NCBI RefSeq assembly: GCF_900107595.1
Contig: NZ_FNQF01000003.1
Coordinates: 124,001 to 188,000, forward strand
Direction: 5' to 3'
Length of the DNA: 64,000 nucleotides
Source of the DNA: Psychroflexus halocasei
GTDB lineage: Bacteria > Bacteroidota > Bacteroidia > Flavobacteriales > Flavobacteriaceae
Position 1 is the first letter of the stretch. Every line of letters starts with the position of its first letter. Made by a program: the position numbers and the translations under genes. Shown one piece after another: positions 1 through 64,000 of the stretch. Under the pieces are notes generated by a model. It did not search any database, was not told where the DNA came from, and saw only the letters and a program-made list of their open reading frames with translations.

Positions 1-688
1 GGATGTATGATTCTATATCTTCTTTGCTATCTTTTATCTTACTTAAAATATCATGATAAACCTCTGGTTCAGTGTATTTTAAACTAAGATCTTCAAGCTC
101 TGTTTTAATATTATAAAGACCAATACGATGTGCAAGAGGTGCATAAATGTAAAGCGTTTCTGAAGCTATTTTGACCTGTTTATCAGGACGCATCGCATCC
201 ATGGTTTGCATATTATGCAGACGATCGGCTATTTTGATAATAATCACACGGATATCATCATTCAAAGTCAGCAGCATCTTTCTGAAGTTTTCTGCTTGAA
301 GTGAAATATCACCATCGCTTTTTAATGTTGAAATTTTAGTTAAACCATCAACAATGCGCGCGACCGTTTCGCCAAACATTTGTTCGATATCGGAAAGTGT
401 GTATTCGGTATCTTCAACAACATCATGCAATAAAGCTGCGGTAATTGAAGTGGCATCTAAGCCTATTTCCGAAGCTACAATTTTGGCAACAGCAATAGGA
501 TGAAAAATATAAGCCTCACCAGATTTTCGTCTTTGCTCTTTATGTGCTTCAACGGCAGTTTCAAAAGCTTTTCTGATCATCACTTTATCTTCATCCGTTA
601 GGCTTCTGTAGCTAATTCGCAGCAGTTCTTTATATTCTTGTGCGATTGCTTTTTTTTCCTGTTCTAAATACTCCTCGGTTAATTCCAT
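1..688 (-). CDS. spoT: RelA/SpoT-family (p)ppGpp hydrolase/synthetase, N-terminal part
   Basis: Partial gene: the start ATG is at 688 and the frame runs off the left window edge, leaving about 229 residues. This enzyme makes and degrades the alarmone (p)ppGpp in the cytoplasm. The visible part is the HD hydrolase domain. Seen are a conserved His near residue 63 (IFHPIAVAKI), the HD pair H88-D89 in ALLHDVVEDTEY, and D155 in IIIKIADRLHNM. All metal-binding positions expected of an active hydrolase appear present. The synthetase, TGS and ACT domains would lie outside the window. Bacteroidota often carry one long bifunctional copy, and the intact HD box fits that. Whether the synthetase half is active cannot be judged here. 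Confidence 0.93.
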   Translation of the reverse strand, partial: MELTEEYLEQEKKAIAQEYKELLRISYRSLTDEDKVMIRKAFETAVEAHKEQRRKSGEAYIFHPIAVAKIVASEIGLDATSITAALLHDVVEDTEYTLSDIEQMFGETVARIVDGLTKISTLKSDGDISLQAENFRKMLLTLNDDIRVIIIKIADRLHNMQTMDAMRPDKQVKIASETLYIYAPLAHRIGLYNIKTELEDLSLKYTEPEVYHDILSKIKDSKEDIESYI

Positions 689-716
689 ATATCAATATCT
701 CTAGCTGCCGTTAAAT

Positions 717-1961
717 TTAAACATTCTGTCGTAAATTCCTAAACCTTTGAAGTAAACTTGGATGCGAATAATTTAAAAACACATTTAAAGAATGGGGTGT
801 CAAATTAGATAAGCTATCGCGTGATAATTTTTTTAAAGCATTCATTAAATGAGTTCCTGAAAAAGTTTCTTTAGCAAAATTATCAGCTTGATATTCAAAT
901 TTACGAGAAATAATATTTCTCAAAATTCCTAAAATAGTATTGACAGGTGCGTAAATAAAGCTAAAAGCGATCAAACCTATGTGAAAATTAGGTTCTTCAA
1001 CACCTAATGCTTGACTGATTATAGGTGAAATGATAAAAAAAGACAGAATATAGAAAGTCAAGCCTGTTGTAATCAATGCCATCATTAAATTAAAAATGAT
1101 GTGCTTTTTCTTGTAATGGCCGACTTCATGAGCTAACACGGCGACAACCTCGTCAGGTGTCAATTTTTCAATTAACGTATCGTAAAGCGTCACTTGTTTT
1201 TGAGAACCAAAACCTGAAAAATAAGCATTGGCCTTTGAGCTTCTTTTAGAACCATCAATGACATTAATTTTGTCGAGATTAAAATCTTCTTTTTCAGCAT
1301 ATACTTCAATTTTATGCCTTAAATCACCTTCTTCTAATGGCTTTAATTTATTGAAAATAGGAACGATCAATTTTGAATAAAACAAATTCATAAATACAAT
1401 GATAACTGCAGTAAAAAGCCAAGCCAGCCACCAGAAGTTATCAGCTAATAAGAGATAAAACCAATTGATGAGCGCCAAAACCAAACCTCCTACAATAATT
1501 GTTAAAGCAATACTTTTAAGCTGGTCAAGCCAAAAAACCTTTTTTGTGCTTCGGTTAAAACCAAATTTTTCCTCAATAACAAATGTTTGATAATAACTAA
1601 AAGGTAAATTAATGATGAAAGACGCACCGAAAAGAACACCAAAAAAAACTAAACTGATTAAAATCGGGTGATTAAACTGTGATGACGAAAAATGATGAAG
1701 CCACTCAAAACCGTTTAAAAAAATAAAACTCAAAATTAGCAACAGACTAAAACCTGAATTGATTAAGCCAAAATAAAGCTGTTGACGTTTGTAAGCTTGT
1801 GATTTTTCATATTCTTTATCATCATAAACATCAGACAAAATCTCTGGTACAGGATCATTAAAATGTTTTGCATTAAGCAAGGAAACATATAAATCAAAGA
1901 GAAAGTCGGCTAAAATAAGACCAACAATTAGATAAAAAATAAAATCTGAAGTCATCATCAT
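717..1961 (-). CDS. M48 family metallopeptidase, CAAX-protease (Ste24/HtpX-like) type
   Basis: Integral membrane zinc endopeptidase of about 414 residues. The zinc motif HEVGHYKKKH starts near residue 278, and the third ligand is the Glu in RKFEYQADNFA further on. Several hydrophobic segments flank the domain (roughly residues 5-25, 65-85, 100-120, 150-175, 175-195 and 310-330), as in Ste24p. The frame extends upstream to 2006, but that extension (MKSLQYLILLLLKLK) looks like read-through. The ATG triplets at 1961/1958/1955 give a start at the first transmembrane segment. It is probably involved in membrane-protein quality control, by family. In this phylum no prenylated substrate is known, so the CAAX label is only structural. 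It is convergent with nothing and sits 28 bases downstream of the rel gene start. Confidence 0.9.
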   Translation of the reverse strand: MMMTSDFIFYLIVGLILADFLFDLYVSLLNAKHFNDPVPEILSDVYDDKEYEKSQAYKRQQLYFGLINSGFSLLLILSFIFLNGFEWLHHFSSSQFNHPILISLVFFGVLFGASFIINLPFSYYQTFVIEEKFGFNRSTKKVFWLDQLKSIALTIIVGGLVLALINWFYLLLADNFWWLAWLFTAVIIVFMNLFYSKLIVPIFNKLKPLEEGDLRHKIEVYAEKEDFNLDKINVIDGSKRSSKANAYFSGFGSQKQVTLYDTLIEKLTPDEVVAVLAHEVGHYKKKHIIFNLMMALITTGLTFYILSFFIISPIISQALGVEEPNFHIGLIAFSFIYAPVNTILGILRNIISRKFEYQADNFAKETFSGTHLMNALKKLSRDSLSNLTPHSLNVFLNYSHPSLLQRFRNLRQNV

Positions 1962-2061
1962 CTTTAGTTTCAGCAAAAGTAAAATTAAATACTGAAGTGA
2001 CTTCAAAAGCTAGATTTAAACAAGCTTAAAAAAATGAAACCAACATTAAGCCGTAAAAGTA

Positions 2062-2092
2062 TTGTGATATTCAATTAATGATATTAAATTTG
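2062..2092 (+). promoter_or_regulatory. Promoter of the coiled-coil/zapA operon
   Basis: A Bacteroidota -7 box TAAATTTG lies at 2085-2092 and a TTG at 2062-2064, with 20 bases between them, close to the expected -33/-7 spacing. Start of transcription is expected near 2097, giving a leader of about 23 nt before the ATG at 2120. Confidence 0.6.
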
Positions 2093-2119
2093 CCTTGATG
2101 TGCATTTGTAATAAAGTTG

Positions 2120-2410
2120 ATGGGAAAATTAGTTCAAATAGTTGAAAAGCTTGAATTAGCAACAAAAAAGCTAGTTTTAAAACAACAAGATTTACAAAAA
2201 GAAAATCAAGGTTTAGAAAAAAAAATTATCAATAAAGATGATCAAATCAATTCTTTAAACCAAAAAATTGAAAAGCTTCAACTTGAGAATAAAAATCTCA
2301 AAACGGCGAATGCACTGTTAGGCAGTAAAGACTATAAGAGAGAAACAAAGCTCAAAATAAATCGTTTAATTAAAGAAATTGACGAGTGTGTCGTACAACT
2401 CGCAGATTAA
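2120..2410 (+). CDS. Small coiled-coil protein upstream of ZapA (possible ZapB-like division factor)
   Basis: A 96-residue, strongly charged protein that is almost entirely coiled coil: residues 3-70 are rich in Lys, Glu, Leu and Gln with heptad spacing (for example KIINKDDQINSLNQKIEKLQ). It has no signal peptide or membrane segment. A TTG three bases upstream (2117) could also start it, but the ATG at 2120 is preferred. It is separated from zapA by 14 bases and shares its promoter. A coiled-coil protein encoded with ZapA suggests a partner in FtsZ-ring organisation. That role is inferred from context, since the sequence is too low in complexity to prove ZapB homology. Confidence 0.75.
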   Translation: MGKLVQIVEKLELATKKLVLKQQDLQKENQGLEKKIINKDDQINSLNQKIEKLQLENKNLKTANALLGSKDYKRETKLKINRLIKEIDECVVQLAD

Positions 2411-2424
2411 TTTAAATTTGTTTA

Positions 2425-2718
2425 ATGGCAACAGAAAAGCTCAAAATTAAAATCTCAATTGCAGATCGAGTCTATCCGTTGTCCATAAGGCCAGAACAAG
2501 AAGAAGGCTTACGAAAAGCTGCAAAAAAAATTGAAGAAACTATAAAAAGTTTTGAGCAAAATTATGCAGTGCGAGATAAACAAGATGTATTGGCAATGAG
2601 TGCACTCCAATTTGCTGCAGAAACTGAACAAAGTAAAATCAGTGGTTCGCAGGATATAGAAAAAGCAAGTTTTAAACTTGAAGAGTTAGAAAGATTAGTC
2701 AATAAACAATTGAAGTAA
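2425..2718 (+). CDS. zapA: Cell division protein ZapA
   Basis: A 97-residue protein matching the ZapA family. The N-terminal globular part (KIKISIADRVYPLSIRPEQE, residues 6-25) is followed by a long helix ending in a coiled coil with KLEELERLVNKQL. ZapA binds FtsZ and cross-links protofilaments at the septum. Length is normal for Bacteroidota. It follows a small coiled-coil gene in the same transcript. It is followed by the 6S RNA gene, the same zapA-6S neighbourhood known from gamma-proteobacteria. There is no separate promoter between the two ORFs. Confidence 0.9.
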   Translation: MATEKLKIKISIADRVYPLSIRPEQEEGLRKAAKKIEETIKSFEQNYAVRDKQDVLAMSALQFAAETEQSKISGSQDIEKASFKLEELERLVNKQLK

Positions 2719-2757
2719 AATATAAACGTTCTTTACATATTAAGATAATACAATACT

Positions 2758-2934
2758 GCCTGTATTAGTCGTTAGATTTTGATAAACTCAACACTTATTC
2801 ATTAAGAAGGGTGTAGTTTTAGTTGTAAAAGCAAGCCGCCACTTTTTGTGAAGCGGATCCTTGATCAGTTAAGCAGCCCTAAACCTGTTATAAACGGAGT
2901 TTTATACAAAAAACAACTAATGCAGGCTTTTTTT
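2758..2934 (+). ncRNA. ssrS: 6S RNA (SsrS), regulator of RNA polymerase
   Basis: The region between zapA and rny holds a long imperfect hairpin. The closing stem pairs 2758-2773 with 2912-2927: sixteen positions, with one G-U wobble and one C-A mismatch, ending GCCUG/CAGGC. It is followed by seven T residues (2928-2934), which form a terminator. The interior is a large open region capped by a hairpin CCGC-CAC-UUUUU-GUG-AA-GCGG near 2840-2861. A long double-stranded rod with a central bubble that mimics an open promoter is the 6S hallmark. The roughly 177-nt length is typical, and the zapA-6S synteny is known in E. coli. A covariance-model search would settle it. No clear TAnnTTTG box is seen just upstream, so it may be processed from the zapA transcript. 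Confidence 0.82.
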
Positions 2935-2952
2935 ATTTATATAAACAAACAT

Positions 2953-4524
2953 ATGGAAACAATAACAATCATCGTCGCAGTCGCAGCAACCCTAATAGGT
3001 CTTGCCGTCGGCTATATTGTTGCTAAAAATTTAGAAAAGAAAAGCTCTGATGGTATTCTAAATTCAGCTAAAAAAGAAGCTGACAGCATTATTAAAGAGG
3101 CAAAAAAAGAAGGCGAGAGCATTAAAAAAGATAAAATTCTTCAAGCTAAAGAGAAGTTCATTGAGCTTAAAACTGAGCACGAAAAAACAATCATGTCTCG
3201 TGACAAGAAGATTGCAGATGCTGAAAAAAGAACTAAAGATAAAGAAGCACAAGTTTCTAGTGAACTTTCTAAAAACAAGAAATTAAACGGCAAGCTCGAA
3301 TCAAAGGTGAAAGATTACGATCATCGCAACGAATATCTTGAAAAAAGACAAGAAGAAATTGACAAAATCTTAAACCAAAAAATTGAAAGACTTGAACAGC
3401 TAAGTGGCATGAGCGAAGAAGAAGCCAAAGAGCAGTTGATGGAAACGCTTAAAGAAAGTGCGAAATCAGAAGCAATGTCATTAATTCAAGATACTGTTGA
3501 GGAAGCGAAATTAACGGCTCAACAAGAAGCACGTAAAATTATCATCAACACCATTCAGCGTGTCGGAACTGAAGAAGCGATAGATAATTGCGTTTCAGTA
3601 TTTAATCTTGAAAGCGATGATGTCAAAGGCCGAATTATCGGTCGCGAAGGTCGAAACATTCGTGCAATTGAATCCGCAACTGGTGTAGAAATCATTGTTG
3701 ATGACACGCCTGAGGCAATCATCTTGTCATGCTTTGATTCTGTTAGAAGAGAAGTCGCAAGACTATCTCTACACAGACTCGTAACGGACGGCCGAATTCA
3801 CCCAGCAAGAATTGAAGAAGTTGTTAAGAAAACAAAAAAACAAATCGACGAAGAAATTACCGATATTGGTAAACGCACCATTATTGACTTAGGTATTCAT
3901 GGCTTGCACCCAGAACTTGTCAGAATGGTTGGACGTATGAAATATAGATCTTCTTACGGTCAAAACTTACTACAACACTCCAGAGAAGTCGCTAAGCTTT
4001 GTGGTATAATGGCTTCTGAATTAGGCTTGAATCCTAAGCTTGCAAAACGTGCAGGACTTTTACATGATATTGGAAAAGTACCAGATACTGAAACTGAATT
4101 ACCACACGCTTTATTAGGAATGCAGTGGGCTGAAAAATTTAATGAAAAAGAAGAAGTTTGTAATGCAATTGGTGCTCACCATGATGAAATTGAAATGACT
4201 TCACTACTCTCGCCTATCGTTCAAGTTTGTGACGCAATTAGCGGTGCAAGACCAGGAGCAAGACGCCAAGTATTAGACTCATACGTCAAAAGATTAAAAG
4301 ACCTTGAAGACATTGCTTTTGGCTTTGGTGGTGTTAAAAAGGCTTATGCAATTCAAGCAGGACGTGAGCTTCGTGTCATTGTTGAAAGCGAAAAAGTAAA
4401 TGATGACAAAGCGAGTAGCTTATCATTTGAAATTTCTCAGAAAATCCAAACAGATATGACTTATCCTGGACAAGTAAAAGTTACTGTTATAAGAGAAACA
4501 CGTGCCATTAATGTTGCAAAGTAA
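2953..4524 (+). CDS. rny: Ribonuclease Y
   Basis: Membrane-anchored endoribonuclease that starts mRNA decay, about 523 residues. An N-terminal transmembrane helix ([20 protein letters not shown]) is followed by a long coiled coil (about 30-200). Next comes a KH domain with [15 protein letters not shown] from residue 226, and then an HD domain with H371-D372 in GLLHDIGKV. The open frame extends upstream to 2848, but that stretch is 6S RNA sequence encoding no recognisable domain. The ATG at 2953 gives the canonical membrane-anchor start directly after the 6S terminator. Length equals the family norm. Confidence 0.95.
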
Positions 4525-4570
4525 GATGTTAACAAAGTGTTAAACATAATAAAGTAATCTATACAGAAGT

Positions 4571-4578
4571 TATATTTG
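4571..4578 (+). promoter_or_regulatory. -7 box of the outer-membrane barrel gene
   Basis: TATATTTG matches the Bacteroidota -7 consensus TAnnTTTG. It lies 25 bases before the ATG at 4604. No good -33 TTG was found at the usual distance. Confidence 0.5.
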
Positions 4579-4603
4579 TTAACATAATCATAAATTATTT
4601 AAC

Positions 4604-5104
4604 ATGAAAAAATTATTACTTTTAGGTGCTTTCTTAATTGTCAGCACATCTTCGATATTCGCTCAAGAATTCAACATCGGTGCTAGTGCAGCCTTACCTT
4701 TAGGTGATGCTGGTGACCTTACTACATTTGGTTTGAATATTGAAGCAAACTATTTAGCAGAAGTATCAGAACAATTTGACGTTGGTGCTACGGTTGGTTA
4801 TCATCATTATTTTGGAGATAGTATGGATATCCCTGGATTAGGATCTATAGATATCGATGACTTTAGTTTTATCCCAGTTGCTGCATCTGCTCGTTTTAAT
4901 GCTTCAGAAGCATTTACAATTGGAGCTGATTTAGGTTACGGGATCGGTGTAAGTCCTGATGGAAATGATGGTGGTTTTTATTATGCACCAAAAGTTCAAT
5001 ACGGTATCTCTGAAGCAATTGATATTGTTTTAGCTTATAAAGGAGTAAGCTTAGACGGTGGTTCTTTTGATTCAATTACTTTAGGAGTAGAGTTCGGACT
5101 TTAA
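4604..5104 (+). CDS. Small outer-membrane beta-barrel protein
   Basis: A 166-residue secreted protein. Residues 1-20 form a classical signal peptide (MKKLLLLGAFLIVSTSSIFA, cleaved before QEF). The mature part is made of alternating hydrophobic/polar beta-strands rich in Gly, Ala, Tyr and Asp. It has aromatic strand ends and a terminal strand ending GVEFGL, as in porin-like or OmpW/OmpA-type barrels of eight strands. The exact function is unknown. The gene has its own -7 box and a strong terminator, so it is probably monocistronic and may be well expressed. Confidence 0.8.
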   Translation: MKKLLLLGAFLIVSTSSIFAQEFNIGASAALPLGDAGDLTTFGLNIEANYLAEVSEQFDVGATVGYHHYFGDSMDIPGLGSIDIDDFSFIPVAASARFNASEAFTIGADLGYGIGVSPDGNDGGFYYAPKVQYGISEAIDIVLAYKGVSLDGGSFDSITLGVEFGL

Positions 5105-5124
5105 GAAAATATATTTTCAAAACA

Positions 5125-5157
5125 AAAAAGGCAAGATTTAAAATCTTGCCTTTTTTT
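5125..5157. terminator. Bidirectional terminator between barrel gene and ndk
   Basis: The inverted repeat GGCAAGATTT/AAATCTTGCC is flanked by A-run and T-run, so it can stop transcription from both converging genes. Confidence 0.9.
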
Positions 5158-5179
5158 ATTGTTTTCAACTGAAGTCGAT

Positions 5180-5599
5180 TTAGAAAGTCTCTCTTCCAGA
5201 AAAATGAAAAGCAGCTTCTATTTCTGCGTTTTCATCGCTATCACTGCCGTGTACAGCGTTTTCACCAACTGATGCAGCATATTTTTTTCTGATTGTTCCT
5301 TCAGCAGCATCCTCTGGATTAGTCGCACCAATAAGAGCTCTAAAGTCTTCAACAGCATTTTCTTTTTCTAAGATTGCAGCCACAATTGGTCCTCTTGTCA
5401 TAAACTCAACAAGCTCTCCAAAAAATGGTCTTTCTTTATGAATTGCGTAAAACTCCTCAGCATCAGCTTGAGTCATCTGCGTTAATTTCATTGCAGAGAT
5501 TTTAAATCCTGAAGATGTAATTTGATTTAAGATAGCACCGATGTGTCCATTTTCAACAGCATCTGGCTTTAACATTGTAAATGTTTTATGTCCTGACAT
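5180..5599 (-). CDS. ndk: Nucleoside diphosphate kinase
   Basis: A 139-residue cytoplasmic enzyme that transfers the terminal phosphate of ATP to other nucleoside diphosphates through a phospho-histidine. The N-terminal [10 protein letters not shown] motif and the active-site His117 within [12 protein letters not shown] are present, and length is normal. It has its own promoter and converges on the barrel gene across a shared terminator. Confidence 0.96.
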
Positions 5600-5616
5600 A
5601 ATTGTTATATTTTCTG

Positions 5617-5646
5617 CAAAAGTAAGTATTTAAAAGTTATTTCAAA
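5617..5646 (-). promoter_or_regulatory. ndk promoter
   Basis: On the minus strand, a -7 box TACTTTTG (5617-5624) is preceded by TTTG (5643-5646) with an 18-base spacer. This gives a short leader of about 13 nt before the ndk ATG at 5599. Confidence 0.6.
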
Positions 5647-5668
5647 GCTTCTCAATAAGTTTCAAAAA

Positions 5669-6691
5669 TCATTTCATTTGTAAAACAAGTTTTTGCAGTT
5701 GCTTGTTATTTTTTGTTGATTTAATTTCCAGTAAAAGTTGATTCTTTTCAAAATCAAATTCGATCAATCCATAACTTATTTTTGGAACAACCTTCCCCAC
5801 TCTATACTGATTCTCTTCACCAGAAAAGCTAGTATAAGCATGTGTTAAACCGCTAGATGTAAAATCGGTTAAAGGCACATCTAAACCGTCAATTTCTTTT
5901 TGAGAAAATTCCGAAATATGTCTATCTCCACTTAAAATAAGAGGGTTTTTTACTTGATGCTTCACCAATAAATTTTCTAATTTTTTAACCTCTGTAGGAA
6001 AATTTCCCCATGTTTCAAAACCATGTTGATGAGAAAGCACTTGAATACTCGAAACAATTAAATGATAATCTGCATTGCTTTCATTCAACTCTTCATCCAA
6101 CCATTTCCATTGTTTTTCTCCTAATAAAGTCAGTTCAGCATCTTGAGAAGCCTTATAACGTTTGGATTGATTCGAAGACTTTTGTAAATCTGATCTGAAA
6201 TATCGCGTATCTAAAATAATCACTTTAATCTTATGATCTTTAACTTTGAAGGTTTCACTGCTGTAAACACCTTTACGATTTCTTCTTTCTAAGTCTTTTA
6301 CATCAAGAAAATCAAGAAGCAGTTGTTGACTCTCATCTTTATATTCCCAATTGACTCCACCATCATTCAGCCCATAATCATGATCATCCCATGTTCCATA
6401 AACTTTATTGTCAATTTGGTAAATAAATTTCTGATAATACGCATTCGTTTTTTGCTGATTATACATGCGCTCCATCTCAACCATGTCTTTTGTATCAGCG
6501 TAAATGTTATCACCTCCCCAAATAAAAATATCAGGATTTTCAGAACCAATGAACTCCCAATAACTTTGATCTTTGTCTTGTAAATTACAACTTCCAAAAG
6601 CAATTTTAAAGGACTCATCTTCACTTGGTTTTTGTGTGGTTTTACAAGAAAGAAATATGAGTGAAAGACTTAAAAATATAATTTTTTTCAT
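5669..6691 (-). CDS. PhoD-like alkaline phosphatase/phosphodiesterase lipoprotein
   Basis: A 340-residue exported metallophosphatase. The N-terminus is a lipoprotein signal with lipobox FLSC (Cys16), so it is membrane anchored. Motifs of the PhoD family are seen: FGSCN, GGDNIYAD (metal ligands Asp and Asn), TWDDHDYG, and a later SGDRHISEF. The PhoD family hydrolyses phosphate mono- or diesters using metal ions. It lacks the long N-terminal domain of Bacillus PhoD. The substrate in this organism is unknown, and no phosphate-regulation box was recognised. Confidence 0.85.
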   Translation of the reverse strand: MKKIIFLSLSLIFLSCKTTQKPSEDESFKIAFGSCNLQDKDQSYWEFIGSENPDIFIWGGDNIYADTKDMVEMERMYNQQKTNAYYQKFIYQIDNKVYGTWDDHDYGLNDGGVNWEYKDESQQLLLDFLDVKDLERRNRKGVYSSETFKVKDHKIKVIILDTRYFRSDLQKSSNQSKRYKASQDAELTLLGEKQWKWLDEELNESNADYHLIVSSIQVLSHQHGFETWGNFPTEVKKLENLLVKHQVKNPLILSGDRHISEFSQKEIDGLDVPLTDFTSSGLTHAYTSFSGEENQYRVGKVVPKISYGLIEFDFEKNQLLLEIKSTKNNKQLQKLVLQMK

Positions 6692-6748
6692 GATAGATAA
6701 TTTTTAGTAAAAATACAATAATATCATAAAGCTATGTGATGTTTTTAT

Positions 6749-6756
6749 TACATTTG
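6749..6756 (+). promoter_or_regulatory. -7 box giving a probably leaderless nrnA mRNA
   Basis: TACATTTG ends only five bases before the nrnA ATG (6762). Transcription is expected to start about four to six bases after the box, so the mRNA should begin at or next to the start codon. Confidence 0.55.
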
Positions 6757-6761
6757 AAACT

Positions 6762-7769
6762 ATGAAAATTTTTGAACTGAACGGCTTAAAGTCAACTCTT
6801 GAAAAGAGTAAAAACATAGTTATTGTTGCTCATAAAAATCCCGATGGTGATGCTGTTGGCTCATCTTTAGGACTTAGCCTACTTCTAAAAGAAGTCTTTA
6901 ATAATAAAAATATTCAAGTCGTTTTGCCGAATAGATTTCCAGAATTTTTGGAGTGGTTACCAAAACAAGAACAAATTCTATTTTTTGATCAAAACAATAG
7001 TGAAGCAAAAAAATCGATTAATAATGCTGATCTCATTTTCACATTAGACTTTAATAGTTTTGGGAGAACTGGAGAAATGTCTCAAGAGCTGGAGCAATCA
7101 AAAGCAGATTTCGTGATGATTGATCATCACCAACAACCTGATGATTATGCTAAATTTTCTTTCAGTGACACCTCGATAGGTTCAACTTGCGAAATGATTT
7201 ATTTAACGATTCAGCATTTAGGTTATGAGAAATTTCTAACCAAAGAAGTTGGTGAGTGCATCTATACTGGTATTATGACAGATACAGGATCTTTCAAATT
7301 TTCGAGTACAAGTAGTCAAACGCATCGTATTATTGCAGATTTAATTGATCTTGGTGTCGAAAATTCTAAAATCCATCAAAACACTTTTGATAATAACAGT
7401 TTAAGTCGTTTGCAACTCATGGGAATTGCCATGAACAATTTAAAAGTTATCGCCGAAAAAAATGCAGCCTATATTACTTTATCTCAAGAGGAATTAGACT
7501 TAAATGATTTTAAAAAAGGTGATACTGAAGGTTTTGTCAATTATGCGCTTTCTCTAAAAGGAATTAATTTGGCAGTTATTTTTATTGAAAATAAATCTGA
7601 AGGAATTATCAAAATTTCTCTGAGATCCATCGGTGATATTGATGTAAATACACTTGCTAGAAAGTATTTTAACGGTGGTGGTCACCAAAATGCAGCGGGA
7701 GGAAGAAGTGAACTTTCCATGTCAGAAACAATCACTAAATTTGAAAAAATCTTAACTGATGAATTTTAA
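6762..7769 (+). CDS. nrnA: DHH-family phosphoesterase (nanoRNase / pAp phosphatase NrnA-like)
   Basis: A 335-residue cytoplasmic enzyme. The DHH domain shows HKNPDGDAVGSS (residues 24-35) and the signature DHH at 121-123. The C-terminal DHHA1 domain carries FNGGGHQNAAGG. Known NrnA proteins degrade 2-5 nt RNA fragments and the by-product 3'-phosphoadenosine 5'-phosphate. Length is normal. It heads an operon: the gldI ATG lies inside its last codons (11-base overlap), so translation is probably coupled. Confidence 0.9.
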   Translation: MKIFELNGLKSTLEKSKNIVIVAHKNPDGDAVGSSLGLSLLLKEVFNNKNIQVVLPNRFPEFLEWLPKQEQILFFDQNNSEAKKSINNADLIFTLDFNSFGRTGEMSQELEQSKADFVMIDHHQQPDDYAKFSFSDTSIGSTCEMIYLTIQHLGYEKFLTKEVGECIYTGIMTDTGSFKFSSTSSQTHRIIADLIDLGVENSKIHQNTFDNNSLSRLQLMGIAMNNLKVIAEKNAAYITLSQEELDLNDFKKGDTEGFVNYALSLKGINLAVIFIENKSEGIIKISLRSIGDIDVNTLARKYFNGGGHQNAAGGRSELSMSETITKFEKILTDEF

Positions 7770-8319
7770 AACTAAAACAATTTTGAGTTTAGTTTTTGTA
7801 GGTCTTATGTTTAGTTCTTGCAAAACATCGCCAGAGCCTCGTAAACCTGTAACAACCAAATCTGATTCTTTTATTCAACAATCGATAAAACGCAACAAAG
7901 CCATTGTTAAAAAAGAAGAAGAATTAATCAAAAAAATAATTGATGCAGATACGACAAAACAATATTTTTCATCAAAAAATGGATTTTGGTACGCATATAA
8001 TGTCTCCAATTCTAAAGACAGTATCACGCCAGACATCGGTGATGAAGTTGAGTTTAACTACAGCATTTTAAGTTTAAAAAATGACACAATTTACAGCCGT
8101 GCCGAGTTAGGCGAGCGCGCCTTAATTATCGATAAAGAAAATATTTTTTCTGGTTTGCGACAAGGTCTTAAATTAATGAAAATAAATGAAACTGTAACCT
8201 TTTATTTTCCATCACACAAAGTCTATGGTTACTACGGCGATCAGCAAAAAATCGGAAGAAACGTTCCTATAAAATCAATTGTAACACTTAATAAAATCAC
8301 AAAAGATGACACACCTTAA
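7759..8319 (+). CDS. gldI: Gliding motility lipoprotein GldI (FKBP-type peptidyl-prolyl isomerase)
   Basis: A 186-residue lipoprotein with lipobox FSSC (Cys21). The C-terminal half (about 90-183) is an FKBP-like domain (IGDEVEFNYSILSL, VTFYFPSHKVYGYYGD). GldI is one of the Gld lipoproteins required for gliding in Flavobacterium johnsoniae and resembles folding catalysts of the FKBP class. It overlaps the nrnA end by 11 bases, and its own end overlaps the next isomerase gene. This compact nrnA-gldI-ppi order makes the assignment likely. The residues lining the FKBP active site are only partly conserved, so catalytic activity is uncertain. Confidence 0.85.
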   Translation: MNFKTKTILSLVFVGLMFSSCKTSPEPRKPVTTKSDSFIQQSIKRNKAIVKKEEELIKKIIDADTTKQYFSSKNGFWYAYNVSNSKDSITPDIGDEVEFNYSILSLKNDTIYSRAELGERALIIDKENIFSGLRQGLKLMKINETVTFYFPSHKVYGYYGDQQKIGRNVPIKSIVTLNKITKDDTP

Positions 8320-9361
8320 AAAAATGAAATTACTTCCATTATTGATGTTGGTTTTTGCATTCACATCATGCAATGAATATCCTGATTTAGAAGACGGATT
8401 ATATGCGAAATTTGACACTAATCATGGTGAATTCTTATTAAAATTATACCATGACAAAAAACCTATTACCGTAGGTAACTTTGTCGCTTTAGCAGAAGGG
8501 AATCATCCAGATGCTGATGATGAATTTAAAGGAAAACCTTTTTATGATGGTTTGAAGTTCCATAGAATTATCGACGGATTTATGATCCAAGGAGGTGATC
8601 CACAAGGAACGGGACAAGGAAGCGCTGGCTACAAATTTAACGATGAGTTTGACTCAAGTTTAACGCATGATAAAGGCGTGATTTCTATGGCCAATTCTGG
8701 ACCAAATACAAATGGAAGTCAGTTTTTTATAACAGTTGCACCAACAAAACATCTTGATGGAAGACACTCCATATTTGGAGAAATTGCTCAAGGAGAAAAA
8801 GTTGTTGATTCAATTGGAAAAGTTGAGACAACAAAACCTGGCGACAAGCCTGTTAACGATGTGGTGATGAACAAAGTTGAAATCATTCGTGTTGGAAAAG
8901 AGGCTAAAAACTTTGATGCGCCGCAAGCTTACAAAGGTGGACTTGAAGCTATTAAAAAAGAAAAAGAAGCTGAAAAAGCAGAAGTTGTGAAAACAATTGA
9001 AGAAATGAAAGCTAAAATGGAAACTGCTGAAAGTGGATTGATGTACTACATCGAAGAAAAAAATCCAGAAGGCAAACAAGCTGAAGCTAGCAAAACAGTG
9101 AGAGTTCACTACGCCGGTTATTTAACTGATGGAACTAAGTTTGACTCTTCATTTGATCGTGGACAACCAATTTCTTTTCGTTTAGGAACTGGCCAAGTCA
9201 TTAAAGGTTGGGATGAAGGCGTTGAACTTCTTAAGGAAGGAGAAACAGCACATTTATTAATTCCTTCTGACTTAGCTTATGGTGGCAGACAACGAGGCCC
9301 AATTCCAGCAGATGCAACACTTTACTTTAAAGTTAAATTGGTAGAAGTTCTTGACAATTAA
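8306..9361 (+). CDS. Cyclophilin-FKBP fusion peptidyl-prolyl isomerase lipoprotein
   Basis: A 351-residue protein with two unrelated prolyl-isomerase domains. After a lipoprotein signal with lipobox FTSC there is a cyclophilin domain (about 35-195; LKFHRIIDGFMIQGGDPQG, GSQFFITVAPTKHLDGRHSIFGE). A charged helical linker (about 205-245) follows, and then an FKBP domain (about 250-351; VRVHYAGYLTDGTKFDSSFD, FRLGTGQVIKGWDEG). Dual-family immunophilins of this order are known from flavobacteria, while the reverse order occurs in some protists. Translation may start at 8306 or at the ATG at 8324, which gives the tidier signal peptide (MKLLPLLMLVFAFTSC). It overlaps gldI and is likely a periplasmic or outer-membrane folding factor for surface proteins. 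Confidence 0.92.
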   Translation: MTHLKKMKLLPLLMLVFAFTSCNEYPDLEDGLYAKFDTNHGEFLLKLYHDKKPITVGNFVALAEGNHPDADDEFKGKPFYDGLKFHRIIDGFMIQGGDPQGTGQGSAGYKFNDEFDSSLTHDKGVISMANSGPNTNGSQFFITVAPTKHLDGRHSIFGEIAQGEKVVDSIGKVETTKPGDKPVNDVVMNKVEIIRVGKEAKNFDAPQAYKGGLEAIKKEKEAEKAEVVKTIEEMKAKMETAESGLMYYIEEKNPEGKQAEASKTVRVHYAGYLTDGTKFDSSFDRGQPISFRLGTGQVIKGWDEGVELLKEGETAHLLIPSDLAYGGRQRGPIPADATLYFKVKLVEVLDN

Positions 9362-9389
9362 ATTGTATTCTGACAGAATATCTTAAATT

Positions 9390-9416
9390 GGCTGCAAATT
9401 ATTGCAGCCTTTTTTT
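9390..9416 (+). terminator. Terminator of the nrnA-gldI-ppi operon, touching the next start codon
   Basis: A perfect eight-base stem, GGCTGCAA-ATTA-TTGCAGCC, is followed by seven T (9410-9416). The next gene's ATG begins at 9417, with no spacer. Confidence 0.88.
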
Positions 9417-10517
9417 ATGACTCATTTTTACTCAAAAGCATTATTATTACTTTTCTTTATAAGCCTTGTCGGGTGTCAATCATACCGCGTTAAAGAACAA
9501 AACAACGACATCATCAGTTTTATTGATGAAACAACTGTTTTTGAATCAGAAATTGAAAAATTTCCTGATTTCGGTGGAATCTCCAGTATTGAATATTTAA
9601 GAGACGACTCTTACATTATGGTATGTGATGCGCCGTCTAATCCGCGTATTTATAAAGCTGAAATAAAGATAAATCAAGATCAGATTTCTTCTTTTGAAAT
9701 TTTAGAAAAAATTGAAATTGAAATTCCAGAAGAGCATCAAGACAAAGCTTTTGACTTGGAAAGTATGAGATATGATCAAGTAAATAATGTTTATTACATA
9801 GGAAGTGAAGGGAGAATTTCCGAAGATAAAGAAGGTTTTATCATGGTTTTAGATGCTGATTTTAAAATTGAAAATATCTATAATTCACTGAATCACTTCA
9901 CAATTGAAAACTCTAGAAATAATGGACTTTTTGAAGGTCTTAGCACAGATTTAAGTCATGAAGGATTTTGGTTTGTCAATGAATTACCTCTAAAAAGTGA
10001 TGGCCGAGAACCTGGTTTATTTAACAGCTACTCACCTATCAGAATGAATTATTTTGATTTAGAAAAAGAAAAAATAACCAAGCAATTTGCTGTTGATTTA
10101 GGAAGGATTTCGAAAATCCCTTTTCTACCATTTAAAGTTAATGGCGTTACAGATATCCTTCAACTTAACGAAAATCAGTTTTTATTTCTAGAACGCGCTT
10201 ATTCTGCTGGCCATGCGAATAAAGGAAACAACGTCAGAATTTTCATGATTGATATTTCCCAAGCAACTGATGTTCTTGACATTGAAAGTTTAAAAACATA
10301 TAAAAAAGAAATTCAACTGGTTGATAAAAAACTTATATTTGATTTTAAATCAGTGAAAAATAAATTGACTGATAAGATTATCGATAACATTGAAGGTATC
10401 ACATTTGGTCCAAAATTACCAAATGGTCAACAAAGTTTGCTCTTAATGTCGGACGATAATTTTAGTAGTTTTTCTGATCAAATCAATCAGGTTATTTTAT
10501 TAAAACTAAACCTATGA
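9417..10517 (+). CDS. Phytase-like esterase-domain lipoprotein
   Basis: A 366-residue lipoprotein of the family described as esterase-like activity of phytase, with a beta-propeller-like repeat pattern. The signal MTHFYSKALLLLFFISLVGC ends in a lipobox Cys. The domain starts at FPDFGGISSIEY and includes DKAFDLESMRYD, GLFEGLSTD and DNIEGITFGP, with repeated Glu/Gly-x-Ser/Thr motifs. The frame opens upstream at 9402, but that part is terminator sequence, so the ATG at 9417 is chosen. Substrate unknown. It overlaps the next gene by four bases (ATGA), so the two are co-translated. Confidence 0.75.
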   Translation: MTHFYSKALLLLFFISLVGCQSYRVKEQNNDIISFIDETTVFESEIEKFPDFGGISSIEYLRDDSYIMVCDAPSNPRIYKAEIKINQDQISSFEILEKIEIEIPEEHQDKAFDLESMRYDQVNNVYYIGSEGRISEDKEGFIMVLDADFKIENIYNSLNHFTIENSRNNGLFEGLSTDLSHEGFWFVNELPLKSDGREPGLFNSYSPIRMNYFDLEKEKITKQFAVDLGRISKIPFLPFKVNGVTDILQLNENQFLFLERAYSAGHANKGNNVRIFMIDISQATDVLDIESLKTYKKEIQLVDKKLIFDFKSVKNKLTDKIIDNIEGITFGPKLPNGQQSLLLMSDDNFSSFSDQINQVILLKLNL

Positions 10518-11104
10518 AAAAAATATTACTCCTTTGTTTGCTCACGCTTATCAGCTTTTCATGTAAAAAAGACAAGAAAGAAAGTGCTGATGAAAAAGTA
10601 ACTAAAAAAGAAGTTGCTCAATTCCCTTTTGAAGTTCCAAAAAACAGAACTAAACAAGAAACCATCTATTACATTATTAGACACGCAGAAAAGAATACTT
10701 CTGACCCTAAGGATGAAGATCCATTTTTAACAGAGCAAGGCATCAAAAGAGCTAATGATTGGGCTGATTACTTTAAGGATAAGAATATTGAACAAATTTT
10801 CAGCAGCCAATATAAGCGCACTACACAAACTGCAATCCCAACTGCTTCGCTTAAACAATTGAATATCAAAGATTATGACTCTAATGCTGAACGCATTTAC
10901 ACAAAATATTTTTGGCTACAAACTTATGGGAAAGTCAATTTGATTGTTGGACATTCAAACACAAACCCGAGAATTGTCAACGAAATTCTCGGATATTCAA
11001 AATATGATGATATCGATAAAAGTGTACACGATAAAGTCTTTAAAGTTGTGATTACTAAAGATCTTAAAATTCAAGATGAAATACTTTTTAGATCAGAAAA
11101 ATAA
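10514..11104 (+). CDS. Histidine phosphatase family lipoprotein (SixA/phosphoglycerate-mutase fold)
   Basis: A 196-residue lipoprotein (lipobox ISFSC, Cys17). The catalytic motif RHAEK (R56-H57) is followed by FSSQYKRTTQTA and a second catalytic His in LIVGHSNT, as in histidine-acid phosphatases. It is likely periplasmic, with an unknown phosphorylated substrate. Coupling with a phytase-like lipoprotein suggests the pair acts on an extracellular organic phosphate. That is an inference from the two folds and the ATGA overlap. Confidence 0.82.
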   Translation: MKKILLLCLLTLISFSCKKDKKESADEKVTKKEVAQFPFEVPKNRTKQETIYYIIRHAEKNTSDPKDEDPFLTEQGIKRANDWADYFKDKNIEQIFSSQYKRTTQTAIPTASLKQLNIKDYDSNAERIYTKYFWLQTYGKVNLIVGHSNTNPRIVNEILGYSKYDDIDKSVHDKVFKVVITKDLKIQDEILFRSEK

Positions 11105-11109
11105 CAGAA

Positions 11110-11880
11110 TTAACAATCTAGTTTTAAACGATTAACCTCAATATTTGTTTTTAAAATTTCTGAAACTTTGATAAGTTTATCTTCACTGTATAACTTAAGC
11201 AAACTTTCTAAACTTGTATCTTTTGATTCAGGTCTATAATTATCATAATCTAAAAACCTCACATCATTGATAAGTTGAGGGTTTTTAGCCGCTCTAAAAC
11301 GAACTCCACCATCATTGACTTTGAATTTATATGCAAGATAATCCATTGCGAAATTATCTTTATTAAACCAATACATATAAACATCCTCATGGTCAACACC
11401 ACCACCTTCTTTCTTAAATTTCACCTCAACAACATGATAAGATTGATCTCCAAATGTTTGTGATTCTTTTAATTCTTTTATCACCGCGCCATCGTTTAAT
11501 CGCATTGGTAATTGCATAAAATAGAAAACAGAATTAATTGATTCTGAAAATTTAAAAGCAGTTGAGTCTGCAACTTTAATGTCATTACCAGATACTGACC
11601 GTTTAAAATCAGAATTATGAAGAACATCTAAGGTGTCATTTTTCTTTCTAGAAAATTTAAACCCATTACAAGTGGCTTCACTTTCAAGATGGAAATCTCT
11701 AAAATCAAAACTTATTTTTGAATTTTTATAAGCATCAGTCCCGCTAAATTCAATCGCTTTATCGACGATAGTTTGCGCTGTTAATTCTTTAGATTTGGAA
11801 GGTTTCTCTTCTTTTTTTTCAGATTGACAAGATGCTAATACAAGAATTAAAAAAATTAAGACAGCAGAAAATTGTTTCAT
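11110..11880 (-). CDS. Lipoprotein of unknown function (DUF6503-like)
   Basis: About 256 residues. A lipoprotein signal MKQFSAVLIFLILVLASC is followed by a Lys/Glu linker and a beta-rich domain (ISFDFRDFHLESEA, VEVKFKKEGGGVDHEDVYMY, DYLAYKFKVNDGGVRF). The pattern resembles flavobacterial lipoproteins grouped as DUF6503, which share features with LolA/LolB-type lipid-binding barrels. That likeness is only my impression. Three ATGs (11886, 11883, 11880) precede the signal, and the frame further upstream to 11919 is unlikely to be translated. It converges on the histidine phosphatase gene with a five-base gap and no visible terminator. Confidence 0.65.
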   Translation of the reverse strand: MKQFSAVLIFLILVLASCQSEKKEEKPSKSKELTAQTIVDKAIEFSGTDAYKNSKISFDFRDFHLESEATCNGFKFSRKKNDTLDVLHNSDFKRSVSGNDIKVADSTAFKFSESINSVFYFMQLPMRLNDGAVIKELKESQTFGDQSYHVVEVKFKKEGGGVDHEDVYMYWFNKDNFAMDYLAYKFKVNDGGVRFRAAKNPQLINDVRFLDYDNYRPESKDTSLESLLKLYSEDKLIKVSEILKTNIEVNRLKLDC

Positions 11881-11978
11881 CATCATTTCGTATTTTGAGA
11901 TTAACCCAAATAAAATCATATTTAAACAAAGTCAAAGGGTTTAAATAAAAATTTAAGAAATATTTCAAGATATAATCC

Positions 11979-11986
11979 TATTTTTG
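11979..11986 (+). promoter_or_regulatory. -7 box of smpB
   Basis: TATTTTTG matches TAnnTTTG and lies 19 bases before the smpB ATG (12006). Confidence 0.55.
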
Positions 11987-12005
11987 AGATCGGTTAAAAA
12001 GAGAT

Positions 12006-12464
12006 ATGGCAAAAAATAAAATTAATATACAGAATAAGAAAGCAAGATTTAACTATGAGATTTTAGATAAATTCACGTCAGGAATTGTGCTTGCTGGAAC
12101 AGAAATAAAATCTATTCGAGAAGGTAAAGCGACAATCGCTGAAAGCTTTTGCGAGTTTAATGATAAAGGAGAACTTTTCATTATTAATATGGATATTCAA
12201 CAATATTCGCATGCTTCACATTTTAACCATCAACCTAAAAGCTCAAGGAAACTCTTATTAAATAAGCGGGAACTTAAGAAGCTTCACAAACAAGTGACCA
12301 ATACAGGATTGACAATAGTGCCTTTAAGACTTTTTATCAACGATAGAGGGTTTGCGAAGCTACAAATCGCACTTTGTAAGGGTAAAAAACTTTACGACAA
12401 AAGAGAATCGATTAAAGAACGTGACACTAAACGAAGACTGGATCGCATCAAAAAAGCATATTAA
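12006..12464 (+). CDS. smpB: SsrA-binding protein SmpB (trans-translation)
   Basis: A 152-residue basic RNA-binding protein that brings tmRNA to stalled ribosomes. Family motifs are present: NKKARFNYEILDKF, GIVLAGTEIKSIREGKATI, FNDKGELFIINMDI, and the C-terminal KGKKLYDKRESIKERDTKR tail that enters the ribosome. Length is normal. It is a single gene with its own -7 box and terminator; tmRNA itself is not in this window. Confidence 0.97.
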   Translation: MAKNKINIQNKKARFNYEILDKFTSGIVLAGTEIKSIREGKATIAESFCEFNDKGELFIINMDIQQYSHASHFNHQPKSSRKLLLNKRELKKLHKQVTNTGLTIVPLRLFINDRGFAKLQIALCKGKKLYDKRESIKERDTKRRLDRIKKAY

Positions 12465-12491
12465 AAAAAGCCCTTGAAAAAGGGCTTTTTA
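12463..12491. terminator. Bidirectional terminator between smpB and the carboxylase operon
   Basis: The inverted repeat AAAAAGCCC/GGGCTTTTT around TTGAAAAA overlaps the smpB stop and serves both converging units. Confidence 0.9.
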
Positions 12492-12509
12492 GATTTTTAG
12501 TCTTAGAAT

Positions 12510-14051
12510 TTATAGCGGGATATTTCCATGCTTGCGGTTTGGCCTCAGCACTTCCTTATTTTCTAACATCGCAAAAGCCTTAATTAATTTACGACGTGTT
12601 GATTTTGGCATAATCACTTCATCAACAAAACCACGTTGAGCAGCTTTGTAAGGATTGGCAAAAGCATCAGCATATTCTTTTTCTTTTTCAGAAAGCTTAA
12701 TTTCGGGATCTTCAGCAGCTTGTATTTCTTTTCTAAAGATAATTTCACTCGCACCTTTTGCACCCATCACAGCAATTTCAGAAGTTGGCCAAGCATAGTT
12801 TAAGTCTGCGCCAATATGTTTTGAGTTCATCACATCATAAGCGCCACCGTATGCTTTACGCGTAATTACAGAAATACGCGGCACAGTCGCTTCACTTAAT
12901 GCGTAAAGTAACTTAGCTCCGTTTAAAATAATTCCGTTCCACTCTTGATCTGTTCCTGGCAAAAATCCAGGAACATCAACTAAAACGAGTAAAGGAATAT
13001 TAAAAGCATCGCAAAATCTGACAAAACGTGCTGCTTTTTTAGAAGCATCAACATCAAGTACACCAGCCAAACTCATCGGTTGATTCGCAACAACACCAAC
13101 TGAACGACCACCTATTCTTGAAAAACCAACAATGATATTGTCAGCATAATCTTTATGAATTTCAAAGAAAGAATCTTCATCGATAATTCCGTTGATCACC
13201 TCATGCATGTCATAAGGTTTATTAGGATTTTCAGGAACGATATCCTCTAAAGTTTCTCTGACTTCATCTTGAATACGATACTCTAATTTTTCAGGTTTTT
13301 CCTGGTTGTTTTGAGGCATATAACTCAATAAAGTCTTGATGTTTTCTAAACATTCAACATCATTAAGCGCAGTTAAATGTGTCACACCAGATTTGGTTGA
13401 ATGCGCACTTGCACCACCCAATTCTTCGGCTGTTACCTCCTCATTCGTTACCGTTTTAACGACATTTGGTCCAGTCACAAACATATAACTTGTGTTCTCG
13501 ACCATAATTGTAAAGTCTGTCATGGCTGGAGAATAAACAGCTCCACCAGCACAAGGCCCCATAATTGCTGAAATTTGAGGCACAACACCTGAAGCTTGAA
13601 CATTTCTGTAAAATATATCAGCATATCCCCCAAGTGACCTAACGCCTTCCTGGATACGCGCACCACCAGAATCGTTTAAACCGATAATTGGAGCACCAAC
13701 TTTAACCGCATGATCCATGACTTTACAGATTTTCTCAGCATGAGTTTCAGACAAAGCGCCACCAAAAACTGTGAAATCTTGCGCGTAAACATAAACTAAA
13801 CGCCCATCAACAGTTCCGAAACCAGTGACAACACCATCTCCATAATAAACTTGATCCTGCATGTTAAAATCGGTCGTTCGGTGTGTCACAAACATACCGA
13901 TTTCTTCAAAAGAACCTTCATCTAAGAAATATTCAACACGCTCTCGCGCTGTCAATTTTTTCTTCTCGTGCTGCTTGTCAATTCTTTTTTGACCACCACC
14001 GAGTTTAGCTTGTTCTATTTTATGATTTAATTCATCTATTTTCTGACTCAT
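12510..14051 (-). CDS. pccB: Acyl-CoA carboxylase carboxyltransferase (beta) subunit
   Basis: A 513-residue carboxyltransferase of the propionyl-/methylcrotonyl-CoA type, which moves CO2 from carboxybiotin to an acyl-CoA. Both crotonase-like halves are present. Seen are the acyl-CoA oxyanion-hole stretches [18 protein letters not shown] and, in the second half, [16 protein letters not shown] and [11 protein letters not shown]. Length fits PccB. It lies last in an operon with BCCP and biotin carboxylase genes: the upstream gene ends one base before its start. The substrate is probably propionyl-CoA, but acetyl-CoA or methylcrotonyl-CoA cannot be excluded. Confidence 0.9.
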
Positions 14052-14052
14052 G

Positions 14053-15504
14053 TTATTCTGCTTTAGTTTCAGGAATTCGTAATTGATTTTGATCTTTCAG
14101 ATAAGCTCTTAACGCAATCATTGCTGCTAATTTTGCTTCATCTTTTTGTTCTTCTTCAAGAATTTCTGGTGTGTAATGGTGTTTAACAAAATGTGTATCA
14201 AAGTGACCAGATCTAAAGGCTTCATGCTGACACACGAATTTACCAAATGGCAATGTTGTCGCAACACCTTCAACTTCGTAAGCGTCGATAGCCGAAATCA
14301 TTTTCTGGATTGCAGCCTCACGATTATCATCATAAGTGACTAATTTTGAAATCATTGGATCATAATAAATCGGGACTTCCATGCCTTCTTCAAATCCATC
14401 ATCAACACGAATACCTTCACCTTTTGGGGCTTTATATTTTTCTAATAAACCAACACTTGGCATAAAATCATCAGTTGGATCTTCAGCATAAACACGTAAT
14501 TCTATAGCATGTCCTTTGATTTTCAAATCCTCTTGTTTGATGTTTAATTTTTCACCACGTGCGACTTTTATTTGTTGTTCAACTAAATCAATACCTGTTA
14601 TTAATTCAGTGACTGGATGCTCAACTTGCAAACGCGTATTCATTTCTAAAAAGTAAAAATTCATTTGCTCGTCCATCAAAAATTCTACTGTTCCAGCGCC
14701 AACATAGTCGCAAGATTTAGCGACATCAACAGCAGCTTTTCCCATTTTTTCTCTTAACTCTGGCGTCAAAATAGCTGAAGGTGCTTCTTCAACAACTTTC
14801 TGATGACGACGCTGTACAGAGCATTCTCTTTCAAAAAGATGAATGACATGTCCATGCGTATCTGCTAAAACTTGAATTTCGATGTGTCGCGGAGAACCAA
14901 CATATTTTTCTATAAAAACAGCACCATTTCCAAAAGCAGATTCTGCTTCACTAATAGCGCGTTTCATTTGGTTTTCGAGATCTTTTTCAGACTCAACAAC
15001 TCGCATTCCTTTACCACCACCACCAGCAGAAGCTTTAATTAAAATAGGATAACCAATATTATCAGCAATTTCTTTTGCTTTATTAACATCGGTAATAGCT
15101 TCATCAATACCTGGCACCATTGGGATGCCATAGGATTTTACAGTTTCTTTTGCAGAAAGTTTATCTCCCATAACTTTGATAGCATGAGATTTTGGTCCGA
15201 TAAAAATCAAACCACTATTTTCTACTTTTTCAGCAAAATCAGCATTTTCACTTAAAAAACCATAACCAGGATGAATGGCATCAACATTTAGTTTTTTTGC
15301 TTCATCAATAATTTTATCACCTAATAGATATGATTCATTTGAAGCAGCTTTACCTAAACAAATTGCTTCATCAGCGTATTTAACGTGAGGTGAACTTCTG
15401 TCAACTTCAGAGTAAACAGCAACACTTTTGATGCCCATTTTTCTGATTGACTTCATGATTCTCAATGCAATTTCACCTCGATTTGCAACTAATATTTTTT
15501 TCAT
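14053..15504 (-). CDS. accC: Biotin carboxylase subunit of acyl-CoA carboxylase
   Basis: A 483-residue ATP-grasp enzyme that carboxylates biotin on the carrier protein. The N-terminal [20 protein letters not shown], the glycine-rich ATP loop [13 protein letters not shown], the substrate motif [16 protein letters not shown], and a C-terminal biotin-carboxylase domain are all seen. It carries no fused biotinyl domain; the carrier is the separate gene just upstream. It is the middle gene of a three-gene operon. Confidence 0.93.
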
Positions 15505-15522
15505 TTTGTGCCTTCTTTTGGG

Positions 15523-16005
15523 TTATTCCATCTCAATTAAGAGTTGGTTTTTTGTCACTGTCTCTGATTTATTAATACTGATTGACTTAATTACTGCATT
15601 ACGAGGAGCAGTAATCGCATTTTCCATTTTCATGGCCTCTAAAACTAAAAGCTGGTCGCCCTCAGAAACTTCATCACCCTCAGAGACATTGATATCTAAA
15701 ATCAATCCTGGCATTGGTGCTTTAATGTCATTAACAACTTGTGAAGCTGCAAGTGACAAGCCCATTTCTTTAATCAACAAATCGAGATCATTTTTAATAC
15801 TGACCACGTAAGTGTTAGCGTTGATTTTAATATTGTATTTTTTGTTTAAAAAATCAGATTTAAGAATTTCGGATTGAACTGATTTGTTATTTTGTAAAAT
15901 ATGTAGTTTGTTTTTTGATTCTTGGACGTCAAGAGATTGAATTTCAGCTTCAGAAAATTCAAAATCATGAGCATCGTTTACTTTAGCTCTCAGATTTTGT
16001 CCCAT
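15523..16005 (-). CDS. Biotin carboxyl carrier protein subunit
   Basis: A 160-residue carrier. The C-terminal half (about 85-160) is a biotinyl domain. It has APMPGLILDINVSEGDEV, and the biotinylated lysine lies in LEAMKMENAI, where the M-K-M is intact. The N-terminal half is a family-specific extension without a known fold. It is first in the operon, 18 bases ahead of the biotin carboxylase. A near-consensus -7 box (TATATTTA) lies upstream, but it is not exact, so the promoter is uncertain. Confidence 0.92.
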   Translation of the reverse strand: MGQNLRAKVNDAHDFEFSEAEIQSLDVQESKNKLHILQNNKSVQSEILKSDFLNKKYNIKINANTYVVSIKNDLDLLIKEMGLSLAASQVVNDIKAPMPGLILDINVSEGDEVSEGDQLLVLEAMKMENAITAPRNAVIKSISINKSETVTKNQLLIEME

Positions 16006-16086
16006 AAATATGTCATATTAATTTGTCGTAAATATAATAATATATGAATAATTCAGGACTAAATCGATGACTCTGTCATTTGAAAC

Positions 16087-16968
16087 TTAGATTTTTTCTC
16101 TTTTAAATGGTTCTTTAGTTTGAGCCAAAAAATCTTGAGGGTAATTTTCGACACCATCAAACCCAAGTTCTATGTCTTTACCGTCTTTAGGAATATAGGC
16201 TGTTTTAAATAAATAATCCCATAAACTAAGTGTCAAGCCGAAGTTCATTCCATAAGGGTGTTTTTTAGGAAGTGCTTTAGCATGATGCCAAATATGCATT
16301 TTAGGATTGTTAAAAATGTAACCTAAAAACCCATAATCCCAAGATAAATTTGCGTGGTTAAGGTGACCTACAAATAAAGCAAACATATGGACAACAATAA
16401 ATTGTTCAATCCCGAAACCAATCATCGCTAAAGGAATATACTGGGCGCTTTTATAAAAAATTGTTTCCATGAAATGAAAGCGAAACTGTGCAGCAAAACC
16501 CATTTCTTGAACGCTATGGTGTACTTTATGAAATTTCCACAACCAAGGTTGTTTGTGCAATTGAATATGTACGTTCCACTGAATAAAATCAGAAATAATA
16601 AACATGATGAGCAACTGTAGCCAAGCAGGAAAAGATTGAACTTCAACTGCTACAATATTTTGTACACCAAATAGTCCCAAAAAATCATTGAACAACTCGA
16701 CGCCTACATTTGAGATTGCATTGTAGCCTATGAGTGAAAAAATAAAAAAATTGAAAAAAATGTAAAAAGTATCCAGCCAAAAACCTTTTCTAAAAACTTT
16801 CTGTCCACGACGCCAAGGTAAAATAATTTCGAGTGACAACACTAGAAGCGAGAGTGCTAAAAGCCAATAGAAGTAATTACCCCAACTTGGGTTGGTGATT
16901 TCAGAAACCAAATAATTGTAGTAACCTGAAAATGAATCTGAAATGATTATTAAATACTTTTCTAGCAT
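16087..16968 (-). CDS. Sterol desaturase / fatty-acid hydroxylase family membrane enzyme
   Basis: A 293-residue di-iron membrane oxygenase-type protein. Several transmembrane helices (about 30-50, 70-95, 115-135, 180-205) frame the three histidine boxes: HIQLHK, FHKVHHS and HIWHHAKALPKKHP. The family hydroxylates or desaturates lipid acyl chains, carotenoids or sterols. In flavobacteria, possible substrates include sulfonolipid or ornithine-lipid acyl chains, but no substrate can be read from the sequence. It is divergent from hemN and has its own -7 box. Confidence 0.85.
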   Translation of the reverse strand: MLEKYLIIISDSFSGYYNYLVSEITNPSWGNYFYWLLALSLLVLSLEIILPWRRGQKVFRKGFWLDTFYIFFNFFIFSLIGYNAISNVGVELFNDFLGLFGVQNIVAVEVQSFPAWLQLLIMFIISDFIQWNVHIQLHKQPWLWKFHKVHHSVQEMGFAAQFRFHFMETIFYKSAQYIPLAMIGFGIEQFIVVHMFALFVGHLNHANLSWDYGFLGYIFNNPKMHIWHHAKALPKKHPYGMNFGLTLSLWDYLFKTAYIPKDGKDIELGFDGVENYPQDFLAQTKEPFKREKI

Positions 16969-16972
16969 ATTG

Positions 16973-16980
16973 CAAAAATA
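16973..16980 (-). promoter_or_regulatory. -7 box of the fatty-acid hydroxylase gene, probably leaderless
   Basis: On the minus strand, TATTTTTG ends five bases before the ATG at 16968, so transcription should begin at or close to the start codon. No CRP/FNR-type box stands at the phase seen for hemN. Confidence 0.5.
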
Positions 16981-17074
16981 AGCTTCTCATAAAAAATGAA
17001 GCTTATATAAGTCTGAAAAAAATGATAAACATTAAAAATCAATTATTTATAAATAAAACCGAACAGGAAGATAT

Positions 17075-17118
17075 TTGACAATTATCATTGCGATAGTGAT
17101 AAATTCTAAATATTTTTG
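17075..17118 (+). promoter_or_regulatory. CRP/FNR-type activator site and -7 box of hemN
   Basis: The palindrome TTGACAATTATCAT (17075-17088) resembles the FNR consensus TTGAT-N4-ATCAA. Its centre is 29.5 bases before the -7 box TATTTTTG (17111-17118), near -41.5 from the expected transcription start. The same arrangement recurs at the three cco promoters of this window. A TTG at 17088-17090, 20 bases before the -7 box, might also act as a -33 element. Confidence 0.72.
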
Positions 17119-17134
17119 AGATAAATACAATTTT

Positions 17135-18481
17135 ATGGAAAGTCTGATTTCTAAATATAATGTCCCAGGCCCAAGATACACGAGTTATCCAACGGTTCCT
17201 TATTGGGAAAACGATTTATTTACAACACAAGCTTGGATTGAAAGCTTAAAAGAACAAGACAGCAATGCTTTAAGTTTATACATTCATCTTCCGTTTTGCG
17301 AAAGTTTATGCACATTCTGTGCCTGCAACAAACGTATTACAAAGCGTCATGAGGTTGAAGATCCATATTTAAAAGCTGTTTTGAAAGAATGGAAAATGTA
17401 TTTAGAAGTTCTTAATGAAAAGCCACATATTAAAGAGATTCATTTAGGTGGAGGAACACCTACATTTTTCTCACCTGAAAATTTAGAATATCTTTTAAAA
17501 TCTATACTTGACACTGCTATTGTTACTGATGATATTGAATTTAGTTTTGAAGGTCACCCTAACAATACAACTGAAGATCACTTGTCAACTCTAAATAATC
17601 TTGGTTTTACAAGAGTCAGTTATGGTATTCAAGATTACAACCCAAAAGTTCAGATTGCTATTCACAGAATTCAAAGCTTTGAAAATGTCAAAAAGGCAAC
17701 TGAAAATGCCAGAAAATTAGGTTACAAATCAGTAGGTCACGATATTATTTTTGGTTTGCCTCTACAAACACTTGACGATGTCATTAACACCATCAATCAC
17801 ACTAAAAAATTGATGCCAGATCGTATTGCTTTTTACAGTTACGCACACGTGCCATGGACAAAGGGAAATGGACAACGCGGATTTAGTGAAGACGATTTAC
17901 CTACGCCAGAAGAAAAAAGAAAACAATACGAAACTGGCAAAAAAATGCTAGAAGAAATCGGATATATGGAAATTGGTATGGATCACTTTGCATTACCTGA
18001 CGATGACTTGAGCATAGCTTACAAAGAAGGTTATTTACATCGAAATTTTATGGGTTACACCATTACCAATACAAAAACAATGATTGGACTTGGTGTTTCA
18101 GCAATAAGTGACAGCTGGACAGCTTTTGCTCAAAATGAGAAAAAACTTGAAGATTATTATGCTAGATTAGAAGAAAATGTGCTGCCTGTGGCTAAAGGAC
18201 ATCTTTTAAATGAAGAAGACTTAATTATTCGTCAACAAGTTCTTAATTTAATGTGTAACTTTGAAACATCTTGGTCAAAAAAAGATGAAGAAATGATTAA
18301 TTTTGATCAAATCATAGAAGGATTAAAAGAATTTAAGAATGATGGTTTGTTAGAATATACTGATCACTCTGTGAAAGTTCACGATAAAGGTCGCGTTTTT
18401 ATCCGTAATATTTGCATGGCTTTTGACCTCAGGTTAAAACGTGCAAAGCCGCAAACCAAACTTTTCTCAATGACAATCTAA
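17135..18481 (+). CDS. hemN: Oxygen-independent coproporphyrinogen III oxidase
   Basis: A 448-residue radical-SAM enzyme that makes protoporphyrinogen IX without oxygen. The cluster motif CxxxCxxCxC is at C55, C59, C62 and C64 (FCESLCTFCAC). It is followed by the SAM-binding HLGGGTPTFFS and the HemN-type N-terminal RYTSYPTVPYW. Length fits HemN rather than the shorter HemW. Its promoter has a CRP/FNR-type site, consistent with induction at low oxygen. It is followed 32 bases later by a universal stress protein gene in the same direction. Confidence 0.95.
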   Translation: MESLISKYNVPGPRYTSYPTVPYWENDLFTTQAWIESLKEQDSNALSLYIHLPFCESLCTFCACNKRITKRHEVEDPYLKAVLKEWKMYLEVLNEKPHIKEIHLGGGTPTFFSPENLEYLLKSILDTAIVTDDIEFSFEGHPNNTTEDHLSTLNNLGFTRVSYGIQDYNPKVQIAIHRIQSFENVKKATENARKLGYKSVGHDIIFGLPLQTLDDVINTINHTKKLMPDRIAFYSYAHVPWTKGNGQRGFSEDDLPTPEEKRKQYETGKKMLEEIGYMEIGMDHFALPDDDLSIAYKEGYLHRNFMGYTITNTKTMIGLGVSAISDSWTAFAQNEKKLEDYYARLEENVLPVAKGHLLNEEDLIIRQQVLNLMCNFETSWSKKDEEMINFDQIIEGLKEFKNDGLLEYTDHSVKVHDKGRVFIRNICMAFDLRLKRAKPQTKLFSMTI

Positions 18482-18513
18482 AACAATTAATATAAACTAA
18501 AAACCCAAAGAAA

Positions 18514-19353
18514 ATGAAAAATATACTCGTACCAGTCGATTTTTCTCAACCCTCAGAAAATGCTCTTAAAGTTGCTGCAAAATTAGCAAAGAAAAATAAT
18601 GCTAAGATTCTATCTCTTCACGTTGTTGAACTTGCTGAATCTCTTTTTGGTAGTGGACAATTTAACGTGGATAACGAAGAAATTGTTTTCTTCATGAAAT
18701 TAGCAAAGAAAAAATTTGAAGAATTTTTAGATAAAGACTTTTTAAAAGGTGTTGACATCGCTCACGACATTGAAGTTGGTTCAACGACATTTGCTATAAA
18801 TGATATTGTTGAAAAACAAAATATTGATCTTATTGTGATGGGTTCTCAAGGTGTTAGCGGCTTAGAAGAAGTTATGATAGGTTCAAACACTGAAAAAGTT
18901 GTCAGACACTCTGAAGTTCCTGTTCTAGTTGTAAAAAATGATATCAAAGATTTTGACTTTAAAAAAGTCTTATTTGCAACTAACTTTGACCTTAAAAATG
19001 TAAAAGCTTACAACAAAGCAAAAGAATTTGCAGATAGCTTTGATGCTCAGATGAAACTTGTTTATATCAATATGCCTGGTAATCAGTTTTACAGTTCAGA
19101 TGAAATCAGAGACCACATGCGTAAATTTTTAAATGAAGTTGAAATTCCTTTAAACAATAAAAACGTAAAGATCTATAATGATTATTCGATTCAAGAAGGA
19201 GTTCTTAATGCTTCACGCTATGAAAAATTTGATTTGATTGCAATACCAACACATGGACGTAAAGGTTTAGCTCACTTCTTTAATGGCAGCATTGGTGAAG
19301 ATGTTGTTAATCACTCTGATTTACCAGTGATGACATTCAAAATTCAAAATTAA
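18514..19353 (+). CDS. Universal stress protein, two tandem UspA domains
   Basis: A 279-residue cytoplasmic protein. The first UspA domain (1-145) has ILVPVDFSQPSENALKVA and the ATP-loop-like GSQGVSGLEEVMIGSNTEKV. The second (150-279) has KVLFATNFDLKN and IPTHGRKGLAHFFNGSIGED. Fused double Usp proteins are common in Bacteroidota and are often induced by low oxygen or starvation. It lies 32 bases downstream of hemN without its own obvious promoter, so it probably shares the CRP/FNR-controlled transcript. Confidence 0.9.
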   Translation: MKNILVPVDFSQPSENALKVAAKLAKKNNAKILSLHVVELAESLFGSGQFNVDNEEIVFFMKLAKKKFEEFLDKDFLKGVDIAHDIEVGSTTFAINDIVEKQNIDLIVMGSQGVSGLEEVMIGSNTEKVVRHSEVPVLVVKNDIKDFDFKKVLFATNFDLKNVKAYNKAKEFADSFDAQMKLVYINMPGNQFYSSDEIRDHMRKFLNEVEIPLNNKNVKIYNDYSIQEGVLNASRYEKFDLIAIPTHGRKGLAHFFNGSIGEDVVNHSDLPVMTFKIQN

Positions 19354-19384
19354 AAAAACTATCAGATTTTGACAAAAATTATAA

Positions 19385-19417
19385 AAGGTCTCGTTTATTA
19401 AACGAGACCTTTTTTTG
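19385..19417. terminator. Bidirectional terminator between usp and trxA
   Basis: AAGGTCTCGTT/AACGAGACCTT with a four-base loop, followed by T7. It closes both converging operons. Confidence 0.92.
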
Positions 19418-19438
19418 TATCAATCTAAAATAGATAAA

Positions 19439-19735
19439 CTAAAACGATTGAATGATTTTGATGAGATCGTCTTTTTGAGGAACGCCACTTTGACGCCACT
19501 TTTGCTCTCCTTCTTTATAAATGATTAAGGTTGGTACACCTTTCACTTGAAACTTCTGAGCTAAACTTTGGTTTTTATCAACATCTATTTTAATAATCTT
19601 AACATCATCCCCTAGCTGCTCTTTCACTTCTTTTAAAATTGGCGATAAAGCTTTACATGGCCCACACCAATCCGCATAAAAATCGACAAGAACAGGAACT
19701 TCACTCTGTATTATAGCATTAAATTTCTGACTCAT
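19439..19735 (-). CDS. trxA: Thioredoxin
   Basis: A 98-residue cytoplasmic thioredoxin with the redox site WCGPCK (C24, C27) and the cis-proline loop VKGVPTLIIY. It has no signal peptide, so it is not the periplasmic cytochrome-biogenesis type. It is last in the run ccoH-tauE-CoA transferase-trxA (34-base gap to the transferase gene), which suggests co-expression with the cbb3 oxidase block. Whether this is the main housekeeping thioredoxin is unknown. Confidence 0.93.
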   Translation of the reverse strand: MSQKFNAIIQSEVPVLVDFYADWCGPCKALSPILKEVKEQLGDDVKIIKIDVDKNQSLAQKFQVKGVPTLIIYKEGEQKWRQSGVPQKDDLIKIIQSF

Positions 19736-19769
19736 ATTATTGATCTATTAAAGTGAATTTTAATTAAAA

Positions 19770-21041
19770 TTAATTTCCAAATCTTTCAAACATCGCTTTG
19801 TTTAAATCTTCTTGATGATCTGGATGCGCAATTGAAATCATTGCTTTTGCACGTTGTTTTAAACTTTTACCGTATAGATTAACAACACCGTATTCTGTTG
19901 CAACGTAGTGTACGTGAGCTCTTGTTGTCGTTACGCCAGCACCTTGATGCAAGTGAGGGACTATTTTAGTCAAACCTTTTGTTGTTGCAGCAGGCATGGC
20001 GATAATTGGCTTCCCTCCTTCTGAAAGTGATGCACCACGAATGAAATCCATTTGGCCTCCAACACCAGAAAACTGACGTGTACCAATAGTATCAGCACAT
20101 ATTTGCCCTGTTAAATCGATTTCAATAGCAGAATTAATCGCTGTTACTTTTGGGTTTTTTCTAATTAAAGCTGTGTCATTTGTATAAGAAGCTTCCTTAA
20201 AATGAACATAAGGATTTTCATCCACGTAATCGTAAAGCTTCTGAGATCCCATTGCAAAACAGGTTACAATTCTTCCTTGTTTCACACGTTTATGTTCACC
20301 AGTGATTATTCCTTTTTCAACTAATGGTAAAATTCCATCTGAAAACATTTCCGTATGAATACCCAAAGCTTTATGGTTATTTAAATTTGCCAATACAGCA
20401 TTTGGTATAGCACCTATTCCCATTTGAAGTGTTGCGCCATCTTCAACAAGTTCAGCAACATGTGCTCCAATTTTAGTTTCAATTTCACTTGGAGATGCTA
20501 ACTCGTGGACAAATAAAGATGTATCAACCTCAACTGCAGCAGTTATTTTGCTGACATGAATAATTCCGTCACCGTGTGATCTCGGAACATTTGGATTCAC
20601 TTGAGCGACAACTTTTTTTGCTTTTTCAATAGCTGAAAGTGTAATGTCAACAGAAGTTCCTAATGAACAATATCCATGTTTATCAGGAGGTGAAACTTGA
20701 ATAAAAGCAACATCAAGTGGTAAAATATCACGTTTAAAAAGTAAACTGATTTCACTCAAAAAAATCGGGATATAATCACCATGTTGAGAGTTGACTGCAT
20801 GTCTAACGTTTCCTCCTACAAAAAAACTATTGAGGTTAAAAGCACTCGAGTAAGGCTCTTGAGTATATTTCGCATTTCCGTCGGTATGCATCTGCACAAT
20901 TTCGACATTATTGAGTTCTTGGTATCTTTCTGATAAGGCATCGATCAACATCAAAGGCGTCATTGCTGCACCCTGGAAGAATACGCGATCACCACTATTG
21001 ACAATCGAGACAGCCTTTTCTTTACTTATATATTTCATCAT
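19770..21041 (-). CDS. Acetyl-CoA hydrolase / acetate (4-hydroxybutyrate) CoA-transferase family
   Basis: A 423-residue enzyme of the CoA-transferase class that uses a glutamate to carry CoA. Seen are QMGIGAIPNAVLANLNNHK, LGIHTEMFSDGILPLVE and GVGGQMDFIRGASLSEGGKP, all typical of acetyl-CoA hydrolase/4-hydroxybutyrate CoA-transferase proteins. It probably interconverts acyl-CoA and acetate with release of, or exchange for, CoA. It lies 12 bases after the TauE/SafE-like gene in the cco region. This hints at acetate metabolism under oxygen limitation. Two start ATGs are adjacent (21041, 21038). Confidence 0.85.
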   Translation of the reverse strand: MMKYISKEKAVSIVNSGDRVFFQGAAMTPLMLIDALSERYQELNNVEIVQMHTDGNAKYTQEPYSSAFNLNSFFVGGNVRHAVNSQHGDYIPIFLSEISLLFKRDILPLDVAFIQVSPPDKHGYCSLGTSVDITLSAIEKAKKVVAQVNPNVPRSHGDGIIHVSKITAAVEVDTSLFVHELASPSEIETKIGAHVAELVEDGATLQMGIGAIPNAVLANLNNHKALGIHTEMFSDGILPLVEKGIITGEHKRVKQGRIVTCFAMGSQKLYDYVDENPYVHFKEASYTNDTALIRKNPKVTAINSAIEIDLTGQICADTIGTRQFSGVGGQMDFIRGASLSEGGKPIIAMPAATTKGLTKIVPHLHQGAGVTTTRAHVHYVATEYGVVNLYGKSLKQRAKAMISIAHPDHQEDLNKAMFERFGN

Positions 21042-21053
21042 ATTTTATTTTTT

Positions 21054-21755
21054 TTAATAACATTCCATATTAGATTCAACCTTTTGCTCAACAGGTTTTG
21101 GCGAAACATAAGGAATTCCTAGTCCCATTCCTCTTAAAATAAAAAGAATTCCAATTAGACCGACAGCATAAGGAATTACTTTTTTTAAATTCAACTTGAG
21201 TACATTCTGTGTAAAAGATTTCAAATAAATCACAAAAGTCATCATCGGTAAAGTTCCTAAACCAAATAATGCCATATATAAAGCACCATTGACAATATCA
21301 CCGGTTGCCACTGAGCCAAAAACTGCCATATAAACTAGCCCGCATGGTAAAAACCCATTGAGAAAACCGATTGAGAAAAAGGTATCTAAACTTTTCTTTT
21401 TAAAGCTAGCGCCAAGTTGTGCTTTAATTTTGGTAATCGCACGATAAAAAGGTTGTGATACTTTAAATCTGCTTAAAAATTTTTGAGGAATCAACACAGA
21501 TAAAAGCATGATTGCCCCAATGGCAATCGATAAATGTTGTTGAAAACCGAAGCTTGCTATACTTTCTCCTAACAGGCCGAAAAGTAAGCCAATAATCATA
21601 TACGTTAAAATACGACCACTATTATAAAGTAATATTTGTAGGAATTTTAGGCTTTGATTGGTTCTGCTAACAGGCAGCATTAATGCGATTGGCCCGCACA
21701 TACCAACACAATGTAAACTTCCTAAAAACCCTAGTATGAAAGCGGACCAAAGCAT
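21054..21755 (-). CDS. Sulfite exporter TauE/SafE (UreH/DsbD-like) family membrane protein
   Basis: A 233-residue polytopic membrane protein with about six helices. The first helix contains GFLGSLHCVGMCGPIALMLP, the Cys-containing motif of the cytochrome/copper-linked TauE/SafE subgroup, and helix four has GFLNGFLPCGLVYMA. In cco clusters of Bacteroidota and epsilon-proteobacteria this protein is regularly next to ccoH and is thought to help copper supply or oxidase assembly. It overlaps ccoH by one base (TAATG-type junction), indicating tight coupling. Confidence 0.82.
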   Translation of the reverse strand: MLWSAFILGFLGSLHCVGMCGPIALMLPVSRTNQSLKFLQILLYNSGRILTYMIIGLLFGLLGESIASFGFQQHLSIAIGAIMLLSVLIPQKFLSRFKVSQPFYRAITKIKAQLGASFKKKSLDTFFSIGFLNGFLPCGLVYMAVFGSVATGDIVNGALYMALFGLGTLPMMTFVIYLKSFTQNVLKLNLKKVIPYAVGLIGILFILRGMGLGIPYVSPKPVEQKVESNMECY

Positions 21756-22201
21756 TAAAACAAGAATTTTTCAGCAACCATATAATCTTGACCTTCGTAT
21801 TGAAACTTCAAAGTAGCATCCCATCTTCCTTCTTCTAAAAGATCATTTGGTAATGTAAATTGTAAGCTTGAGAGATCTAAGTCAATCGTAAAATCTTGCT
21901 CTTTATCAATTGGGCGATACATAAATAATTCGCCAGATATTTTTTTATGATCAAAATTATCTGGAAAAGTTACTTTGAGTCCCAGATTTGTTTTTTCAAT
22001 TGTCACGCGTTCATCAAGAGCGAGTGCATTTTTCTTTTGGTCAATATCATTCTGAAGCGTCAAATCTTTTTCATAATAAGATTCGACAACAAGGTCATTA
22101 TTATACTTATCATCTGTCATCATCGTGATAACGAAATACATAATAAAGCTGATAAAAAGTACAAAAGCAATAACGATGGATTGACCCCAATTTAATTTCA
22201 T
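21755..22201 (-). CDS. ccoH: cbb3 oxidase assembly protein CcoH/FixH
   Basis: A 148-residue protein with one N-terminal transmembrane helix (SIVIAFVLFISFIMYFVITM) and a periplasmic beta-domain, as in FixH. VVESYYEKDLTLQNDIDQ is a common FixH stretch. It assists assembly or copper delivery of the cbb3 oxidase. It stands after a hairpin and an activator-type promoter of its own rather than directly after ccoG, unlike the usual ccoGHIS order. Confidence 0.88.
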   Translation of the reverse strand: MKLNWGQSIVIAFVLFISFIMYFVITMMTDDKYNNDLVVESYYEKDLTLQNDIDQKKNALALDERVTIEKTNLGLKVTFPDNFDHKKISGELFMYRPIDKEQDFTIDLDLSSLQFTLPNDLLEEGRWDATLKFQYEGQDYMVAEKFLF

Positions 22202-22222
22202 AATTATACATTTGAAGTGTTA

Positions 22223-22266
22223 CAAATTTCTAGTAAAATAGTCTTTTTTTCTATGATAGTTGTCAT
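22223..22266 (-). promoter_or_regulatory. CRP/FNR-type activator site and -7 box of ccoH
   Basis: On the minus strand the palindrome ATGACAACTATCAT (22253-22266) stands 29.5 bases, centre to box edge, from GAAATTTG (22223-22230). That box matches seven of eight positions of TAnnTTTG. The phase is identical to the hemN, ccoI and ccoS promoters. The expected start of transcription is near 22218, with a leader of about 17 nt. Confidence 0.6.
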
Positions 22267-22291
22267 GTAGTTGACAGATATTCTAAAAGAA

Positions 22292-22353
22292 ACAGCCTCA
22301 AAACTAAAGCTTATTAGTAAACAATAAAATAGCTTTGATAGTTTTGAGGCTGT
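22292..22353 (-). terminator. Large hairpin, probable terminator between ccoG and ccoH
   Basis: ACAGCCTCAAAACTAAAGCT (22292-22311) pairs with 22331-22353 over about 20 bp, with a three-base bulge and a 19-base loop. Read on the minus strand it is followed by a T-rich run (TTTCTTTT), so it may end the ccoS-to-ccoG transcript. The stem is longer than a usual terminator and could also be a dispersed palindromic repeat. No second copy is seen in this window. Confidence 0.65.
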
Positions 22354-22378
22354 CTCTGAATTTTGAAGTAATTGAATA

Positions 22379-23803
22379 TTATTTAAATAAACGAGGTCCC
22401 ATAAAATTGGCTTTCGCTTTATCAATAAGTTCGCCGTCGCTGTAAACACCGATTTCAACATCATTGAGTTCGCTGTCTATTAAATTAGAAGGAATTTCAA
22501 TAAAAAGCGTTCCTTCAGATAAGCCTTGTTTAGGTACGGAGAAGTTTGCTCCTTTTACAAGTTTTAACTGTCCATCTTCATGTGATAACAACTTAAACTC
22601 AACTTTATCAATATCATGAGTTGTTTTGTTAATCAGTTTATACGTGTAAACATTACTAATATTTCCGTTTTTCTGCGTTTCATAAGTCTGTCCAGGTAAT
22701 CGTAAAAGCTTCGCTTCAACACTTGTTCTAATAAATAGCATCCCGATAAGAATACCAACTAACACAGTTAAAACAACTGAATAAGCTTTCATTCTTGTAT
22801 TGAAAACAAAAGGCTTTTTCTCTTCGATATTCTCTTCACTTGCAAAACGAATTAATCCTCTTGGGTAGTCAACTCTGTCCATAATTTCATCACAAGCATC
22901 TATACAAGCAGTACAATTGACGCACTCGAGTTGTGTTCCATTTCGGATATCAATGCCTGTTGGACAAACGTGAACACATTGATTACAATCAATACAATCG
23001 CCGTGGCCTAAAGCTTCACGATCTTCGTTTTTTCTAAACTTTTTACGACCATTTTCAGCTTCTCCGCGCTTGTGGTCATAAGCAACAACAATTGTTTTCT
23101 TGTCAAGCAATACACCTTGCAAACGTCCATATGGACAAGCAATAATACAGACTTGCTCTCTGAACCATGCAAACACAAAATAAAAAACTGCCGTAAAAAT
23201 AAGTAAAGGAATAAATGTTCCTAGATTTTCTAAAGGTCCTTCTTGAACGTATTTAAATAACTCATCACTTGAAATTAAATAAGCTAAAAATACATTAGCG
23301 ATTAAAAAAGAAATGAAAGCGAAGATTGTCCATTTTGTCCCTTTTTTGATAATCTTTTCTTTCTTCCATGGCATTCTGCTAAGTCGCATTTGCTTTCCTC
23401 TATCGCCTTCAATTACATATTCGATACGTCTAAAAACCATTTCCATAAAAATGGTTTGTGGACATATCCAACCACAAAAAACACGACCAAAAGCAACTGT
23501 GAAGAAGGCAATAAAAATAATGCCTATAATCATAGAAATTACAAAAAGATAAAAATCTTGAGGCCAAAAAGGAAATCCAAAAATATTGAACTTTCTTTCT
23601 AAAATATTAAATAGTAAAAATTGGTTTCCATTAATCTTGATAAATGGAGATACAAACAAAAAGGTAAGCAAAAAGTAGCTTACCCATTTTCTGTAATCAT
23701 ACAAGGCACCCGATGGTTTCTTAGGATAGACCCATTCTCTTTTTCCATCTTCGGTTAAGGTGCCTATCGTATCTCTAAACTCTTCATTATTATCGGTACT
23801 CAT
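22379..23803 (-). CDS. ccoG: cbb3 oxidase accessory protein CcoG (FixG), 4Fe-4S membrane reductase
   Basis: A 474-residue membrane ferredoxin-like protein. Five or so helices surround CGWICPQTIFMEM. Two 4Fe-4S motifs follow (CIDCNQCVHVCPTGIDIRNG and CVNCTACIDACDEIM), and a C-terminal periplasmic immunoglobulin-like domain (about 365-474) completes the protein. CcoG is known to reduce Cu2+ to Cu+ for cbb3 assembly. It begins 11 bases after ccoP. Confidence 0.94.
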   Translation of the reverse strand: MSTDNNEEFRDTIGTLTEDGKREWVYPKKPSGALYDYRKWVSYFLLTFLFVSPFIKINGNQFLLFNILERKFNIFGFPFWPQDFYLFVISMIIGIIFIAFFTVAFGRVFCGWICPQTIFMEMVFRRIEYVIEGDRGKQMRLSRMPWKKEKIIKKGTKWTIFAFISFLIANVFLAYLISSDELFKYVQEGPLENLGTFIPLLIFTAVFYFVFAWFREQVCIIACPYGRLQGVLLDKKTIVVAYDHKRGEAENGRKKFRKNEDREALGHGDCIDCNQCVHVCPTGIDIRNGTQLECVNCTACIDACDEIMDRVDYPRGLIRFASEENIEEKKPFVFNTRMKAYSVVLTVLVGILIGMLFIRTSVEAKLLRLPGQTYETQKNGNISNVYTYKLINKTTHDIDKVEFKLLSHEDGQLKLVKGANFSVPKQGLSEGTLFIEIPSNLIDSELNDVEIGVYSDGELIDKAKANFMGPRLFK

Positions 23804-23814
23804 TGTTCTTTATT

Positions 23815-24705
23815 TTAATTATCATCTGGAGTCCAAATGATGTCTCCTTCTGCCTCTTTAGGCTCGGCAGGAGTTGTTCCGTAAAGGCTAATTACATAAC
23901 TAGCAGTTTTTTGCATTTCTGATGGTGATAAATCATTTTTCCAGGCAACCATCCCTTTTCCTGATCGCCCACCTTCACTAATTGTTTTATATACATTTTG
24001 AATGCCTCCACCTAAAATCCAGTGATCATCAGTTAGATTTGGACCAATACCTCCACCACCATCAGCTTTATGACAAGCAACACAGTTAGCATTATAAATA
24101 GTTTTCCCTTCGTTTAAATCACTTTCTTCAGCGAGAAGTGTGACTGTCTCAAAGTTAATGAGGTCTTTAGCTGTTCGCTTGTATTCTTCAATTGCAGCTT
24201 CAGCCTCAGCAACTTCCATCAAGTACTCTTCTTCTTGTGTGTAGTCATTATAGACATGAAATCTTACCATATAAACTGCAGCAAAAACAATACTTGCATA
24301 AAAACTGTATAGCCACCATGGCGGGAGCTTATTATCAAGCTCTGTAATTCCATCATACACGTGATCTAGCTCAATTTCACCTTCTTGCTCAATAGATTTA
24401 GATCTCGTCATTTTACTTAAAATAGACTGAATCTTTTGTTCAAATTTGGTGCTTTTGTGTGCTTCTAATTCGTGGTAGCGCGCCTTCTTTTCTTCAGACA
24501 AAGATTTGTATAAAGTTGAGTGAAGTGCTGCCACAGAGGCTTCAATAGCGACTGCAAAAAGTAAAACAATACCCAAGAATAACCAAGTTTTCGGATATTC
24601 AACAACAGCCCAATGCCCGGGATCTGTTTCTAGTAAGAATTCAACACCTAGAAAGGCAATTCCTACCAAAACGATAATTCTTAAAATAGATGCTGTGTTT
24701 CTCAT
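23815..24705 (-). CDS. ccoP: cbb3 oxidase subunit III CcoP, single-haem form
   Basis: A 296-residue membrane cytochrome c. Two N-terminal hydrophobic segments (about 9-25 and 41-60) and a third (about 132-148) precede one cytochrome c domain with C208-x-x-C211-H212 (NCVACHKADG) and a Met ligand candidate in GKGMVAW. Proteobacterial CcoP has two CxxCH motifs, whereas only one is visible here, a form common in Bacteroidota. It overlaps ccoQ by four bases. Confidence 0.92.
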   Translation of the reverse strand: MRNTASILRIIVLVGIAFLGVEFLLETDPGHWAVVEYPKTWLFLGIVLLFAVAIEASVAALHSTLYKSLSEEKKARYHELEAHKSTKFEQKIQSILSKMTRSKSIEQEGEIELDHVYDGITELDNKLPPWWLYSFYASIVFAAVYMVRFHVYNDYTQEEEYLMEVAEAEAAIEEYKRTAKDLINFETVTLLAEESDLNEGKTIYNANCVACHKADGGGGIGPNLTDDHWILGGGIQNVYKTISEGGRSGKGMVAWKNDLSPSEMQKTASYVISLYGTTPAEPKEAEGDIIWTPDDN

Positions 24706-24887
24706 GATTCGTCTTCGTTTTTAAGGTCTAATGGCAACTCACTTAGCGCCTTTATGTTTTTCTTATTATATGTCATTACCCACCAAAATAATCCTACAAA
24801 AAATGTAAAAAAGATGAGCAGAGCAATGATGGGATAGAGTTCTATCCCATTTATTGTTTCTAGATTTTCTTTAATAAATTTCAACAT
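24702..24887 (-). CDS. ccoQ: cbb3 oxidase small subunit CcoQ
   Basis: A 61-residue protein with a single transmembrane helix (IIALLIFFTFFVGLFWWVMT) followed by a short Lys/Asn-rich cytoplasmic tail (YNKKNIKALSELPL), the CcoQ pattern. It stabilises the oxidase in other bacteria. Its position between ccoNO and ccoP, with an ATGA overlap to ccoP, supports the call more than its sequence does. Confidence 0.85.
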   Translation of the reverse strand: MLKFIKENLETINGIELYPIIALLIFFTFFVGLFWWVMTYNKKNIKALSELPLDLKNEDES

Positions 24888-24898
24888 AGTTATGATTT

Positions 24899-27094
24899 TT
24901 AATTAGAAACTGTTTCTTCTGAATCATCAACTTTTATATCTGTTCCTAATCGTTGTAAATAAGCAATCAATGCGACAATTTCACGGTCTTTCATTTCTAC
25001 AAATTCTTCTCCGTTAGCAGCAGCTCTTTCTTTACTTGCCTCATAACTCTTAACGAAGTCAGGATCTGTATAGAGGTTCTCAACAATTTCAGTTCCTTGT
25101 TCTGTCATTTGCTCTTGTGCATTTTCGATTTCTTCAAGTGAATAAGGGACACCTAAACTAACCATTGCACGCATTTTTCTTTCAGTAATTGACTTGTCAA
25201 GCTCACTTTCAATGATCCATTGATAACTTGGCATTATTGAACCTGATGAGGTACTTTGAGGATTATACATGTGGTTGAAGTGCCACGTATCAGAGTACTT
25301 CCCACCAATACGATGCAAATCTGGTCCTGTACGCTTACTTCCCCACAAGAACGGGTGATCGTAAACATATTCACCACCTTTTGAATATTCTCCATAGCGT
25401 TCAACCTCTGACCTAAAAGGTCTGACCTGTTGAGAGTGACAGCTCACACATCCTTCACGGATGTAGAGATCTCGTCCTTCTAGTTCCAGTGGAGAATATG
25501 GTTTGACACTGGTAATTGTAGGGACGTTCGAGTCAATCATTAAGGTTGGTACAATTTGTACAATACCACCAATCAAAATAGCGATAGTTGCTAAGATTGC
25601 TAATTGAATTGGTTTTCTTTCTAACCAAGTATGGAAACCTTCTCCTGCTAAACGACCTTTAGAAATTTTCTTTAATGCTGGAGCTTCAGCTAGTTCATCT
25701 TCAACTTTAGATCCAGCTTTAGCAGTTCTATAAATATTATAAATCATAATGAAAACACCAATGATATAAAGCGAACCACCAATAGCTCTCATCGCATACA
25801 TTGGCATAATCTCTGTCACAGTTTCTAAGAAGTTGCCGTAAACCAAGGTTCCATCAGGATTAAATTGCTTCCACATTGAAGCTTGTACAAATCCAGCAAC
25901 ATAAAGCGGTAATGCATAAAGAACAATACCTAAAGTCCCTACCCAGAAGTGTGCATTTGCTAATCCTGTAGAGTGTAATTTTGTTTTAAATAACCTTGGC
26001 GCTAACCAGTAAATCATACCAAATGCTAAGAAACCATTCCAAGCAAGCGCACCAACGTGAACGTGAGCAATAATCCAGTCTGTAAAGTGTGCAATCGCGT
26101 TAACGTTTTTCAGAGATAACATCGGCCCTTCAAAAGTTGCCATTCCATAACCTGTAATAGCAACAACCATAAATTTCAAAACAGGATCAGTTCGTACTTT
26201 ATCCCAAGCACCACGTAAAGTCAAAAGACCGTTAATCATACCTCCCCAAGATGGCATTAAAAGCATAATAGAGAATGTTGTTCCTAAACTCTGAGCCCAA
26301 TCCGGTAAAGCGGAATACAATAAGTGGTGAGGTCCAGCCCAGATATAAATAAATATCAATGACCAGAAGTGAATAATCGATAGTTTGTAAGAATAAACAG
26401 GTCTATTCGCTGCTTTAGGAACGAAGTAATACATTAAACCTAAAAACGGTGTTGTTAAGAAGAACGCCACAGCGTTATGTCCGTACCACCATTGCACTAA
26501 AGCATCCTGAACACCAGCATAAACTGAGTAACTTTTAAACAAGCTAACAGGCAACTCTAAGTTATTAAAAATATGGAGGACTGCAACAGTAACAAAAGTT
26601 GCTAAATAGAACCAAATTGCAACGTAAAAGTGTCTTTGGCGACGCTTAATCATTGTACCGATTAAGTTCCAACCAAAAGCAACCCATACAATAGTAATTG
26701 CAATATCAATAGGCCATTCTAGTTCAGCGTATTCTTTTGTTGAAGTAAAACCCATGGGAAGCGTAATCGCCGCTGCAACAATAATTAGCTGCCACCCCCA
26801 GAAGTTAAGCTTACTCAAAGCATCACTATACATTCTAGCTTTAAGAAGACGTTGAGTTGAGTAATAAACTCCTGCAAAAATTGCGTTCCCTACAAATGCA
26901 AAAATAACTGCATTTGTATGAAGCGGTCTTAAACGACCAAAACTCAACCATGAAATACCATCAGTTAAGTTTGGGAATAAAAACAGGAGAGCTAATAATA
27001 AGCCGACTGCCATACCTACAACACCCCAAAATATTGTAGCATAAAGGAAATTTTTTACGATTTTATTATCGTAATGAAACTGTTCTAATTCCAT
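24899..27094 (-). CDS. ccoNO: cbb3 oxidase fused subunits I and II (CcoN-CcoO)
   Basis: A 731-residue fusion. Residues 1 to about 480 are CcoN, the 12-helix haem-copper catalytic subunit, with low-spin haem His in HTNAVIFAFVGN, HNAVAFFLTTP, GPHHLLYSALPDW and HVHVGALAWNG. After a further helix near 490-515, residues 520-715 are CcoO, a membrane mono-haem cytochrome c with C549-V-S-C552-H553 in GCVSCHSQQVRPF. The enzyme reduces O2 to water with high affinity and pumps protons. The fusion is standard in Bacteroidota. Confidence 0.95.
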   Translation of the reverse strand: MELEQFHYDNKIVKNFLYATIFWGVVGMAVGLLLALLFLFPNLTDGISWLSFGRLRPLHTNAVIFAFVGNAIFAGVYYSTQRLLKARMYSDALSKLNFWGWQLIIVAAAITLPMGFTSTKEYAELEWPIDIAITIVWVAFGWNLIGTMIKRRQRHFYVAIWFYLATFVTVAVLHIFNNLELPVSLFKSYSVYAGVQDALVQWWYGHNAVAFFLTTPFLGLMYYFVPKAANRPVYSYKLSIIHFWSLIFIYIWAGPHHLLYSALPDWAQSLGTTFSIMLLMPSWGGMINGLLTLRGAWDKVRTDPVLKFMVVAITGYGMATFEGPMLSLKNVNAIAHFTDWIIAHVHVGALAWNGFLAFGMIYWLAPRLFKTKLHSTGLANAHFWVGTLGIVLYALPLYVAGFVQASMWKQFNPDGTLVYGNFLETVTEIMPMYAMRAIGGSLYIIGVFIMIYNIYRTAKAGSKVEDELAEAPALKKISKGRLAGEGFHTWLERKPIQLAILATIAILIGGIVQIVPTLMIDSNVPTITSVKPYSPLELEGRDLYIREGCVSCHSQQVRPFRSEVERYGEYSKGGEYVYDHPFLWGSKRTGPDLHRIGGKYSDTWHFNHMYNPQSTSSGSIMPSYQWIIESELDKSITERKMRAMVSLGVPYSLEEIENAQEQMTEQGTEIVENLYTDPDFVKSYEASKERAAANGEEFVEMKDREIVALIAYLQRLGTDIKVDDSEETVSN

Positions 27095-27096
27095 AG

Positions 27097-27321
27097 TTAT
27101 ACTTGTTTGTGTTTATGATTTGATTGACTTGATTTTTGTTTTTTTTCAACTTTTTCTTCAGATTTCTTTTCCTCGTCAACGAGCTCGTCGTCAAAAAGCA
27201 TTCTTACTGAAGGCGTGTAAGCATCATCATATTGACCTTTTTTTACAGATAACACGAAAATCACAAAAAATACGATTGCGATAGTGATACTGATAGCAAG
27301 AAGTCCGTAAATGGCACTCAT
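27097..27321 (-). CDS. ccoS: cbb3 oxidase assembly protein CcoS
   Basis: A 74-residue protein with one N-terminal helix (LLAISITIAIVFFVIFVLSV). It continues with KKGQYDDAYTPSVRMLFDDE, matching the CcoS signature K-x-GQ-[YF]-DD...P..R-[IM]-L. A Lys/Glu/Ser-rich tail follows. CcoS is needed to insert cofactors into cbb3 oxidase. It ends two bases before ccoNO and has its own CRP/FNR-type promoter. Confidence 0.92.
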   Translation of the reverse strand: MSAIYGLLAISITIAIVFFVIFVLSVKKGQYDDAYTPSVRMLFDDELVDEEKKSEEKVEKKQKSSQSNHKHKQV

Positions 27322-27337
27322 TTTTAAATAATTTTTT

Positions 27338-27381
27338 CAAAAATAATATGATAAAAAACATGATAAAATGATTTTCATCAT
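27338..27381 (-). promoter_or_regulatory. CRP/FNR-type activator site and -7 box of the ccoS-NO-Q-P-G operon
   Basis: On the minus strand the palindrome ATGATGAAAATCAT (27368-27381) has its centre 29.5 bases from a perfect -7 box TATTTTTG (27338-27345). There is no TTG at -33, as expected for a promoter that depends on an activator at -41.5. It sits in the 65-base gap between ccoI and ccoS. Confidence 0.75.
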
Positions 27382-27386
27382 ATTTT

Positions 27387-29780
27387 TTAATCTTTAGATT
27401 TTAATGTTTTGCGACTCACATAAGAAGTTGCAAATGTCGTAAAAGCAACGATACTAATCGAACTTAAAGGCATTAAAATTGCTGCGATGACGGGTCTCAA
27501 TAATCCTGAAACAGCAAAATAAATCCCAATTGCGTTATAAAAAAATGAAAACACAAAACTTAATTTGATGATAAAGATACCTTTTTTGGAAACCTTAAGA
27601 AAATTATTAAAATTCTTAAATTGATCCGCACTCATAATCGCATCACAAGCGGGTGAAAAAACATTTACATTTTCGGAAATTGCAATTCCAACATCTGCTT
27701 GTTTTAACGCTCCTGCATCGTTCAATCCATCTCCTAACATACAAACCTGTTTCCCTTCATCTTGCAACTTTTCAACAAAACGCATTTTTGAATCTGGTTT
27801 TTGATTAAATTTCATCTGTATCGTTTTAGGTAATAACTTTGACAAGTATTGTTTTTCGCCAGAGTTATCTCCTGAAAGAATCACAAGTTTATGCTCCTGA
27901 TCTAACTCTTCAAACAACTCAACTAGACCTTCTCTATAAACGGTATCAAAAATAAATTTTCCTAAAACTTTATTATTCTTTTGAACAAAAACAGAAGTCT
28001 CTGTCGGGTTGATCATTTCTTTTTCAGCTTCAACAAAACTTGCAGAACCTAATTTATAAGCATTTGATTGCGATTTTGTTGTAATACCTTGACCTAAATG
28101 CTCATCAAATTTATCGATTTCTTCAGTGGGTGTAGAATTCAAAAATGAATACAATTGACGACTTAACGGGTGGTTTGAATTCCTGAAAGAATCTTTCAAA
28201 ATACCTAAATCTTTTTCGGTTAGAGCTTCACCTTCATAAACTATATGACTTTTTTGGCTCGAACTAATGGTTCCCGTTTTATCAAATACAAAAGTATCAA
28301 TTGCAGCAAACTGCTCTAAACTGATAATATTTTTCATATAGAAACCATGCTGCCCAAATATCCTTAATAAATTCCCTAAAGTGAATGGAGTTGCCAACGC
28401 AATTGCACATGGACATGCAATAATTAAAACTGCTGTAAATACATTAAGCGCCATGTTAGGCTGATAAAACAACCAAAAAATCAAAGCTGTTGTTGCGATA
28501 CTCAAGACGGTAATAGTAAACCTTTTACTAATTTTATCGATTAAGGTTTGAAAACGCGGATTGTAATCTTTTTGAAAAACATCATTACTCCAAAGTTGAG
28601 TCAAATAACTTTGTTCTACTGATTTCTCTGCAACAATCTCTATAGCTTGTCCTTTAAGTTTTCCGCCTGCAAATAATTTATCACCAGATTTTTTTTCAAT
28701 TGGATCAGCTTCACCTGTCACAAAACTATAATCGACTTCACAGGTTTCTGTCATCAAAATAGAATCAACTGGGATTAGCTCTTCGTTTCTAATCAATAAA
28801 CGATCGCCTTCTTTTATTTTATAAACTTCAATATTCTCTTCAGTTTTATCTGTATTGATTTTTGTAATTGCTATTGGGAAATAAGATTTATAGTCGCGTT
28901 CAAATGACAAATAATTGTATGTTTTCTGCTGAACAAATTTTCCTAATAACAAGAAAAAAACCAAACCTGTTAAGCTATCGAAAAAACCAGAACCAAAATT
29001 AAAAGCAACGTCTACAAAACTCCTTAAAAAAAGCACTGTGATTCCGAGTGCAATTGGCACGTCGATATTCAGCATTTTGGAACGCAATCCTTTATAAGCC
29101 GAAATGTAATAATCGCGTCCTGCATAAAAAACAACAGGCAAACTAAAAGCGAACATCAACCAGCGAAAAAGAAATTTATATTGATCTAACCAATATTCTG
29201 AGACTTCAAAATACTCAGGAAATGAAAGAAACATCACGTTTCCAAAAGCAAAACCTGCAACGGCAATTTTATAGATTAAAGAATTATCAGTTGCCGTTTC
29301 TTTTTTATCGATATTATCTAAGCTAATATAGGGCTCGTAACCTATTGAAGTCAAAAGTTCAACAACTTCCTTTAGACTTGTGCCATCATTTTTGTAAGTA
29401 ATATTAATCGTCTTTTTAGGGAAGTTGACCTGAGATTGACGAATATGTGGATTCAATTTATTTAGATTTTCAAGAATCCAAATACATGAACTACAATGAA
29501 TATGTGGAATGTATAAACTGATAACCTCTGTTGAGCCATCAGAAAAATCAAGTAATTTAACCTTGATTTCTTCTTGATCTATAAAATCAAATTTACCTTT
29601 TATATCTTCTGGTGTTACTCCAGGCGCAGAAGCTAAATCGTAATAACAATCGAGATCGTTCTCTGAAAAAATCTCATAAACTGTTTTACAACCCTGACAA
29701 CAGAAATGTTTATCATCGTGTAAAATATCGAACTGTGAACAAGCATCTCCACAATGATAACAAGATTCTACTTTAGACAT
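27387..29780 (-). CDS. ccoI: Copper-translocating P1B-type ATPase CcoI/FixI
   Basis: A 797-residue membrane pump supplying copper for cbb3 assembly. The N-terminus is a Cys-rich metal-binding segment (CYHCGDACSQF, HFCCQGCKTVYEIF), followed by a heavy-metal domain with HIHCSSCIW. The P-type core shows CPCAIALATP (near 455), DKTGTIS (near 497) and GDGLNDAGALK. The N-terminal Cys-cluster plus HMA arrangement is typical of FixI. It heads the cco region. Confidence 0.93.
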   Translation of the reverse strand: MSKVESCYHCGDACSQFDILHDDKHFCCQGCKTVYEIFSENDLDCYYDLASAPGVTPEDIKGKFDFIDQEEIKVKLLDFSDGSTEVISLYIPHIHCSSCIWILENLNKLNPHIRQSQVNFPKKTINITYKNDGTSLKEVVELLTSIGYEPYISLDNIDKKETATDNSLIYKIAVAGFAFGNVMFLSFPEYFEVSEYWLDQYKFLFRWLMFAFSLPVVFYAGRDYYISAYKGLRSKMLNIDVPIALGITVLFLRSFVDVAFNFGSGFFDSLTGLVFFLLLGKFVQQKTYNYLSFERDYKSYFPIAITKINTDKTEENIEVYKIKEGDRLLIRNEELIPVDSILMTETCEVDYSFVTGEADPIEKKSGDKLFAGGKLKGQAIEIVAEKSVEQSYLTQLWSNDVFQKDYNPRFQTLIDKISKRFTITVLSIATTALIFWLFYQPNMALNVFTAVLIIACPCAIALATPFTLGNLLRIFGQHGFYMKNIISLEQFAAIDTFVFDKTGTISSSQKSHIVYEGEALTEKDLGILKDSFRNSNHPLSRQLYSFLNSTPTEEIDKFDEHLGQGITTKSQSNAYKLGSASFVEAEKEMINPTETSVFVQKNNKVLGKFIFDTVYREGLVELFEELDQEHKLVILSGDNSGEKQYLSKLLPKTIQMKFNQKPDSKMRFVEKLQDEGKQVCMLGDGLNDAGALKQADVGIAISENVNVFSPACDAIMSADQFKNFNNFLKVSKKGIFIIKLSFVFSFFYNAIGIYFAVSGLLRPVIAAILMPLSSISIVAFTTFATSYVSRKTLKSKD

Positions 29781-29796
29781 TAAATAAAATTTACAG

Positions 29797-29840
29797 CAAA
29801 ATTAAAAGTTTTACAAGATACATAAAATGATAATCATCAG
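29797..29840 (-). promoter_or_regulatory. CRP/FNR-type activator site and -7 box of ccoI
   Basis: On the minus strand CTGATGATTATCAT (29827-29840) has its centre 29.5 bases upstream of the -7 box TAATTTTG (29797-29804). The core TGAT-N4-ATCA is perfect. Transcription should start near 29792, 12 bases before the ccoI ATG. Confidence 0.75.
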
Positions 29841-29867
29841 CTATGATTCTATCTTTTTTAATAATTA

Positions 29868-29875
29868 TATATTTG
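29868..29875 (+). promoter_or_regulatory. -7 box of the ExbD-like gene
   Basis: TATATTTG matches TAnnTTTG, 14 bases before the ATG at 29890. The CRP/FNR-type palindrome at 29827-29840 is centred 34.5 bases upstream of this box, five bases out of phase with its position at ccoI. It may therefore act differently on this gene, or not at all. Confidence 0.5.
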
Positions 29876-29889
29876 TCAAAACCACAATC

Positions 29890-30450
29890 ATGAAAAAAAC
29901 AGTAATCCTTCTCCTATTTGCATTTTTTCACCAAACTTATCAAGCTCAAGAATGGTATGATGATCAATGTGATATCGAAACCAAAATTGATCTTAAAACT
30001 TATAAAAAAGAGAATGTCAGAAATATTTTGACTATTATAATTGATCAAGAAAACACTTTGATCCTCAATGATAAACCTTACCCTCAGATGTCTGAAGTGA
30101 AGTTTAAGGAATATATTTTAGACTTTATCACAAATCCTGAAAACAAGAAAACATCTGCTGAATCACCTAAGTCAGCAATCATCGCTATTTCTTCTTTTGG
30201 TGAAAAAAACAATATGCAGATGATTGAGAATTATGTTCGTGAAGTTTACCTCTATCTTTGGAATCAAAAAGCCGTTCAAGAATATGACAAACAATGGCCA
30301 AATTTAAATTGTAAGAAGAGAGAGAAAATCATAAAAAAATATTTCCCATACAACCTTTACAAAATCGAAAACGAATCTGATACTTCAAAAAAGAAAGAAA
30401 ATATGTTTCTTTCAACACCAACTTTTAAAGGTGACGTTAATGACAACTAA
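29890..30450 (+). CDS. Secreted protein resembling the periplasmic domain of flavobacterial ExbD, without a membrane anchor
   Basis: A 186-residue protein. Signal peptide MKKTVILLLFAFFHQTYQAQ is probably cut before EW. The rest recalls the C-terminal half of Bacteroidota ExbD. It has a strand pair (NILTIIIDQENTLILND), a helix ending FKEYILDFITNPEN, a second strand (SAIIAISSFG), and a helix with YVREVYLYLWNQKAVQEY ending YFPYNLYKIEN. Those ExbD stretches are remembered, not searched. The transmembrane anchor with its proton-conducting Asp is absent, so it cannot power TonB by itself. The frame continues upstream to 29827, but that part covers the promoter, so the ATG at 29890 is chosen. Its stop overlaps the next gene's stop. 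Confidence 0.6.
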   Translation: MKKTVILLLFAFFHQTYQAQEWYDDQCDIETKIDLKTYKKENVRNILTIIIDQENTLILNDKPYPQMSEVKFKEYILDFITNPENKKTSAESPKSAIIAISSFGEKNNMQMIENYVREVYLYLWNQKAVQEYDKQWPNLNCKKREKIIKKYFPYNLYKIENESDTSKKKENMFLSTPTFKGDVNDN

Positions 30451-30920
30451 TTCTTAAGAACAAGAGTTTGATCTTTTAAAAACGAAAAAGCTTCAGATTT
30501 GATATAAGTGACTTCAGAAGAATTAATTTTTTTTCTAGAAACTTCAAAACTGTCTATTTTCCTGACGCCTGCTTCGTCACATTTACAAAAGGTTTGCACG
30601 TAAATAGACATTTTATCTCTTGTTAATTCAGATTGAGCTGGATAAGAAAAACTGATTTTATAAGATTTTAAATCCGCTGCATAAGCTAAATTCGGATCGT
30701 TAGAATTGACACTCATATACATAATGTCATAATTTTCATCAACTCTTGTCTTTAAATACATCGCACCGATGCCATCCTGAACTTCGATTAAATTTTTCCC
30801 TTTTTCAAATTCTGCCTCACAATGAAATTTTTCTTGACAGATCGTTTCTGTCATCGGCTTATTTTTTGTGCTTTGACAGCTTATCAACACCAAAGCAAAC
30901 AATAGATATAAAATTCGCAT
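30447..30920 (-). CDS. Lipoprotein of unknown function
   Basis: A 157-residue lipoprotein (MRILYLLFALVLISC, lipobox Cys15). The mature part has four Cys (TICQEKFHCEAEF and TFCKCDEAG), perhaps forming disulfides, and a beta-rich pattern. No family is recognised. It converges on the ExbD-like gene with overlapping stops (30447-30450). No clear -7 box upstream was found. Confidence 0.6.
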   Translation of the reverse strand: MRILYLLFALVLISCQSTKNKPMTETICQEKFHCEAEFEKGKNLIEVQDGIGAMYLKTRVDENYDIMYMSVNSNDPNLAYAADLKSYKISFSYPAQSELTRDKMSIYVQTFCKCDEAGVRKIDSFEVSRKKINSSEVTYIKSEAFSFLKDQTLVLKN

Positions 30921-31008
30921 TTTCTTTATTTTGATGGCGAAGGTACAAGAATTTTAAAATATAAGTTTTGTTTAACTTTTAAACATTTTAATTGAACAAA
31001 ATAAAATC

Positions 31009-31016
31009 TATTTTTG
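31009..31016 (+). promoter_or_regulatory. -7 box of the photolyase operon, probably leaderless
   Basis: TATTTTTG ends five bases before the ATG at 31021. Transcription is expected to begin at the start codon. Confidence 0.55.
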
Positions 31017-31020
31017 AAGT

Positions 31021-31482
31021 ATGTTATATAAAGTTCATACCAAACAAGCACTCCCTATCAGCCGCCAAGAGGCTTGGGATTTTCTTTCTGATCCTCGAAA
31101 TTTAGAAAGAATCACACCCAAAGATATGGGTTTTAAAATTACATCAGGCGGAGATAAAGCCATGTATCCAGGACAAATCATTCAATACAAAGTGAATCCA
31201 TTTCCGGGGTTTACAACCAATTGGGTGACTGAAATCAAACAAGTTGATCATCTTAATTTCTTTATAGATTCTCAACTTTTTGGTCCTTATAAATTATGGC
31301 ATCATGAGCATTTTATTCATAAAATTGAAGGTGGTGTGATGATGGAAGATTTAGTGCATTATAAATTGCCTCTTGGTTTCCTTGGCAAGATGGTACACCC
31401 GTATTTAGTCAAACCGAGACTTGATGAAATTTTTGAAACACGTAGAAAAAAAATGATCGAACTTTTTGGAACGATCTCTTAA
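31021..31482 (+). CDS. SRPBCC (START-like) family ligand-binding protein
   Basis: A 153-residue cytoplasmic protein of the START/SRPBCC fold, which forms a hydrophobic pocket. LYKVHTKQALPISRQEAWDF and FLSDPRNLERITPKDMGFKI open the domain, and a long C-terminal helix (KPRLDEIFETRRKKMIELF) closes it. It is first in an operon with an SDR-like protein and photolyase. The same trio occurs in many Bacteroidota and cyanobacteria-like light-response clusters, from general memory. Ligand unknown. Confidence 0.85.
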   Translation: MLYKVHTKQALPISRQEAWDFLSDPRNLERITPKDMGFKITSGGDKAMYPGQIIQYKVNPFPGFTTNWVTEIKQVDHLNFFIDSQLFGPYKLWHHEHFIHKIEGGVMMEDLVHYKLPLGFLGKMVHPYLVKPRLDEIFETRRKKMIELFGTIS

Positions 31483-31493
31483 AATAAAAGAAA

Positions 31494-32192
31494 ATGAAAA
31501 AGACAATATTACTTATTGGAGGCTCAAAAGGCATTGGCCTAGAAATTACAAAACTTTTACAAAACGATCACGACGTTTACGTTGCAGCTCGAACAGAAGG
31601 TGAGCTTGATACTGACAAAGTGAATTATCAAAAATTTGATGTTTTGGAAAATGACATCGAAAGTTTAGACTTGCCTGACACAATTGATGGATTAGTTTAC
31701 CTTCCAGGCTCAATTAATTTGAAACCTTTCAAGATGATGAAAAATGAAATTTTTGAAAAAGACTTTCAAATTAATTTTATGGGATTAGTTAAAACAACCC
31801 AAGCACTTTTACCTAAAATAAAAAAGTCTAAACACGGAAGTATTGTTTATTTTAGCACAGTTGCCGTTCAAACAGGGATGCCGTTTCATACAAGTGTTGC
31901 TGCTGCAAAAGGCGCGATTGAAGGCTTTGCGCGTTCATTAGCTGCTGAATACGCGCCAACAGTTCGTGTCAATGTTATTGCACCATCACTAGTCAACACA
32001 GGTTTAGCAGATAAATTATTGTCTCGCGAAAAGCAAAAAGAAAAGATGGATCAGCGTCACCCCTTACAACGTGTTGGTGAACCTGAAGATATCGCCCAAA
32101 TGGCAAGTTTCCTGTTAGAGGAAAAATCATCTTGGATGACAGGACAAGTGATTGGTGTTGATGGCGGGATGTCAAGTTTAAAAATCAATTAA
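31494..32192 (+). CDS. Short-chain dehydrogenase/reductase-like protein lacking the catalytic Tyr
   Basis: A 232-residue Rossmann-fold protein. The cofactor loop GGSKGIGLEI (9-18) and the catalytic-type Lys139 in AAAKGAIEG are present, and S121 in YFSTVAVQ is in place of the active Ser. Four residues before Lys139, where classical SDRs have Tyr, there is Val135. Normal SDR chemistry is therefore unlikely unless another residue replaces it. The C-terminal GQVIGVDGGMSSLK is standard. It lies between the SRPBCC gene and photolyase (11- and 6-base gaps), suggesting a photoprotection role. Confidence 0.87.
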   Translation: MKKTILLIGGSKGIGLEITKLLQNDHDVYVAARTEGELDTDKVNYQKFDVLENDIESLDLPDTIDGLVYLPGSINLKPFKMMKNEIFEKDFQINFMGLVKTTQALLPKIKKSKHGSIVYFSTVAVQTGMPFHTSVAAAKGAIEGFARSLAAEYAPTVRVNVIAPSLVNTGLADKLLSREKQKEKMDQRHPLQRVGEPEDIAQMASFLLEEKSSWMTGQVIGVDGGMSSLKIN

Positions 32193-32198
32193 AATAAA

Positions 32199-33512
32199 AT
32201 GAGTAAAAAAGAGCTTTCGATTTTTTGGTTTAGACGCGATTTGCGTTTTCAAGATAATGTAGGATTGTATCACGCCCTTAATGATGAATATCCTGTTTTA
32301 CCTATTTTTATTTTTGATAAAAATATTCTTGACGAATTACCAAAAAATGATGCTCGTGTCACATTTATTCATGAGACAGCCCAAAAATTAAGAAGTCAAC
32401 TTCAAGAAAAACACGACTCCTCTTTAGCGATGTTTCACGGAACACCTGAAGAGGTTTTTGATGAATTATGTGAACAATACAACATCAAAAAAGTTTTTAC
32501 CAATCGTGATTATGAAAGCTATGCATTAAAAAGAGATGCCAAGATAAAAGCAAATTTAGCAAAGCAAGGCATCGAATTTCATGACTTTAAAGATCAAGTG
32601 ATTTTCGAAAAAGATGATGTCGTCAAAAATGACGATGGCATGTATTTGGTGTTTACACCTTACATGAAAAAATGGAAAAAAGTTTTTGAAGATTATTCCT
32701 TTCAAGATTATAACTCAGAAAACTATCTTGATAATTGCTACAAAAATCAACGTCTTCCAAATTTGAGTTTATCGGATATTAACTTTGAGAAATCATCCAT
32801 TGAAGTTAAAGACTATCAACTTGATCAAGATTTTATAGAAAATTACAACGACACCAGAGATATTCCAGCTATAGAAGGAACTTCTCGGTTAAGTCCGCAT
32901 CTTAGATTTGGCACTGTTGGCTACAGAAATATTATAAAGAAAGCCTTGAAATCTTCTGAGGAAACTTTTCTAAATGAATTGATCTGGCGTGAATTTTACA
33001 AAGCCATCTTACATCATTTCCCTGAAACTGAAACACGTGCATTTAAACCTAAATACGATGGGATTAAATGGCGCAACAACAAATCAGAATTTGAAAAATG
33101 GAAAAAAGGTGAAACCGGTTATCCAATTGTTGATGCTGGGATGCGACAACTTAATGAAACAGGATGGATGCACAACCGCGTGAGAATGATTGTGGGAAGT
33201 TTTTTATGTAAACATCTTTTAATTGATTGGCGTTGGGGTGAAGCATATTTTGCAGAAAAGCTTTTGGACTACGAAATGTCATCCAATATAGGAGGCTGGC
33301 AATGGGTTGCCGGCTGTGGTGTTGATGCAGCACCTTACTTCAGAATTTTCAATCCTGAATCACAGACAAGCAAATTTGATAAAGAAAAAAAATATATTAA
33401 TAAATGGGTGCCAGAATTTGATACTAAGAAATATGTCGATCCTATTGTTAACCACAAAGAAGCGCGTGAGCGATGCTTAGAAACCTATAAATCGGCTGTT
33501 AAAACAAGTTGA
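32199..33512 (+). CDS. phrB: Deoxyribodipyrimidine photolyase / cryptochrome family
   Basis: A 437-residue flavoprotein that repairs UV-induced pyrimidine dimers with blue light. The N-terminal antenna domain begins SIFWFRRDLRFQDN. The FAD-binding domain carries GTSRLSPHLRFGTV, LIWREFYKAIL, ETGWMHNRVRMIVGSFL and IGGWQWVAGCGVDAAPYFRIFNP, as in class I CPD photolyases. It is last in the SRPBCC-SDR-phrB operon and abuts kdsB tail to tail with no spacer. Confidence 0.95.
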   Translation: MSKKELSIFWFRRDLRFQDNVGLYHALNDEYPVLPIFIFDKNILDELPKNDARVTFIHETAQKLRSQLQEKHDSSLAMFHGTPEEVFDELCEQYNIKKVFTNRDYESYALKRDAKIKANLAKQGIEFHDFKDQVIFEKDDVVKNDDGMYLVFTPYMKKWKKVFEDYSFQDYNSENYLDNCYKNQRLPNLSLSDINFEKSSIEVKDYQLDQDFIENYNDTRDIPAIEGTSRLSPHLRFGTVGYRNIIKKALKSSEETFLNELIWREFYKAILHHFPETETRAFKPKYDGIKWRNNKSEFEKWKKGETGYPIVDAGMRQLNETGWMHNRVRMIVGSFLCKHLLIDWRWGEAYFAEKLLDYEMSSNIGGWQWVAGCGVDAAPYFRIFNPESQTSKFDKEKKYINKWVPEFDTKKYVDPIVNHKEARERCLETYKSAVKTS

Positions 33513-34253
33513 TTATTGGAAATGTCGCCTTGCTTGAATCAAATCTTCAGGCGTATCAATACCAATGCTAATTTCGTCTGTTTCAACCATTTTAATTGTT
33601 TTACCGTTTTCAAGGTGACGCAAACATTCTATTTTTTCAGCAGCTTCAAGAGGACTCATCGGCGTTTTGTAAAAATCGAGTAAGGCTTGTTTCCTAAAAG
33701 CATAAATACCAACATGTTTATAATAAGTCACTTCTACCTCTTTATCTCTCTGAAATGGGATTGGTGAGCGTGAAAAATATAAAGCTAAACCTTCAAGGTT
33801 AGTTATCACTTTAACGTTATTCGGGTTTTCAATCGCTTCACTTTCAACCACTTTAGTTTTTAGTGAAGCTAAATCAATTTTTTCTTTTTTATCATTTTCA
33901 AAAACTTTCAAAAGTTTTGACAAAGCTTTTTCATTGATAAAAGGCTCATCACCTTGAACATTAAGAATAATATCAGCCTTAATTTGTTCAGCAGCTTCAG
34001 CAATTCTATCACTTCCACATTCGTGTTCCTTATGACTCATGATGACTTGACCTCCATTGTCTTTGATTTCATCAAAAATTTGCTGACTATCCGTCACCAC
34101 ATAAACAGCGTCAAAAAGCTGAGAATTTAAAGCGGCTTCATAAGTTCTTAAAATCACGGTTTTGCCAGCTAAATCTTGCATTAATTTACCTGGGAAACGA
34201 CTCGCTTCAAAACGTGCCGGAATCATTGCAACAACTTTCAAATTAGTTTTCAT
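33513..34253 (-). CDS. kdsB: 3-deoxy-manno-octulosonate cytidylyltransferase
   Basis: A 246-residue cytoplasmic enzyme that activates Kdo to CMP-Kdo for lipopolysaccharide core synthesis. Seen are [19 protein letters not shown] near the N-terminus, [27 protein letters not shown] and [10 protein letters not shown], all KdsB signatures. Its start overlaps the end of the RecD-like helicase gene by four bases, so it is co-translated with it, an arrangement seen in flavobacteria. Confidence 0.95.
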
Positions 34254-35695
34254 TCTATAATATTATCAATATTTTCATCAAAAAATTCATCTTTAAAACC
34301 AATCAAATATAAGCGTTCTTTAGCTCTCGTAAAAGCTGTATAAAGCCAACGCAAGTAATCTTCATTCACGCCTTCTTTTAAATAAGGTTGTTCAACAAAA
34401 ACAGTATGCCATTGCCCACCTTGGGATTTATGACAAGTCATGGCGTAACTAAATTTGACTTGAAGCGCGTTAAAATATTTATTCTTCTTAAGCTTTAAAT
34501 ACTTTTTATATTTTGACTTTTCGTCGGCATAATCTTCTAAAACGGCTTCATATAAAGCATTAGATTGCTCATAGCTTAAAGCAGGTCCGTTTGCATCTAA
34601 AGTATCTAAAACAATGACAGTTTCAAAAGGGTTCATCTCTGGGTAATCAACCATTTGAACGCGAACTTCAGCAAATCTAAATCCATAAAGTTCCTTTATA
34701 GCGTATATTTCAAGGATTTCAATAATATCTCCATTGGCAATAAAACTCGCTTCTGATGAAGATTTCAACCAGAAATAATTGTTTTTGACCACCATTAAAT
34801 AATCACCAGCTGCAATTTCGTCTTCTCTAAAAAGAATTCGGGATCGTATTTGTTGATTGTAAATATTAGCGCGTTTATTTGACCTGACGATAATTGCCGT
34901 TTCTTCATGACCGAGATTATCAAATGATTCATTGATTGCGTTCATAATATCATAACCATCCACTAAACGAACCACATCATCTTTATTAGTGATTTTTAAT
35001 TTAAAATGATCATACTCGCCATCGCTCAAAAGTTGACGTATATAAGTGGCATTATATAAAATTTCGCTTTCCTGTTGCTGACGTAAAACCTCATCAAGCT
35101 CAATCGATTTAACGTCCATCTGAAAATGTGATGACAATGTGTGTTCTGATAAAGCTGGACTCAATTCAGCATTAACTGGTGGTAATTGAGCTGTATCTCC
35201 TATAAAAATCAGTTTACAGTTTTCACCAGAATAAACATATTCAATTAAATCATCCAACACAGAACTGCTATTTAACAAATCAGCACCTTGAGGAAAATCG
35301 GGAATCATAGAAGCCTCATCAACGATGAAAATAGTGTTTTTGTGTTTATTTTCTTGAGGAACAAATTCGATTCCGCCTCCTGATTTCTTCTTAGGAAAAT
35401 AAATTTTTCTGTGAACTGTATGAGCTGGACGTTTACTATAACTCGAAATCACTTTTGCGGCACGACCCGTTGGTGCGCACAATGCAATGCGCTGACGTGA
35501 TTTAGAAATATTTTTCACTAAAGTGCTGATAATCGTTGTTTTACCAGTTCCGGCATAACCTTTTAAAACAAAAATACTTTCTTTGGAAGAGTCTATAATG
35601 AAGTCAGCCAATAGGTTGAGTGCCAGATTTTGTTTTATTGTTGGCTGGTGTCCAAACTCACTGACTAAATGTTTATAAAACTTAGACTTATCCAT
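34250..35695 (-). CDS. RecD-like superfamily 1 DNA helicase / AAA ATPase
   Basis: About 482 residues. The Walker A loop is [15 protein letters not shown], followed by [12 protein letters not shown], the Walker [23 protein letters not shown], and the C-terminal SF1 motifs [19 protein letters not shown] and [15 protein letters not shown]. It matches RecD2/Pif1-type helicases that lack the RecBC partners. The frame extends to 35803, but the ATG at 35695 ([11 protein letters not shown]) fits the family N-terminus and lies downstream of the -7 box at 35722-35729. Another ATG at 35713 is possible. Probably a DNA repair or replication helicase. Confidence 0.9.
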
Positions 35696-35721
35696 GAATG
35701 TGAATGATTTCATCAAGAAAT

Positions 35722-35729
35722 CAAATATA
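35722..35729 (-). promoter_or_regulatory. -7 box of the helicase-kdsB operon
   Basis: On the minus strand TATATTTG, with a TTTG 17 bases upstream. It rules out a helicase start at 35803, because transcription should begin near 35717. Confidence 0.55.
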
Positions 35730-35774
35730 ACAAGCTTTTTTAGATGCAAAACTTTTCTGATAAAAAAAAAATTG

Positions 35775-35782
35775 TAGATTTG
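35775..35782 (+). promoter_or_regulatory. -7 box of the 35812 gene
   Basis: TAGATTTG matches TAnnTTTG, 29 bases before the ATG at 35812. It forms a divergent promoter pair with the helicase operon. Confidence 0.5.
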
Positions 35783-35811
35783 TGCTAAAGCAATAAATAA
35801 CAAACTGAAGC

Positions 35812-36459
35812 ATGAAAATTGTAATTCAAATCGTACTCACTGTCATTATAGGGGTTTTAGGATACTATACTTACAAATCTGTTTACGGGCCTGTAGAGTT
35901 TAACAAAGTTAAAGAAAAGCGTTACCAAGAAGTTATTTTAAAACTAAAAGATATTCGTGATGCTGAAATGGCTCACCGAGAAATCACTGGTAAATTTACA
36001 GGATCTTTTGATAGTCTAGTTAAATTTCTAGATACAGCACAATATGTCGTCACTCAAAGAAGAGACACAACTTTCTTAGATGAAGAATATAAAAAGACTT
36101 ATAACGTTGATAAATATATTGAAGACGTTGTCATTGATACTTTGGGTTATACCTCAGTTAAAGATTCTTTATTTAAGAAAACTAATCGTTATAAAGACAT
36201 GATGTATGTTCCACATACCGATAATAAGAAATTTGAATTAGAAGCTGGTTTCTTACAAAAAGACAACAATAAAATTGCTGTTTTTGAAGCTAAAGTTAAT
36301 AAATCTGATATCCTAAATGATTTAGATCAGGATTTAGTAGTTCAAGAAAAACAAACTGTTGCCGTTGATGGTGTTAATGGAGAATATATTAAAGTAGGCT
36401 CTATGACAGAAGTTAATACAAGTGGTAACTGGCCTAAAAACTATGGCGATAACGACTAA
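35812..36459 (+). CDS. Membrane-anchored protein of unknown function
   Basis: A 215-residue protein with one N-terminal hydrophobic helix (IVIQIVLTVIIGVLGYYTY) and a large, probably periplasmic, polar domain. The stretch after the helix (RYQEVILKLKDIRDAEMAHR, then EITGKFTGSFDSLVKFL) resembles pilin-like or pseudopilin N-terminal helices, but no processing motif is present. It is not recognised as a named family. It is co-transcribed with DUF3822 and rsmD genes, with a 17-base overlap. Confidence 0.75.
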   Translation: MKIVIQIVLTVIIGVLGYYTYKSVYGPVEFNKVKEKRYQEVILKLKDIRDAEMAHREITGKFTGSFDSLVKFLDTAQYVVTQRRDTTFLDEEYKKTYNVDKYIEDVVIDTLGYTSVKDSLFKKTNRYKDMMYVPHTDNKKFELEAGFLQKDNNKIAVFEAKVNKSDILNDLDQDLVVQEKQTVAVDGVNGEYIKVGSMTEVNTSGNWPKNYGDND

Positions 36460-37255
36460 TATATATAGTTCTAAAAGCTTTAAGAAATTGTCCATTCTGT
36501 TATCTCAGGATGGACTTTCTTTTTTATATTTAGATGAAGATAACAACTTGGTCAATGAAGTTTATCAAAGTTATAGATCAGAAGACTCTTTGCCTTTAGA
36601 AGCTGAGAAATTAATTGACGAAGAGTTTAAAAAGTTTGATAATTTTAATTTCGAGATTAACCTTATATACCAAAATATAGATTATGCCATAACACCTTCA
36701 GATTTAATTAAAAATTACAATATGAGTGATTACATTAAATATAATGTTCAACTCTATGAAGGTGATAATTATAGTAAAGACCTAATAGGTTTTCATGATA
36801 TTTCTACTTTGTTTATTCCTTTTGCGAATATCAATAATAAATTACTAGAAGCTTTTGGCGAATTTAAACATGAACATCAAACCTCTCGGTACCTTAAAAT
36901 TCTTGGAACATCAGGTTATGATCACCCGCATTGTTATTGTTTCATCAATCACAACCAAGTTGACATTGTTATCATTTCAGCAAACAAATTAGAACTTTTC
37001 AATACATTTACTGCTGAAAATGTTGAAGATGCGATCTATGCAATTCTCTATTGTTTGGAAGTAAATGCGTTTGATAGATCTGAGATTTTTTTAAAGTTGA
37101 TCAATTTTGAAATTTCTTATACTGAAAAAGATTTTGCGCATTATCTTGATTATTACATCAAAAATTTCGAGTTTAAAAACATGATTACCTCGAAATATGC
37201 TAATTACAATAACAATCCACATCTTCACAATCATTTATTCATCAATAGTTTATGA
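36443..37255 (+). CDS. DUF3822 family protein
   Basis: About 270 residues and soluble, with no signal peptide. The order (N-terminal KKLSILLSQDGLSFLYLDED, middle LFIPFANINNKLLEAF, C-terminal Asn/His-rich tail) matches the Bacteroidota DUF3822 family, whose fold resembles an actin-like ATPase according to general descriptions. That point is uncertain. The frame opens at 36422, but the ATG at 36443 overlaps the previous gene less. It overlaps rsmD by four bases (ATGA), a pairing found widely in Bacteroidota. Function unknown. Confidence 0.75.
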   Translation: MAITTNIYSSKSFKKLSILLSQDGLSFLYLDEDNNLVNEVYQSYRSEDSLPLEAEKLIDEEFKKFDNFNFEINLIYQNIDYAITPSDLIKNYNMSDYIKYNVQLYEGDNYSKDLIGFHDISTLFIPFANINNKLLEAFGEFKHEHQTSRYLKILGTSGYDHPHCYCFINHNQVDIVIISANKLELFNTFTAENVEDAIYAILYCLEVNAFDRSEIFLKLINFEISYTEKDFAHYLDYYIKNFEFKNMITSKYANYNNNPHLHNHLFINSL

Positions 37256-37794
37256 GAATTATTTCTGGCATACACAAAGGCAGACGCATTCAAGCGCCAA
37301 AAAATCTTCCAACTCGACCAACAACCGACAGAGCTAAAGAGGCTTTGTTCAATATTCTTGAAAACCAATACAGTTTTTCTGACATCAGTATTTTAGATTT
37401 ATTTTCAGGTATTGGCTCTATTTCTCTTGAGTTTGGTTCGCGAGGTGTCAAAGACATTGACTTGGTTGAAAAGAATTCAAACTGCATTAAACATCTAAAT
37501 AAAACCTTCGAAGGCTTAAATTTAAAAGCCAACATTAATAAACGTGATGTTTTTCAATATATAGAACAAAACAAAAAGAGTTATGATGTCATTTTTGCTG
37601 ATCCACCATATGAAATAGAGAAAGAAAAACTCAATGAATTGATAGAAATCATCAATCAAAATGAAATGCTTAAAAATGAGGATTCGCAAATTATCATTGA
37701 GCATAGTAAATTTTTAAGCCTTGAAGATCATCCTCAATTTATACAATCAAGACGTTATGGTTTGTCTAACTTCTCATTTTTTGAGAAGCTTTAA
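37252..37794 (+). CDS. rsmD: 16S rRNA (guanine(966)-N(2))-methyltransferase RsmD
   Basis: A 180-residue class I SAM methyltransferase. N-terminal RIISGIHKGRRIQAPKN and TRPTTDRAKEALFNIL are RsmD signatures. The SAM loop is LDLFSGIGSISLEFGSRG, and the catalytic motif is FADPPYE. It modifies G966 of 16S rRNA. It is translated with DUF3822 and followed eight bases later by a thioredoxin-like gene. Confidence 0.95.
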   Translation: MRIISGIHKGRRIQAPKNLPTRPTTDRAKEALFNILENQYSFSDISILDLFSGIGSISLEFGSRGVKDIDLVEKNSNCIKHLNKTFEGLNLKANINKRDVFQYIEQNKKSYDVIFADPPYEIEKEKLNELIEIINQNEMLKNEDSQIIIEHSKFLSLEDHPQFIQSRRYGLSNFSFFEKL

Positions 37795-37802
37795 GTAAAT
37801 TT

Positions 37803-38327
37803 ATGAAAAGATCTTTACTAATATTTAGTTTCTTATTGCTTAATTTTTCTAACGTACTTGCTCAATTACCTATCGACGAACAAAAGAAAATGGTTGGTCA
37901 AAAAATTGGAGCATTGAAGTTTACAGATTATATTTTAAATGTAGCTGATCAAGAAAATTTTGAAAACAAATATAAGATTCTTGAATTTTGGGCGAGTTGG
38001 TGTAAGCCATGCTTAAAGGCAGTTCCTCATCTTAACAAACTAAAGTCTAAATTTACTGACCGAAAGGATTTAATTTTTTTATCAATTACACATGAAAGCC
38101 CAGAGAAAATAAAGGCAACATTAGATAAAATAAAATTTGAGACAAGTGTTGTCTCAGATCAAAACAAAAAGATTCACAAAGACTTAAAGATTGAGTTTAA
38201 CGGAGTAATGATTTTGCCAAGAACTGTTTTAATCAATAGCAAAAATAAAGTTGTTTGGTACGGAACACCTTCTCAACTCAATAAAAAAATAATTAATCAA
38301 TTTTTAGAAGCAAATGAAGAACTTTAG
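37803..38327 (+). CDS. TlpA-like periplasmic thiol-disulfide oxidoreductase
   Basis: A 174-residue protein. A signal peptide (SLLIFSFLLLNFSNVLAQ) is followed by a thioredoxin fold with the redox site WASWCKPCLKAVP and the cis-Pro loop VMILPRTVLIN. It resembles TlpA/ResA-type proteins that reduce disulfides in cytochrome c or other exported proteins. It is last in the 35812-to-38327 operon, before a bidirectional terminator. Confidence 0.87.
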   Translation: MKRSLLIFSFLLLNFSNVLAQLPIDEQKKMVGQKIGALKFTDYILNVADQENFENKYKILEFWASWCKPCLKAVPHLNKLKSKFTDRKDLIFLSITHESPEKIKATLDKIKFETSVVSDQNKKIHKDLKIEFNGVMILPRTVLINSKNKVVWYGTPSQLNKKIINQFLEANEEL

Positions 38328-38366
38328 TTGGGTTTCATCTCTATTATTTACAACCTTTAATTATAA

Positions 38367-38400
38367 CAAAAGCCATCTCAAATGAGATGGCTTTTGTTTT
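38367..38400. terminator. Bidirectional terminator between TlpA-like gene and the CFAT-like gene
   Basis: CAAAAGCCATCTCA/TGAGATGGCTTTTG, a 14-base perfect stem with a two-base loop flanked by T runs on both strands. Confidence 0.9.
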
Positions 38401-38421
38401 GTATCAAACCTATTAGGCTTA

Positions 38422-39684
38422 TTAAGATTGCTCTTGTTGTTTAGCAATTGCAGCTGATAACTTTTTATAAGTTCCGTTCTCTAAGCGCTCTCTAATAGCT
38501 GAAAAAGCAATTAAAGTTTCATCAATATCTTCTTGTGTATGTGTTGCAGTAGGAATCATTCTCAACAGGATTAAGCCTTTAGGAATAACAGGATAAACGA
38601 CAATTGAACAGAAAATACCATGGTTCTCGCGTAAATCTTTAACCAAAGCCATTGCTTCAGGAATACTTCCTTTCAAGTAAACTGGCGTCACACAACTTGT
38701 TGTTGTACCGATATCGAAACCTCTTTCCTTCAAGCCACCTTGTAGAGCACGAACATTTTCCCAAAGCTTATTTTTAAGCTCTGGCATAGTTTTCAACATC
38801 TCAAGACGTTTTAAAGCACCTTCAACGAGTGTCATTTGCAATGATTTAGCAAACATTTGAGATCTAAGGTTATATTTTAAGTAATCAATAACTTCTTGAT
38901 CACCAGCGATAAATGCGCCAGTACTCGCCATTGATTTTGCAAAAGTTGCAAAGTAAACATCAATATCGTTTTGCACACCTTGCTCCTCTCCTGCTCCAGC
39001 ACCAGTTTTACCTAGCGTTCCAAAGCCATGAGCATCATCAACTAATAATCTGAAGTTGTATTTCTTCTTAAGTTCTACAATTTCTTTAAGCTTACCTTGC
39101 TCACCACGCATTCCGAAGACACCTTCAGAAATCAAGAGAACACCGCCTCCTGTTTGTTCAGCAATTTTTTCAGCACGAGCTAAGTTTAACTCGATGCTGT
39201 CCATGTCGTTGTGTTTATAAGTAAAACGCTTTCCTAAATGTAATCTGACACCATCAATGATACATGCATGCGCATCAACATCATAAACGATAACATCATC
39301 TTTGCCTACTAAAGCGTCTATTGTTGAAAGGATTCCTTGGTAACCAAAGTTTAGAACATAGGCTGATTCCTTTTGAACAAAATCAGCAAGTTCATTTTGT
39401 AATCTTTCGTGCAAATCTGTGTGACCACTCATCATACGAGCGCCCATTGGGTATGCACTACCATATTTCTCAGCTGCTTCTGCATCCACTTTTCTAACTT
39501 CAGGATGATTTGCAAGTCCAAGATAATCATTGATACTCCAAGTAATGACATCGCGTCCTTGAAACTTCATTCGATTACTAATTTGACCTTCAAGTTTAGG
39601 AAAAACGAAATAGCCTTCAGCTTGATCCGCCCATTTACCAAGAGGTCCTTTATCTCTATAAATTTTTGAAAATAGATCTTTCAT
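38422..39684 (-). CDS. Alpha-oxoamine synthase, probable cysteate-fatty acyltransferase (sulfonolipid synthesis)
   Basis: A 420-residue PLP enzyme of the serine palmitoyltransferase/KBL group. Features: VITWSINDYLGLANHPEV, GARMMSGHT, LNFGYQGILSTIDALVG, LLVDDAHGFGTLG and the PLP-lysine region YFATFAKSMASTGAFIAG. The family condenses an amino acid with an acyl thioester. In Flavobacterium johnsoniae a member condenses cysteate with a fatty acyl group to make capnine. The cysteine-synthase-like gene 36 bases upstream, possibly a cysteate synthase, favours that substrate over serine. Plain serine palmitoyltransferase or AONS remain alternatives. Confidence 0.78.
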   Translation of the reverse strand: MKDLFSKIYRDKGPLGKWADQAEGYFVFPKLEGQISNRMKFQGRDVITWSINDYLGLANHPEVRKVDAEAAEKYGSAYPMGARMMSGHTDLHERLQNELADFVQKESAYVLNFGYQGILSTIDALVGKDDVIVYDVDAHACIIDGVRLHLGKRFTYKHNDMDSIELNLARAEKIAEQTGGGVLLISEGVFGMRGEQGKLKEIVELKKKYNFRLLVDDAHGFGTLGKTGAGAGEEQGVQNDIDVYFATFAKSMASTGAFIAGDQEVIDYLKYNLRSQMFAKSLQMTLVEGALKRLEMLKTMPELKNKLWENVRALQGGLKERGFDIGTTTSCVTPVYLKGSIPEAMALVKDLRENHGIFCSIVVYPVIPKGLILLRMIPTATHTQEDIDETLIAFSAIRERLENGTYKKLSAAIAKQQEQS

Positions 39685-39720
39685 AATTTAATTTTGATTC
39701 AAATTTTTTGACAAATGATA

Positions 39721-40788
39721 TTAGCGCGTTGTGCTAACATCTTCTTTTTGATTTTTCTTAGTTTCAGGTCTCGTAAAACCTTGCTCTTTCATCCAAGCGT
39801 CGCTGTAGATTTTGCTCATATAACGCGAGCCATGATCAGGGAAAATAATAACAACATGACTGTTTTCATTAAACTCGCCTTGTTCTGCTAATTGCATAAC
39901 ACCTTGAAGAGCCGCACCACTTGTGTAGCCTACGAAAAGACCTTCAGTTTTTGCAATATCTCTAGCCATAAATGCACTTTCTGCATCAGCTACTTTTGTA
40001 AATTTATCAATAATTGAGAAATCTGTCGCTCCTGGAACAAGATTTTTACCTAAACCTTCTATTTTGTAAGGATAAATCTCATCCTTATCAACTTCACCAG
40101 TTTCATGATATTTCTTTAGAATTGAGCCAAAAGCATCAATTCCTAAAACTTTAACTTCAGGATTTTTCTCTTTCAAGAATCTTGCTGTTCCCGAAATAGT
40201 TCCGCCAGTTCCACTACAAGCAACTAAGTGCGTAATTTTACCTTTAGTTTGCTCCCATATTTCTGGGCCAGTTGACAAGTAATGTGCATCAATATTAAGT
40301 TCATTGAAATATTGATTAACGTACATTGAGCCAGGAGTTTCTTCATGAATTCTTTTAGCAACTTCATAATAAGAACGCGGATCATCAGCAGCGACGTTTG
40401 CTGGACAAACATGCACCTCAGCACCCATAGTCCTTAATAATGAAATTTTATCTTCAGAAGACTTATCACTTACAGCTAAAATACACTTGTAACCTTTAAC
40501 AGCACTTGCCATAGCAATACTAAAACCAGTATTACCTGAAGTTGTTTCTATTATTGTGTCGCCAGGTTTGATTTTCCCTTCTTTTTCTGCTTTATCAATA
40601 ATATATAAAGCAATTCTATCTTTGGCAGAATGGCCTGGATTGTGAGCTTCGTATTTAACGAAAAAATCGCCTTTAAGATTTTTTGTAATTTTATTTAGGC
40701 GCACAAGAGGAGTACAACCTATCATTTCTAATACATTCTCATGAACATTCAAGTCACCATGCATAAAACACTTTTCTTTACCACGCAT
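39721..40788 (-). CDS. PLP-dependent cysteine-synthase-like enzyme, possible cysteate synthase
   Basis: About 355 residues, beta-family PLP enzyme. [18 protein letters not shown] opens the domain. The PLP lysine is in [12 protein letters not shown], and [16 protein letters not shown] and [19 protein letters not shown] bind substrate and phosphate. Relatives make cysteine, cystathionine or cysteate. The frame reaches 40821 with a TTG that lies inside the -7 box, so the start is further in: ATG at 40788, or 40764. Coupling with a CFAT-like enzyme suggests it makes cysteate for sulfonolipids. This is inference. Confidence 0.8.
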
Positions 40789-40818
40789 ATATTCGTTCAC
40801 AGGTTTTATTACAGTCCG

Positions 40819-40826
40819 CAAAATTA
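40819..40826 (-). promoter_or_regulatory. -7 box of the putative sulfonolipid operon
   Basis: On the minus strand TAATTTTG matches TAnnTTTG, so transcription starts near 40814. This makes the in-frame TTG at 40821 impossible as the start codon. Confidence 0.58.
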
Positions 40827-40840
40827 CACTTTTTTTTTAA

Positions 40841-42889
40841 TTATTTTAAGATTCCAGCCAATTCAAAGATAAAAGCATACTCTTTTGCTAATTCTTTCAG
40901 TGCCTCAAATCTTCCAGATGCGCCACCATGACCAGTTTTCATGTTGGTCTCTAAATAAACTTTATTCGTATTATTTTTTTGTAATCTTAAGCGTGCCACC
41001 CACTTAGCAGGCTCCCAATACTGAACTTGAGAATCATAAAACCCAGTTGTAACGAGTAAATGTGGATATTGACAATCTTTAATATTATCGTAAGGCGAGT
41101 AAGATTTAATGTAATGATAATATTGGGCATCATTAGGATTTCCCCATTCATCATATTCACCAGTCGTTAATGGAATGCTATCATCTAGCATCGTCGTGAC
41201 AACATCAACAAAAGGAACTGCCGCAATCATGCCATGGTATAAATCTGGTCGCGTATTCATAACTGCGCCAACAAGCAAGCCTCCTGCTGAGCCACCCATT
41301 GCGTATAAATGCTCAGGACTTGTATATAAATGCTCAATCAAATATTCTGAAACAGCGATAAAATCTGAAAAAGTATTTTTCTTTTTTAATAATTTTCCAT
41401 CTTCATACCATTGTCGCCCTAAATACTCACTCCCTCGAATATGAGCAATAACAAAAACAAAACCGCGATCTAAAAGCGACAGTCGTGTTGATGAAAAATA
41501 AGGATCAACTGTGTGCCCATAACTTCCGTAACCATATTGTAACAGCGGATTCTTGCCATCTCGCTGAATGCCTTTTTTATAAACAATAGACATTGGTATT
41601 TTCACACCATCAGCAGCTGTTGCCCAAGCGCGCTCTGCAATATAATTTGAAGCTTTAAAATCTGGATCCAAAACTTCTGATTGCTTCATCACGACTTCCG
41701 TCTGATCTTTCATATTAAAATCAATGACAGATGTTGGTGTAGTTAATGAACTATAAACATAACGCAATGTATCAGTTTCGAAATCAGGATTTGAAGACGT
41801 CCCTAATGTGTAAGTTTCACTTGAAATCGGCACAAAATAGTCTTCTGACAAATCCCATGATAAAACTCTTAGTCGTGTCAAACCATTAAAACGCTCTGTC
41901 AAAACAAGGTAATTTTTAAAAATATCAGCGTCTTCAAGTAGAACATCATCACGATGCGAAATCACATCTTCCCAATGCTCAACTTCAGTTTTGTCGATTG
42001 GTGTACGCATGAGTCTGAAGTTTGATGCTCCACCTTTATTTGTCAAAATATAAAAGTAATCCTCATAATGTGCAACGCTGTACTCTAAGTTTGGAGTTCT
42101 TTTCTGAATGATTTTAAAATCAGCATTTGGCTTATTTGCTGAAATGAATCTATATTCATCTTGTAAAGTACTAGACGAACCTATGATGATAAAATCACGC
42201 GATTTTGACTTAAAAACATAAGTATTAAATGTAGCATCATCTTCTTGATAAACAAGTTCATCTTCGGTATTGTTTTGATCAAGGTGATGCTTGTAAATTT
42301 GATGAGATCTTAAAGTTTGTGGATCTTTTCTAGTATAAAAAAGCGTTTTATTATCACTTGCCCAACATGAACTTCCAGTTGTTTTTTCAATTTTTTGATC
42401 TAAAATCTCACCTGTTTCAATGTCTTTGATATGAATTGTATATTCACGGCGGCTGACATTGTCCACTCCAAAAGCTGCTAATTTATTATCTGGGCTAATT
42501 GAAATACCTGATAATTTATAGTAATCGAAACCTTCTGCCATTTGATTGACATCAAATAAGATCTTCTCCTCCGCATCAATGTGATCTTTTCGTCTTGTAT
42601 AAATCGGGTAATCTTTTCCTTTCTCAAATTTAGCTTGATACCAATAGCCATCTAAGAAATATGGAACTGAAGAATCATCTTCTTTAATTCGAGATTTCAT
42701 TTCCTGAAATAAATCTTGAGTGAAATCTTCTAAGTGTTGTGTTTCCTTTTTATAGTAAGCATTCTCTTCTTCTAAATATTTGCGAACTTCTGGATTCTCA
42801 CGCTGATTTAACCAATAAAATTCATCATGACGTTGATCACCATGTGCTTCTAAAATTTTAGATTCCTGCTTAGCTTTTGGAATACTCAT
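40841..42889 (-). CDS. ptrB: S9 family prolyl oligopeptidase / oligopeptidase B
   Basis: A 682-residue serine peptidase. An N-terminal seven-bladed propeller (about 60-400) is followed by an alpha/beta hydrolase domain with the nucleophile in YAMGGSAGGLLVGAV, an Asp in VTTGFYDSQVQYWEPAKW, and a catalytic His in KTGHGGASGRFE. GYGSYGHTVDPYFS is a further S9A signature. It cleaves short peptides after basic residues or proline. No signal peptide, so cytoplasmic. It has its own -7 box and stops just ahead of the sulfonolipid promoter. Confidence 0.93.
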   Translation of the reverse strand: MSIPKAKQESKILEAHGDQRHDEFYWLNQRENPEVRKYLEEENAYYKKETQHLEDFTQDLFQEMKSRIKEDDSSVPYFLDGYWYQAKFEKGKDYPIYTRRKDHIDAEEKILFDVNQMAEGFDYYKLSGISISPDNKLAAFGVDNVSRREYTIHIKDIETGEILDQKIEKTTGSSCWASDNKTLFYTRKDPQTLRSHQIYKHHLDQNNTEDELVYQEDDATFNTYVFKSKSRDFIIIGSSSTLQDEYRFISANKPNADFKIIQKRTPNLEYSVAHYEDYFYILTNKGGASNFRLMRTPIDKTEVEHWEDVISHRDDVLLEDADIFKNYLVLTERFNGLTRLRVLSWDLSEDYFVPISSETYTLGTSSNPDFETDTLRYVYSSLTTPTSVIDFNMKDQTEVVMKQSEVLDPDFKASNYIAERAWATAADGVKIPMSIVYKKGIQRDGKNPLLQYGYGSYGHTVDPYFSSTRLSLLDRGFVFVIAHIRGSEYLGRQWYEDGKLLKKKNTFSDFIAVSEYLIEHLYTSPEHLYAMGGSAGGLLVGAVMNTRPDLYHGMIAAVPFVDVVTTMLDDSIPLTTGEYDEWGNPNDAQYYHYIKSYSPYDNIKDCQYPHLLVTTGFYDSQVQYWEPAKWVARLRLQKNNTNKVYLETNMKTGHGGASGRFEALKELAKEYAFIFELAGILK

Positions 42890-42906
42890 AGTTATTTATT
42901 TTTTTG

Positions 42907-42914
42907 CAAAGATA
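42907..42914 (-). promoter_or_regulatory. -7 box of the oligopeptidase gene
   Basis: On the minus strand TATCTTTG matches TAnnTTTG, 17 bases before the ATG at 42889. It forms a divergent pair with the ybaB promoter. Confidence 0.5.
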
Positions 42915-42978
42915 ACTTTTTGTAATACCTCACTCATTTTAAAAAACTTTAAAATCAATTCTCTTTAATTCATTTTTA

Positions 42979-42986
42979 TAAATTTG
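42979..42986 (+). promoter_or_regulatory. -7 box of ybaB
   Basis: TAAATTTG matches TAnnTTTG, 12 bases before the ybaB ATG (42999), giving a very short leader. Confidence 0.55.
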
Positions 42987-42998
42987 TAGAAAAAAATT

Positions 42999-43316
42999 AT
43001 GTTTGGAGATATGATGGGGATGATGAGTAAACTCAAAGAAGCCCAACAAAAGGTTGAAGAAACTAAGAAAAGATTAGACACTGTCACACTTTCAGAGCAA
43101 AGCAATGATGGTCTTTTAAAAGTGACAATCACGGCAAATCGCGAGATAAAGTCTTTAGATATTGATGATGAATTGTTTGAAGATAAGGAACAACTCGAAG
43201 ATTACTTGATCTTGACACTTAACAAAGCGATTCAGAAAGCAACAGAAGTGAATGAAGCTGAAATTTCGGCTGTTGCCAAAGATGGCATGCCAGATATTCC
43301 TGGCTTAACAAGCTAG
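42999..43316 (+). CDS. ybaB: YbaB/EbfC family nucleoid-associated protein
   Basis: A 105-residue DNA-binding protein of the YbaB family. The helical N-terminus ([20 protein letters not shown]) is followed by strands ([20 protein letters not shown]) and a C-terminal helix, ending in the low-complexity [10 protein letters not shown]. It forms dimers that coat or bend DNA. It is not next to recR or dnaX here, unlike in many other phyla. It converges on the DUF721 gene with a four-base overlap of stops. Confidence 0.93.
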
Positions 43317-43612
43317 TTTAAAACTAATTTCGTAATTAAAGGATTTGGTAATTGCTCGTTAAGCCGGGCAATTATTTTTTCCTTTCCATAGCTTAACTCT
43401 TCTCGCAAAGCAGAAGATTTTAGGCTGACTCTTAAAGTCCCATTATTGAAATCAACTTTTTCGGTATAATTTTTAATTCCATTGCCGAGTTCACTGTACC
43501 AAAGTTCTTCAATTTCAACTTTGTCAAGACCTTTATTCAGATGCATTTTATCTTTAAATAGATCAAGAGCATCTTTCATACTCAATTCTTCTCTATTCCT
43601 TTTATTCTTCAA
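43313..43612 (-). CDS. DUF721 (DciA-like) protein
   Basis: About 99 residues. [55 protein letters not shown] and [11 protein letters not shown] match the DUF721 family, which includes the helicase-loader DciA. Its usual place next to recF supports the call. The start is uncertain. A TTG at 43612 gives [16 protein letters not shown], like family N-termini, and overlaps the preceding gene's stop. The ATG at 43579 would be shorter. The longer frame to 43669 is not supported. Confidence 0.78.
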
Positions 43613-44021
43613 TTTCAATAGGTTTAAAACGTTTATAAATGTAATAAAAAGATGAATCGTTTTTAACAACGAGCTTCTCTTCAGTCAACTCAATAATAGT
43701 CTCTCGCCATTGATCAAATTGATTATCATAAATAATTCTCAAACTGTCATTTTCATATTTTAAGCTAAATTCCTCTTGATCTTTACTAGCTTTGTCTTTA
43801 CCGGTGAGTTGCGGCTGAACTTTTTTACGAAAGCCAGAGGAATCTTCTACGTAAAAATAATCCACAGTTGTGCTAACTTTATATTGTTTATCACCAAAAG
43901 GTGTTTCTGCTTTATCGATTTCCCAATAACCTTCAAGATTTTTTAAATCAAAATCTTGAGGTGATTCCTCACAAGCTGTCAATAAAACTGCGATTGATAA
44001 AAAGTAAAATATATTTTTCAT
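43602..44021 (-). CDS. Lipocalin-like lipoprotein
   Basis: A 139-residue lipoprotein ([17 protein letters not shown], lipobox Cys17). [20 protein letters not shown] resembles lipocalin-like domains, in which a G-x-W motif opens a beta-barrel. It may bind a small hydrophobic ligand. It overlaps recF by four bases at its start and the DUF721 gene at its end. The recF-lipocalin-DUF721 order is typical of flavobacteria. Confidence 0.75.
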
Positions 44022-45112
44022 TCTTTTTCGCTTAAATTAATCATTTTATAATTTTCTGTACTCGATTTCACAACATCTTCAGTACGTTCTGCGTGTGTGT
44101 CACTGATAAAAAGTTGTCCCATATCTTCATGTGTCACCATTTGAATAATTTGCGCCACGCGATTTTCATCTAACTTATCGAAAATATCATCAAGAAGCAC
44201 AATGGGTTTAAAGCCTTTAATGTTTTTTAAAAAATCATATTGTGCAAATTTTAAAGCAATCAAATATGATTTCTGTTGACCTTGTGAGCCAAACTTCTTT
44301 ACCGAATGACCATTAATCTTAAATTTTAAATCATCTTTATGCGTCCCAACTGTTGAATATTGTCTTTGCAAGTCTTTTTGTTGCGCCTCGACAAATAAAG
44401 CATTGAGGTTTTCAGAATCGTTCAGTTGGCTTTTATAATGCAAACTTATTTGCTCACGACCACCACTAATGTCTTTGTATCTCTTTTGTAAAATAGGTTC
44501 AAATATTTTGACAAAAGCTTGTCTTTTTTCATAAATCACTTCAGCTAAGTCATTCATTTGATCGTTATAAACCGCTAAAGAATCACTGTTAAATGTCCGA
44601 TTGACAGCGAAATACTTCAGAAGCGCATTGCGTTGTGATAAAAGCTTTGAATATTTCAGAATGGTTTCAAGATATTGTTTATCTCCTTGTGCAATAACGC
44701 CATCCATAAATTTTCTTCGCGTTTCACTCCCTTCCAAAATCAAATCTCTGTCAGTTGGCGTAATAATAACTAAAGGAATTAAGCCGATATGATCACTTAT
44801 TTTGTCATAAATTTTAGCGTTTCTTTTCAGAACTTTTTTCTGTCCTTTTTTAAAACTCACAACAATACGCTCGTTTTTATCAGAAATTTCTAAAGCACCA
44901 TCAACAACAAAAAAGTCATCTCCGTGATGAATATTTTGACTACTAATGGGATTATAATAGCTTTTACCGAAAGCTAAATGATAAATTGCGTCTAAAATAT
45001 TTGTTTTTCCTATTCCATTTTGACCCACCAAACAATTAATATGCGCATTAAAATTAAGATCTAACTGACTGAAGTTCTTATAGTTTAGCAAGGATAATTT
45101 GTTAATTTGCAT
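44018..45112 (-). CDS. recF: DNA replication and repair protein RecF
   Basis: A 364-residue SMC-like ATPase that loads RecA at gapped DNA. The Walker A loop is GQNGIGKT (30-37) after [53 protein letters not shown] (signature) and [16 protein letters not shown] (Walker B/D-loop) are all present. No dnaA, dnaN or gyrB is nearby, so it is not in the classical oriC operon. The next two genes overlap it. Confidence 0.96.
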
Positions 45113-45198
45113 AGGTGAAAAATTCTCTGAAAATCAAATATTATTAAGAGAAGCGAAAATATCAAATAAAATGTATTTTTATATCGTGATAAAAATTA

Positions 45199-45206
45199 TA
45201 TTTTTG
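45199..45206 (+). promoter_or_regulatory. -7 box of the TPR gene
   Basis: TATTTTTG matches TAnnTTTG, 30 bases before the ATG at 45237. No -33 TTG at the usual distance was found. Confidence 0.5.
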
Positions 45207-45236
45207 CGCGTCTATATAAACTGATATAACGATATT

Positions 45237-46016
45237 ATGGCATCATACAAGAAAAGAGGATATAAATCTTCAAAGAAAGCTTCAGACAAAGATCAAAACC
45301 AAGTTGAAGATCACGACTCTACAACAGCTGAAGTTTTTGAAACTTTAGATGAAAAAGCGAATAAAACTGAGCGTTTCGTCAGTCAATACCAAAAGCAAAT
45401 CTTCGGTGTCATTATCGTCATTATCGTTGGTGTTATCGGCTTCTTAGGCTATCAAAAATTAATCGTTGAGCCTAATGAAAATGAAGCTGCAAACGAACTC
45501 AATCAAGCGCAAGTTTACTTTAAAGACGCTATTGAAGCACAAAATAAACCAATGAAAGACTCGCTTTACAAGCTTGCGATCAACGGTGGTAATGGAAAAT
45601 TTGGTTTTGCCGATATTTCTGATCAATACAGCGGAACAAAATCTGCTAATCTTGCAAATTACTACGCAGGAATGTCATACTTCAAATTAGCTGAATACAA
45701 AAAAGCGATTGAATATTTAGATAATTTCAAAGCAGACGATCAAATTTTGATGCCTATAGCACAAGGAACAATTGCTGATGCATTCCAACAAATTGGACAG
45801 CCAGATAAAGCACTTTCTTATTACGAAAAGGCTGCAAAAATGAAATCAAATTCATTTACAACGCCTAAATATTTATTAAAAGCAGGCATTACAGCTATTG
45901 AATTAGGGAAAGCAGATGTTGCAGTGAAGCATTTGAACAACCTAAAAGAAAAATACGCAGATAGCCAAGAAGCTAAAGATGCGGAAGTTTATATAGGACA
46001 AGCTAACGCAATGTAA
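45237..46016 (+). CDS. Tetratricopeptide repeat membrane protein, YfgM-like
   Basis: A 259-residue protein. A Lys-rich N-terminus precedes one transmembrane helix (IFGVIIVIIVGVIGFLGYQK). The periplasmic part holds TPR units (SANLANYYAGMSYFKLAEYK, GTIADAFQQIGQPDKALSYY, YLLKAGITAIELGKADVAV). The layout resembles YfgM, a partner of the Sec translocon and periplasmic chaperones. It is followed two bases after its stop by ribH. Its own function is uncertain. Confidence 0.85.
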   Translation: MASYKKRGYKSSKKASDKDQNQVEDHDSTTAEVFETLDEKANKTERFVSQYQKQIFGVIIVIIVGVIGFLGYQKLIVEPNENEAANELNQAQVYFKDAIEAQNKPMKDSLYKLAINGGNGKFGFADISDQYSGTKSANLANYYAGMSYFKLAEYKKAIEYLDNFKADDQILMPIAQGTIADAFQQIGQPDKALSYYEKAAKMKSNSFTTPKYLLKAGITAIELGKADVAVKHLNNLKEKYADSQEAKDAEVYIGQANAM

Positions 46017-46018
46017 TC

Positions 46019-46516
46019 ATGGCAACCGCAGGAACAGACCTTTCGTTTTACGACAAATCAGAATTACCTGAAGCAAAGGATTTCAGAATAGGAATTGTTG
46101 TTTCAGAATGGAATAATGACATTACAGGCAATCTATTTCAAGGCGCATTTGACGCCTTGACAGATTGCGGTGTTCTCAAAGAAAACATCGTGAGATGGGA
46201 CGTCCCTGGCAGTTTTGAATTGATTTACGGCTGCAAAAAAATACAAGAAAGTTACGACATGCTTGACGCTGTTATCGCTATTGGAAACGTGATTCAGGGA
46301 GAAACAAAGCACTTCGATTTTGTTTGTCATGGCGTTACGCAAGGCATCACAGACCTCAATGTCAAAAGTGATATTCCAACCATTTTCTGTGTTTTAACAG
46401 ATAACACAAAACAACAATCCATCGATAGATCTGGAGGAAAACATGGTAATAAAGGTGCTGAAGCTGCAATTGCAGCAATCAAAATGGCACAATTAAGAAA
46501 AGAGGCTAAGTTTTAA
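46019..46516 (+). CDS. ribH: 6,7-dimethyl-8-ribityllumazine synthase
   Basis: A 165-residue enzyme that makes the riboflavin precursor lumazine from 5-amino-6-ribitylaminouracil and 3,4-dihydroxy-2-butanone 4-phosphate. FRIGIVVSEWNNDITGNLFQ, VRWDVPGSFELIYGCKK and AIGNVIQGETKHFDFVC include the substrate-binding and catalytic positions, and GNKGAEAAIAAIKMAQL is the C-terminal helix. No FMN riboswitch is visible upstream; the gene is simply co-transcribed with the TPR gene. Confidence 0.96.
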   Translation: MATAGTDLSFYDKSELPEAKDFRIGIVVSEWNNDITGNLFQGAFDALTDCGVLKENIVRWDVPGSFELIYGCKKIQESYDMLDAVIAIGNVIQGETKHFDFVCHGVTQGITDLNVKSDIPTIFCVLTDNTKQQSIDRSGGKHGNKGAEAAIAAIKMAQLRKEAKF

Positions 46517-46582
46517 TCAAAATCAAATCTTTTACTTTTCTTAAATTATAGGCTTTGCTTATATAGATCGCTAATATTTCAT

Positions 46583-46590
46583 TAAATTTG
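46583..46590 (+). promoter_or_regulatory. -7 box ahead of the 46609-mutL genes
   Basis: TAAATTTG matches TAnnTTTG, 18 bases before the ATG at 46609. Confidence 0.5.
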
Positions 46591-46608
46591 ATTTTTCTAA
46601 ACTGAACT

Positions 46609-46899
46609 ATGTTTAAAGTAAAATCATTTAAATTAAGAAAAAATACGCGATACAACTATACGCCTCGCTATTATGATGGTAAAAAAGTAGATAACGTTTA
46701 CGAAATTGATTCGACTTTTAACAAATTCAAATCAACACACAACTCAATCGACTTTGGCTCTCACTGGTCTGATGTACGAAAAAATAGCAGAACAAGAGGT
46801 AATCGTTCCATCAATAAAAGAGTGATTCTTATCGCTCTTGTTTTAGTTTTTATTTTCTTATGGATCATTGATTTTGATTTGTCAATATTCAGTCAATAG
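46609..46899 (+). CDS. Small membrane protein of unknown function between ribH and mutL
   Basis: A 96-residue protein with a basic N-terminus (FKLRKNTRYNYTPRYYDG) and a C-terminal transmembrane helix (RVILIALVLVFIFLWIIDF). Related proteins at this locus in flavobacteria are sometimes labelled riboflavin synthase subunit beta. That name comes only from the ribH neighbour, and nothing in the sequence supports it. It starts four bases before mutL in the same direction. Confidence 0.75.
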   Translation: MFKVKSFKLRKNTRYNYTPRYYDGKKVDNVYEIDSTFNKFKSTHNSIDFGSHWSDVRKNSRTRGNRSINKRVILIALVLVFIFLWIIDFDLSIFSQ

Positions 46900-46902
46900 T
46901 TT

Positions 46903-48735
46903 ATGAAAAGGAGAATTCAGTTACTGCCAGATCATGTCGCGAACCAAATCGCTGCTGGTGAAGTCGTCCAGCGTCCTGCTTCTGTTGTTAAGGAACTCAT
47001 AGAAAATGCTGTTGATGCCAATGCACAACACATCAATTTGTTGGTAAAAGATGCAGGTAAAACTCTTGTGCAAGTGATTGATGATGGTGATGGCATGACA
47101 GATACTGATGCCCGACTATCACTTGAAAGACATGCGACTTCAAAAATTTCAAAAGCCGAAGATTTATTTAAAATTCATACCAAAGGTTTCCGTGGCGAAG
47201 CGCTTGCATCTATCGCAGCGATTGCGCATTTGGAGATGAAATCAAAAACTGATGACAGTGACATCGGTGTTCAAATCAATGTTGAAGGCAGTGAAGTAAG
47301 TCAGCAAATTCCAACGGTGACGCCAACAGGAACCTCAATTGCTGTTAAAAATTTATTCTTTAATATTCCTGCTCGCCGTAATTTCCTGAAATCTGATAGT
47401 GTTGAACTCAAACATATTATTGATGAATTTCAGAGAGTTGCATTAGCGCATCCTGATATTAGTTTTAAAATGATTCATAACGGCAATGAACTTTTCAACT
47501 TGCCACAATCAAATTTAAGACAGCGTATCGTCGGAATTATGGGAAGCAAAAGCAACGAAAAGCTTGTTCCTGTTAATGAAGATACTGATCTCATAAAAAT
47601 AAGAGGCTTTATTGGTAAACCTGAATTTGCAAAGCGCTCTCGCGGTGAACAATTCTTCTTTGTCAATAATAGATTTATCAAAAATAATTATTTGAATCAT
47701 GCCATTACAATGGCTTATGAAGGTTTGTTGAAAGACAAAACGCACCCCTCCTATTTTCTCTATTTAGAAATTGATTCAGAACGTATTGACATCAATATTC
47801 ATCCAACTAAAACTGAAATAAAATTTGATGACCAGCATGCGATTTATTCGATTTTGCAAAGTGCTATCAAACACAGTTTAGGTCAATTCAATATTGCGCC
47901 AAGTCTTGATTTTGAAAAAGATTCAAGTTTTGAAACCTCATATCGTCAACATAAAAATCCTGTAAAACTTCCAGAAATAGAAGTTGACAGGGATTTTAAT
48001 CCTTTTAAAGAAGAAAAACAAAACCCAAGACCTCAAGCTTCATTTCAACAAAGCTCTTTTCAGCATGAGAAAAAAGCAGTTCCGAGCAATTGGGAAGATT
48101 TATATAACGTTGAGTCAGCAATTGCAGATGACCAGCAACAAACAAATTTATTTGAAGATAAACAGGTTGAACAATCCTCAAAATCTTTTCAACTCAACAA
48201 CAAATATATTGTCACGCCGTTTAAATCTGGCGTTTTGATGATGAATCAACATCGTGCTCATTTCAGAATTTTGTATGAAGAATTACTCAAAAATATCACT
48301 GAACAACCTGCTGCGAGTCAGCAATTATTGTTTCCGCTAGAGTTGAGTTTAAATGTGCATTCAATTGAAATTTTTAAAGAATTAAAAGAATCTTTAGAAA
48401 ACACAGGATTTTCTTTTACTAAAATGACAAATCAAAGCGTTGTGATTAATGGCATACCTGATATGATTCAGGAGAGTCAAGTAGATCAAATCATAGACGA
48501 ATTATTTTCTGAATTTGAAAATGAGATTCCAGAAACTGGTTTTGAAAGCAATACGATTCTCGCCAAATCTCTTGCAAAAAATATGGCGATCAAAAATGGT
48601 ATTTCTTTAAAAGAAGATGAACAACAGCAGTTGATCAACTCTCTTTTTTATTGTAAAGATTATTTACAAACACCTGATGATAAACAGATTTTCATTAATT
48701 TATCCGTCGATGATATCGATAAAAAATTTGCTTAA
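46903..48735 (+). CDS. mutL: DNA mismatch repair protein MutL
   Basis: A 610-residue GHKL ATPase. IAAGEVVQRPASVVKELIEN, AVDANAQHI, DDGDGMT and KGFRGEALASIAA are all present in the N-terminal half. The middle (about 340-420) is a poorly conserved linker. In the C-terminal half the endonuclease motif DQHAxxExxxxE is degenerate (N448-Q-H-R-A-H-F454...E459), and no CPHGRP-type zinc motif is visible. It is therefore probably not a classic nicking MutL. It abuts the rhomboid gene directly. Confidence 0.94.
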   Translation: MKRRIQLLPDHVANQIAAGEVVQRPASVVKELIENAVDANAQHINLLVKDAGKTLVQVIDDGDGMTDTDARLSLERHATSKISKAEDLFKIHTKGFRGEALASIAAIAHLEMKSKTDDSDIGVQINVEGSEVSQQIPTVTPTGTSIAVKNLFFNIPARRNFLKSDSVELKHIIDEFQRVALAHPDISFKMIHNGNELFNLPQSNLRQRIVGIMGSKSNEKLVPVNEDTDLIKIRGFIGKPEFAKRSRGEQFFFVNNRFIKNNYLNHAITMAYEGLLKDKTHPSYFLYLEIDSERIDINIHPTKTEIKFDDQHAIYSILQSAIKHSLGQFNIAPSLDFEKDSSFETSYRQHKNPVKLPEIEVDRDFNPFKEEKQNPRPQASFQQSSFQHEKKAVPSNWEDLYNVESAIADDQQQTNLFEDKQVEQSSKSFQLNNKYIVTPFKSGVLMMNQHRAHFRILYEELLKNITEQPAASQQLLFPLELSLNVHSIEIFKELKESLENTGFSFTKMTNQSVVINGIPDMIQESQVDQIIDELFSEFENEIPETGFESNTILAKSLAKNMAIKNGISLKEDEQQQLINSLFYCKDYLQTPDDKQIFINLSVDDIDKKFA

Positions 48736-49494
48736 ATGGGAAGAATAACAACCACTGTTAAAACGCTTTTAATAGCGAATGTCCTTTTTTTTATAGGTTC
48801 TCAATTTATAGGTGATTTTGCTTATAAGCTTTTTGCTTTATGGTTTCCTGAGAATCCAAATTTTCAGATTTGGCAGGTTGTCACACACATGTTCATGCAT
48901 GCGCAAGAAGGCATCTCACATATTTTGTTTAATATGTTTGCACTTTACATTTTCGGGAGTGCTTTGGAGAACTATTTAGGACAACAAAAATTCTTGTTTA
49001 TCTACTTTTCAGCAGGACTTGGTGCAGCAGGTTTACAAATTTTATTTAGCTATTTCAATTTTAACTCAGCTTATGAATATTATGTCAATGCTGGTGTTTC
49101 TCCTGATCAAATACAAAATATGCTGCAAACTGTCTATGAAACCGGCCAATATCAGGTTTATGATAAAATCCCTCAAGACGTCACAACAGATTTATTAAGA
49201 ACTTATATCGTTCCTATGGTTGGCGCTTCAGGAGCTATTTTTGGTATTTTGGCTGCCTTTGCAATTGTGTATCCAAATATGCCATTATACATTATATTTG
49301 TTCCAATTCCGATTAAAGCCAAATACCTCATTGGTGGTTATTTTGCCATTAATGTATTTTCAGCTTTAACTGGTTTGTCTTTATTTGGGCCATCAAATAC
49401 AGCTTATTGGGCGCATATAGGTGGTGCAATTATCGGCTTTATTGTGATGTGGTATTGGAAGAAAAATGAGTTTAACGCGAATAGGTGGAACTAA
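48736..49494 (+). CDS. Rhomboid-family intramembrane serine protease (first copy)
   Basis: A 252-residue polytopic membrane protein with about six helices. The catalytic Ser165 lies in VGASGAIFGILAAF, and a His in YWAHIGGAIIGFI of the last helices completes the dyad. HMFMHAQEGISHILFNMFAL is the conserved early loop. It has a long extra loop (about 100-150). Rhomboids cut transmembrane segments of other proteins. It directly follows mutL and precedes a second rhomboid by one base. Confidence 0.9.
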   Translation: MGRITTTVKTLLIANVLFFIGSQFIGDFAYKLFALWFPENPNFQIWQVVTHMFMHAQEGISHILFNMFALYIFGSALENYLGQQKFLFIYFSAGLGAAGLQILFSYFNFNSAYEYYVNAGVSPDQIQNMLQTVYETGQYQVYDKIPQDVTTDLLRTYIVPMVGASGAIFGILAAFAIVYPNMPLYIIFVPIPIKAKYLIGGYFAINVFSALTGLSLFGPSNTAYWAHIGGAIIGFIVMWYWKKNEFNANRWN

Positions 49495-49495
49495 A

Positions 49496-50392
49496 ATGAA
49501 TTGGAAAGATAATTTACGTTACAAATACAACACTGCAAGTATTTTAGAAAAATTCATTGCAATTAATATTGTGATGTTTGTGCTCACCTTTGCTTTTAAC
49601 ACAATTGGTTTTCTATTTGGATCTAGCGGAAATAACCTCCTGATAGAATGGCTTGTTTTTCCAAAAGATTTATCTGATTTATTGTTCAAACCATGGTCCA
49701 TTCTTACCTATGCATTTTTACATGCTAGCATATTTCATATTTTATCAAATATGATTGTTCTATACTTTTCTGGCCAAATTTTTCTCAATTTTTACAACCG
49801 TAAAAAATTTGTAAATTTCTACATTCTAGGTGCTATTTTTGGAGCGCTTATTTTTGCCCTGAGCTATAATTTGTTTCCTGCTTTTCAAGGCACAGGAAAA
49901 TCATACCTCATAGGTGCTTCAGCTTCTGTTATGGCTATTTTAGTTGGTATCGCAACAAAAATTCCTAACTTTCAGGTTCGCTTGATGTTTTTAGGAAATC
50001 TTAAATTATGGTGGATTGCAGCTGGTCTTGTCGCTTTGGATTTTATTCAAATCCCTTTTGGGAATCCAGGCGGACATCTTGCACATCTAGGAGGTGCAGC
50101 TATTGGCTATCTTTACACAAAACAGCTTGAAAAAGGAAATGACATCGGCTCATGGATTGAAAGTAGTATCAATTATATTTCCGATTTTAGTTTTTCTTCC
50201 AAATCTAATCCTAAAATGAAGACTGTATACAAAAACAAACAAAAGAAAACAGAGAAGAAAAAATCCAACCTAAAGGATAAAAACAATCAGGAAAAAATTG
50301 ATAAAATTTTAGATAAAATCAGTAGTAGTGGTTACGGCAGCCTAACTAAAGAAGAAAAAGACTTTTTGTTTAGAGCTGGAAAAGATTTATAA
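49496..50392 (+). CDS. Rhomboid-family intramembrane serine protease (second copy) with C-terminal tail
   Basis: A 298-residue paralogue. Catalytic Ser142 in IGASASVMAIL and His in GGHLAHLGGAAIGYL are present. A Lys-rich cytoplasmic tail follows and ends with IDKILDKISSSGYGSLTKEE, a small motif found at rhomboid C-termini in Bacteroidota. The frame opens at 49466, but the ATG at 49496 avoids a 29-base overlap and gives the natural MNWKDNLRYKYN N-terminus. It is part of the mutL-rhomboid-rhomboid-EEP operon. Confidence 0.88.
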   Translation: MNWKDNLRYKYNTASILEKFIAINIVMFVLTFAFNTIGFLFGSSGNNLLIEWLVFPKDLSDLLFKPWSILTYAFLHASIFHILSNMIVLYFSGQIFLNFYNRKKFVNFYILGAIFGALIFALSYNLFPAFQGTGKSYLIGASASVMAILVGIATKIPNFQVRLMFLGNLKLWWIAAGLVALDFIQIPFGNPGGHLAHLGGAAIGYLYTKQLEKGNDIGSWIESSINYISDFSFSSKSNPKMKTVYKNKQKKTEKKKSNLKDKNNQEKIDKILDKISSSGYGSLTKEEKDFLFRAGKDL

Positions 50393-50395
50393 AAA

Positions 50396-51430
50396 ATGAA
50401 AAAATCTGGGTTAAGCATATTTGAAAGATTGATTTACATCATCAATATTCTATTCGCAATTTTATTGATATGTGCCTATGTTTTACCATTTATTCCTCCG
50501 AAATTTTCTTCAACACTTTCTATTCTCAATCTAGGACTCCCTCTTCTAATCATTATCAATTTAATATTTATTGTTTTCTGGCTTGTTAAGCTGAAAAAGC
50601 ACATGATTCTTTCAATTATTGCTATTCTTTGCGGCTTTCTTTACTTCGATTCTATTTATAAATTTGGATCAAACACCTTAATGGATGAAGAAGGAAGTTT
50701 AGACATTATGAGTTATAATGTCCGCTTATTTGATAAATATAACTGGACGGGTGAGAAGGAGATCACTTCAAAAATTAAAAAATTTATTGAATTAAAAAAT
50801 CCTGATATCGTCACTTATCAGGATTACTATATCAGTGATACGACAAAATTAGAAGGTTACGAATACAATTATATTGTTCCTTCTAAGAAGAAAGGAAAAC
50901 ATGGACTTGCTATTTTTAGCAAAAAAGAAATCATCAATCGGAAAAATCTAAGATTCGAAAACACAAGTAATAACGGCATTTATGTTGATATTCTTTACGA
51001 CAAAGATACCATCAGGCTTTTTGGAATTCATCTTGAATCTTTAAAAATTGATCCTGATGTACGCGAATTACAAAGTGAAGATCAAAAGAAATTGATTTCA
51101 AGAATTGGAAAATCATTTGTTAAACAGCAATCTCAAGCTGAAATAATAGCTGATGAAATTGCTAATTCTCCGCATCCTGTTATTATTTCTGCAGATCTCA
51201 ACAATTCGCCGGTATCATATGTATCAAAATCAATTATGAGCGACAAGCTACAGGATAACTTCAGTAAAGCCGGCAATGGCTTTGGACGCACTTTTGTTTT
51301 TGATTTTATCCCTATTCGCATCGATGTTATTTTCTCCGATTTACAATTTAAAGTGATTGACTTCCACACTTACGATGTCAAGTATTCTGACCACTACCCG
51401 ATTCAATCTAAGATTAAATTAAAAGATTAA
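50396..51430 (+). CDS. Endonuclease/exonuclease/phosphatase family membrane protein
   Basis: A 344-residue protein. Two or three N-terminal helices (about 10-30, 38-60, 65-80) precede an EEP domain with LDIMSYNVRLFDKYNW, DIVTYQDYYI, LFGIHLESLK, IISADLNNSPVSYV and KYSDHYPIQSKI, which includes the Asn/Asp/His catalytic set. Relatives hydrolyse phosphodiesters of nucleic acids or lipids. It is the fourth gene of the mutL operon. Substrate unknown. Confidence 0.88.
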   Translation: MKKSGLSIFERLIYIINILFAILLICAYVLPFIPPKFSSTLSILNLGLPLLIIINLIFIVFWLVKLKKHMILSIIAILCGFLYFDSIYKFGSNTLMDEEGSLDIMSYNVRLFDKYNWTGEKEITSKIKKFIELKNPDIVTYQDYYISDTTKLEGYEYNYIVPSKKKGKHGLAIFSKKEIINRKNLRFENTSNNGIYVDILYDKDTIRLFGIHLESLKIDPDVRELQSEDQKKLISRIGKSFVKQQSQAEIIADEIANSPHPVIISADLNNSPVSYVSKSIMSDKLQDNFSKAGNGFGRTFVFDFIPIRIDVIFSDLQFKVIDFHTYDVKYSDHYPIQSKIKLKD

Positions 51431-51435
51431 AATAT

Positions 51436-52074
51436 TTATTGTCCTGCAGCAACTTCTGATAAGTAACTTTGCGCTGAAGGTCCTAAATTAAAAAGTAAGT
51501 CTAAAATAGTAAGGTTTTCAATATGTCCGTATTTATCTTGAAAGACTTGATTATACTTTTTAAGTTTATAAAAAGGCTTTCTTTTAGAAACTGCAAAACG
51601 TCTTTCATCAATAATTTGATCATTCCCTTCATAAGACCTGATAAACTCATCAGTCATTTTGAAATCGATTGATAGACCTAAAGCGTCAAGAACGGTTTCT
51701 GTACATTTCACATTAAAGTCATAAAGATAATCTGCTGACTTTTCGTATAAACCTATAAAATCGTCTTCATAAAATTCAAAAAAAGGCGAGGTTCTATAAG
51801 CTGTTTCTATTGATCGCCAATGTAATTGCTGCCACTTAAAATCGTTTTCAATTTTGACATCTTTGTAATGCTGTCGCTTATGCACATCTTTGCGATGTTT
51901 TATCGGAATATTAAGCAATAAGCTTCCATTTGCGCCATAAATATATTGACGTGTTCTATAAGTCTGCTTTTGATAATTATCCAGTTTCTCTAATATAATC
52001 TCGTCTTCTTCATGCAAAGACACATATTGATCAATTGGTCCAAAATAACTTGGATGAAAAATTTTACGAGTCAT
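51436..52074 (-). CDS. WbqC family protein
   Basis: A 212-residue soluble protein. It opens FHPSYFGPIDQYVSLHEEDE, and YRTRQYIYGANGSLLLNIPI, SIETAYRTSPFFEFYEDDF and FNLGPSAQSYL mark the WbqC-like family. WbqC-like genes occur near cell-surface polysaccharide clusters, and the biochemical role is not established. It is last of a six-gene operon starting with parA and begins eight bases after lepB. Confidence 0.85.
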   Translation of the reverse strand: MTRKIFHPSYFGPIDQYVSLHEEDEIILEKLDNYQKQTYRTRQYIYGANGSLLLNIPIKHRKDVHKRQHYKDVKIENDFKWQQLHWRSIETAYRTSPFFEFYEDDFIGLYEKSADYLYDFNVKCTETVLDALGLSIDFKMTDEFIRSYEGNDQIIDERRFAVSKRKPFYKLKKYNQVFQDKYGHIENLTILDLLFNLGPSAQSYLSEVAAGQ

Positions 52075-52082
52075 AATCAGTC

Positions 52083-53657
52083 TTATTTAGATTTTCGACG
52101 TTTAGAAAAATAACGGAAACCAAACCAGAGAACTAATACAATTAAGAAATACTGAAAGTAAGAAACGCGTTCTCCTTCACCAGCAACAGTTGTAAAAAGT
52201 CTTTCCCAACGAATACGTTCGATTAAACCACTTGAATGATTATCTAAACTCATCCAAATAAAAACTGGTTTACCTACAACGTGATTCATTGGTACGTAAC
52301 CCCAGTAACGGCTATCTTCACTATTATGGCGATTATCACCCAACATAAAGTAATAATCTTGTTTAAAAGTATAAGAATCAATTGGGCGACCATTCATCAG
52401 AACCTGATCATCATTAAGACTTAAGTTTTGCTGAACATTCATCTCTGAACCTTCATAAACTTCGATAATTCTTCTGTAAAGTGAAAATGATTCTTTATTT
52501 AAAGCAACTGTTTTTCCTTTTTCAGGAATATAAATCGGTCCAAAATTATCACGATTCCAATCAACTTTCTGGTTGTTAGGAAATATAGAATTAGATTTTT
52601 CACCTTTAGGCTTAATGTAAGGTTTTGTCCATTCTACATTTGGATGGCTCTTTAATTTCTTAAGATTTTTTTCAGTAATTGCAGGAATCATATACTGTCT
52701 ATTCTCTTTATCATACCAAGCCAAACCGTCAGTGATTCCGTAGATTTCAATCAAGCTACGCATATTGAATCCTTGACCCTTACCTTGTACGATATAAGAC
52801 AACTGAGGTTCAGCTCTTTCAGGAAATTCAAGTGGCTGACTGTTAATCATGACTTGCGCATCAACAATTGAAAGCGAATCTCCAGGAACACCTACTGCAC
52901 GCTTAACGTAATTAGATTTTTTATCAATAGGTTTATAATAATGCTTCCCTGACCTATCACCAAACATTCTAATGGTATCAACAGGCCAGTTAAAAACGAC
53001 AATATCATTACGCTCAATATCTTGAAAACCTGGCATCCTCATTTCTGGCAATTGCAAATCTGACCAATATGATTTCACGCCAGTTCCTGGTATTGAATCA
53101 TGCACCATTGGCAAAGCAATTGGCGTTTGTGGTACACGCGCTCCATAATGAAATTTACTGACGAAAAGAAAATCACCAACCAATAAACTTTTTTCTAATG
53201 AAGAAGTCGGTATCGTAAAAGGTTGCATTACATAAGTATGCACTAAAGTGGCTGCAACAATTGCAAAAAGCAATGCGCTAACTGTTTCACCAGCCTTTGT
53301 TTTTGCCTTAATGCTTCTGTTCCCGATAAACTTATCAGTGGTTAAATAGTTGATGTAGTAATTATAAAAACCTAAAGTCACAATCGATAAAATTGTATCA
53401 ACAGTTGAGTTTTTACCAAAACTCCTCGCTGTTTCTACCCAAATAACTGGAAACATAATCAAGTTGATCACAGGAATAAACAACAAGAAAACCCACCACC
53501 AAGGTCGGTTAATTATACGCATCAAAACGATGGCATTGTAAACCGGAATTGCAGCTTCCCAAGCTTGGCGACCTGCTCTTTTATAAAGTTTCCATGTTCC
53601 TAAAAAGTGAATAACTTGAACAGCAAGAATAAGTATAAGGAGTTGTGTAAATGTCAT
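52083..53657 (-). CDS. lepB: Signal peptidase I with N-terminal membrane extension
   Basis: A 524-residue membrane protease. Residues 1-110 hold about three extra transmembrane segments absent from the E. coli enzyme. The catalytic Ser153 lies in PFTIPTSSLEKSLLVGDFLF; Leu replaces the usual Met after the Ser, as often in Bacteroidota. The general-base Lys is in NYVKRAVGVPGDSLSI, and box E is YYFMLGDNRHNSEDSRYWG. It removes signal peptides from secreted proteins. Confidence 0.93.
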   Translation of the reverse strand: MTFTQLLILILAVQVIHFLGTWKLYKRAGRQAWEAAIPVYNAIVLMRIINRPWWWVFLLFIPVINLIMFPVIWVETARSFGKNSTVDTILSIVTLGFYNYYINYLTTDKFIGNRSIKAKTKAGETVSALLFAIVAATLVHTYVMQPFTIPTSSLEKSLLVGDFLFVSKFHYGARVPQTPIALPMVHDSIPGTGVKSYWSDLQLPEMRMPGFQDIERNDIVVFNWPVDTIRMFGDRSGKHYYKPIDKKSNYVKRAVGVPGDSLSIVDAQVMINSQPLEFPERAEPQLSYIVQGKGQGFNMRSLIEIYGITDGLAWYDKENRQYMIPAITEKNLKKLKSHPNVEWTKPYIKPKGEKSNSIFPNNQKVDWNRDNFGPIYIPEKGKTVALNKESFSLYRRIIEVYEGSEMNVQQNLSLNDDQVLMNGRPIDSYTFKQDYYFMLGDNRHNSEDSRYWGYVPMNHVVGKPVFIWMSLDNHSSGLIERIRWERLFTTVAGEGERVSYFQYFLIVLVLWFGFRYFSKRRKSK

Positions 53658-53663
53658 GATAAA

Positions 53664-54377
53664 TTATTTTATTAAATCGTCTAAAACTTGAGCCATTTGA
53701 TAAACTCCTGGTTTTTGTTTGCTTAACCATTCCGCAGCCATCACAGCACCAAGTGCAAAACCTTGACGAGATTTTGCCGAATGCTTGATACTCAATTGGT
53801 CTATTTCTGAAGAAAAAGTTACACAATGATCGCCAAAAACTTCTCCTTCTCGGTAAGCTTTAATCGGTATATTATTTTGAGAATCATCTGGCGGACAAGC
53901 CCAAGATTCATAAGATGTTTCTTTGATAACTTGTTCTGCTAAACTAATTGCAGTTCCGCTTGGCGCATCTTTTTTATGAATATGATGCGTTTCTTCAAGT
54001 TCAGGCTGATAGTTTTCAACTGAACTCATCAACTTTGAAAAATATTTATTAAGCTTAAAAAACAAATTAACGCCAACACTAAAGTTTGATGCATAAAGGA
54101 AATGTCCTGACTTTTCTTTACAGAGTTCAACGACTTTATCATAGTCATCAAGCCAACCTGTCGTTCCTGAAATCACAGGAACTTGTACTGAAATAGCTAA
54201 ACTGATATTTTCAAAAGCAGCACTGGGTTCACTAAAGTCAATAGCAATATCAGCTTTCTTTAATTCTTCTTGATTAGGTTTTATATTGGTTTTCAAAACT
54301 ATTGAATGGCCGCGTTTTTCAGCGATTTTCTCAATATTTTGTCCCATTTTTCCGTAGCCTAAAATTGCTATGTTCAT
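53664..54377 (-). CDS. dapB: 4-hydroxy-tetrahydrodipicolinate reductase
   Basis: A 237-residue NAD(P)H-dependent enzyme of lysine and diaminopimelate synthesis. NIAILGYGKMGQNIEKIAEK is the cofactor loop. SGTTGWLDDYD, YASNFSVGVNLFF, EETHHIHKKDAPSGTAISLA and HSAKSRQGFALGAVMAAEWL are DapB signatures with the catalytic His/Lys. Slightly shorter than the E. coli enzyme, as in Bacteroidota. It lies six bases before lepB. Confidence 0.94.
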   Translation of the reverse strand: MNIAILGYGKMGQNIEKIAEKRGHSIVLKTNIKPNQEELKKADIAIDFSEPSAAFENISLAISVQVPVISGTTGWLDDYDKVVELCKEKSGHFLYASNFSVGVNLFFKLNKYFSKLMSSVENYQPELEETHHIHKKDAPSGTAISLAEQVIKETSYESWACPPDDSQNNIPIKAYREGEVFGDHCVTFSSEIDQLSIKHSAKSRQGFALGAVMAAEWLSKQKPGVYQMAQVLDDLIK

Positions 54378-54378
54378 C

Positions 54379-54960
54379 TTAGTCTAATTTTATGTTCAAG
54401 CTTAAACCATAATCAGGTTTTCCGCTTAAATAGTTTGGTTCAAACTTGGTTTGAATACTCAAATCCCTTGTGATACTAAATTGATTAAGATGCGCATCAA
54501 CATTGGCATCAACAATATTTAAAATATAAAAACCTATGATAAAAAGAAGTGAATATTCTCTATTTTTTCTGAATTGTTTTTGAGCGTCAATTAAGTTTTG
54601 CTTGGTTAACAAACCATTGAACTCATCATCCTCAAAACCAGCAAGCCTTCTTTTGTAAGCATCTCGGTATCTGTTGTACTCTTTATCGTTATGAATGTAG
54701 AAATACGCGCTCGTCCCGATTGCGCCGTAAACGATAGGAACTTTCCAATAACTTCCATTATAAACTTGACCTAATCCTGGAATAACTGCTGAATAGAAAG
54801 CTGCCTTTGCTGGTGCTAGTGCATCAAAAGGATCGGCACGAAAAGACTTTTCTTCAACCTTTAATTTTTCTTCAGTTTTGTTGATTTTTAAATCGCTTTC
54901 TTTCTCTTGAGCGTAAGAAAGACTGCCAAAAAGCAAAATGAGATATAAAAATCTACGCAT
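54379..54960 (-). CDS. DUF5683 domain-containing protein
   Basis: A 193-residue protein with an N-terminal signal peptide (FLYLILLFGSLSYA) and two further hydrophobic stretches, PAKAAFYSAVIPGLGQVYNG and YSLLFIIGFYILNIVDANVD. These match the DUF5683 domain. Proteins of this kind sit between parB and dapB in many flavobacteria. Their function is unknown. It overlaps parB by eight bases and ends one base before dapB. Confidence 0.82.
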   Translation of the reverse strand: MRRFLYLILLFGSLSYAQEKESDLKINKTEEKLKVEEKSFRADPFDALAPAKAAFYSAVIPGLGQVYNGSYWKVPIVYGAIGTSAYFYIHNDKEYNRYRDAYKRRLAGFEDDEFNGLLTKQNLIDAQKQFRKNREYSLLFIIGFYILNIVDANVDAHLNQFSITRDLSIQTKFEPNYLSGKPDYGLSLNIKLD

Positions 54961-55852
54961 CTTTTGAATCTTGTAAAAGTTTTGAAATACGATTAAAATC
55001 TTCTTCTGATGAAAAAGGCAAGATAATTTTACCGTTTCCTTTTTTACTCAACTTCACCTCTACTTTAGCACCAAAATGCTCAGATATTGACTTGACAACT
55101 TTTTGCTTTTGCTCATCGATTTTAGGCTGACGTGATTTTGGTTTTGGTCCTTCATTTAAAGATTTAACCAACTTTTCTGTTTCGCGAACTGAAAGTTTGT
55201 TTTTTAATATTTGCTCATAAATGTCAATCTGTTTTTCAACATCTTGAATATTAATTAATGCACGACCATGTCCCATACTCAGAAAACCGTCTCGCATGCC
55301 TGTTTGAACAATCGGATCTAATTTTAAGAGTCGTAAGTAGTTCGCGATTGTCGATCTATTTTTACCGATGCGTTCACTGAGTTGCTCTTGCGTTAAATCA
55401 ATTTCGTCAATTAATCTTTGGTAAGACAAAGCAATTTCAATCGGATCTAAATCTTGTCTTTGTATATTTTCGACCAGAGCCATCTCCAACGACTCTTGAT
55501 CATTTGCAATGCGGATGTAAGCCGGAATTGTTTCTAAACCAACTATCTTAGAAGCTCTATAACGACGCTCACCCGAAACAAGCTGATATTGATTTCGATT
55601 TACTTTACGCACCGTAATCGGTTGTATAACACCAAGTTCCTTGATTGATGTTGCTAAATCATCAAGTGCGCTTTCGTTAAAACTTGTTCTTGGCTGAAAA
55701 GGATTAACTTCAATACTGCTTAACTCAAGTTCAACAATATTACCAACAACTTTATCGGCATTTTTATCTTCAGCTGAATTTATTTCGTTATCGGGATCAT
55801 TCAGTAATGCTGAGAGACCGCGTCCTAATGCTTTTTTCTTTGTCTTAGCCAT
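54953..55852 (-). CDS. parB: Chromosome partitioning protein ParB
   Basis: A 299-residue DNA-binding CTPase. KALGRGLSALLNDPD, ELSSIEVNPFQPRTSF, GVIQPITVRKV and LVSGERRYRASKIVG form the N-terminal domain. The helix-turn-helix is in LSERIGKNRSTIANYLRLLK, and a C-terminal dimer domain follows. It binds parS sites near the origin. It lies 18 bases after parA. Confidence 0.95.
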   Translation of the reverse strand: MAKTKKKALGRGLSALLNDPDNEINSAEDKNADKVVGNIVELELSSIEVNPFQPRTSFNESALDDLATSIKELGVIQPITVRKVNRNQYQLVSGERRYRASKIVGLETIPAYIRIANDQESLEMALVENIQRQDLDPIEIALSYQRLIDEIDLTQEQLSERIGKNRSTIANYLRLLKLDPIVQTGMRDGFLSMGHGRALINIQDVEKQIDIYEQILKNKLSVRETEKLVKSLNEGPKPKSRQPKIDEQKQKVVKSISEHFGAKVEVKLSKKGNGKIILPFSSEEDFNRISKLLQDSKDA

Positions 55853-55870
55853 AATTACTATTTTCTTCTT

Positions 55871-56629
55871 CTAAGCATTGATTATTTCTTCTGCTAAACT
55901 TAAATAATTATTTGCACCTTTACTGGCTGCATCATATTTAATAATGCTTTCACCATAACTTGGCGCTTCACTTAATCGCACATTTCGCTGAATAATGGTG
56001 TCAAAAACCATATCACTAAAGTGTTTCTTCACTTCCTCAACAACTTGATTTGACAAACGTAAACGCGAATCGTACATGGTTAAAAGCAAACCTTCAATCA
56101 ATAAATCTTTATGGTGAACTTTCTGTACACTTTTAATTGTATTTAAAAGCTTACCCAAACCTTCCAAAGCAAAATACTCGCATTGAATCGGAATAATTAC
56201 GCTATCAGCAGCAGCTAAAGCATTTAAAGTTAATAAACCTAATGATGGTGCACAATCGATTAAAATATAATCGTAATTTTCTTTGGCACCAGCGATAGCT
56301 TGCTTCAACATCAATTCACGATTATCTTGATCAACAAGTTCTAATTCAATCGCAACCAAGTCAATATGAGCTGGTACAATATCTAAATTAGGTGAATCCG
56401 TTTTAATAATGGCGTTTTCTAATTTCTCAGTGTGTTCAAGAATTTGATAGGTACCGATCTCAACAGATTCGATATCGATCCCGAGGCCAGATGATGCATT
56501 CGCTTGCGGGTCAGCATCAATCAACAAAACTTTCTTTTCGAGTACACCCAAAGAAGCCGCTAAATTAACAGCTGTTGTCGTTTTGCCAACACCTCCTTTT
56601 TGATTTGCAATTGCAATTATTTTTCCCAT
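55871..56629 (-). CDS. parA: Chromosome partitioning ATPase ParA (Soj)
   Basis: A 252-residue deviant Walker ATPase. NQKGGVGKTTTAVNLAASLG (Walker A, residues 11-18), LLIDADPQANASSGLGI and YDYILIDCAPSLGLLTLNAL are all intact. With ParB it moves chromosome origins apart. It is the first gene of parA-parB-DUF5683-dapB-lepB-wbqC. No exact TAnnTTTG box was found in the divergent gap (a TATTTTTA variant exists). Confidence 0.96.
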   Translation of the reverse strand: MGKIIAIANQKGGVGKTTTAVNLAASLGVLEKKVLLIDADPQANASSGLGIDIESVEIGTYQILEHTEKLENAIIKTDSPNLDIVPAHIDLVAIELELVDQDNRELMLKQAIAGAKENYDYILIDCAPSLGLLTLNALAAADSVIIPIQCEYFALEGLGKLLNTIKSVQKVHHKDLLIEGLLLTMYDSRLRLSNQVVEEVKKHFSDMVFDTIIQRNVRLSEAPSYGESIIKYDAASKGANNYLSLAEEIINA

Positions 56630-56782
56630 CTACGTAACTGTCGATTTTAAGTTTGTAAAAATACAATTAATTCAAGCATATAAAAACCAAAGTTATTAAC
56701 AGTTTTTTGAACAGTAAATTGCTTTCATAACTCTGTATTAATCTTAAAAAAAGAATGTATTTAACAAGATTAAAAATTTTCC

Positions 56783-56829
56783 AAATTAATCTAAATTAAT
56801 CCTTTAAAATAGAAATGTAGTTATATTTG
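56783..56829 (+). promoter_or_regulatory. TonB-receptor promoter with tandem direct repeat
   Basis: The -7 box TATATTTG lies at 56822-56829. Upstream are two direct copies of AAATTAATC at 56783-56791 and 56793-56801, exactly one helical turn (10 bp) apart. Further TTAATC at 56738-56743 and GATTAA at 56768-56773 complete four copies of the hexamer. No -33 TTG is seen. The repeat looks like an activator binding site. Confidence 0.45.
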
Positions 56830-56842
56830 CTAAAAAACCAAA

Positions 56843-59206
56843 TTGAATATTAAATCACCCTTCTTTTTTATAATATTTAGCATTTTTCAAATTGCTTATT
56901 CTCAAGAAAAGTTTGAAATCTCAGGGCAAATTCTTTCTGACAAAAACGAAGCAATCCCTGGTGCAAACATCACCATTGGCGATTCAGGAACCACCTCAGA
57001 TTTTGAAGGCTATTTCAGAATTAAAATCTCAAAAGGTGAATACACTTTTAAAGTCAGTTATCTCGGTTTTAAAACTTATACACATAACATAAGAATTGAT
57101 CAAAACAAAAATTTCAAAATTCAGTTATCTGAAACTGAAGAAGTCCTGGAAGAAGTTCTCATTACTCAAGATGTTGAAGCGCTAAATACAAAAAGTGCAC
57201 AGATGAGTGTTAACACTTTAAAGGCTGAAAGCATTAAAAAAATTCCAGCTGTTTTTGGTGAGGTTCATGTCATTCGCTCTTTGCTCCAATTACCAGGTGT
57301 ATCAAATGGTGGCGAAGGGACTTCAGGCTTCAATGTCCGTGGCGGAAACAGCGACCAAAACTTAATTCTGGTTGATGATGTTGTCCTTTTCAACGCCTCT
57401 CACCTCTTCGGTTTTTTCTCAGTTTTTAATGCAAATTCTATTGATTATCTCAAATTATACAAAGCTGGGATTCCTGCCAACTTTGGTGGTCGCGTATCAT
57501 CAGTTTTGGATATCAAGCAAAAAAAAGGTTCTCAAAAAGACTTTAAAGGTTCGGCAAGTATTGGTGTTATTTCAAGCCAACTTTTGCTTGAAGGTCCTAT
57601 TAGAAAAGGCAAGTCTTCATTCTTATTTGCAGGTCGAGGAACTTATGCACATTTATTTTTAAAACTAACCGACAATAAAAACTCAGCTTATTTTTATGAC
57701 TTAAACGGAAAGTATTCAACAAAATTAAACCCTAACAACAAACTGAATTTTTCAGTTTACCACGGTAATGATTATGTAACAATCAATGATAGCTTCTCAA
57801 ATACTTATGGCAGCACATTTGCTAATTTGAATTGGAACCATCGTTTCAACCCTAACATCTCAGCAGATATTAATTTTTCATATTCTCTTTATGGTTATTT
57901 AATAGATTTAGATTTAGTTGGGTTTGAATTTAAAAACGACATCAGTAATCTTAACTTAAATGCAAAATTCAATCATCGTATCTCTAATGATTTTAAACTG
58001 AATTATGGCGTCAGCTCAATCAAATACAATATTAATCCTGGTAACATTAAACCAACAAGAACAGATTCAGGAATTAACCCTAATAAAATAGCTGATAAAA
58101 ATGCTTACGAGCACGCTGTCTTTTTGAGTGCTGAACATCAATTGTCCGAAAATTTAAAAGCTGAATATGGCATAAGACTGAATACATTTTGGCGTATGGG
58201 TGAGAAAGAATTTAAGCGCTACGCTAACGACAACCCAATTCTTTATGATGCTGAAAAAGGTATTTATGAGAAAGCTAATCCTTCTGAAGTTGTTGATATT
58301 TCAAAAAGCCATATTCAAAAAGAATTTTACAACTTAGAACCTCGCGCCTCTTTAGCTTATAGCTTTAACGATAATACTTCAATAAAAGCAAGCTTTAATC
58401 GCTTAACACAAAACTTGCACTTGCTTTCTAACACCTCATCTCCAACGCCTTTTGATGTTTGGACGCCAAGCGGAACTTACGTTAAGCCTCAAAAACTGAA
58501 TCAATATTCTTTCGGATATTTTAAAAATTTTGAAAACAGAAAATATAGTTTAGAATCTGAAGTTTTCTTTAAAACTGTCAAGAACAGAATTGATTATGTT
58601 GATGGTGCTAACCTTATTGCAAATGATGCCATTGAGCAAGTCATTTTAAACGGTGAAAGTCGCGCTTACGGTTTAGAATTTCTTTTAAGAAAAAACAAAG
58701 GGCAATTAACAGGTTGGATTGCTTATACGCTTTCAAAATCTGAACAAAAAACGCCAGGCAGAACACCTGCTGAAAGTGGCATTAATAATGGTGAATGGTA
58801 TTTATCAAATTATGATAAAACACATGATATTTCAGTAGTCGCAAGTTATGAAATGAACAAAAAATGGACATTCAACTCAAGTTTTAATTTACAAACTGGT
58901 CGTCCTGTGAGCTTTCCTGTCGGACAGTTTGAATATCAAGATTTAAATATTCCTGTCTATGAAGGTCGAAATCTAAACAGATTGCCTGCTTATCATCGTT
59001 TAGACATTTCTGCAACATTAACACCTGAAAAAGATCTTTCAAAGAATTGGACGTCTTCATGGACGTTTGGCATTTACAATTTATATAATCGTAAAAATGC
59101 TGCTTCTTTAAATTTCGAACAAAACGAAACTACAGGTTTAAATGAAGCCAACAGGTTTTCAATTTTCGGCATCGTTCCTTCTGTGAGTTATCAAATCAAT
59201 TTTTAA
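56843..59206 (+). CDS. TonB-dependent outer-membrane receptor with N-terminal carboxypeptidase-like domain
   Basis: A 787-residue receptor. A signal peptide (about 1-20) is followed by a carboxypeptidase-regulatory-like beta-sandwich (about 22-105) with EAIPGANITIGDSGTTSDFE, and then a plug domain with NVRGGNSDQNLILVDDV. A 22-strand barrel ends PSVSYQINF. It lacks the SusC/RagA signature length, so it is not a SusC homologue. The start is a TTG, which is required because the signal peptide begins there and no ATG is near. A DUF4249 lipoprotein gene follows one base later, a common receptor-lipoprotein pairing. Confidence 0.9.
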   Translation: MNIKSPFFFIIFSIFQIAYSQEKFEISGQILSDKNEAIPGANITIGDSGTTSDFEGYFRIKISKGEYTFKVSYLGFKTYTHNIRIDQNKNFKIQLSETEEVLEEVLITQDVEALNTKSAQMSVNTLKAESIKKIPAVFGEVHVIRSLLQLPGVSNGGEGTSGFNVRGGNSDQNLILVDDVVLFNASHLFGFFSVFNANSIDYLKLYKAGIPANFGGRVSSVLDIKQKKGSQKDFKGSASIGVISSQLLLEGPIRKGKSSFLFAGRGTYAHLFLKLTDNKNSAYFYDLNGKYSTKLNPNNKLNFSVYHGNDYVTINDSFSNTYGSTFANLNWNHRFNPNISADINFSYSLYGYLIDLDLVGFEFKNDISNLNLNAKFNHRISNDFKLNYGVSSIKYNINPGNIKPTRTDSGINPNKIADKNAYEHAVFLSAEHQLSENLKAEYGIRLNTFWRMGEKEFKRYANDNPILYDAEKGIYEKANPSEVVDISKSHIQKEFYNLEPRASLAYSFNDNTSIKASFNRLTQNLHLLSNTSSPTPFDVWTPSGTYVKPQKLNQYSFGYFKNFENRKYSLESEVFFKTVKNRIDYVDGANLIANDAIEQVILNGESRAYGLEFLLRKNKGQLTGWIAYTLSKSEQKTPGRTPAESGINNGEWYLSNYDKTHDISVVASYEMNKKWTFNSSFNLQTGRPVSFPVGQFEYQDLNIPVYEGRNLNRLPAYHRLDISATLTPEKDLSKNWTSSWTFGIYNLYNRKNAASLNFEQNETTGLNEANRFSIFGIVPSVSYQINF

Positions 59207-59207
59207 A

Positions 59208-60032
59208 ATGACAAATACAATTTCTAAATATATCGGTTTAATATTTATCAGTTTATTTTTCACAAGCTGTATTGATACTGTTGATGTTGATCTTGCAACT
59301 GCAAAACCTCGGCTTGTCATTGATGCTGCCATTAAATGGCAAAAAGGAACTGACGGAAGTGAACAACAAATAAAAATTTCAAGAACACGAGGTTTTTATG
59401 AAAATGCTGCTGTACCTGTCACCGATGCTCTGGTTGAAATTACCGATGAAAACAATCAGATTTTTACATTTACAGATGCAGACGAAGACGGTATTTATAT
59501 CACAGACAATTTTCAACCTCAACTAGAAAATGAATATACTCTTTCAGTAAATGTTGATAACAGAAGCTTCAAAGCGACAGAAAAACTGAAGTCAGTTTCA
59601 TCTATTGATTCCATCCAACAAATTAAGGATGGTGGTTTCACTGGAGAAGATATTGAAGTGAAAGTTTATTATAAAGATCCTGCCAATATTGAAAATTTTT
59701 ATTTGTACACTTTTGATGTTGACTATCTGGCCTTTCCAACTTTTTCTATTTTTGATGATGAGTTTAACGATGGAAACACAATTTTTGCTTATTACACAGA
59801 AGAAGATCTTGAGATTGGCGATACACTTAAAATAAGAGCTCACGGAATTTCTGATACATATTATAACTATTTGGAAGTTCTGCTTGACCAAGCCGGTGCT
59901 GCTGGTGGTCCTTTTCAAACACAGCCAGCAACTGTTAGAGGAAACATTGTTGATCAAGACAATCCAGAAGACTATATTTTTGGCTATTTTAGCCTTTCAG
60001 AAACCGATCATCTGAATTACGAAATTAAATGA
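59208..60032 (+). CDS. DUF4249 family lipoprotein, partner of the TonB receptor
   Basis: A 274-residue lipoprotein (lipobox FFTSC, Cys22). DTVDVDLATAKPRLVIDAAI is the typical DUF4249 opening, and ALVEITDENNQIFTFTDADE shows the beta-sandwich repeat. It begins one base after the receptor stop and overlaps murQ by four bases. DUF4249 proteins accompany TonB receptors in Bacteroidota and probably bind substrate on the cell surface. That role is inferred from pairing, not known. Confidence 0.85.
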   Translation: MTNTISKYIGLIFISLFFTSCIDTVDVDLATAKPRLVIDAAIKWQKGTDGSEQQIKISRTRGFYENAAVPVTDALVEITDENNQIFTFTDADEDGIYITDNFQPQLENEYTLSVNVDNRSFKATEKLKSVSSIDSIQQIKDGGFTGEDIEVKVYYKDPANIENFYLYTFDVDYLAFPTFSIFDDEFNDGNTIFAYYTEEDLEIGDTLKIRAHGISDTYYNYLEVLLDQAGAAGGPFQTQPATVRGNIVDQDNPEDYIFGYFSLSETDHLNYEIK

Positions 60033-60844
60033 GCGATTTTATAAAAATTACCGAACAAAATTCCCTTTACAATGACATTGAAAAAATGTCAACAACAGAA
60101 ATGTTAACCAACATTAATAATGAAGATCAAAAAGTAGCCTTAGCCGTTCAGAAGCAAATCCCAATCATCTCAAAACTTGTTGATGTCATCAGCGAAAAAC
60201 TTGAAAAAGGTGGTCGCTTATTTTATATCGGCGCTGGGACAAGTGGAAGATTAGGCATTTTAGACGCCAGTGAATGTCCACCAACTTTTGGTGTTGATTC
60301 TAATATGGTCATCGGACTTATTGCTGGTGGTGATGAGGCAATCCGTATAGCTGTTGAAAATGCAGAAGATGATAAAAAACAAGCCATTAAAGATCTTGAA
60401 GATTATAAAATTGATCAGCTCGATGTTGTCATCGGCATCGCTGCATCAGGCACAACGCCCTATGTCATCGGCGGTTTAGAAGATTGCCAAAATAAAGAAA
60501 TTGTAACAGCTTGCATCACTTGTAACAAAAATTCACCGGTAAGTCAATTTTCAGATTTTTCTATTGAAGTGATTGTTGGTCCTGAATTTATTACAGGAAG
60601 TTCACGCATGAAAGCAGGTACAGCTCAGAAAATGGTTTTAAATATGATCAGCACTTCTGTGATGATCAAACTCGGTCGAGTGAAAAACAATAAAATGGTT
60701 GATATGCAACTTTCCAACCAAAAATTGATTGAACGCGGGTCAAAAATGATTTCAGAAGCCTTAAATTTGGACTTATCAACATCAGAAGAATTACTCAGAA
60801 AACACGGCAGTGTTCGAAAAGCAATTGACAATGAGGCACACTAA
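60029..60844 (+). CDS. murQ: N-acetylmuramic acid 6-phosphate etherase
   Basis: A 271-residue SIS-domain enzyme. It splits the lactyl ether of MurNAc 6-phosphate, giving GlcNAc 6-phosphate and lactate during peptidoglycan recycling. YIGAGTSGRLGILDASECPP is the substrate loop with the catalytic Glu region, and GGLEDCQNKEIVTACITCN and EFITGSSRMKAGTAQKMVLN follow. It overlaps the DUF4249 gene (ATGA), so it is translated with the receptor pair. Confidence 0.95.
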   Translation: MSDFIKITEQNSLYNDIEKMSTTEMLTNINNEDQKVALAVQKQIPIISKLVDVISEKLEKGGRLFYIGAGTSGRLGILDASECPPTFGVDSNMVIGLIAGGDEAIRIAVENAEDDKKQAIKDLEDYKIDQLDVVIGIAASGTTPYVIGGLEDCQNKEIVTACITCNKNSPVSQFSDFSIEVIVGPEFITGSSRMKAGTAQKMVLNMISTSVMIKLGRVKNNKMVDMQLSNQKLIERGSKMISEALNLDLSTSEELLRKHGSVRKAIDNEAH

Positions 60845-61055
60845 TAAAGACAAACTGTTTAAAGGCATAAAATTTTTAGCAGGCGCATTGCCCCTATTTT
60901 TTTTAGGCCCAACAATTATGTACAGCGCTTTTAGCAATCAAGACAAACCACTTTATTGGCCTGTCTTAATTTTTTCATTTCTTGTTTGTGCTGGCGCTAT
61001 GTTTTTGATGTTTAGAGGTATTAAAACAATTATGTCATCTATGTTTGATGATTAA
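60831..61055 (+). CDS. DUF6095-like small membrane protein
   Basis: A 74-residue protein with two transmembrane helices (IKFLAGALPLFFLGPTIMYS and LIFSFLVCAGAMFLMFRGIK). The frame opens at 60810, but the ATG at 60831 (MRHTNKDKL) matches family N-termini and overlaps murQ by 14 bases. The DUF6095 label is remembered rather than searched. It converges on the MFS gene with a 17-base tail overlap. Function unknown. Confidence 0.7.
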   Translation: MRHTNKDKLFKGIKFLAGALPLFFLGPTIMYSAFSNQDKPLYWPVLIFSFLVCAGAMFLMFRGIKTIMSSMFDD

Positions 61056-62364
61056 TTTTCTGACGAGGAACCCTTAAAAGAAGTAGTATTCCTGCAATAA
61101 AGAAAATTGCTAAATAGATAATTGAATATCTTAAACTGCTTGTCAATTGTGCTGAAACACCATAAAAAATCATTCCTATCACAATGCCGACCTTTTCAGA
61201 AACATCGTAAAAACTAAAGTAAGAAGTTGTATCAACTGCATTATCTGGTAAAAACTTGGAATAAGTTGATCGTGATAAAGACTGAATTCCTCCCATTACT
61301 AAACCTACAAAAAAAGCAGCGACGTAAAACTCTACTGGTGTTTCCATAAAAAAGGCATAAATACAAATCCCAACCCAAATGATATTTAAAGCGATTAAAA
61401 CTTTAATATTTCCTATTTTTCCTGCTAAACGTGAAGCTAAAAATGCACCTAGAATCGCCACTAGTTGAATCAATAAAATGCTCACAATCAAACCTTGTGT
61501 CGCTTCACCTTCAGCCCAATCAATTTCTTCAACACCAAAATATGTTGCGATTAACATGATGGTTTGCACAGCCATACTATAAACAAAATAAGCAACCAAA
61601 TAACGTTCAAGAGCAACTGATTCTCTTACTTTTTTAAAAATTAATTTTAACTCTTTAAAACCGTGAAAAAATAAGCGAGACGTCATTTTTCCTTTTGCTT
61701 CAGGTTTTGGCAAATGATAAAATGTATATTGACTGAAGGTTATCCACCAAACTCCCGTTAAAACAAAAGACAATCTTGTCGGCATATTTTCAGATTCAAA
61801 ACCAAAAAACTCGTAGCCTAAAATCATACTCAAACAGACAAGAAGTAAAATTACACTTCCTATGTAACCTAAAGAGAAACCTTTTGCACTGACTTTATCT
61901 TGTTGATTTTTAAAAGCAATATCTGGCAAATATGAGTTGTAAAAAACAATACTTCCCCAAAACCCAATTAGGCCTAAAAGATAACACAACAGGCCAAACC
62001 AAAGGTTTTCTAAATCAAACCAATACAAGCCTATACAAGCTGCTGCGCCAACATAGCAGAATAGCTTCATGAAAAACTTCTTACTGCCACTATAATCTGC
62101 AATTCCACTTAAAAGAGGACTTAAAACTGAAATGATCAAAAAAGCAAAAGCCGTGATATAGCCAATCAGAGCATTATTGTTAAAAGAATAACCAAGAAAT
62201 TCAACTTGATCATTAATGACTTCTCCATCACTATTTTTGACCAAAGTTAAAGCACCATAAAAAATTGGAAAAATAGCTGACGAAATGACAAGGCTATAAA
62301 CAGAATTAGCCCAGTCGTAAAACGCCCAGGCATTTAATAATTTGGGATGACCTTTTTGTAACAA
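61039..62364 (-). CDS. MFS transporter of the UMF1 (Atg22-like) family
   Basis: A 441-residue permease with about 12 helices. It opens KLLNAWAFYDWANSVYSLVI, the UMF1 signature, and has GLVMGGIQSLSRSTYSKFLP, the conserved central loop, and VAYFVYSMAVQTIMLIATYF. The family is related to vacuolar amino-acid exporter Atg22. The substrate in bacteria is unknown. It lies four bases after the M48 lipoprotein gene, so the two are probably co-transcribed. Confidence 0.88.
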   Translation of the reverse strand: MLQKGHPKLLNAWAFYDWANSVYSLVISSAIFPIFYGALTLVKNSDGEVINDQVEFLGYSFNNNALIGYITAFAFLIISVLSPLLSGIADYSGSKKFFMKLFCYVGAAACIGLYWFDLENLWFGLLCYLLGLIGFWGSIVFYNSYLPDIAFKNQQDKVSAKGFSLGYIGSVILLLVCLSMILGYEFFGFESENMPTRLSFVLTGVWWITFSQYTFYHLPKPEAKGKMTSRLFFHGFKELKLIFKKVRESVALERYLVAYFVYSMAVQTIMLIATYFGVEEIDWAEGEATQGLIVSILLIQLVAILGAFLASRLAGKIGNIKVLIALNIIWVGICIYAFFMETPVEFYVAAFFVGLVMGGIQSLSRSTYSKFLPDNAVDTTSYFSFYDVSEKVGIVIGMIFYGVSAQLTSSLRYSIIYLAIFFIAGILLLLRVPRQKINHQT

Positions 62365-62368
62365 AATC

Positions 62369-63184
62369 TTATTTAAAAGATGTTACACCAAACTGTCTAG
62401 CAGTCTGTTTTGCTTCCTCTGCCCATTTAGTCAAATTGTTAATTCTTGTTTCATTCGAAGGGTGAGTGCTCAAAAATTCTGGTTGTCCACCACCTCCACT
62501 TGCTTCAGACATGCGTATCCATAAATTAGGTGCTTCAGCGGGATCGTAACCAGCCATCGCCATGAGTGTTAAACCAATTTTATCAGCTTCAGTTTCATGT
62601 TTACGGCTAAATGGTAACATCACTAAAACTTGACTTCCCATTCCGTAAGCAACATTAAAAACTTCTTGTTTCTCAGCATCTTCACCACTAAGCGCGGCTG
62701 CACCAACAGCACCAACAGTTTCTTGTAATGTTCCTGCACTCATACGTTGTTGACCGTGATTAGCTAAAGCGTGGGCAACCTCGTGTCCCATAATTGTTGC
62801 AATCCCAGTTTCAGATTCGGCGACAGGCAATATTCCAGAGTAAAATGCAACTTTTCCGCCTGGCATTGCCCACGCATTAATTTGTTCGCTTTCGATAAGA
62901 TTATATTCCCATTGATAATTGTCTGTATAATTTTTATATCCATTTGCATCAAGCCATTTTTCAGCTGCAAGCGTTATTTTACGGCCAACTTCTTTAATCA
63001 TTTTAGATTCTTTTGTTCCATTAACGACTTTACTTTCTTTTAATACTTGATCGTATTGTTGAAATGCCATTGGCAAGATTTCATTATTAGGGACAAGTGC
63101 TAAAGTTTTTTTACCTGTAAATGGATTCTCGGCACAATTTGTGAACAATAGAGCGAGAACAGAGACAATGATTAATTTTTTCAT
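62369..63184 (-). CDS. M48 family metallopeptidase lipoprotein
   Basis: A 271-residue lipoprotein (LALLFTNC, Cys17). The zinc site is MGHEVAHALANHGQQR, with the third ligand in HETEADKIGLTLMAMAGYDP and a later FLSTHPSNETRINNL. The domain layout is that of LoiP/YcaL/BepA-type periplasmic proteases, which help outer-membrane protein quality control. It is a different class from the multi-pass CAAX protease at the start of the window. It stands divergent to the msrB genes. Confidence 0.9.
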   Translation of the reverse strand: MKKLIIVSVLALLFTNCAENPFTGKKTLALVPNNEILPMAFQQYDQVLKESKVVNGTKESKMIKEVGRKITLAAEKWLDANGYKNYTDNYQWEYNLIESEQINAWAMPGGKVAFYSGILPVAESETGIATIMGHEVAHALANHGQQRMSAGTLQETVGAVGAAALSGEDAEKQEVFNVAYGMGSQVLVMLPFSRKHETEADKIGLTLMAMAGYDPAEAPNLWIRMSEASGGGGQPEFLSTHPSNETRINNLTKWAEEAKQTARQFGVTSFK

Positions 63185-63264
63185 GGTTGTTGTTTATGTT
63201 TAAGTCAAATTTAGATATTTTTTAAAAATAGAAACAAATGATAAGCCTTAACTTTATGCTAAAA

Positions 63265-63762
63265 ATGAAATATTTACTTTTAACATTATTGACAATCGGA
63301 CTTTATTCATGTGATTCCAAAGCACAAAATGATAGTAATAAATCAGAAGCTTCAGAGTTTGAAATTACAAAATCAGAAGCTGAATGGAAAAAAGAACTAA
63401 CTCCCGCAGAATATCAGGTTTTAAGAAAGTCTGCAACTGAGCCTAGAAACTCAAGTCCTCTCAATCAAATTGATGAATCAGGAACTTTTGTTTGTGCTGC
63501 ATGTAAAAATCCCATTTACAAAGCAAAGCATAAATATGACAGAGGTTCAGGCTGGCCGAGTTTCGACAGACCTGTCGAAGGCAATATTAAATTAAAAACT
63601 GATCGGAAGCTAGGCTACCAAAGACAAGAAGTAATTTGTGCAAAATGCGGAAGTCACCTTGGGCACGTTTTTAATGATGGTCCAAAAGAAACAACAGGTA
63701 AGCGCCATTGTATCAATGGAGTTGCAATGAAATTTATAACTGATCAAGAAAATTCAAAATAA
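63265..63762 (+). CDS. msrB: Peptide-methionine (R)-S-oxide reductase MsrB, lipoprotein form
   Basis: About 165 residues. A lipoprotein signal ([16 protein letters not shown]) is followed by the MsrB domain. The zinc cysteines are in [11 protein letters not shown] and [14 protein letters not shown], the substrate loop is [13 protein letters not shown], and the catalytic Cys is in [11 protein letters not shown]. It repairs oxidised methionines in exported proteins. The frame opens at 63238, but the ATG at 63265 gives the lipoprotein signal. Its stop overlaps the next msrB start by one base. Confidence 0.9.
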
Positions 63763-64000
63763 TGGAAGAAAAAAATTGGAAAGAAAAACTGACGAAAGAG
63801 GAATATCGCGTTTTAAGAGAGCAAGGCACTGAACCGCCTTTCTCTGGAAAATATAATACACATTTTGATGATGGAAAGTATCATTGCAAAGCATGTGATG
63901 CTGTTTTATTTAATAGCAATTCAAAATTTGAAAGCAATTGTGGTTGGCCAAGTTTTGATAGTTCAGTTGATGGCGCTATCGAATACAAGAAAGATACATC
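63762..64000 (+). CDS. msrB: Second MsrB, cytoplasmic form, 3' end beyond window
   Basis: Partial gene. The frame starts with ATG at 63762 inside the previous TAA (TAATG) and runs to the window end, giving about 79 residues. [20 protein letters not shown], the zinc motif [10 protein letters not shown] and [10 protein letters not shown] place it in MsrB. There is no signal peptide, so this copy is cytosolic. The catalytic Cys lies outside the window. Confidence 0.9.

Follow-up and report, generated by a model that had tools for sequence, protein, structure and literature searches.

Palindromes at one fixed distance from the polymerase box in low-oxygen promoters of Psychroflexus halocasei, and their predicted CRP/FNR-family readers

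In Psychroflexus halocasei, CRP/FNR-type palindromes stand at one exact distance upstream of the polymerase box TAnnTTTG, and this composite element recurs with its spacing in other genomes, before genes for low-oxygen respiration and in company and linkage with genes for CRP/FNR-family regulators. The palindromes are quite likely class II activator sites of that family, a prediction from position, targets and associated regulators, and would be read in P. halocasei by a protein that fuses a two-component receiver to a CRP-type module and in relatives by an FNR-like protein. The interpretation offered by an earlier, sequence-only reading of the window (the whole 64,000-nt stretch of contig NZ_FNQF01000003.1 analysed here) is supported overall.

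The composite element and its spacing

The sequence-only reading described four palindromes in the window, upstream of hemN, ccoS, ccoI and a gene that it called ccoH (Table 1), as lying at one distance from a −7 box, with the palindrome centre 29.5 nt from the near box edge. The coordinates agree, and the hemN, ccoS and ccoI sites (three of the four) consist exactly of TGAYN4RTCAT, 22 nt and TAnnTTTG, which corresponds to gap 23 when counted, as in the hemN match, from the 12-nt core. At ccoH the palindrome is correct, whereas an octamer other than TAnnTTTG stands at this distance from it, leaving one mismatch in the box. When TGAYN4RTCAT and TAnnTTTG are searched for together throughout the window with at most one mismatch, exactly four sites occur at the shared spacing and 0-2 matches at each of the other spacings from 8 to 40, in agreement, at this stringency, with the claim that no other intergenic gap in the window carries the pattern. 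The core alone is mildly enriched in the window, about twofold (13 found versus 6.2 expected, with 1 of 100 shuffles as high); the signal is the spacing, and the core without a box was rejected as evidence, being too weak.

Table 1. Palindromes, −7 boxes and genes in the window (positions from the first letter of the window)
Feature	Position	Strand	Remarks
hemN palindrome TGACAATTATCA(T)	17076..17087	+	perfect composite, gap 23; predicted centre −41.5
hemN −7 box TATTTTTG	17111..17118	+	
hemN, oxygen-independent coproporphyrinogen III oxidase, target	17135..18481	+	TIGR00538, 450 bits versus cut-off 325
ccoS-ccoNO promoter palindrome TGATGAAAATCA(T)	27369..27380	-	
ccoS −7 box TATTTTTG	27338..27345	-	
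ccoS, target, ccoNO next downstream	27097..27321	-	TIGR00847, above cut-off
ccoI promoter palindrome TGATGATTATCA(T)	29828..29839	-	
ccoI −7 box TAATTTTG	29797..29804	-	
ccoI-type P-type ATPase, target	27387..29780	-	TIGR01494 (P-type ATPase), above cut-off; below cut-offs of heavy-metal subfamilies, name ccoI from position
palindrome TGACAACTATCA(T) 5' of ccoH	22254..22265	-	composite with one mismatch, in box
ccoH off-consensus box GAAATTTG	22223..22230	-	spacing kept; TA 2 nt further upstream
148-aa ORF, "ccoH", target	21755..22201	-	name positional only; NCBIfam match not found
ccoNO fusion, cbb3 oxidase subunits I/II	24899..27094	-	3' of ccoS; PRK14485, 1341 bits, above cut-off
ccoP	23815..24705	-	TIGR00782, under curated cut-off
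ccoG	22379..23803	-	TIGR02745, above cut-off

The proposed spacing rule extends to the whole P. halocasei genome, in which the 45 core-box pairs spaced by gaps 8-38 include 14 at gap 23, compared with 3 at gap 22, 2 at gap 24 and an average of 1.03 at each of the other 30 gaps (Poisson P about 7e-12 for gap 23); the motif is not equally common elsewhere but far rarer at other spacings. Among the targets of these sites are parts of the cbb3 oxidase, hemN, nirK, a nosZ operon and the genes for a Dcu transporter and a hibernation factor. The microaerobic regulon that had been postulated is recognizable in the low-oxygen respiration genes, but it also takes in denitrification, C4-dicarboxylate uptake and hibernation.

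The TAnnTTTG box was mapped at −12 to −5 in the sigma-A promoter of Flavobacterium psychrophilum, a species in which the cbb3 oxidase is up under oxygen limitation (PMC9723704); the sequence of that box, and presumably its position, are the same as here. With this published position, the site centre, which is exact relative to the box and relies on the literature for the start site, would fall at −41.5, where FNR binds at class II promoters. The TGA-N6-TCA core characteristic of class II FNR/CRP sites is present as well. In the main text of PMC9723704 there are 0 occurrences of Crp or palindrom.

In other genomes, the promoters of cco genes and hemN retain both palindrome and spacing. Of 79 ccoNO upstream regions, 56 follow the rule with at most one mismatch, no other single spacing accounting for more than 4, and the remaining 23 are at least two mismatches away from it. 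In 80 loci of other genomes, which are related to each other, 83 composites have gap 23, versus a mean of 1.15 at other gaps from 0 to 80 and 0 for a control core at gap 23. Most of them (73/83) lie directly before ccoS (40), hemN (17), usp (7), FNR (5) or ccoI (4), and there are minor peaks at gaps 34 and 45-46, displaced upstream by 11 and 22 nt. In the logo, built from 82 of the 83 sites, the outer bases are mostly A (53/82) and T (75/82), and the full FNR consensus TTGAT-N4-ATCAA with outer T and A is not found. A T-tract between palindrome and box, at −33 to −30, is present in many relatives and weak in the 14 sites of P. halocasei (7-9/14 per position).

Candidate regulators

The P. halocasei genome contains three CRP/FNR-family genes. 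One encodes the receiver-CRP fusion (G000:C20:60987-62039; receiver, cNMP_binding and HTH_Crp_2 domains), and a PAS histidine kinase gene lies just upstream. The best solved-structure matches of the kinase PAS domain are to FixL (6e-12). With regard to possible heme binding, 21 of 22 kinases adjoining the closest fusions, counted on the alignment, have the aligned PAS histidine, a residue that PAS domains of other kinds commonly carry as well. The composite, with at most one mismatch, directly follows the fusion in 25 of the 26 closest loci, where no other gap exceeds 2, and in 0 of 8 lower-scoring, more distant ones, a division made after the scores were seen. Among 11 other genomes that contain the fusion and lack the FNR-like protein, the rule is found at ccoS, upstream of ccoNO, in 10; the exception, G235, is without the ccoS site. 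Genes of the CRP/FNR family exist and accompany the sites, as had been anticipated, and co-occurrence and linkage favour the fusion as the most likely activator in P. halocasei. The reader postulated earlier would be right as to family, but is probably this fusion beside a FixL-like kinase and not a plain CRP/FNR protein.

The FNR-like protein is present in 36 of 60 family genomes, its gene often divergent from ccoI, and was not found in P. halocasei in a homologue search of that genome, where its best matches are the fusion (8e-24) followed by a 198-aa CRP protein, L022; an N-terminal CxxC is absent from both. The FNR-like protein aligns with A. fischeri FNR (5cvr) over positions 4-226 of 226 (1e-29). 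Eight aligned FNR-like proteins have four invariant cysteines, three of which (CxxC and one later) align with FNR cysteines that serve there as cluster ligands; the fourth is elsewhere, at position 53, and a further cysteine of the Fe-S FNR has no counterpart at its place. Upstream of the FNR-like gene itself, 13 of 30 regions have the site at gap 9 or 10, where it would be expected to obstruct the promoter, so that the FNR-like protein can probably also repress.

Over the 60 genomes, the mean number of sites per genome is 1.25 where both regulators are missing, 7.83 where the fusion alone occurs, 4.87 where the FNR-like protein alone occurs and 11.0 where the two are found together, an association confounded by lifestyle and ancestry, because CcoNO is also missing in 10 of the 12 genomes without either regulator. 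In G243, a genome 82% complete and 6% contaminated, 8 sites occur and both regulators are missing, and G222 has the FNR-like protein and no perfect site, CcoNO also being missing.

The class II sites could instead be read in P. halocasei by L022 (G000:C26:392822-393415), which contains cNMP-binding and HTH_Crp_2 domains and has one of the 14 sites on either side, both perfect composites. The fusion is not set apart by its helix, because the E..IR common to the fusion and the FNR-like protein is carried by L022 as well. L022 is nevertheless an unlikely reader. Of the 60 genomes, 15 have an L022 orthologue (E up to 1.2e-46), whose effect on site counts, given the other two regulators, is −0.38 +/- 1.11, which adds nothing; moreover, G218 and G251 keep the composite upstream of ccoNO without an L022 orthologue, while G235 is without both. 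As site number is not associated with L022, it was judged improbable as the main regulator.

It is more improbable still that the palindrome is the operator of some repressor family and owes its constant spacing to promoter overlap. The inner part of the site does adjoin the −33 region, and the FNR-like gene offers an example of a blocking position, but a repressor should tolerate many positions, whereas here one spacing dominates, that of a class II activator, and the regulators linked to the palindrome are of CRP/FNR type. A general role as repressor operator was rejected on position, save in the promoter of the FNR-like gene. Coincidental matches in A+T-rich sequence, combined with common ancestry of a few promoters, might draw on the twofold enrichment of the core and the mutual relatedness of the 80 loci; such an origin is scarcely credible against a spacing peak of 14 to 1 inside one genome, with the sites upstream of genes from many unrelated-looking families, and against 201 matches in 198 genomes versus 5 for reversed-pattern controls.

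Known systems and a proposed low-oxygen promoter code

The rhizobial regulator FixJ has a LuxR-type output; a separate FixJ of this kind is not part of the cassette described here, where the receiver is fused to the CRP module. The rhizobial FixL-FixJ-FixK cascade is similar in its PAS kinase, receiver, CRP-type module and, as predicted here, cbb3 and denitrification targets, and the FixK2 box has similar, TTGA-N6-TCAA-like half sites (PMC9104804). By contrast, receiver and CRP module here form one protein, whereas rhizobial FixJ activates a separate fixK gene (PMC9104804), and the phylum and the promoter type are different.

Escherichia coli FNR sites are centred at −41.5 +/-4 in 19 of 23 activated promoters with a known start (PMC3688515), with the consensus TTGATN4ATCAA (PMC4886647). 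Class II FNR promoters share with those described here the core TGAT-N4-ATCA, the centre at −41.5 (predicted here) and low-oxygen targets (PMC3688515, PMC4886647), and both regulons contain a Dcu transporter as well as an OmpW-type protein. However, the outer bases are A...T here and T...A in the E. coli site, the polymerase box TAnnTTTG is unlike that of E. coli, one spacing dominates (14 versus 3 and 2 at +/-1 nt) in place of a range of +/-4 nt, and P. halocasei is without a cysteine-bearing FNR; the E. coli FNR sites at dcuB (−132.5) and ompW (−81.5, and −126.5 repressing) are not class II. Within the same phylum, the CRP/FNR-family MalR-type proteins of anammox-community Flavobacteriales are described as predicted carbon sensors for which control of denitrification was unsupported (PMC8510549); the sites reported here precede nirK and the nosZ operon.

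We infer a mechanism in which a bound CRP/FNR dimer, centred on −41.5, would work with the Bacteroidota housekeeping sigma factor, RNA polymerase reading TAnnTTTG at −12 to −5. In P. halocasei, the PAS histidine kinase, presumably in response to oxygen, would phosphorylate the receiver-CRP fusion, which would join a FixJ receiver and a FixK DNA-binding module in a single protein, leading to activation. In many relatives, the FNR-like protein with its conserved cysteines would read the same sites, alone or alongside the fusion. The output would be a regulon for low-oxygen respiration and denitrification.

The Bacteroidota promoter is unusual, and activator action on such promoters is little described in the literature examined. 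Among the titles and abstract openings listed in searches restricted to open-access PMC articles, none reported the spacing rule or cbb3 regulation by a receiver-CRP fusion. The exact architecture predicts low-oxygen and denitrification genes, including Sec-dependent nosZ, from Flavobacteriaceae sequence alone. A two-component receiver is here fused directly to a CRP-type activator, and the spacing is kept even where another type of regulator has taken the place of the probable reader protein. For the Flavobacteriaceae, we lean towards one fixed low-oxygen promoter code with an exchanged sensor (FNR-like protein, FixL-like kinase with FixJ-FixK fusion, or both) and an additive regulon size, which would represent a natural case of sensor exchange under a constant DNA code.

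Spacing of the composite in the window and the genome

The sequence-only reading had placed CRP/FNR-type palindromes upstream of hemN, ccoS, ccoI and ccoH, all at one distance from a -7 box. All four positions are correct, and the spacing is exact for hemN, ccoS and ccoI, in which TGAYN4RTCA is followed after exactly 23 nt (gap 23) by TAnnTTTG, with 29.5 nt from core centre to box edge, whereas the ccoH octamer at the box position is GAAATTTG, leaving a composite with one mismatch. The absence of further sites in the window was also borne out, as TGAYN4RTCAT plus TAnnTTTG at this spacing (≤1 mismatch) retrieves these four only, and every other spacing between 8 and 40 yields 0-2 matches. Without the box, the core shows weak enrichment in the window (13 found vs 6.2 expected). 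For the ORF at 29827-30450, whose mechanical start runs into the ccoI palindrome, a signal-peptide-like start at 29890 is the likelier one.

The proposed spacing rule is real. In the 2.67-Mb P. halocasei genome, a search for the core, N8-38 and the box gave 45 matches, including 14 at gap 23, 3 at gap 22 and 2 at gap 24; excluding gap 23, the 30 gaps average 1.03 matches each (Poisson P ~7e-12 for gap 23). The 14 sites lie outside frames of at least 100 aa, save where the mechanical starts of four such frames reach into them, and the C28:112173 site partly coincides with a mechanical 84-aa frame on the opposite strand; three of the seven matches at the remaining gaps of 20-26 lie well within long frames. 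An apparent start codon follows the box within 31 nt in 12 of 14 sites, the exceptions being the ccoN-like (83 nt) and dcu (262 nt) genes, and the C26:392721 site has a zero leader, provided the start codon shown is right.

Genes downstream of the 14 gap-23 sites in the P. halocasei genome (C numbers denote its contigs; cut-offs are those of the protein families)
Site	Downstream genes	Remark
window	hemN; ccoS-ccoNO; ccoI	three of the 14 sites
C20:285142	distant CcoN-like/CcoO-P-like pair	well below cut-offs
C32:47265	nirK, copper nitrite reductase	
C30:165942	cytochrome c, then Sec-dependent nosZ	
C20:20757	Dcu-type C4-dicarboxylate transporter, then fumarase/aspartase-family lyase	
C30:54907	OmpW-like	below cut-off
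C30:64884	HPF-type hibernation factor	
C20:62046	Usp-like protein	just below cut-off
C28:85992	Thioredoxin_9	
C26:392721	small protein without family match, then copper-type TonB receptor	receptor below cut-off
C26:393438	94-aa ORF, then ORF presumed globin-like from its look	no Pfam match for either
C28:112173	small ORF	

Three of these neighbourhoods have further features. The CcoN-like protein (L107:2975-9185) is extended by a long stretch at its N-terminus and is paired with a CcoO/P-like protein, both far below family cut-offs, with the composite 83 nt upstream. The intergenic region that holds the nosZ-side composite (L112:5943-7268) also precedes a divergent Rrf2 regulator gene, after which comes a ScdA_N/hemerythrin protein. 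In L108:7009-10779, the CRP protein L022 lies between two composites; one flank holds the copper-type TonB receptor, the other the small and globin-like ORFs.

Conservation and alternative spacings

A query with CcoNO, the cbb3 oxidase subunit I/II fusion encoded downstream of ccoS, against GTDB supplied the best 80 loci of other genomes, many from MAGs. These contain 83 matches at gap 23, the remaining gaps between 0 and 80 averaging 1.15, and a control core gave 0 matches at gap 23. Directly downstream of 73 of the 83 sites are ccoS (40, median box-to-start distance 20 nt), hemN (17), usp (7), a gene for a cysteine-bearing FNR-like protein (5) or ccoI (4), while 10 have no gene assignment. 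Within 450 nt upstream of ccoNO (79 regions; L054 was too short), 40 perfect and 16 one-mismatch composites occur at gap 23, and at most 4 loci reach ≤1 mismatch at any other gap from 8 to 37. Most lie at 226-301 nt, hence before ccoS, and a few (L090, L096, L103) at 64-78 nt. The 23 regions that fail the rule are mostly from distant Bacteroidota; nearer ones among them are L040, L062, L069, L070, L072 and L092, of which L069, L070, L072 and L092 carry a gap 22 or 24 site instead. Across 198 Bacteroidota genomes, the exact composite gave 201 matches vs 5 for the reversed pattern, with group totals summed by hand over complete per-genome counts: 122 in 19/19 genomes of the same family, 14 in 2/2 from the rest of the order, 42 in 20/28 from the rest of the class, and 23 in 15/149 others in the phylum.

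In a logo built from 82 sites (the flank of the 83rd ran past the locus end), with core and box letters fixed by the search, position -48 is A or C, followed by TGAY, RTCA, T at -35 (75/82) and, from -33 to -30, a T-tract (60-64 of 82 per position), which is weak in the 14 P. halocasei sites (7-9 of 14). Since PMC9723704 places the F. psychrophilum box at -12 to -5, the palindrome centre would fall at -41.5.

Further peaks in the best 80 loci occur at gaps 9-10 (17 matches), 34 (4) and 45-46 (25). By position, 15 of these gap 9-10 matches are directed into the FNR-like gene, the exceptions being L060 at 9757 and L072; among 30 upstream regions of this gene, 28 have a palindrome, at gap 9 or 10 in 13, gap 23 in 3 and gap 34 in 3. 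Because a palindrome at gap 9-10 should block the promoter, this arrangement suggests that the FNR-like gene represses itself. Such palindromes, 9-10 nt ahead of this gene's -7 box, were seen from L027 to L069, mostly at ~7200-7300 on the minus strand, and the same region in L064 and L069 also has the palindrome 22-24 nt ahead of a box belonging to the divergent gene. Relative to gap 23, gaps 34 and 45 are shifted upstream by 11 and 22 nt, or about one and two helical turns. Many gap-45 cases come from distant Bacteroidota and are paired with another site at gap 23 that is frequently degenerate. Such tandem palindromes, spaced by 22 bp, occur in L081, L085, L089 and L096-L103, mostly upstream of ccoNO.

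Candidate regulators

The P. halocasei genome has three CRP-type genes: L022 (198 aa, C26:392822-393415), a receiver-CRP fusion (C20:60987-62039; Response_reg, cNMP_binding, HTH_Crp_2) and L024. The 225-aa FNR-like protein, present in many relatives, was absent from this genome when searched. It is matched at 1e-20 in 43 of the best 80 loci (fusions included), in 33 of these divergently from ccoI and within 600 nt; cysteines 4, 7, 53 and 106 are invariant in eight aligned proteins, and the CxxC and one later cysteine align with A. fischeri FNR. The helix E(S/T).IR is common to FNR-like proteins, L022 and the fusions caught by the search pattern (22/26), and is not decisive for the reader protein, as L022 also carries its residues.

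Among 60 family genomes, the FNR-like protein (E below 1e-60) occurs in 36 and the full fusion in 25, a 26th match (G198) being via receivers only. Composites average 1.25 per genome with neither (n=12), 7.83 with the fusion only (n=12), 4.87 with the FNR-like protein only (n=23) and 11.0 with both (n=13), and a linear fit assigns +3.3 to FNR, +6.4 to the fusion and -0.4 to L022; CcoNO is likewise missing from 10 of the 12 genomes that have neither regulator, so these counts are confounded by lifestyle and ancestry. One relative, G243 (82% complete, 6% contaminated), has eight composites and CcoNO with neither regulator found.

Two comparisons are less exposed to this confounding. A composite (≤1 mismatch) directly follows the fusion gene in 25 of 26 loci scoring at least 312 bits (17 perfect), and at other gaps in at most 2 loci, with a usp-like gene after it in 23 of the 26 and a kinase upstream in 22 of the 26; lower-scoring loci gave 0/8, the 26 vs 8 split of the 34 loci having been drawn once scores were known. 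In genomes with the fusion and without the FNR-like protein, 10 of 11 others keep a composite (≤1 mismatch) upstream of ccoNO, and no other gap reaches ≤1 mismatch in more than 1 of the 13 loci examined.

The conserved cassette (L106:5742-8896, L116-L138) comprises a FixL-like PAS kinase, the fusion, a class II composite and a usp-like gene, with parts varying by locus. The P. halocasei kinase frame has no ATG ahead of the PAS domain and may therefore start at GTG. Compared with solved structures, the PAS domain (first part left out) matches FixL best (6e-12), and 21 of the 22 kinases adjacent to the closest fusions retain the histidine aligned with that of FixL, as counted from the alignment. 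This histidine ligates heme in FixL. Not all PAS domains of this type are heme proteins, so oxygen sensing by the kinase is a guess.

Relation to known systems

The composite is best explained as a class II CRP/FNR site placed at a promoter of the Bacteroidota type. E. coli FNR sites (PMC3688515) cluster at -41.5 ± 4 nt (19/23); unlike that spread, one spacing dominates here. The class II mechanism is known; what appears new, as none of it was found in the open-access literature searched, is the exact architecture, its breadth in the family, and two regulator types exchanged under one code.
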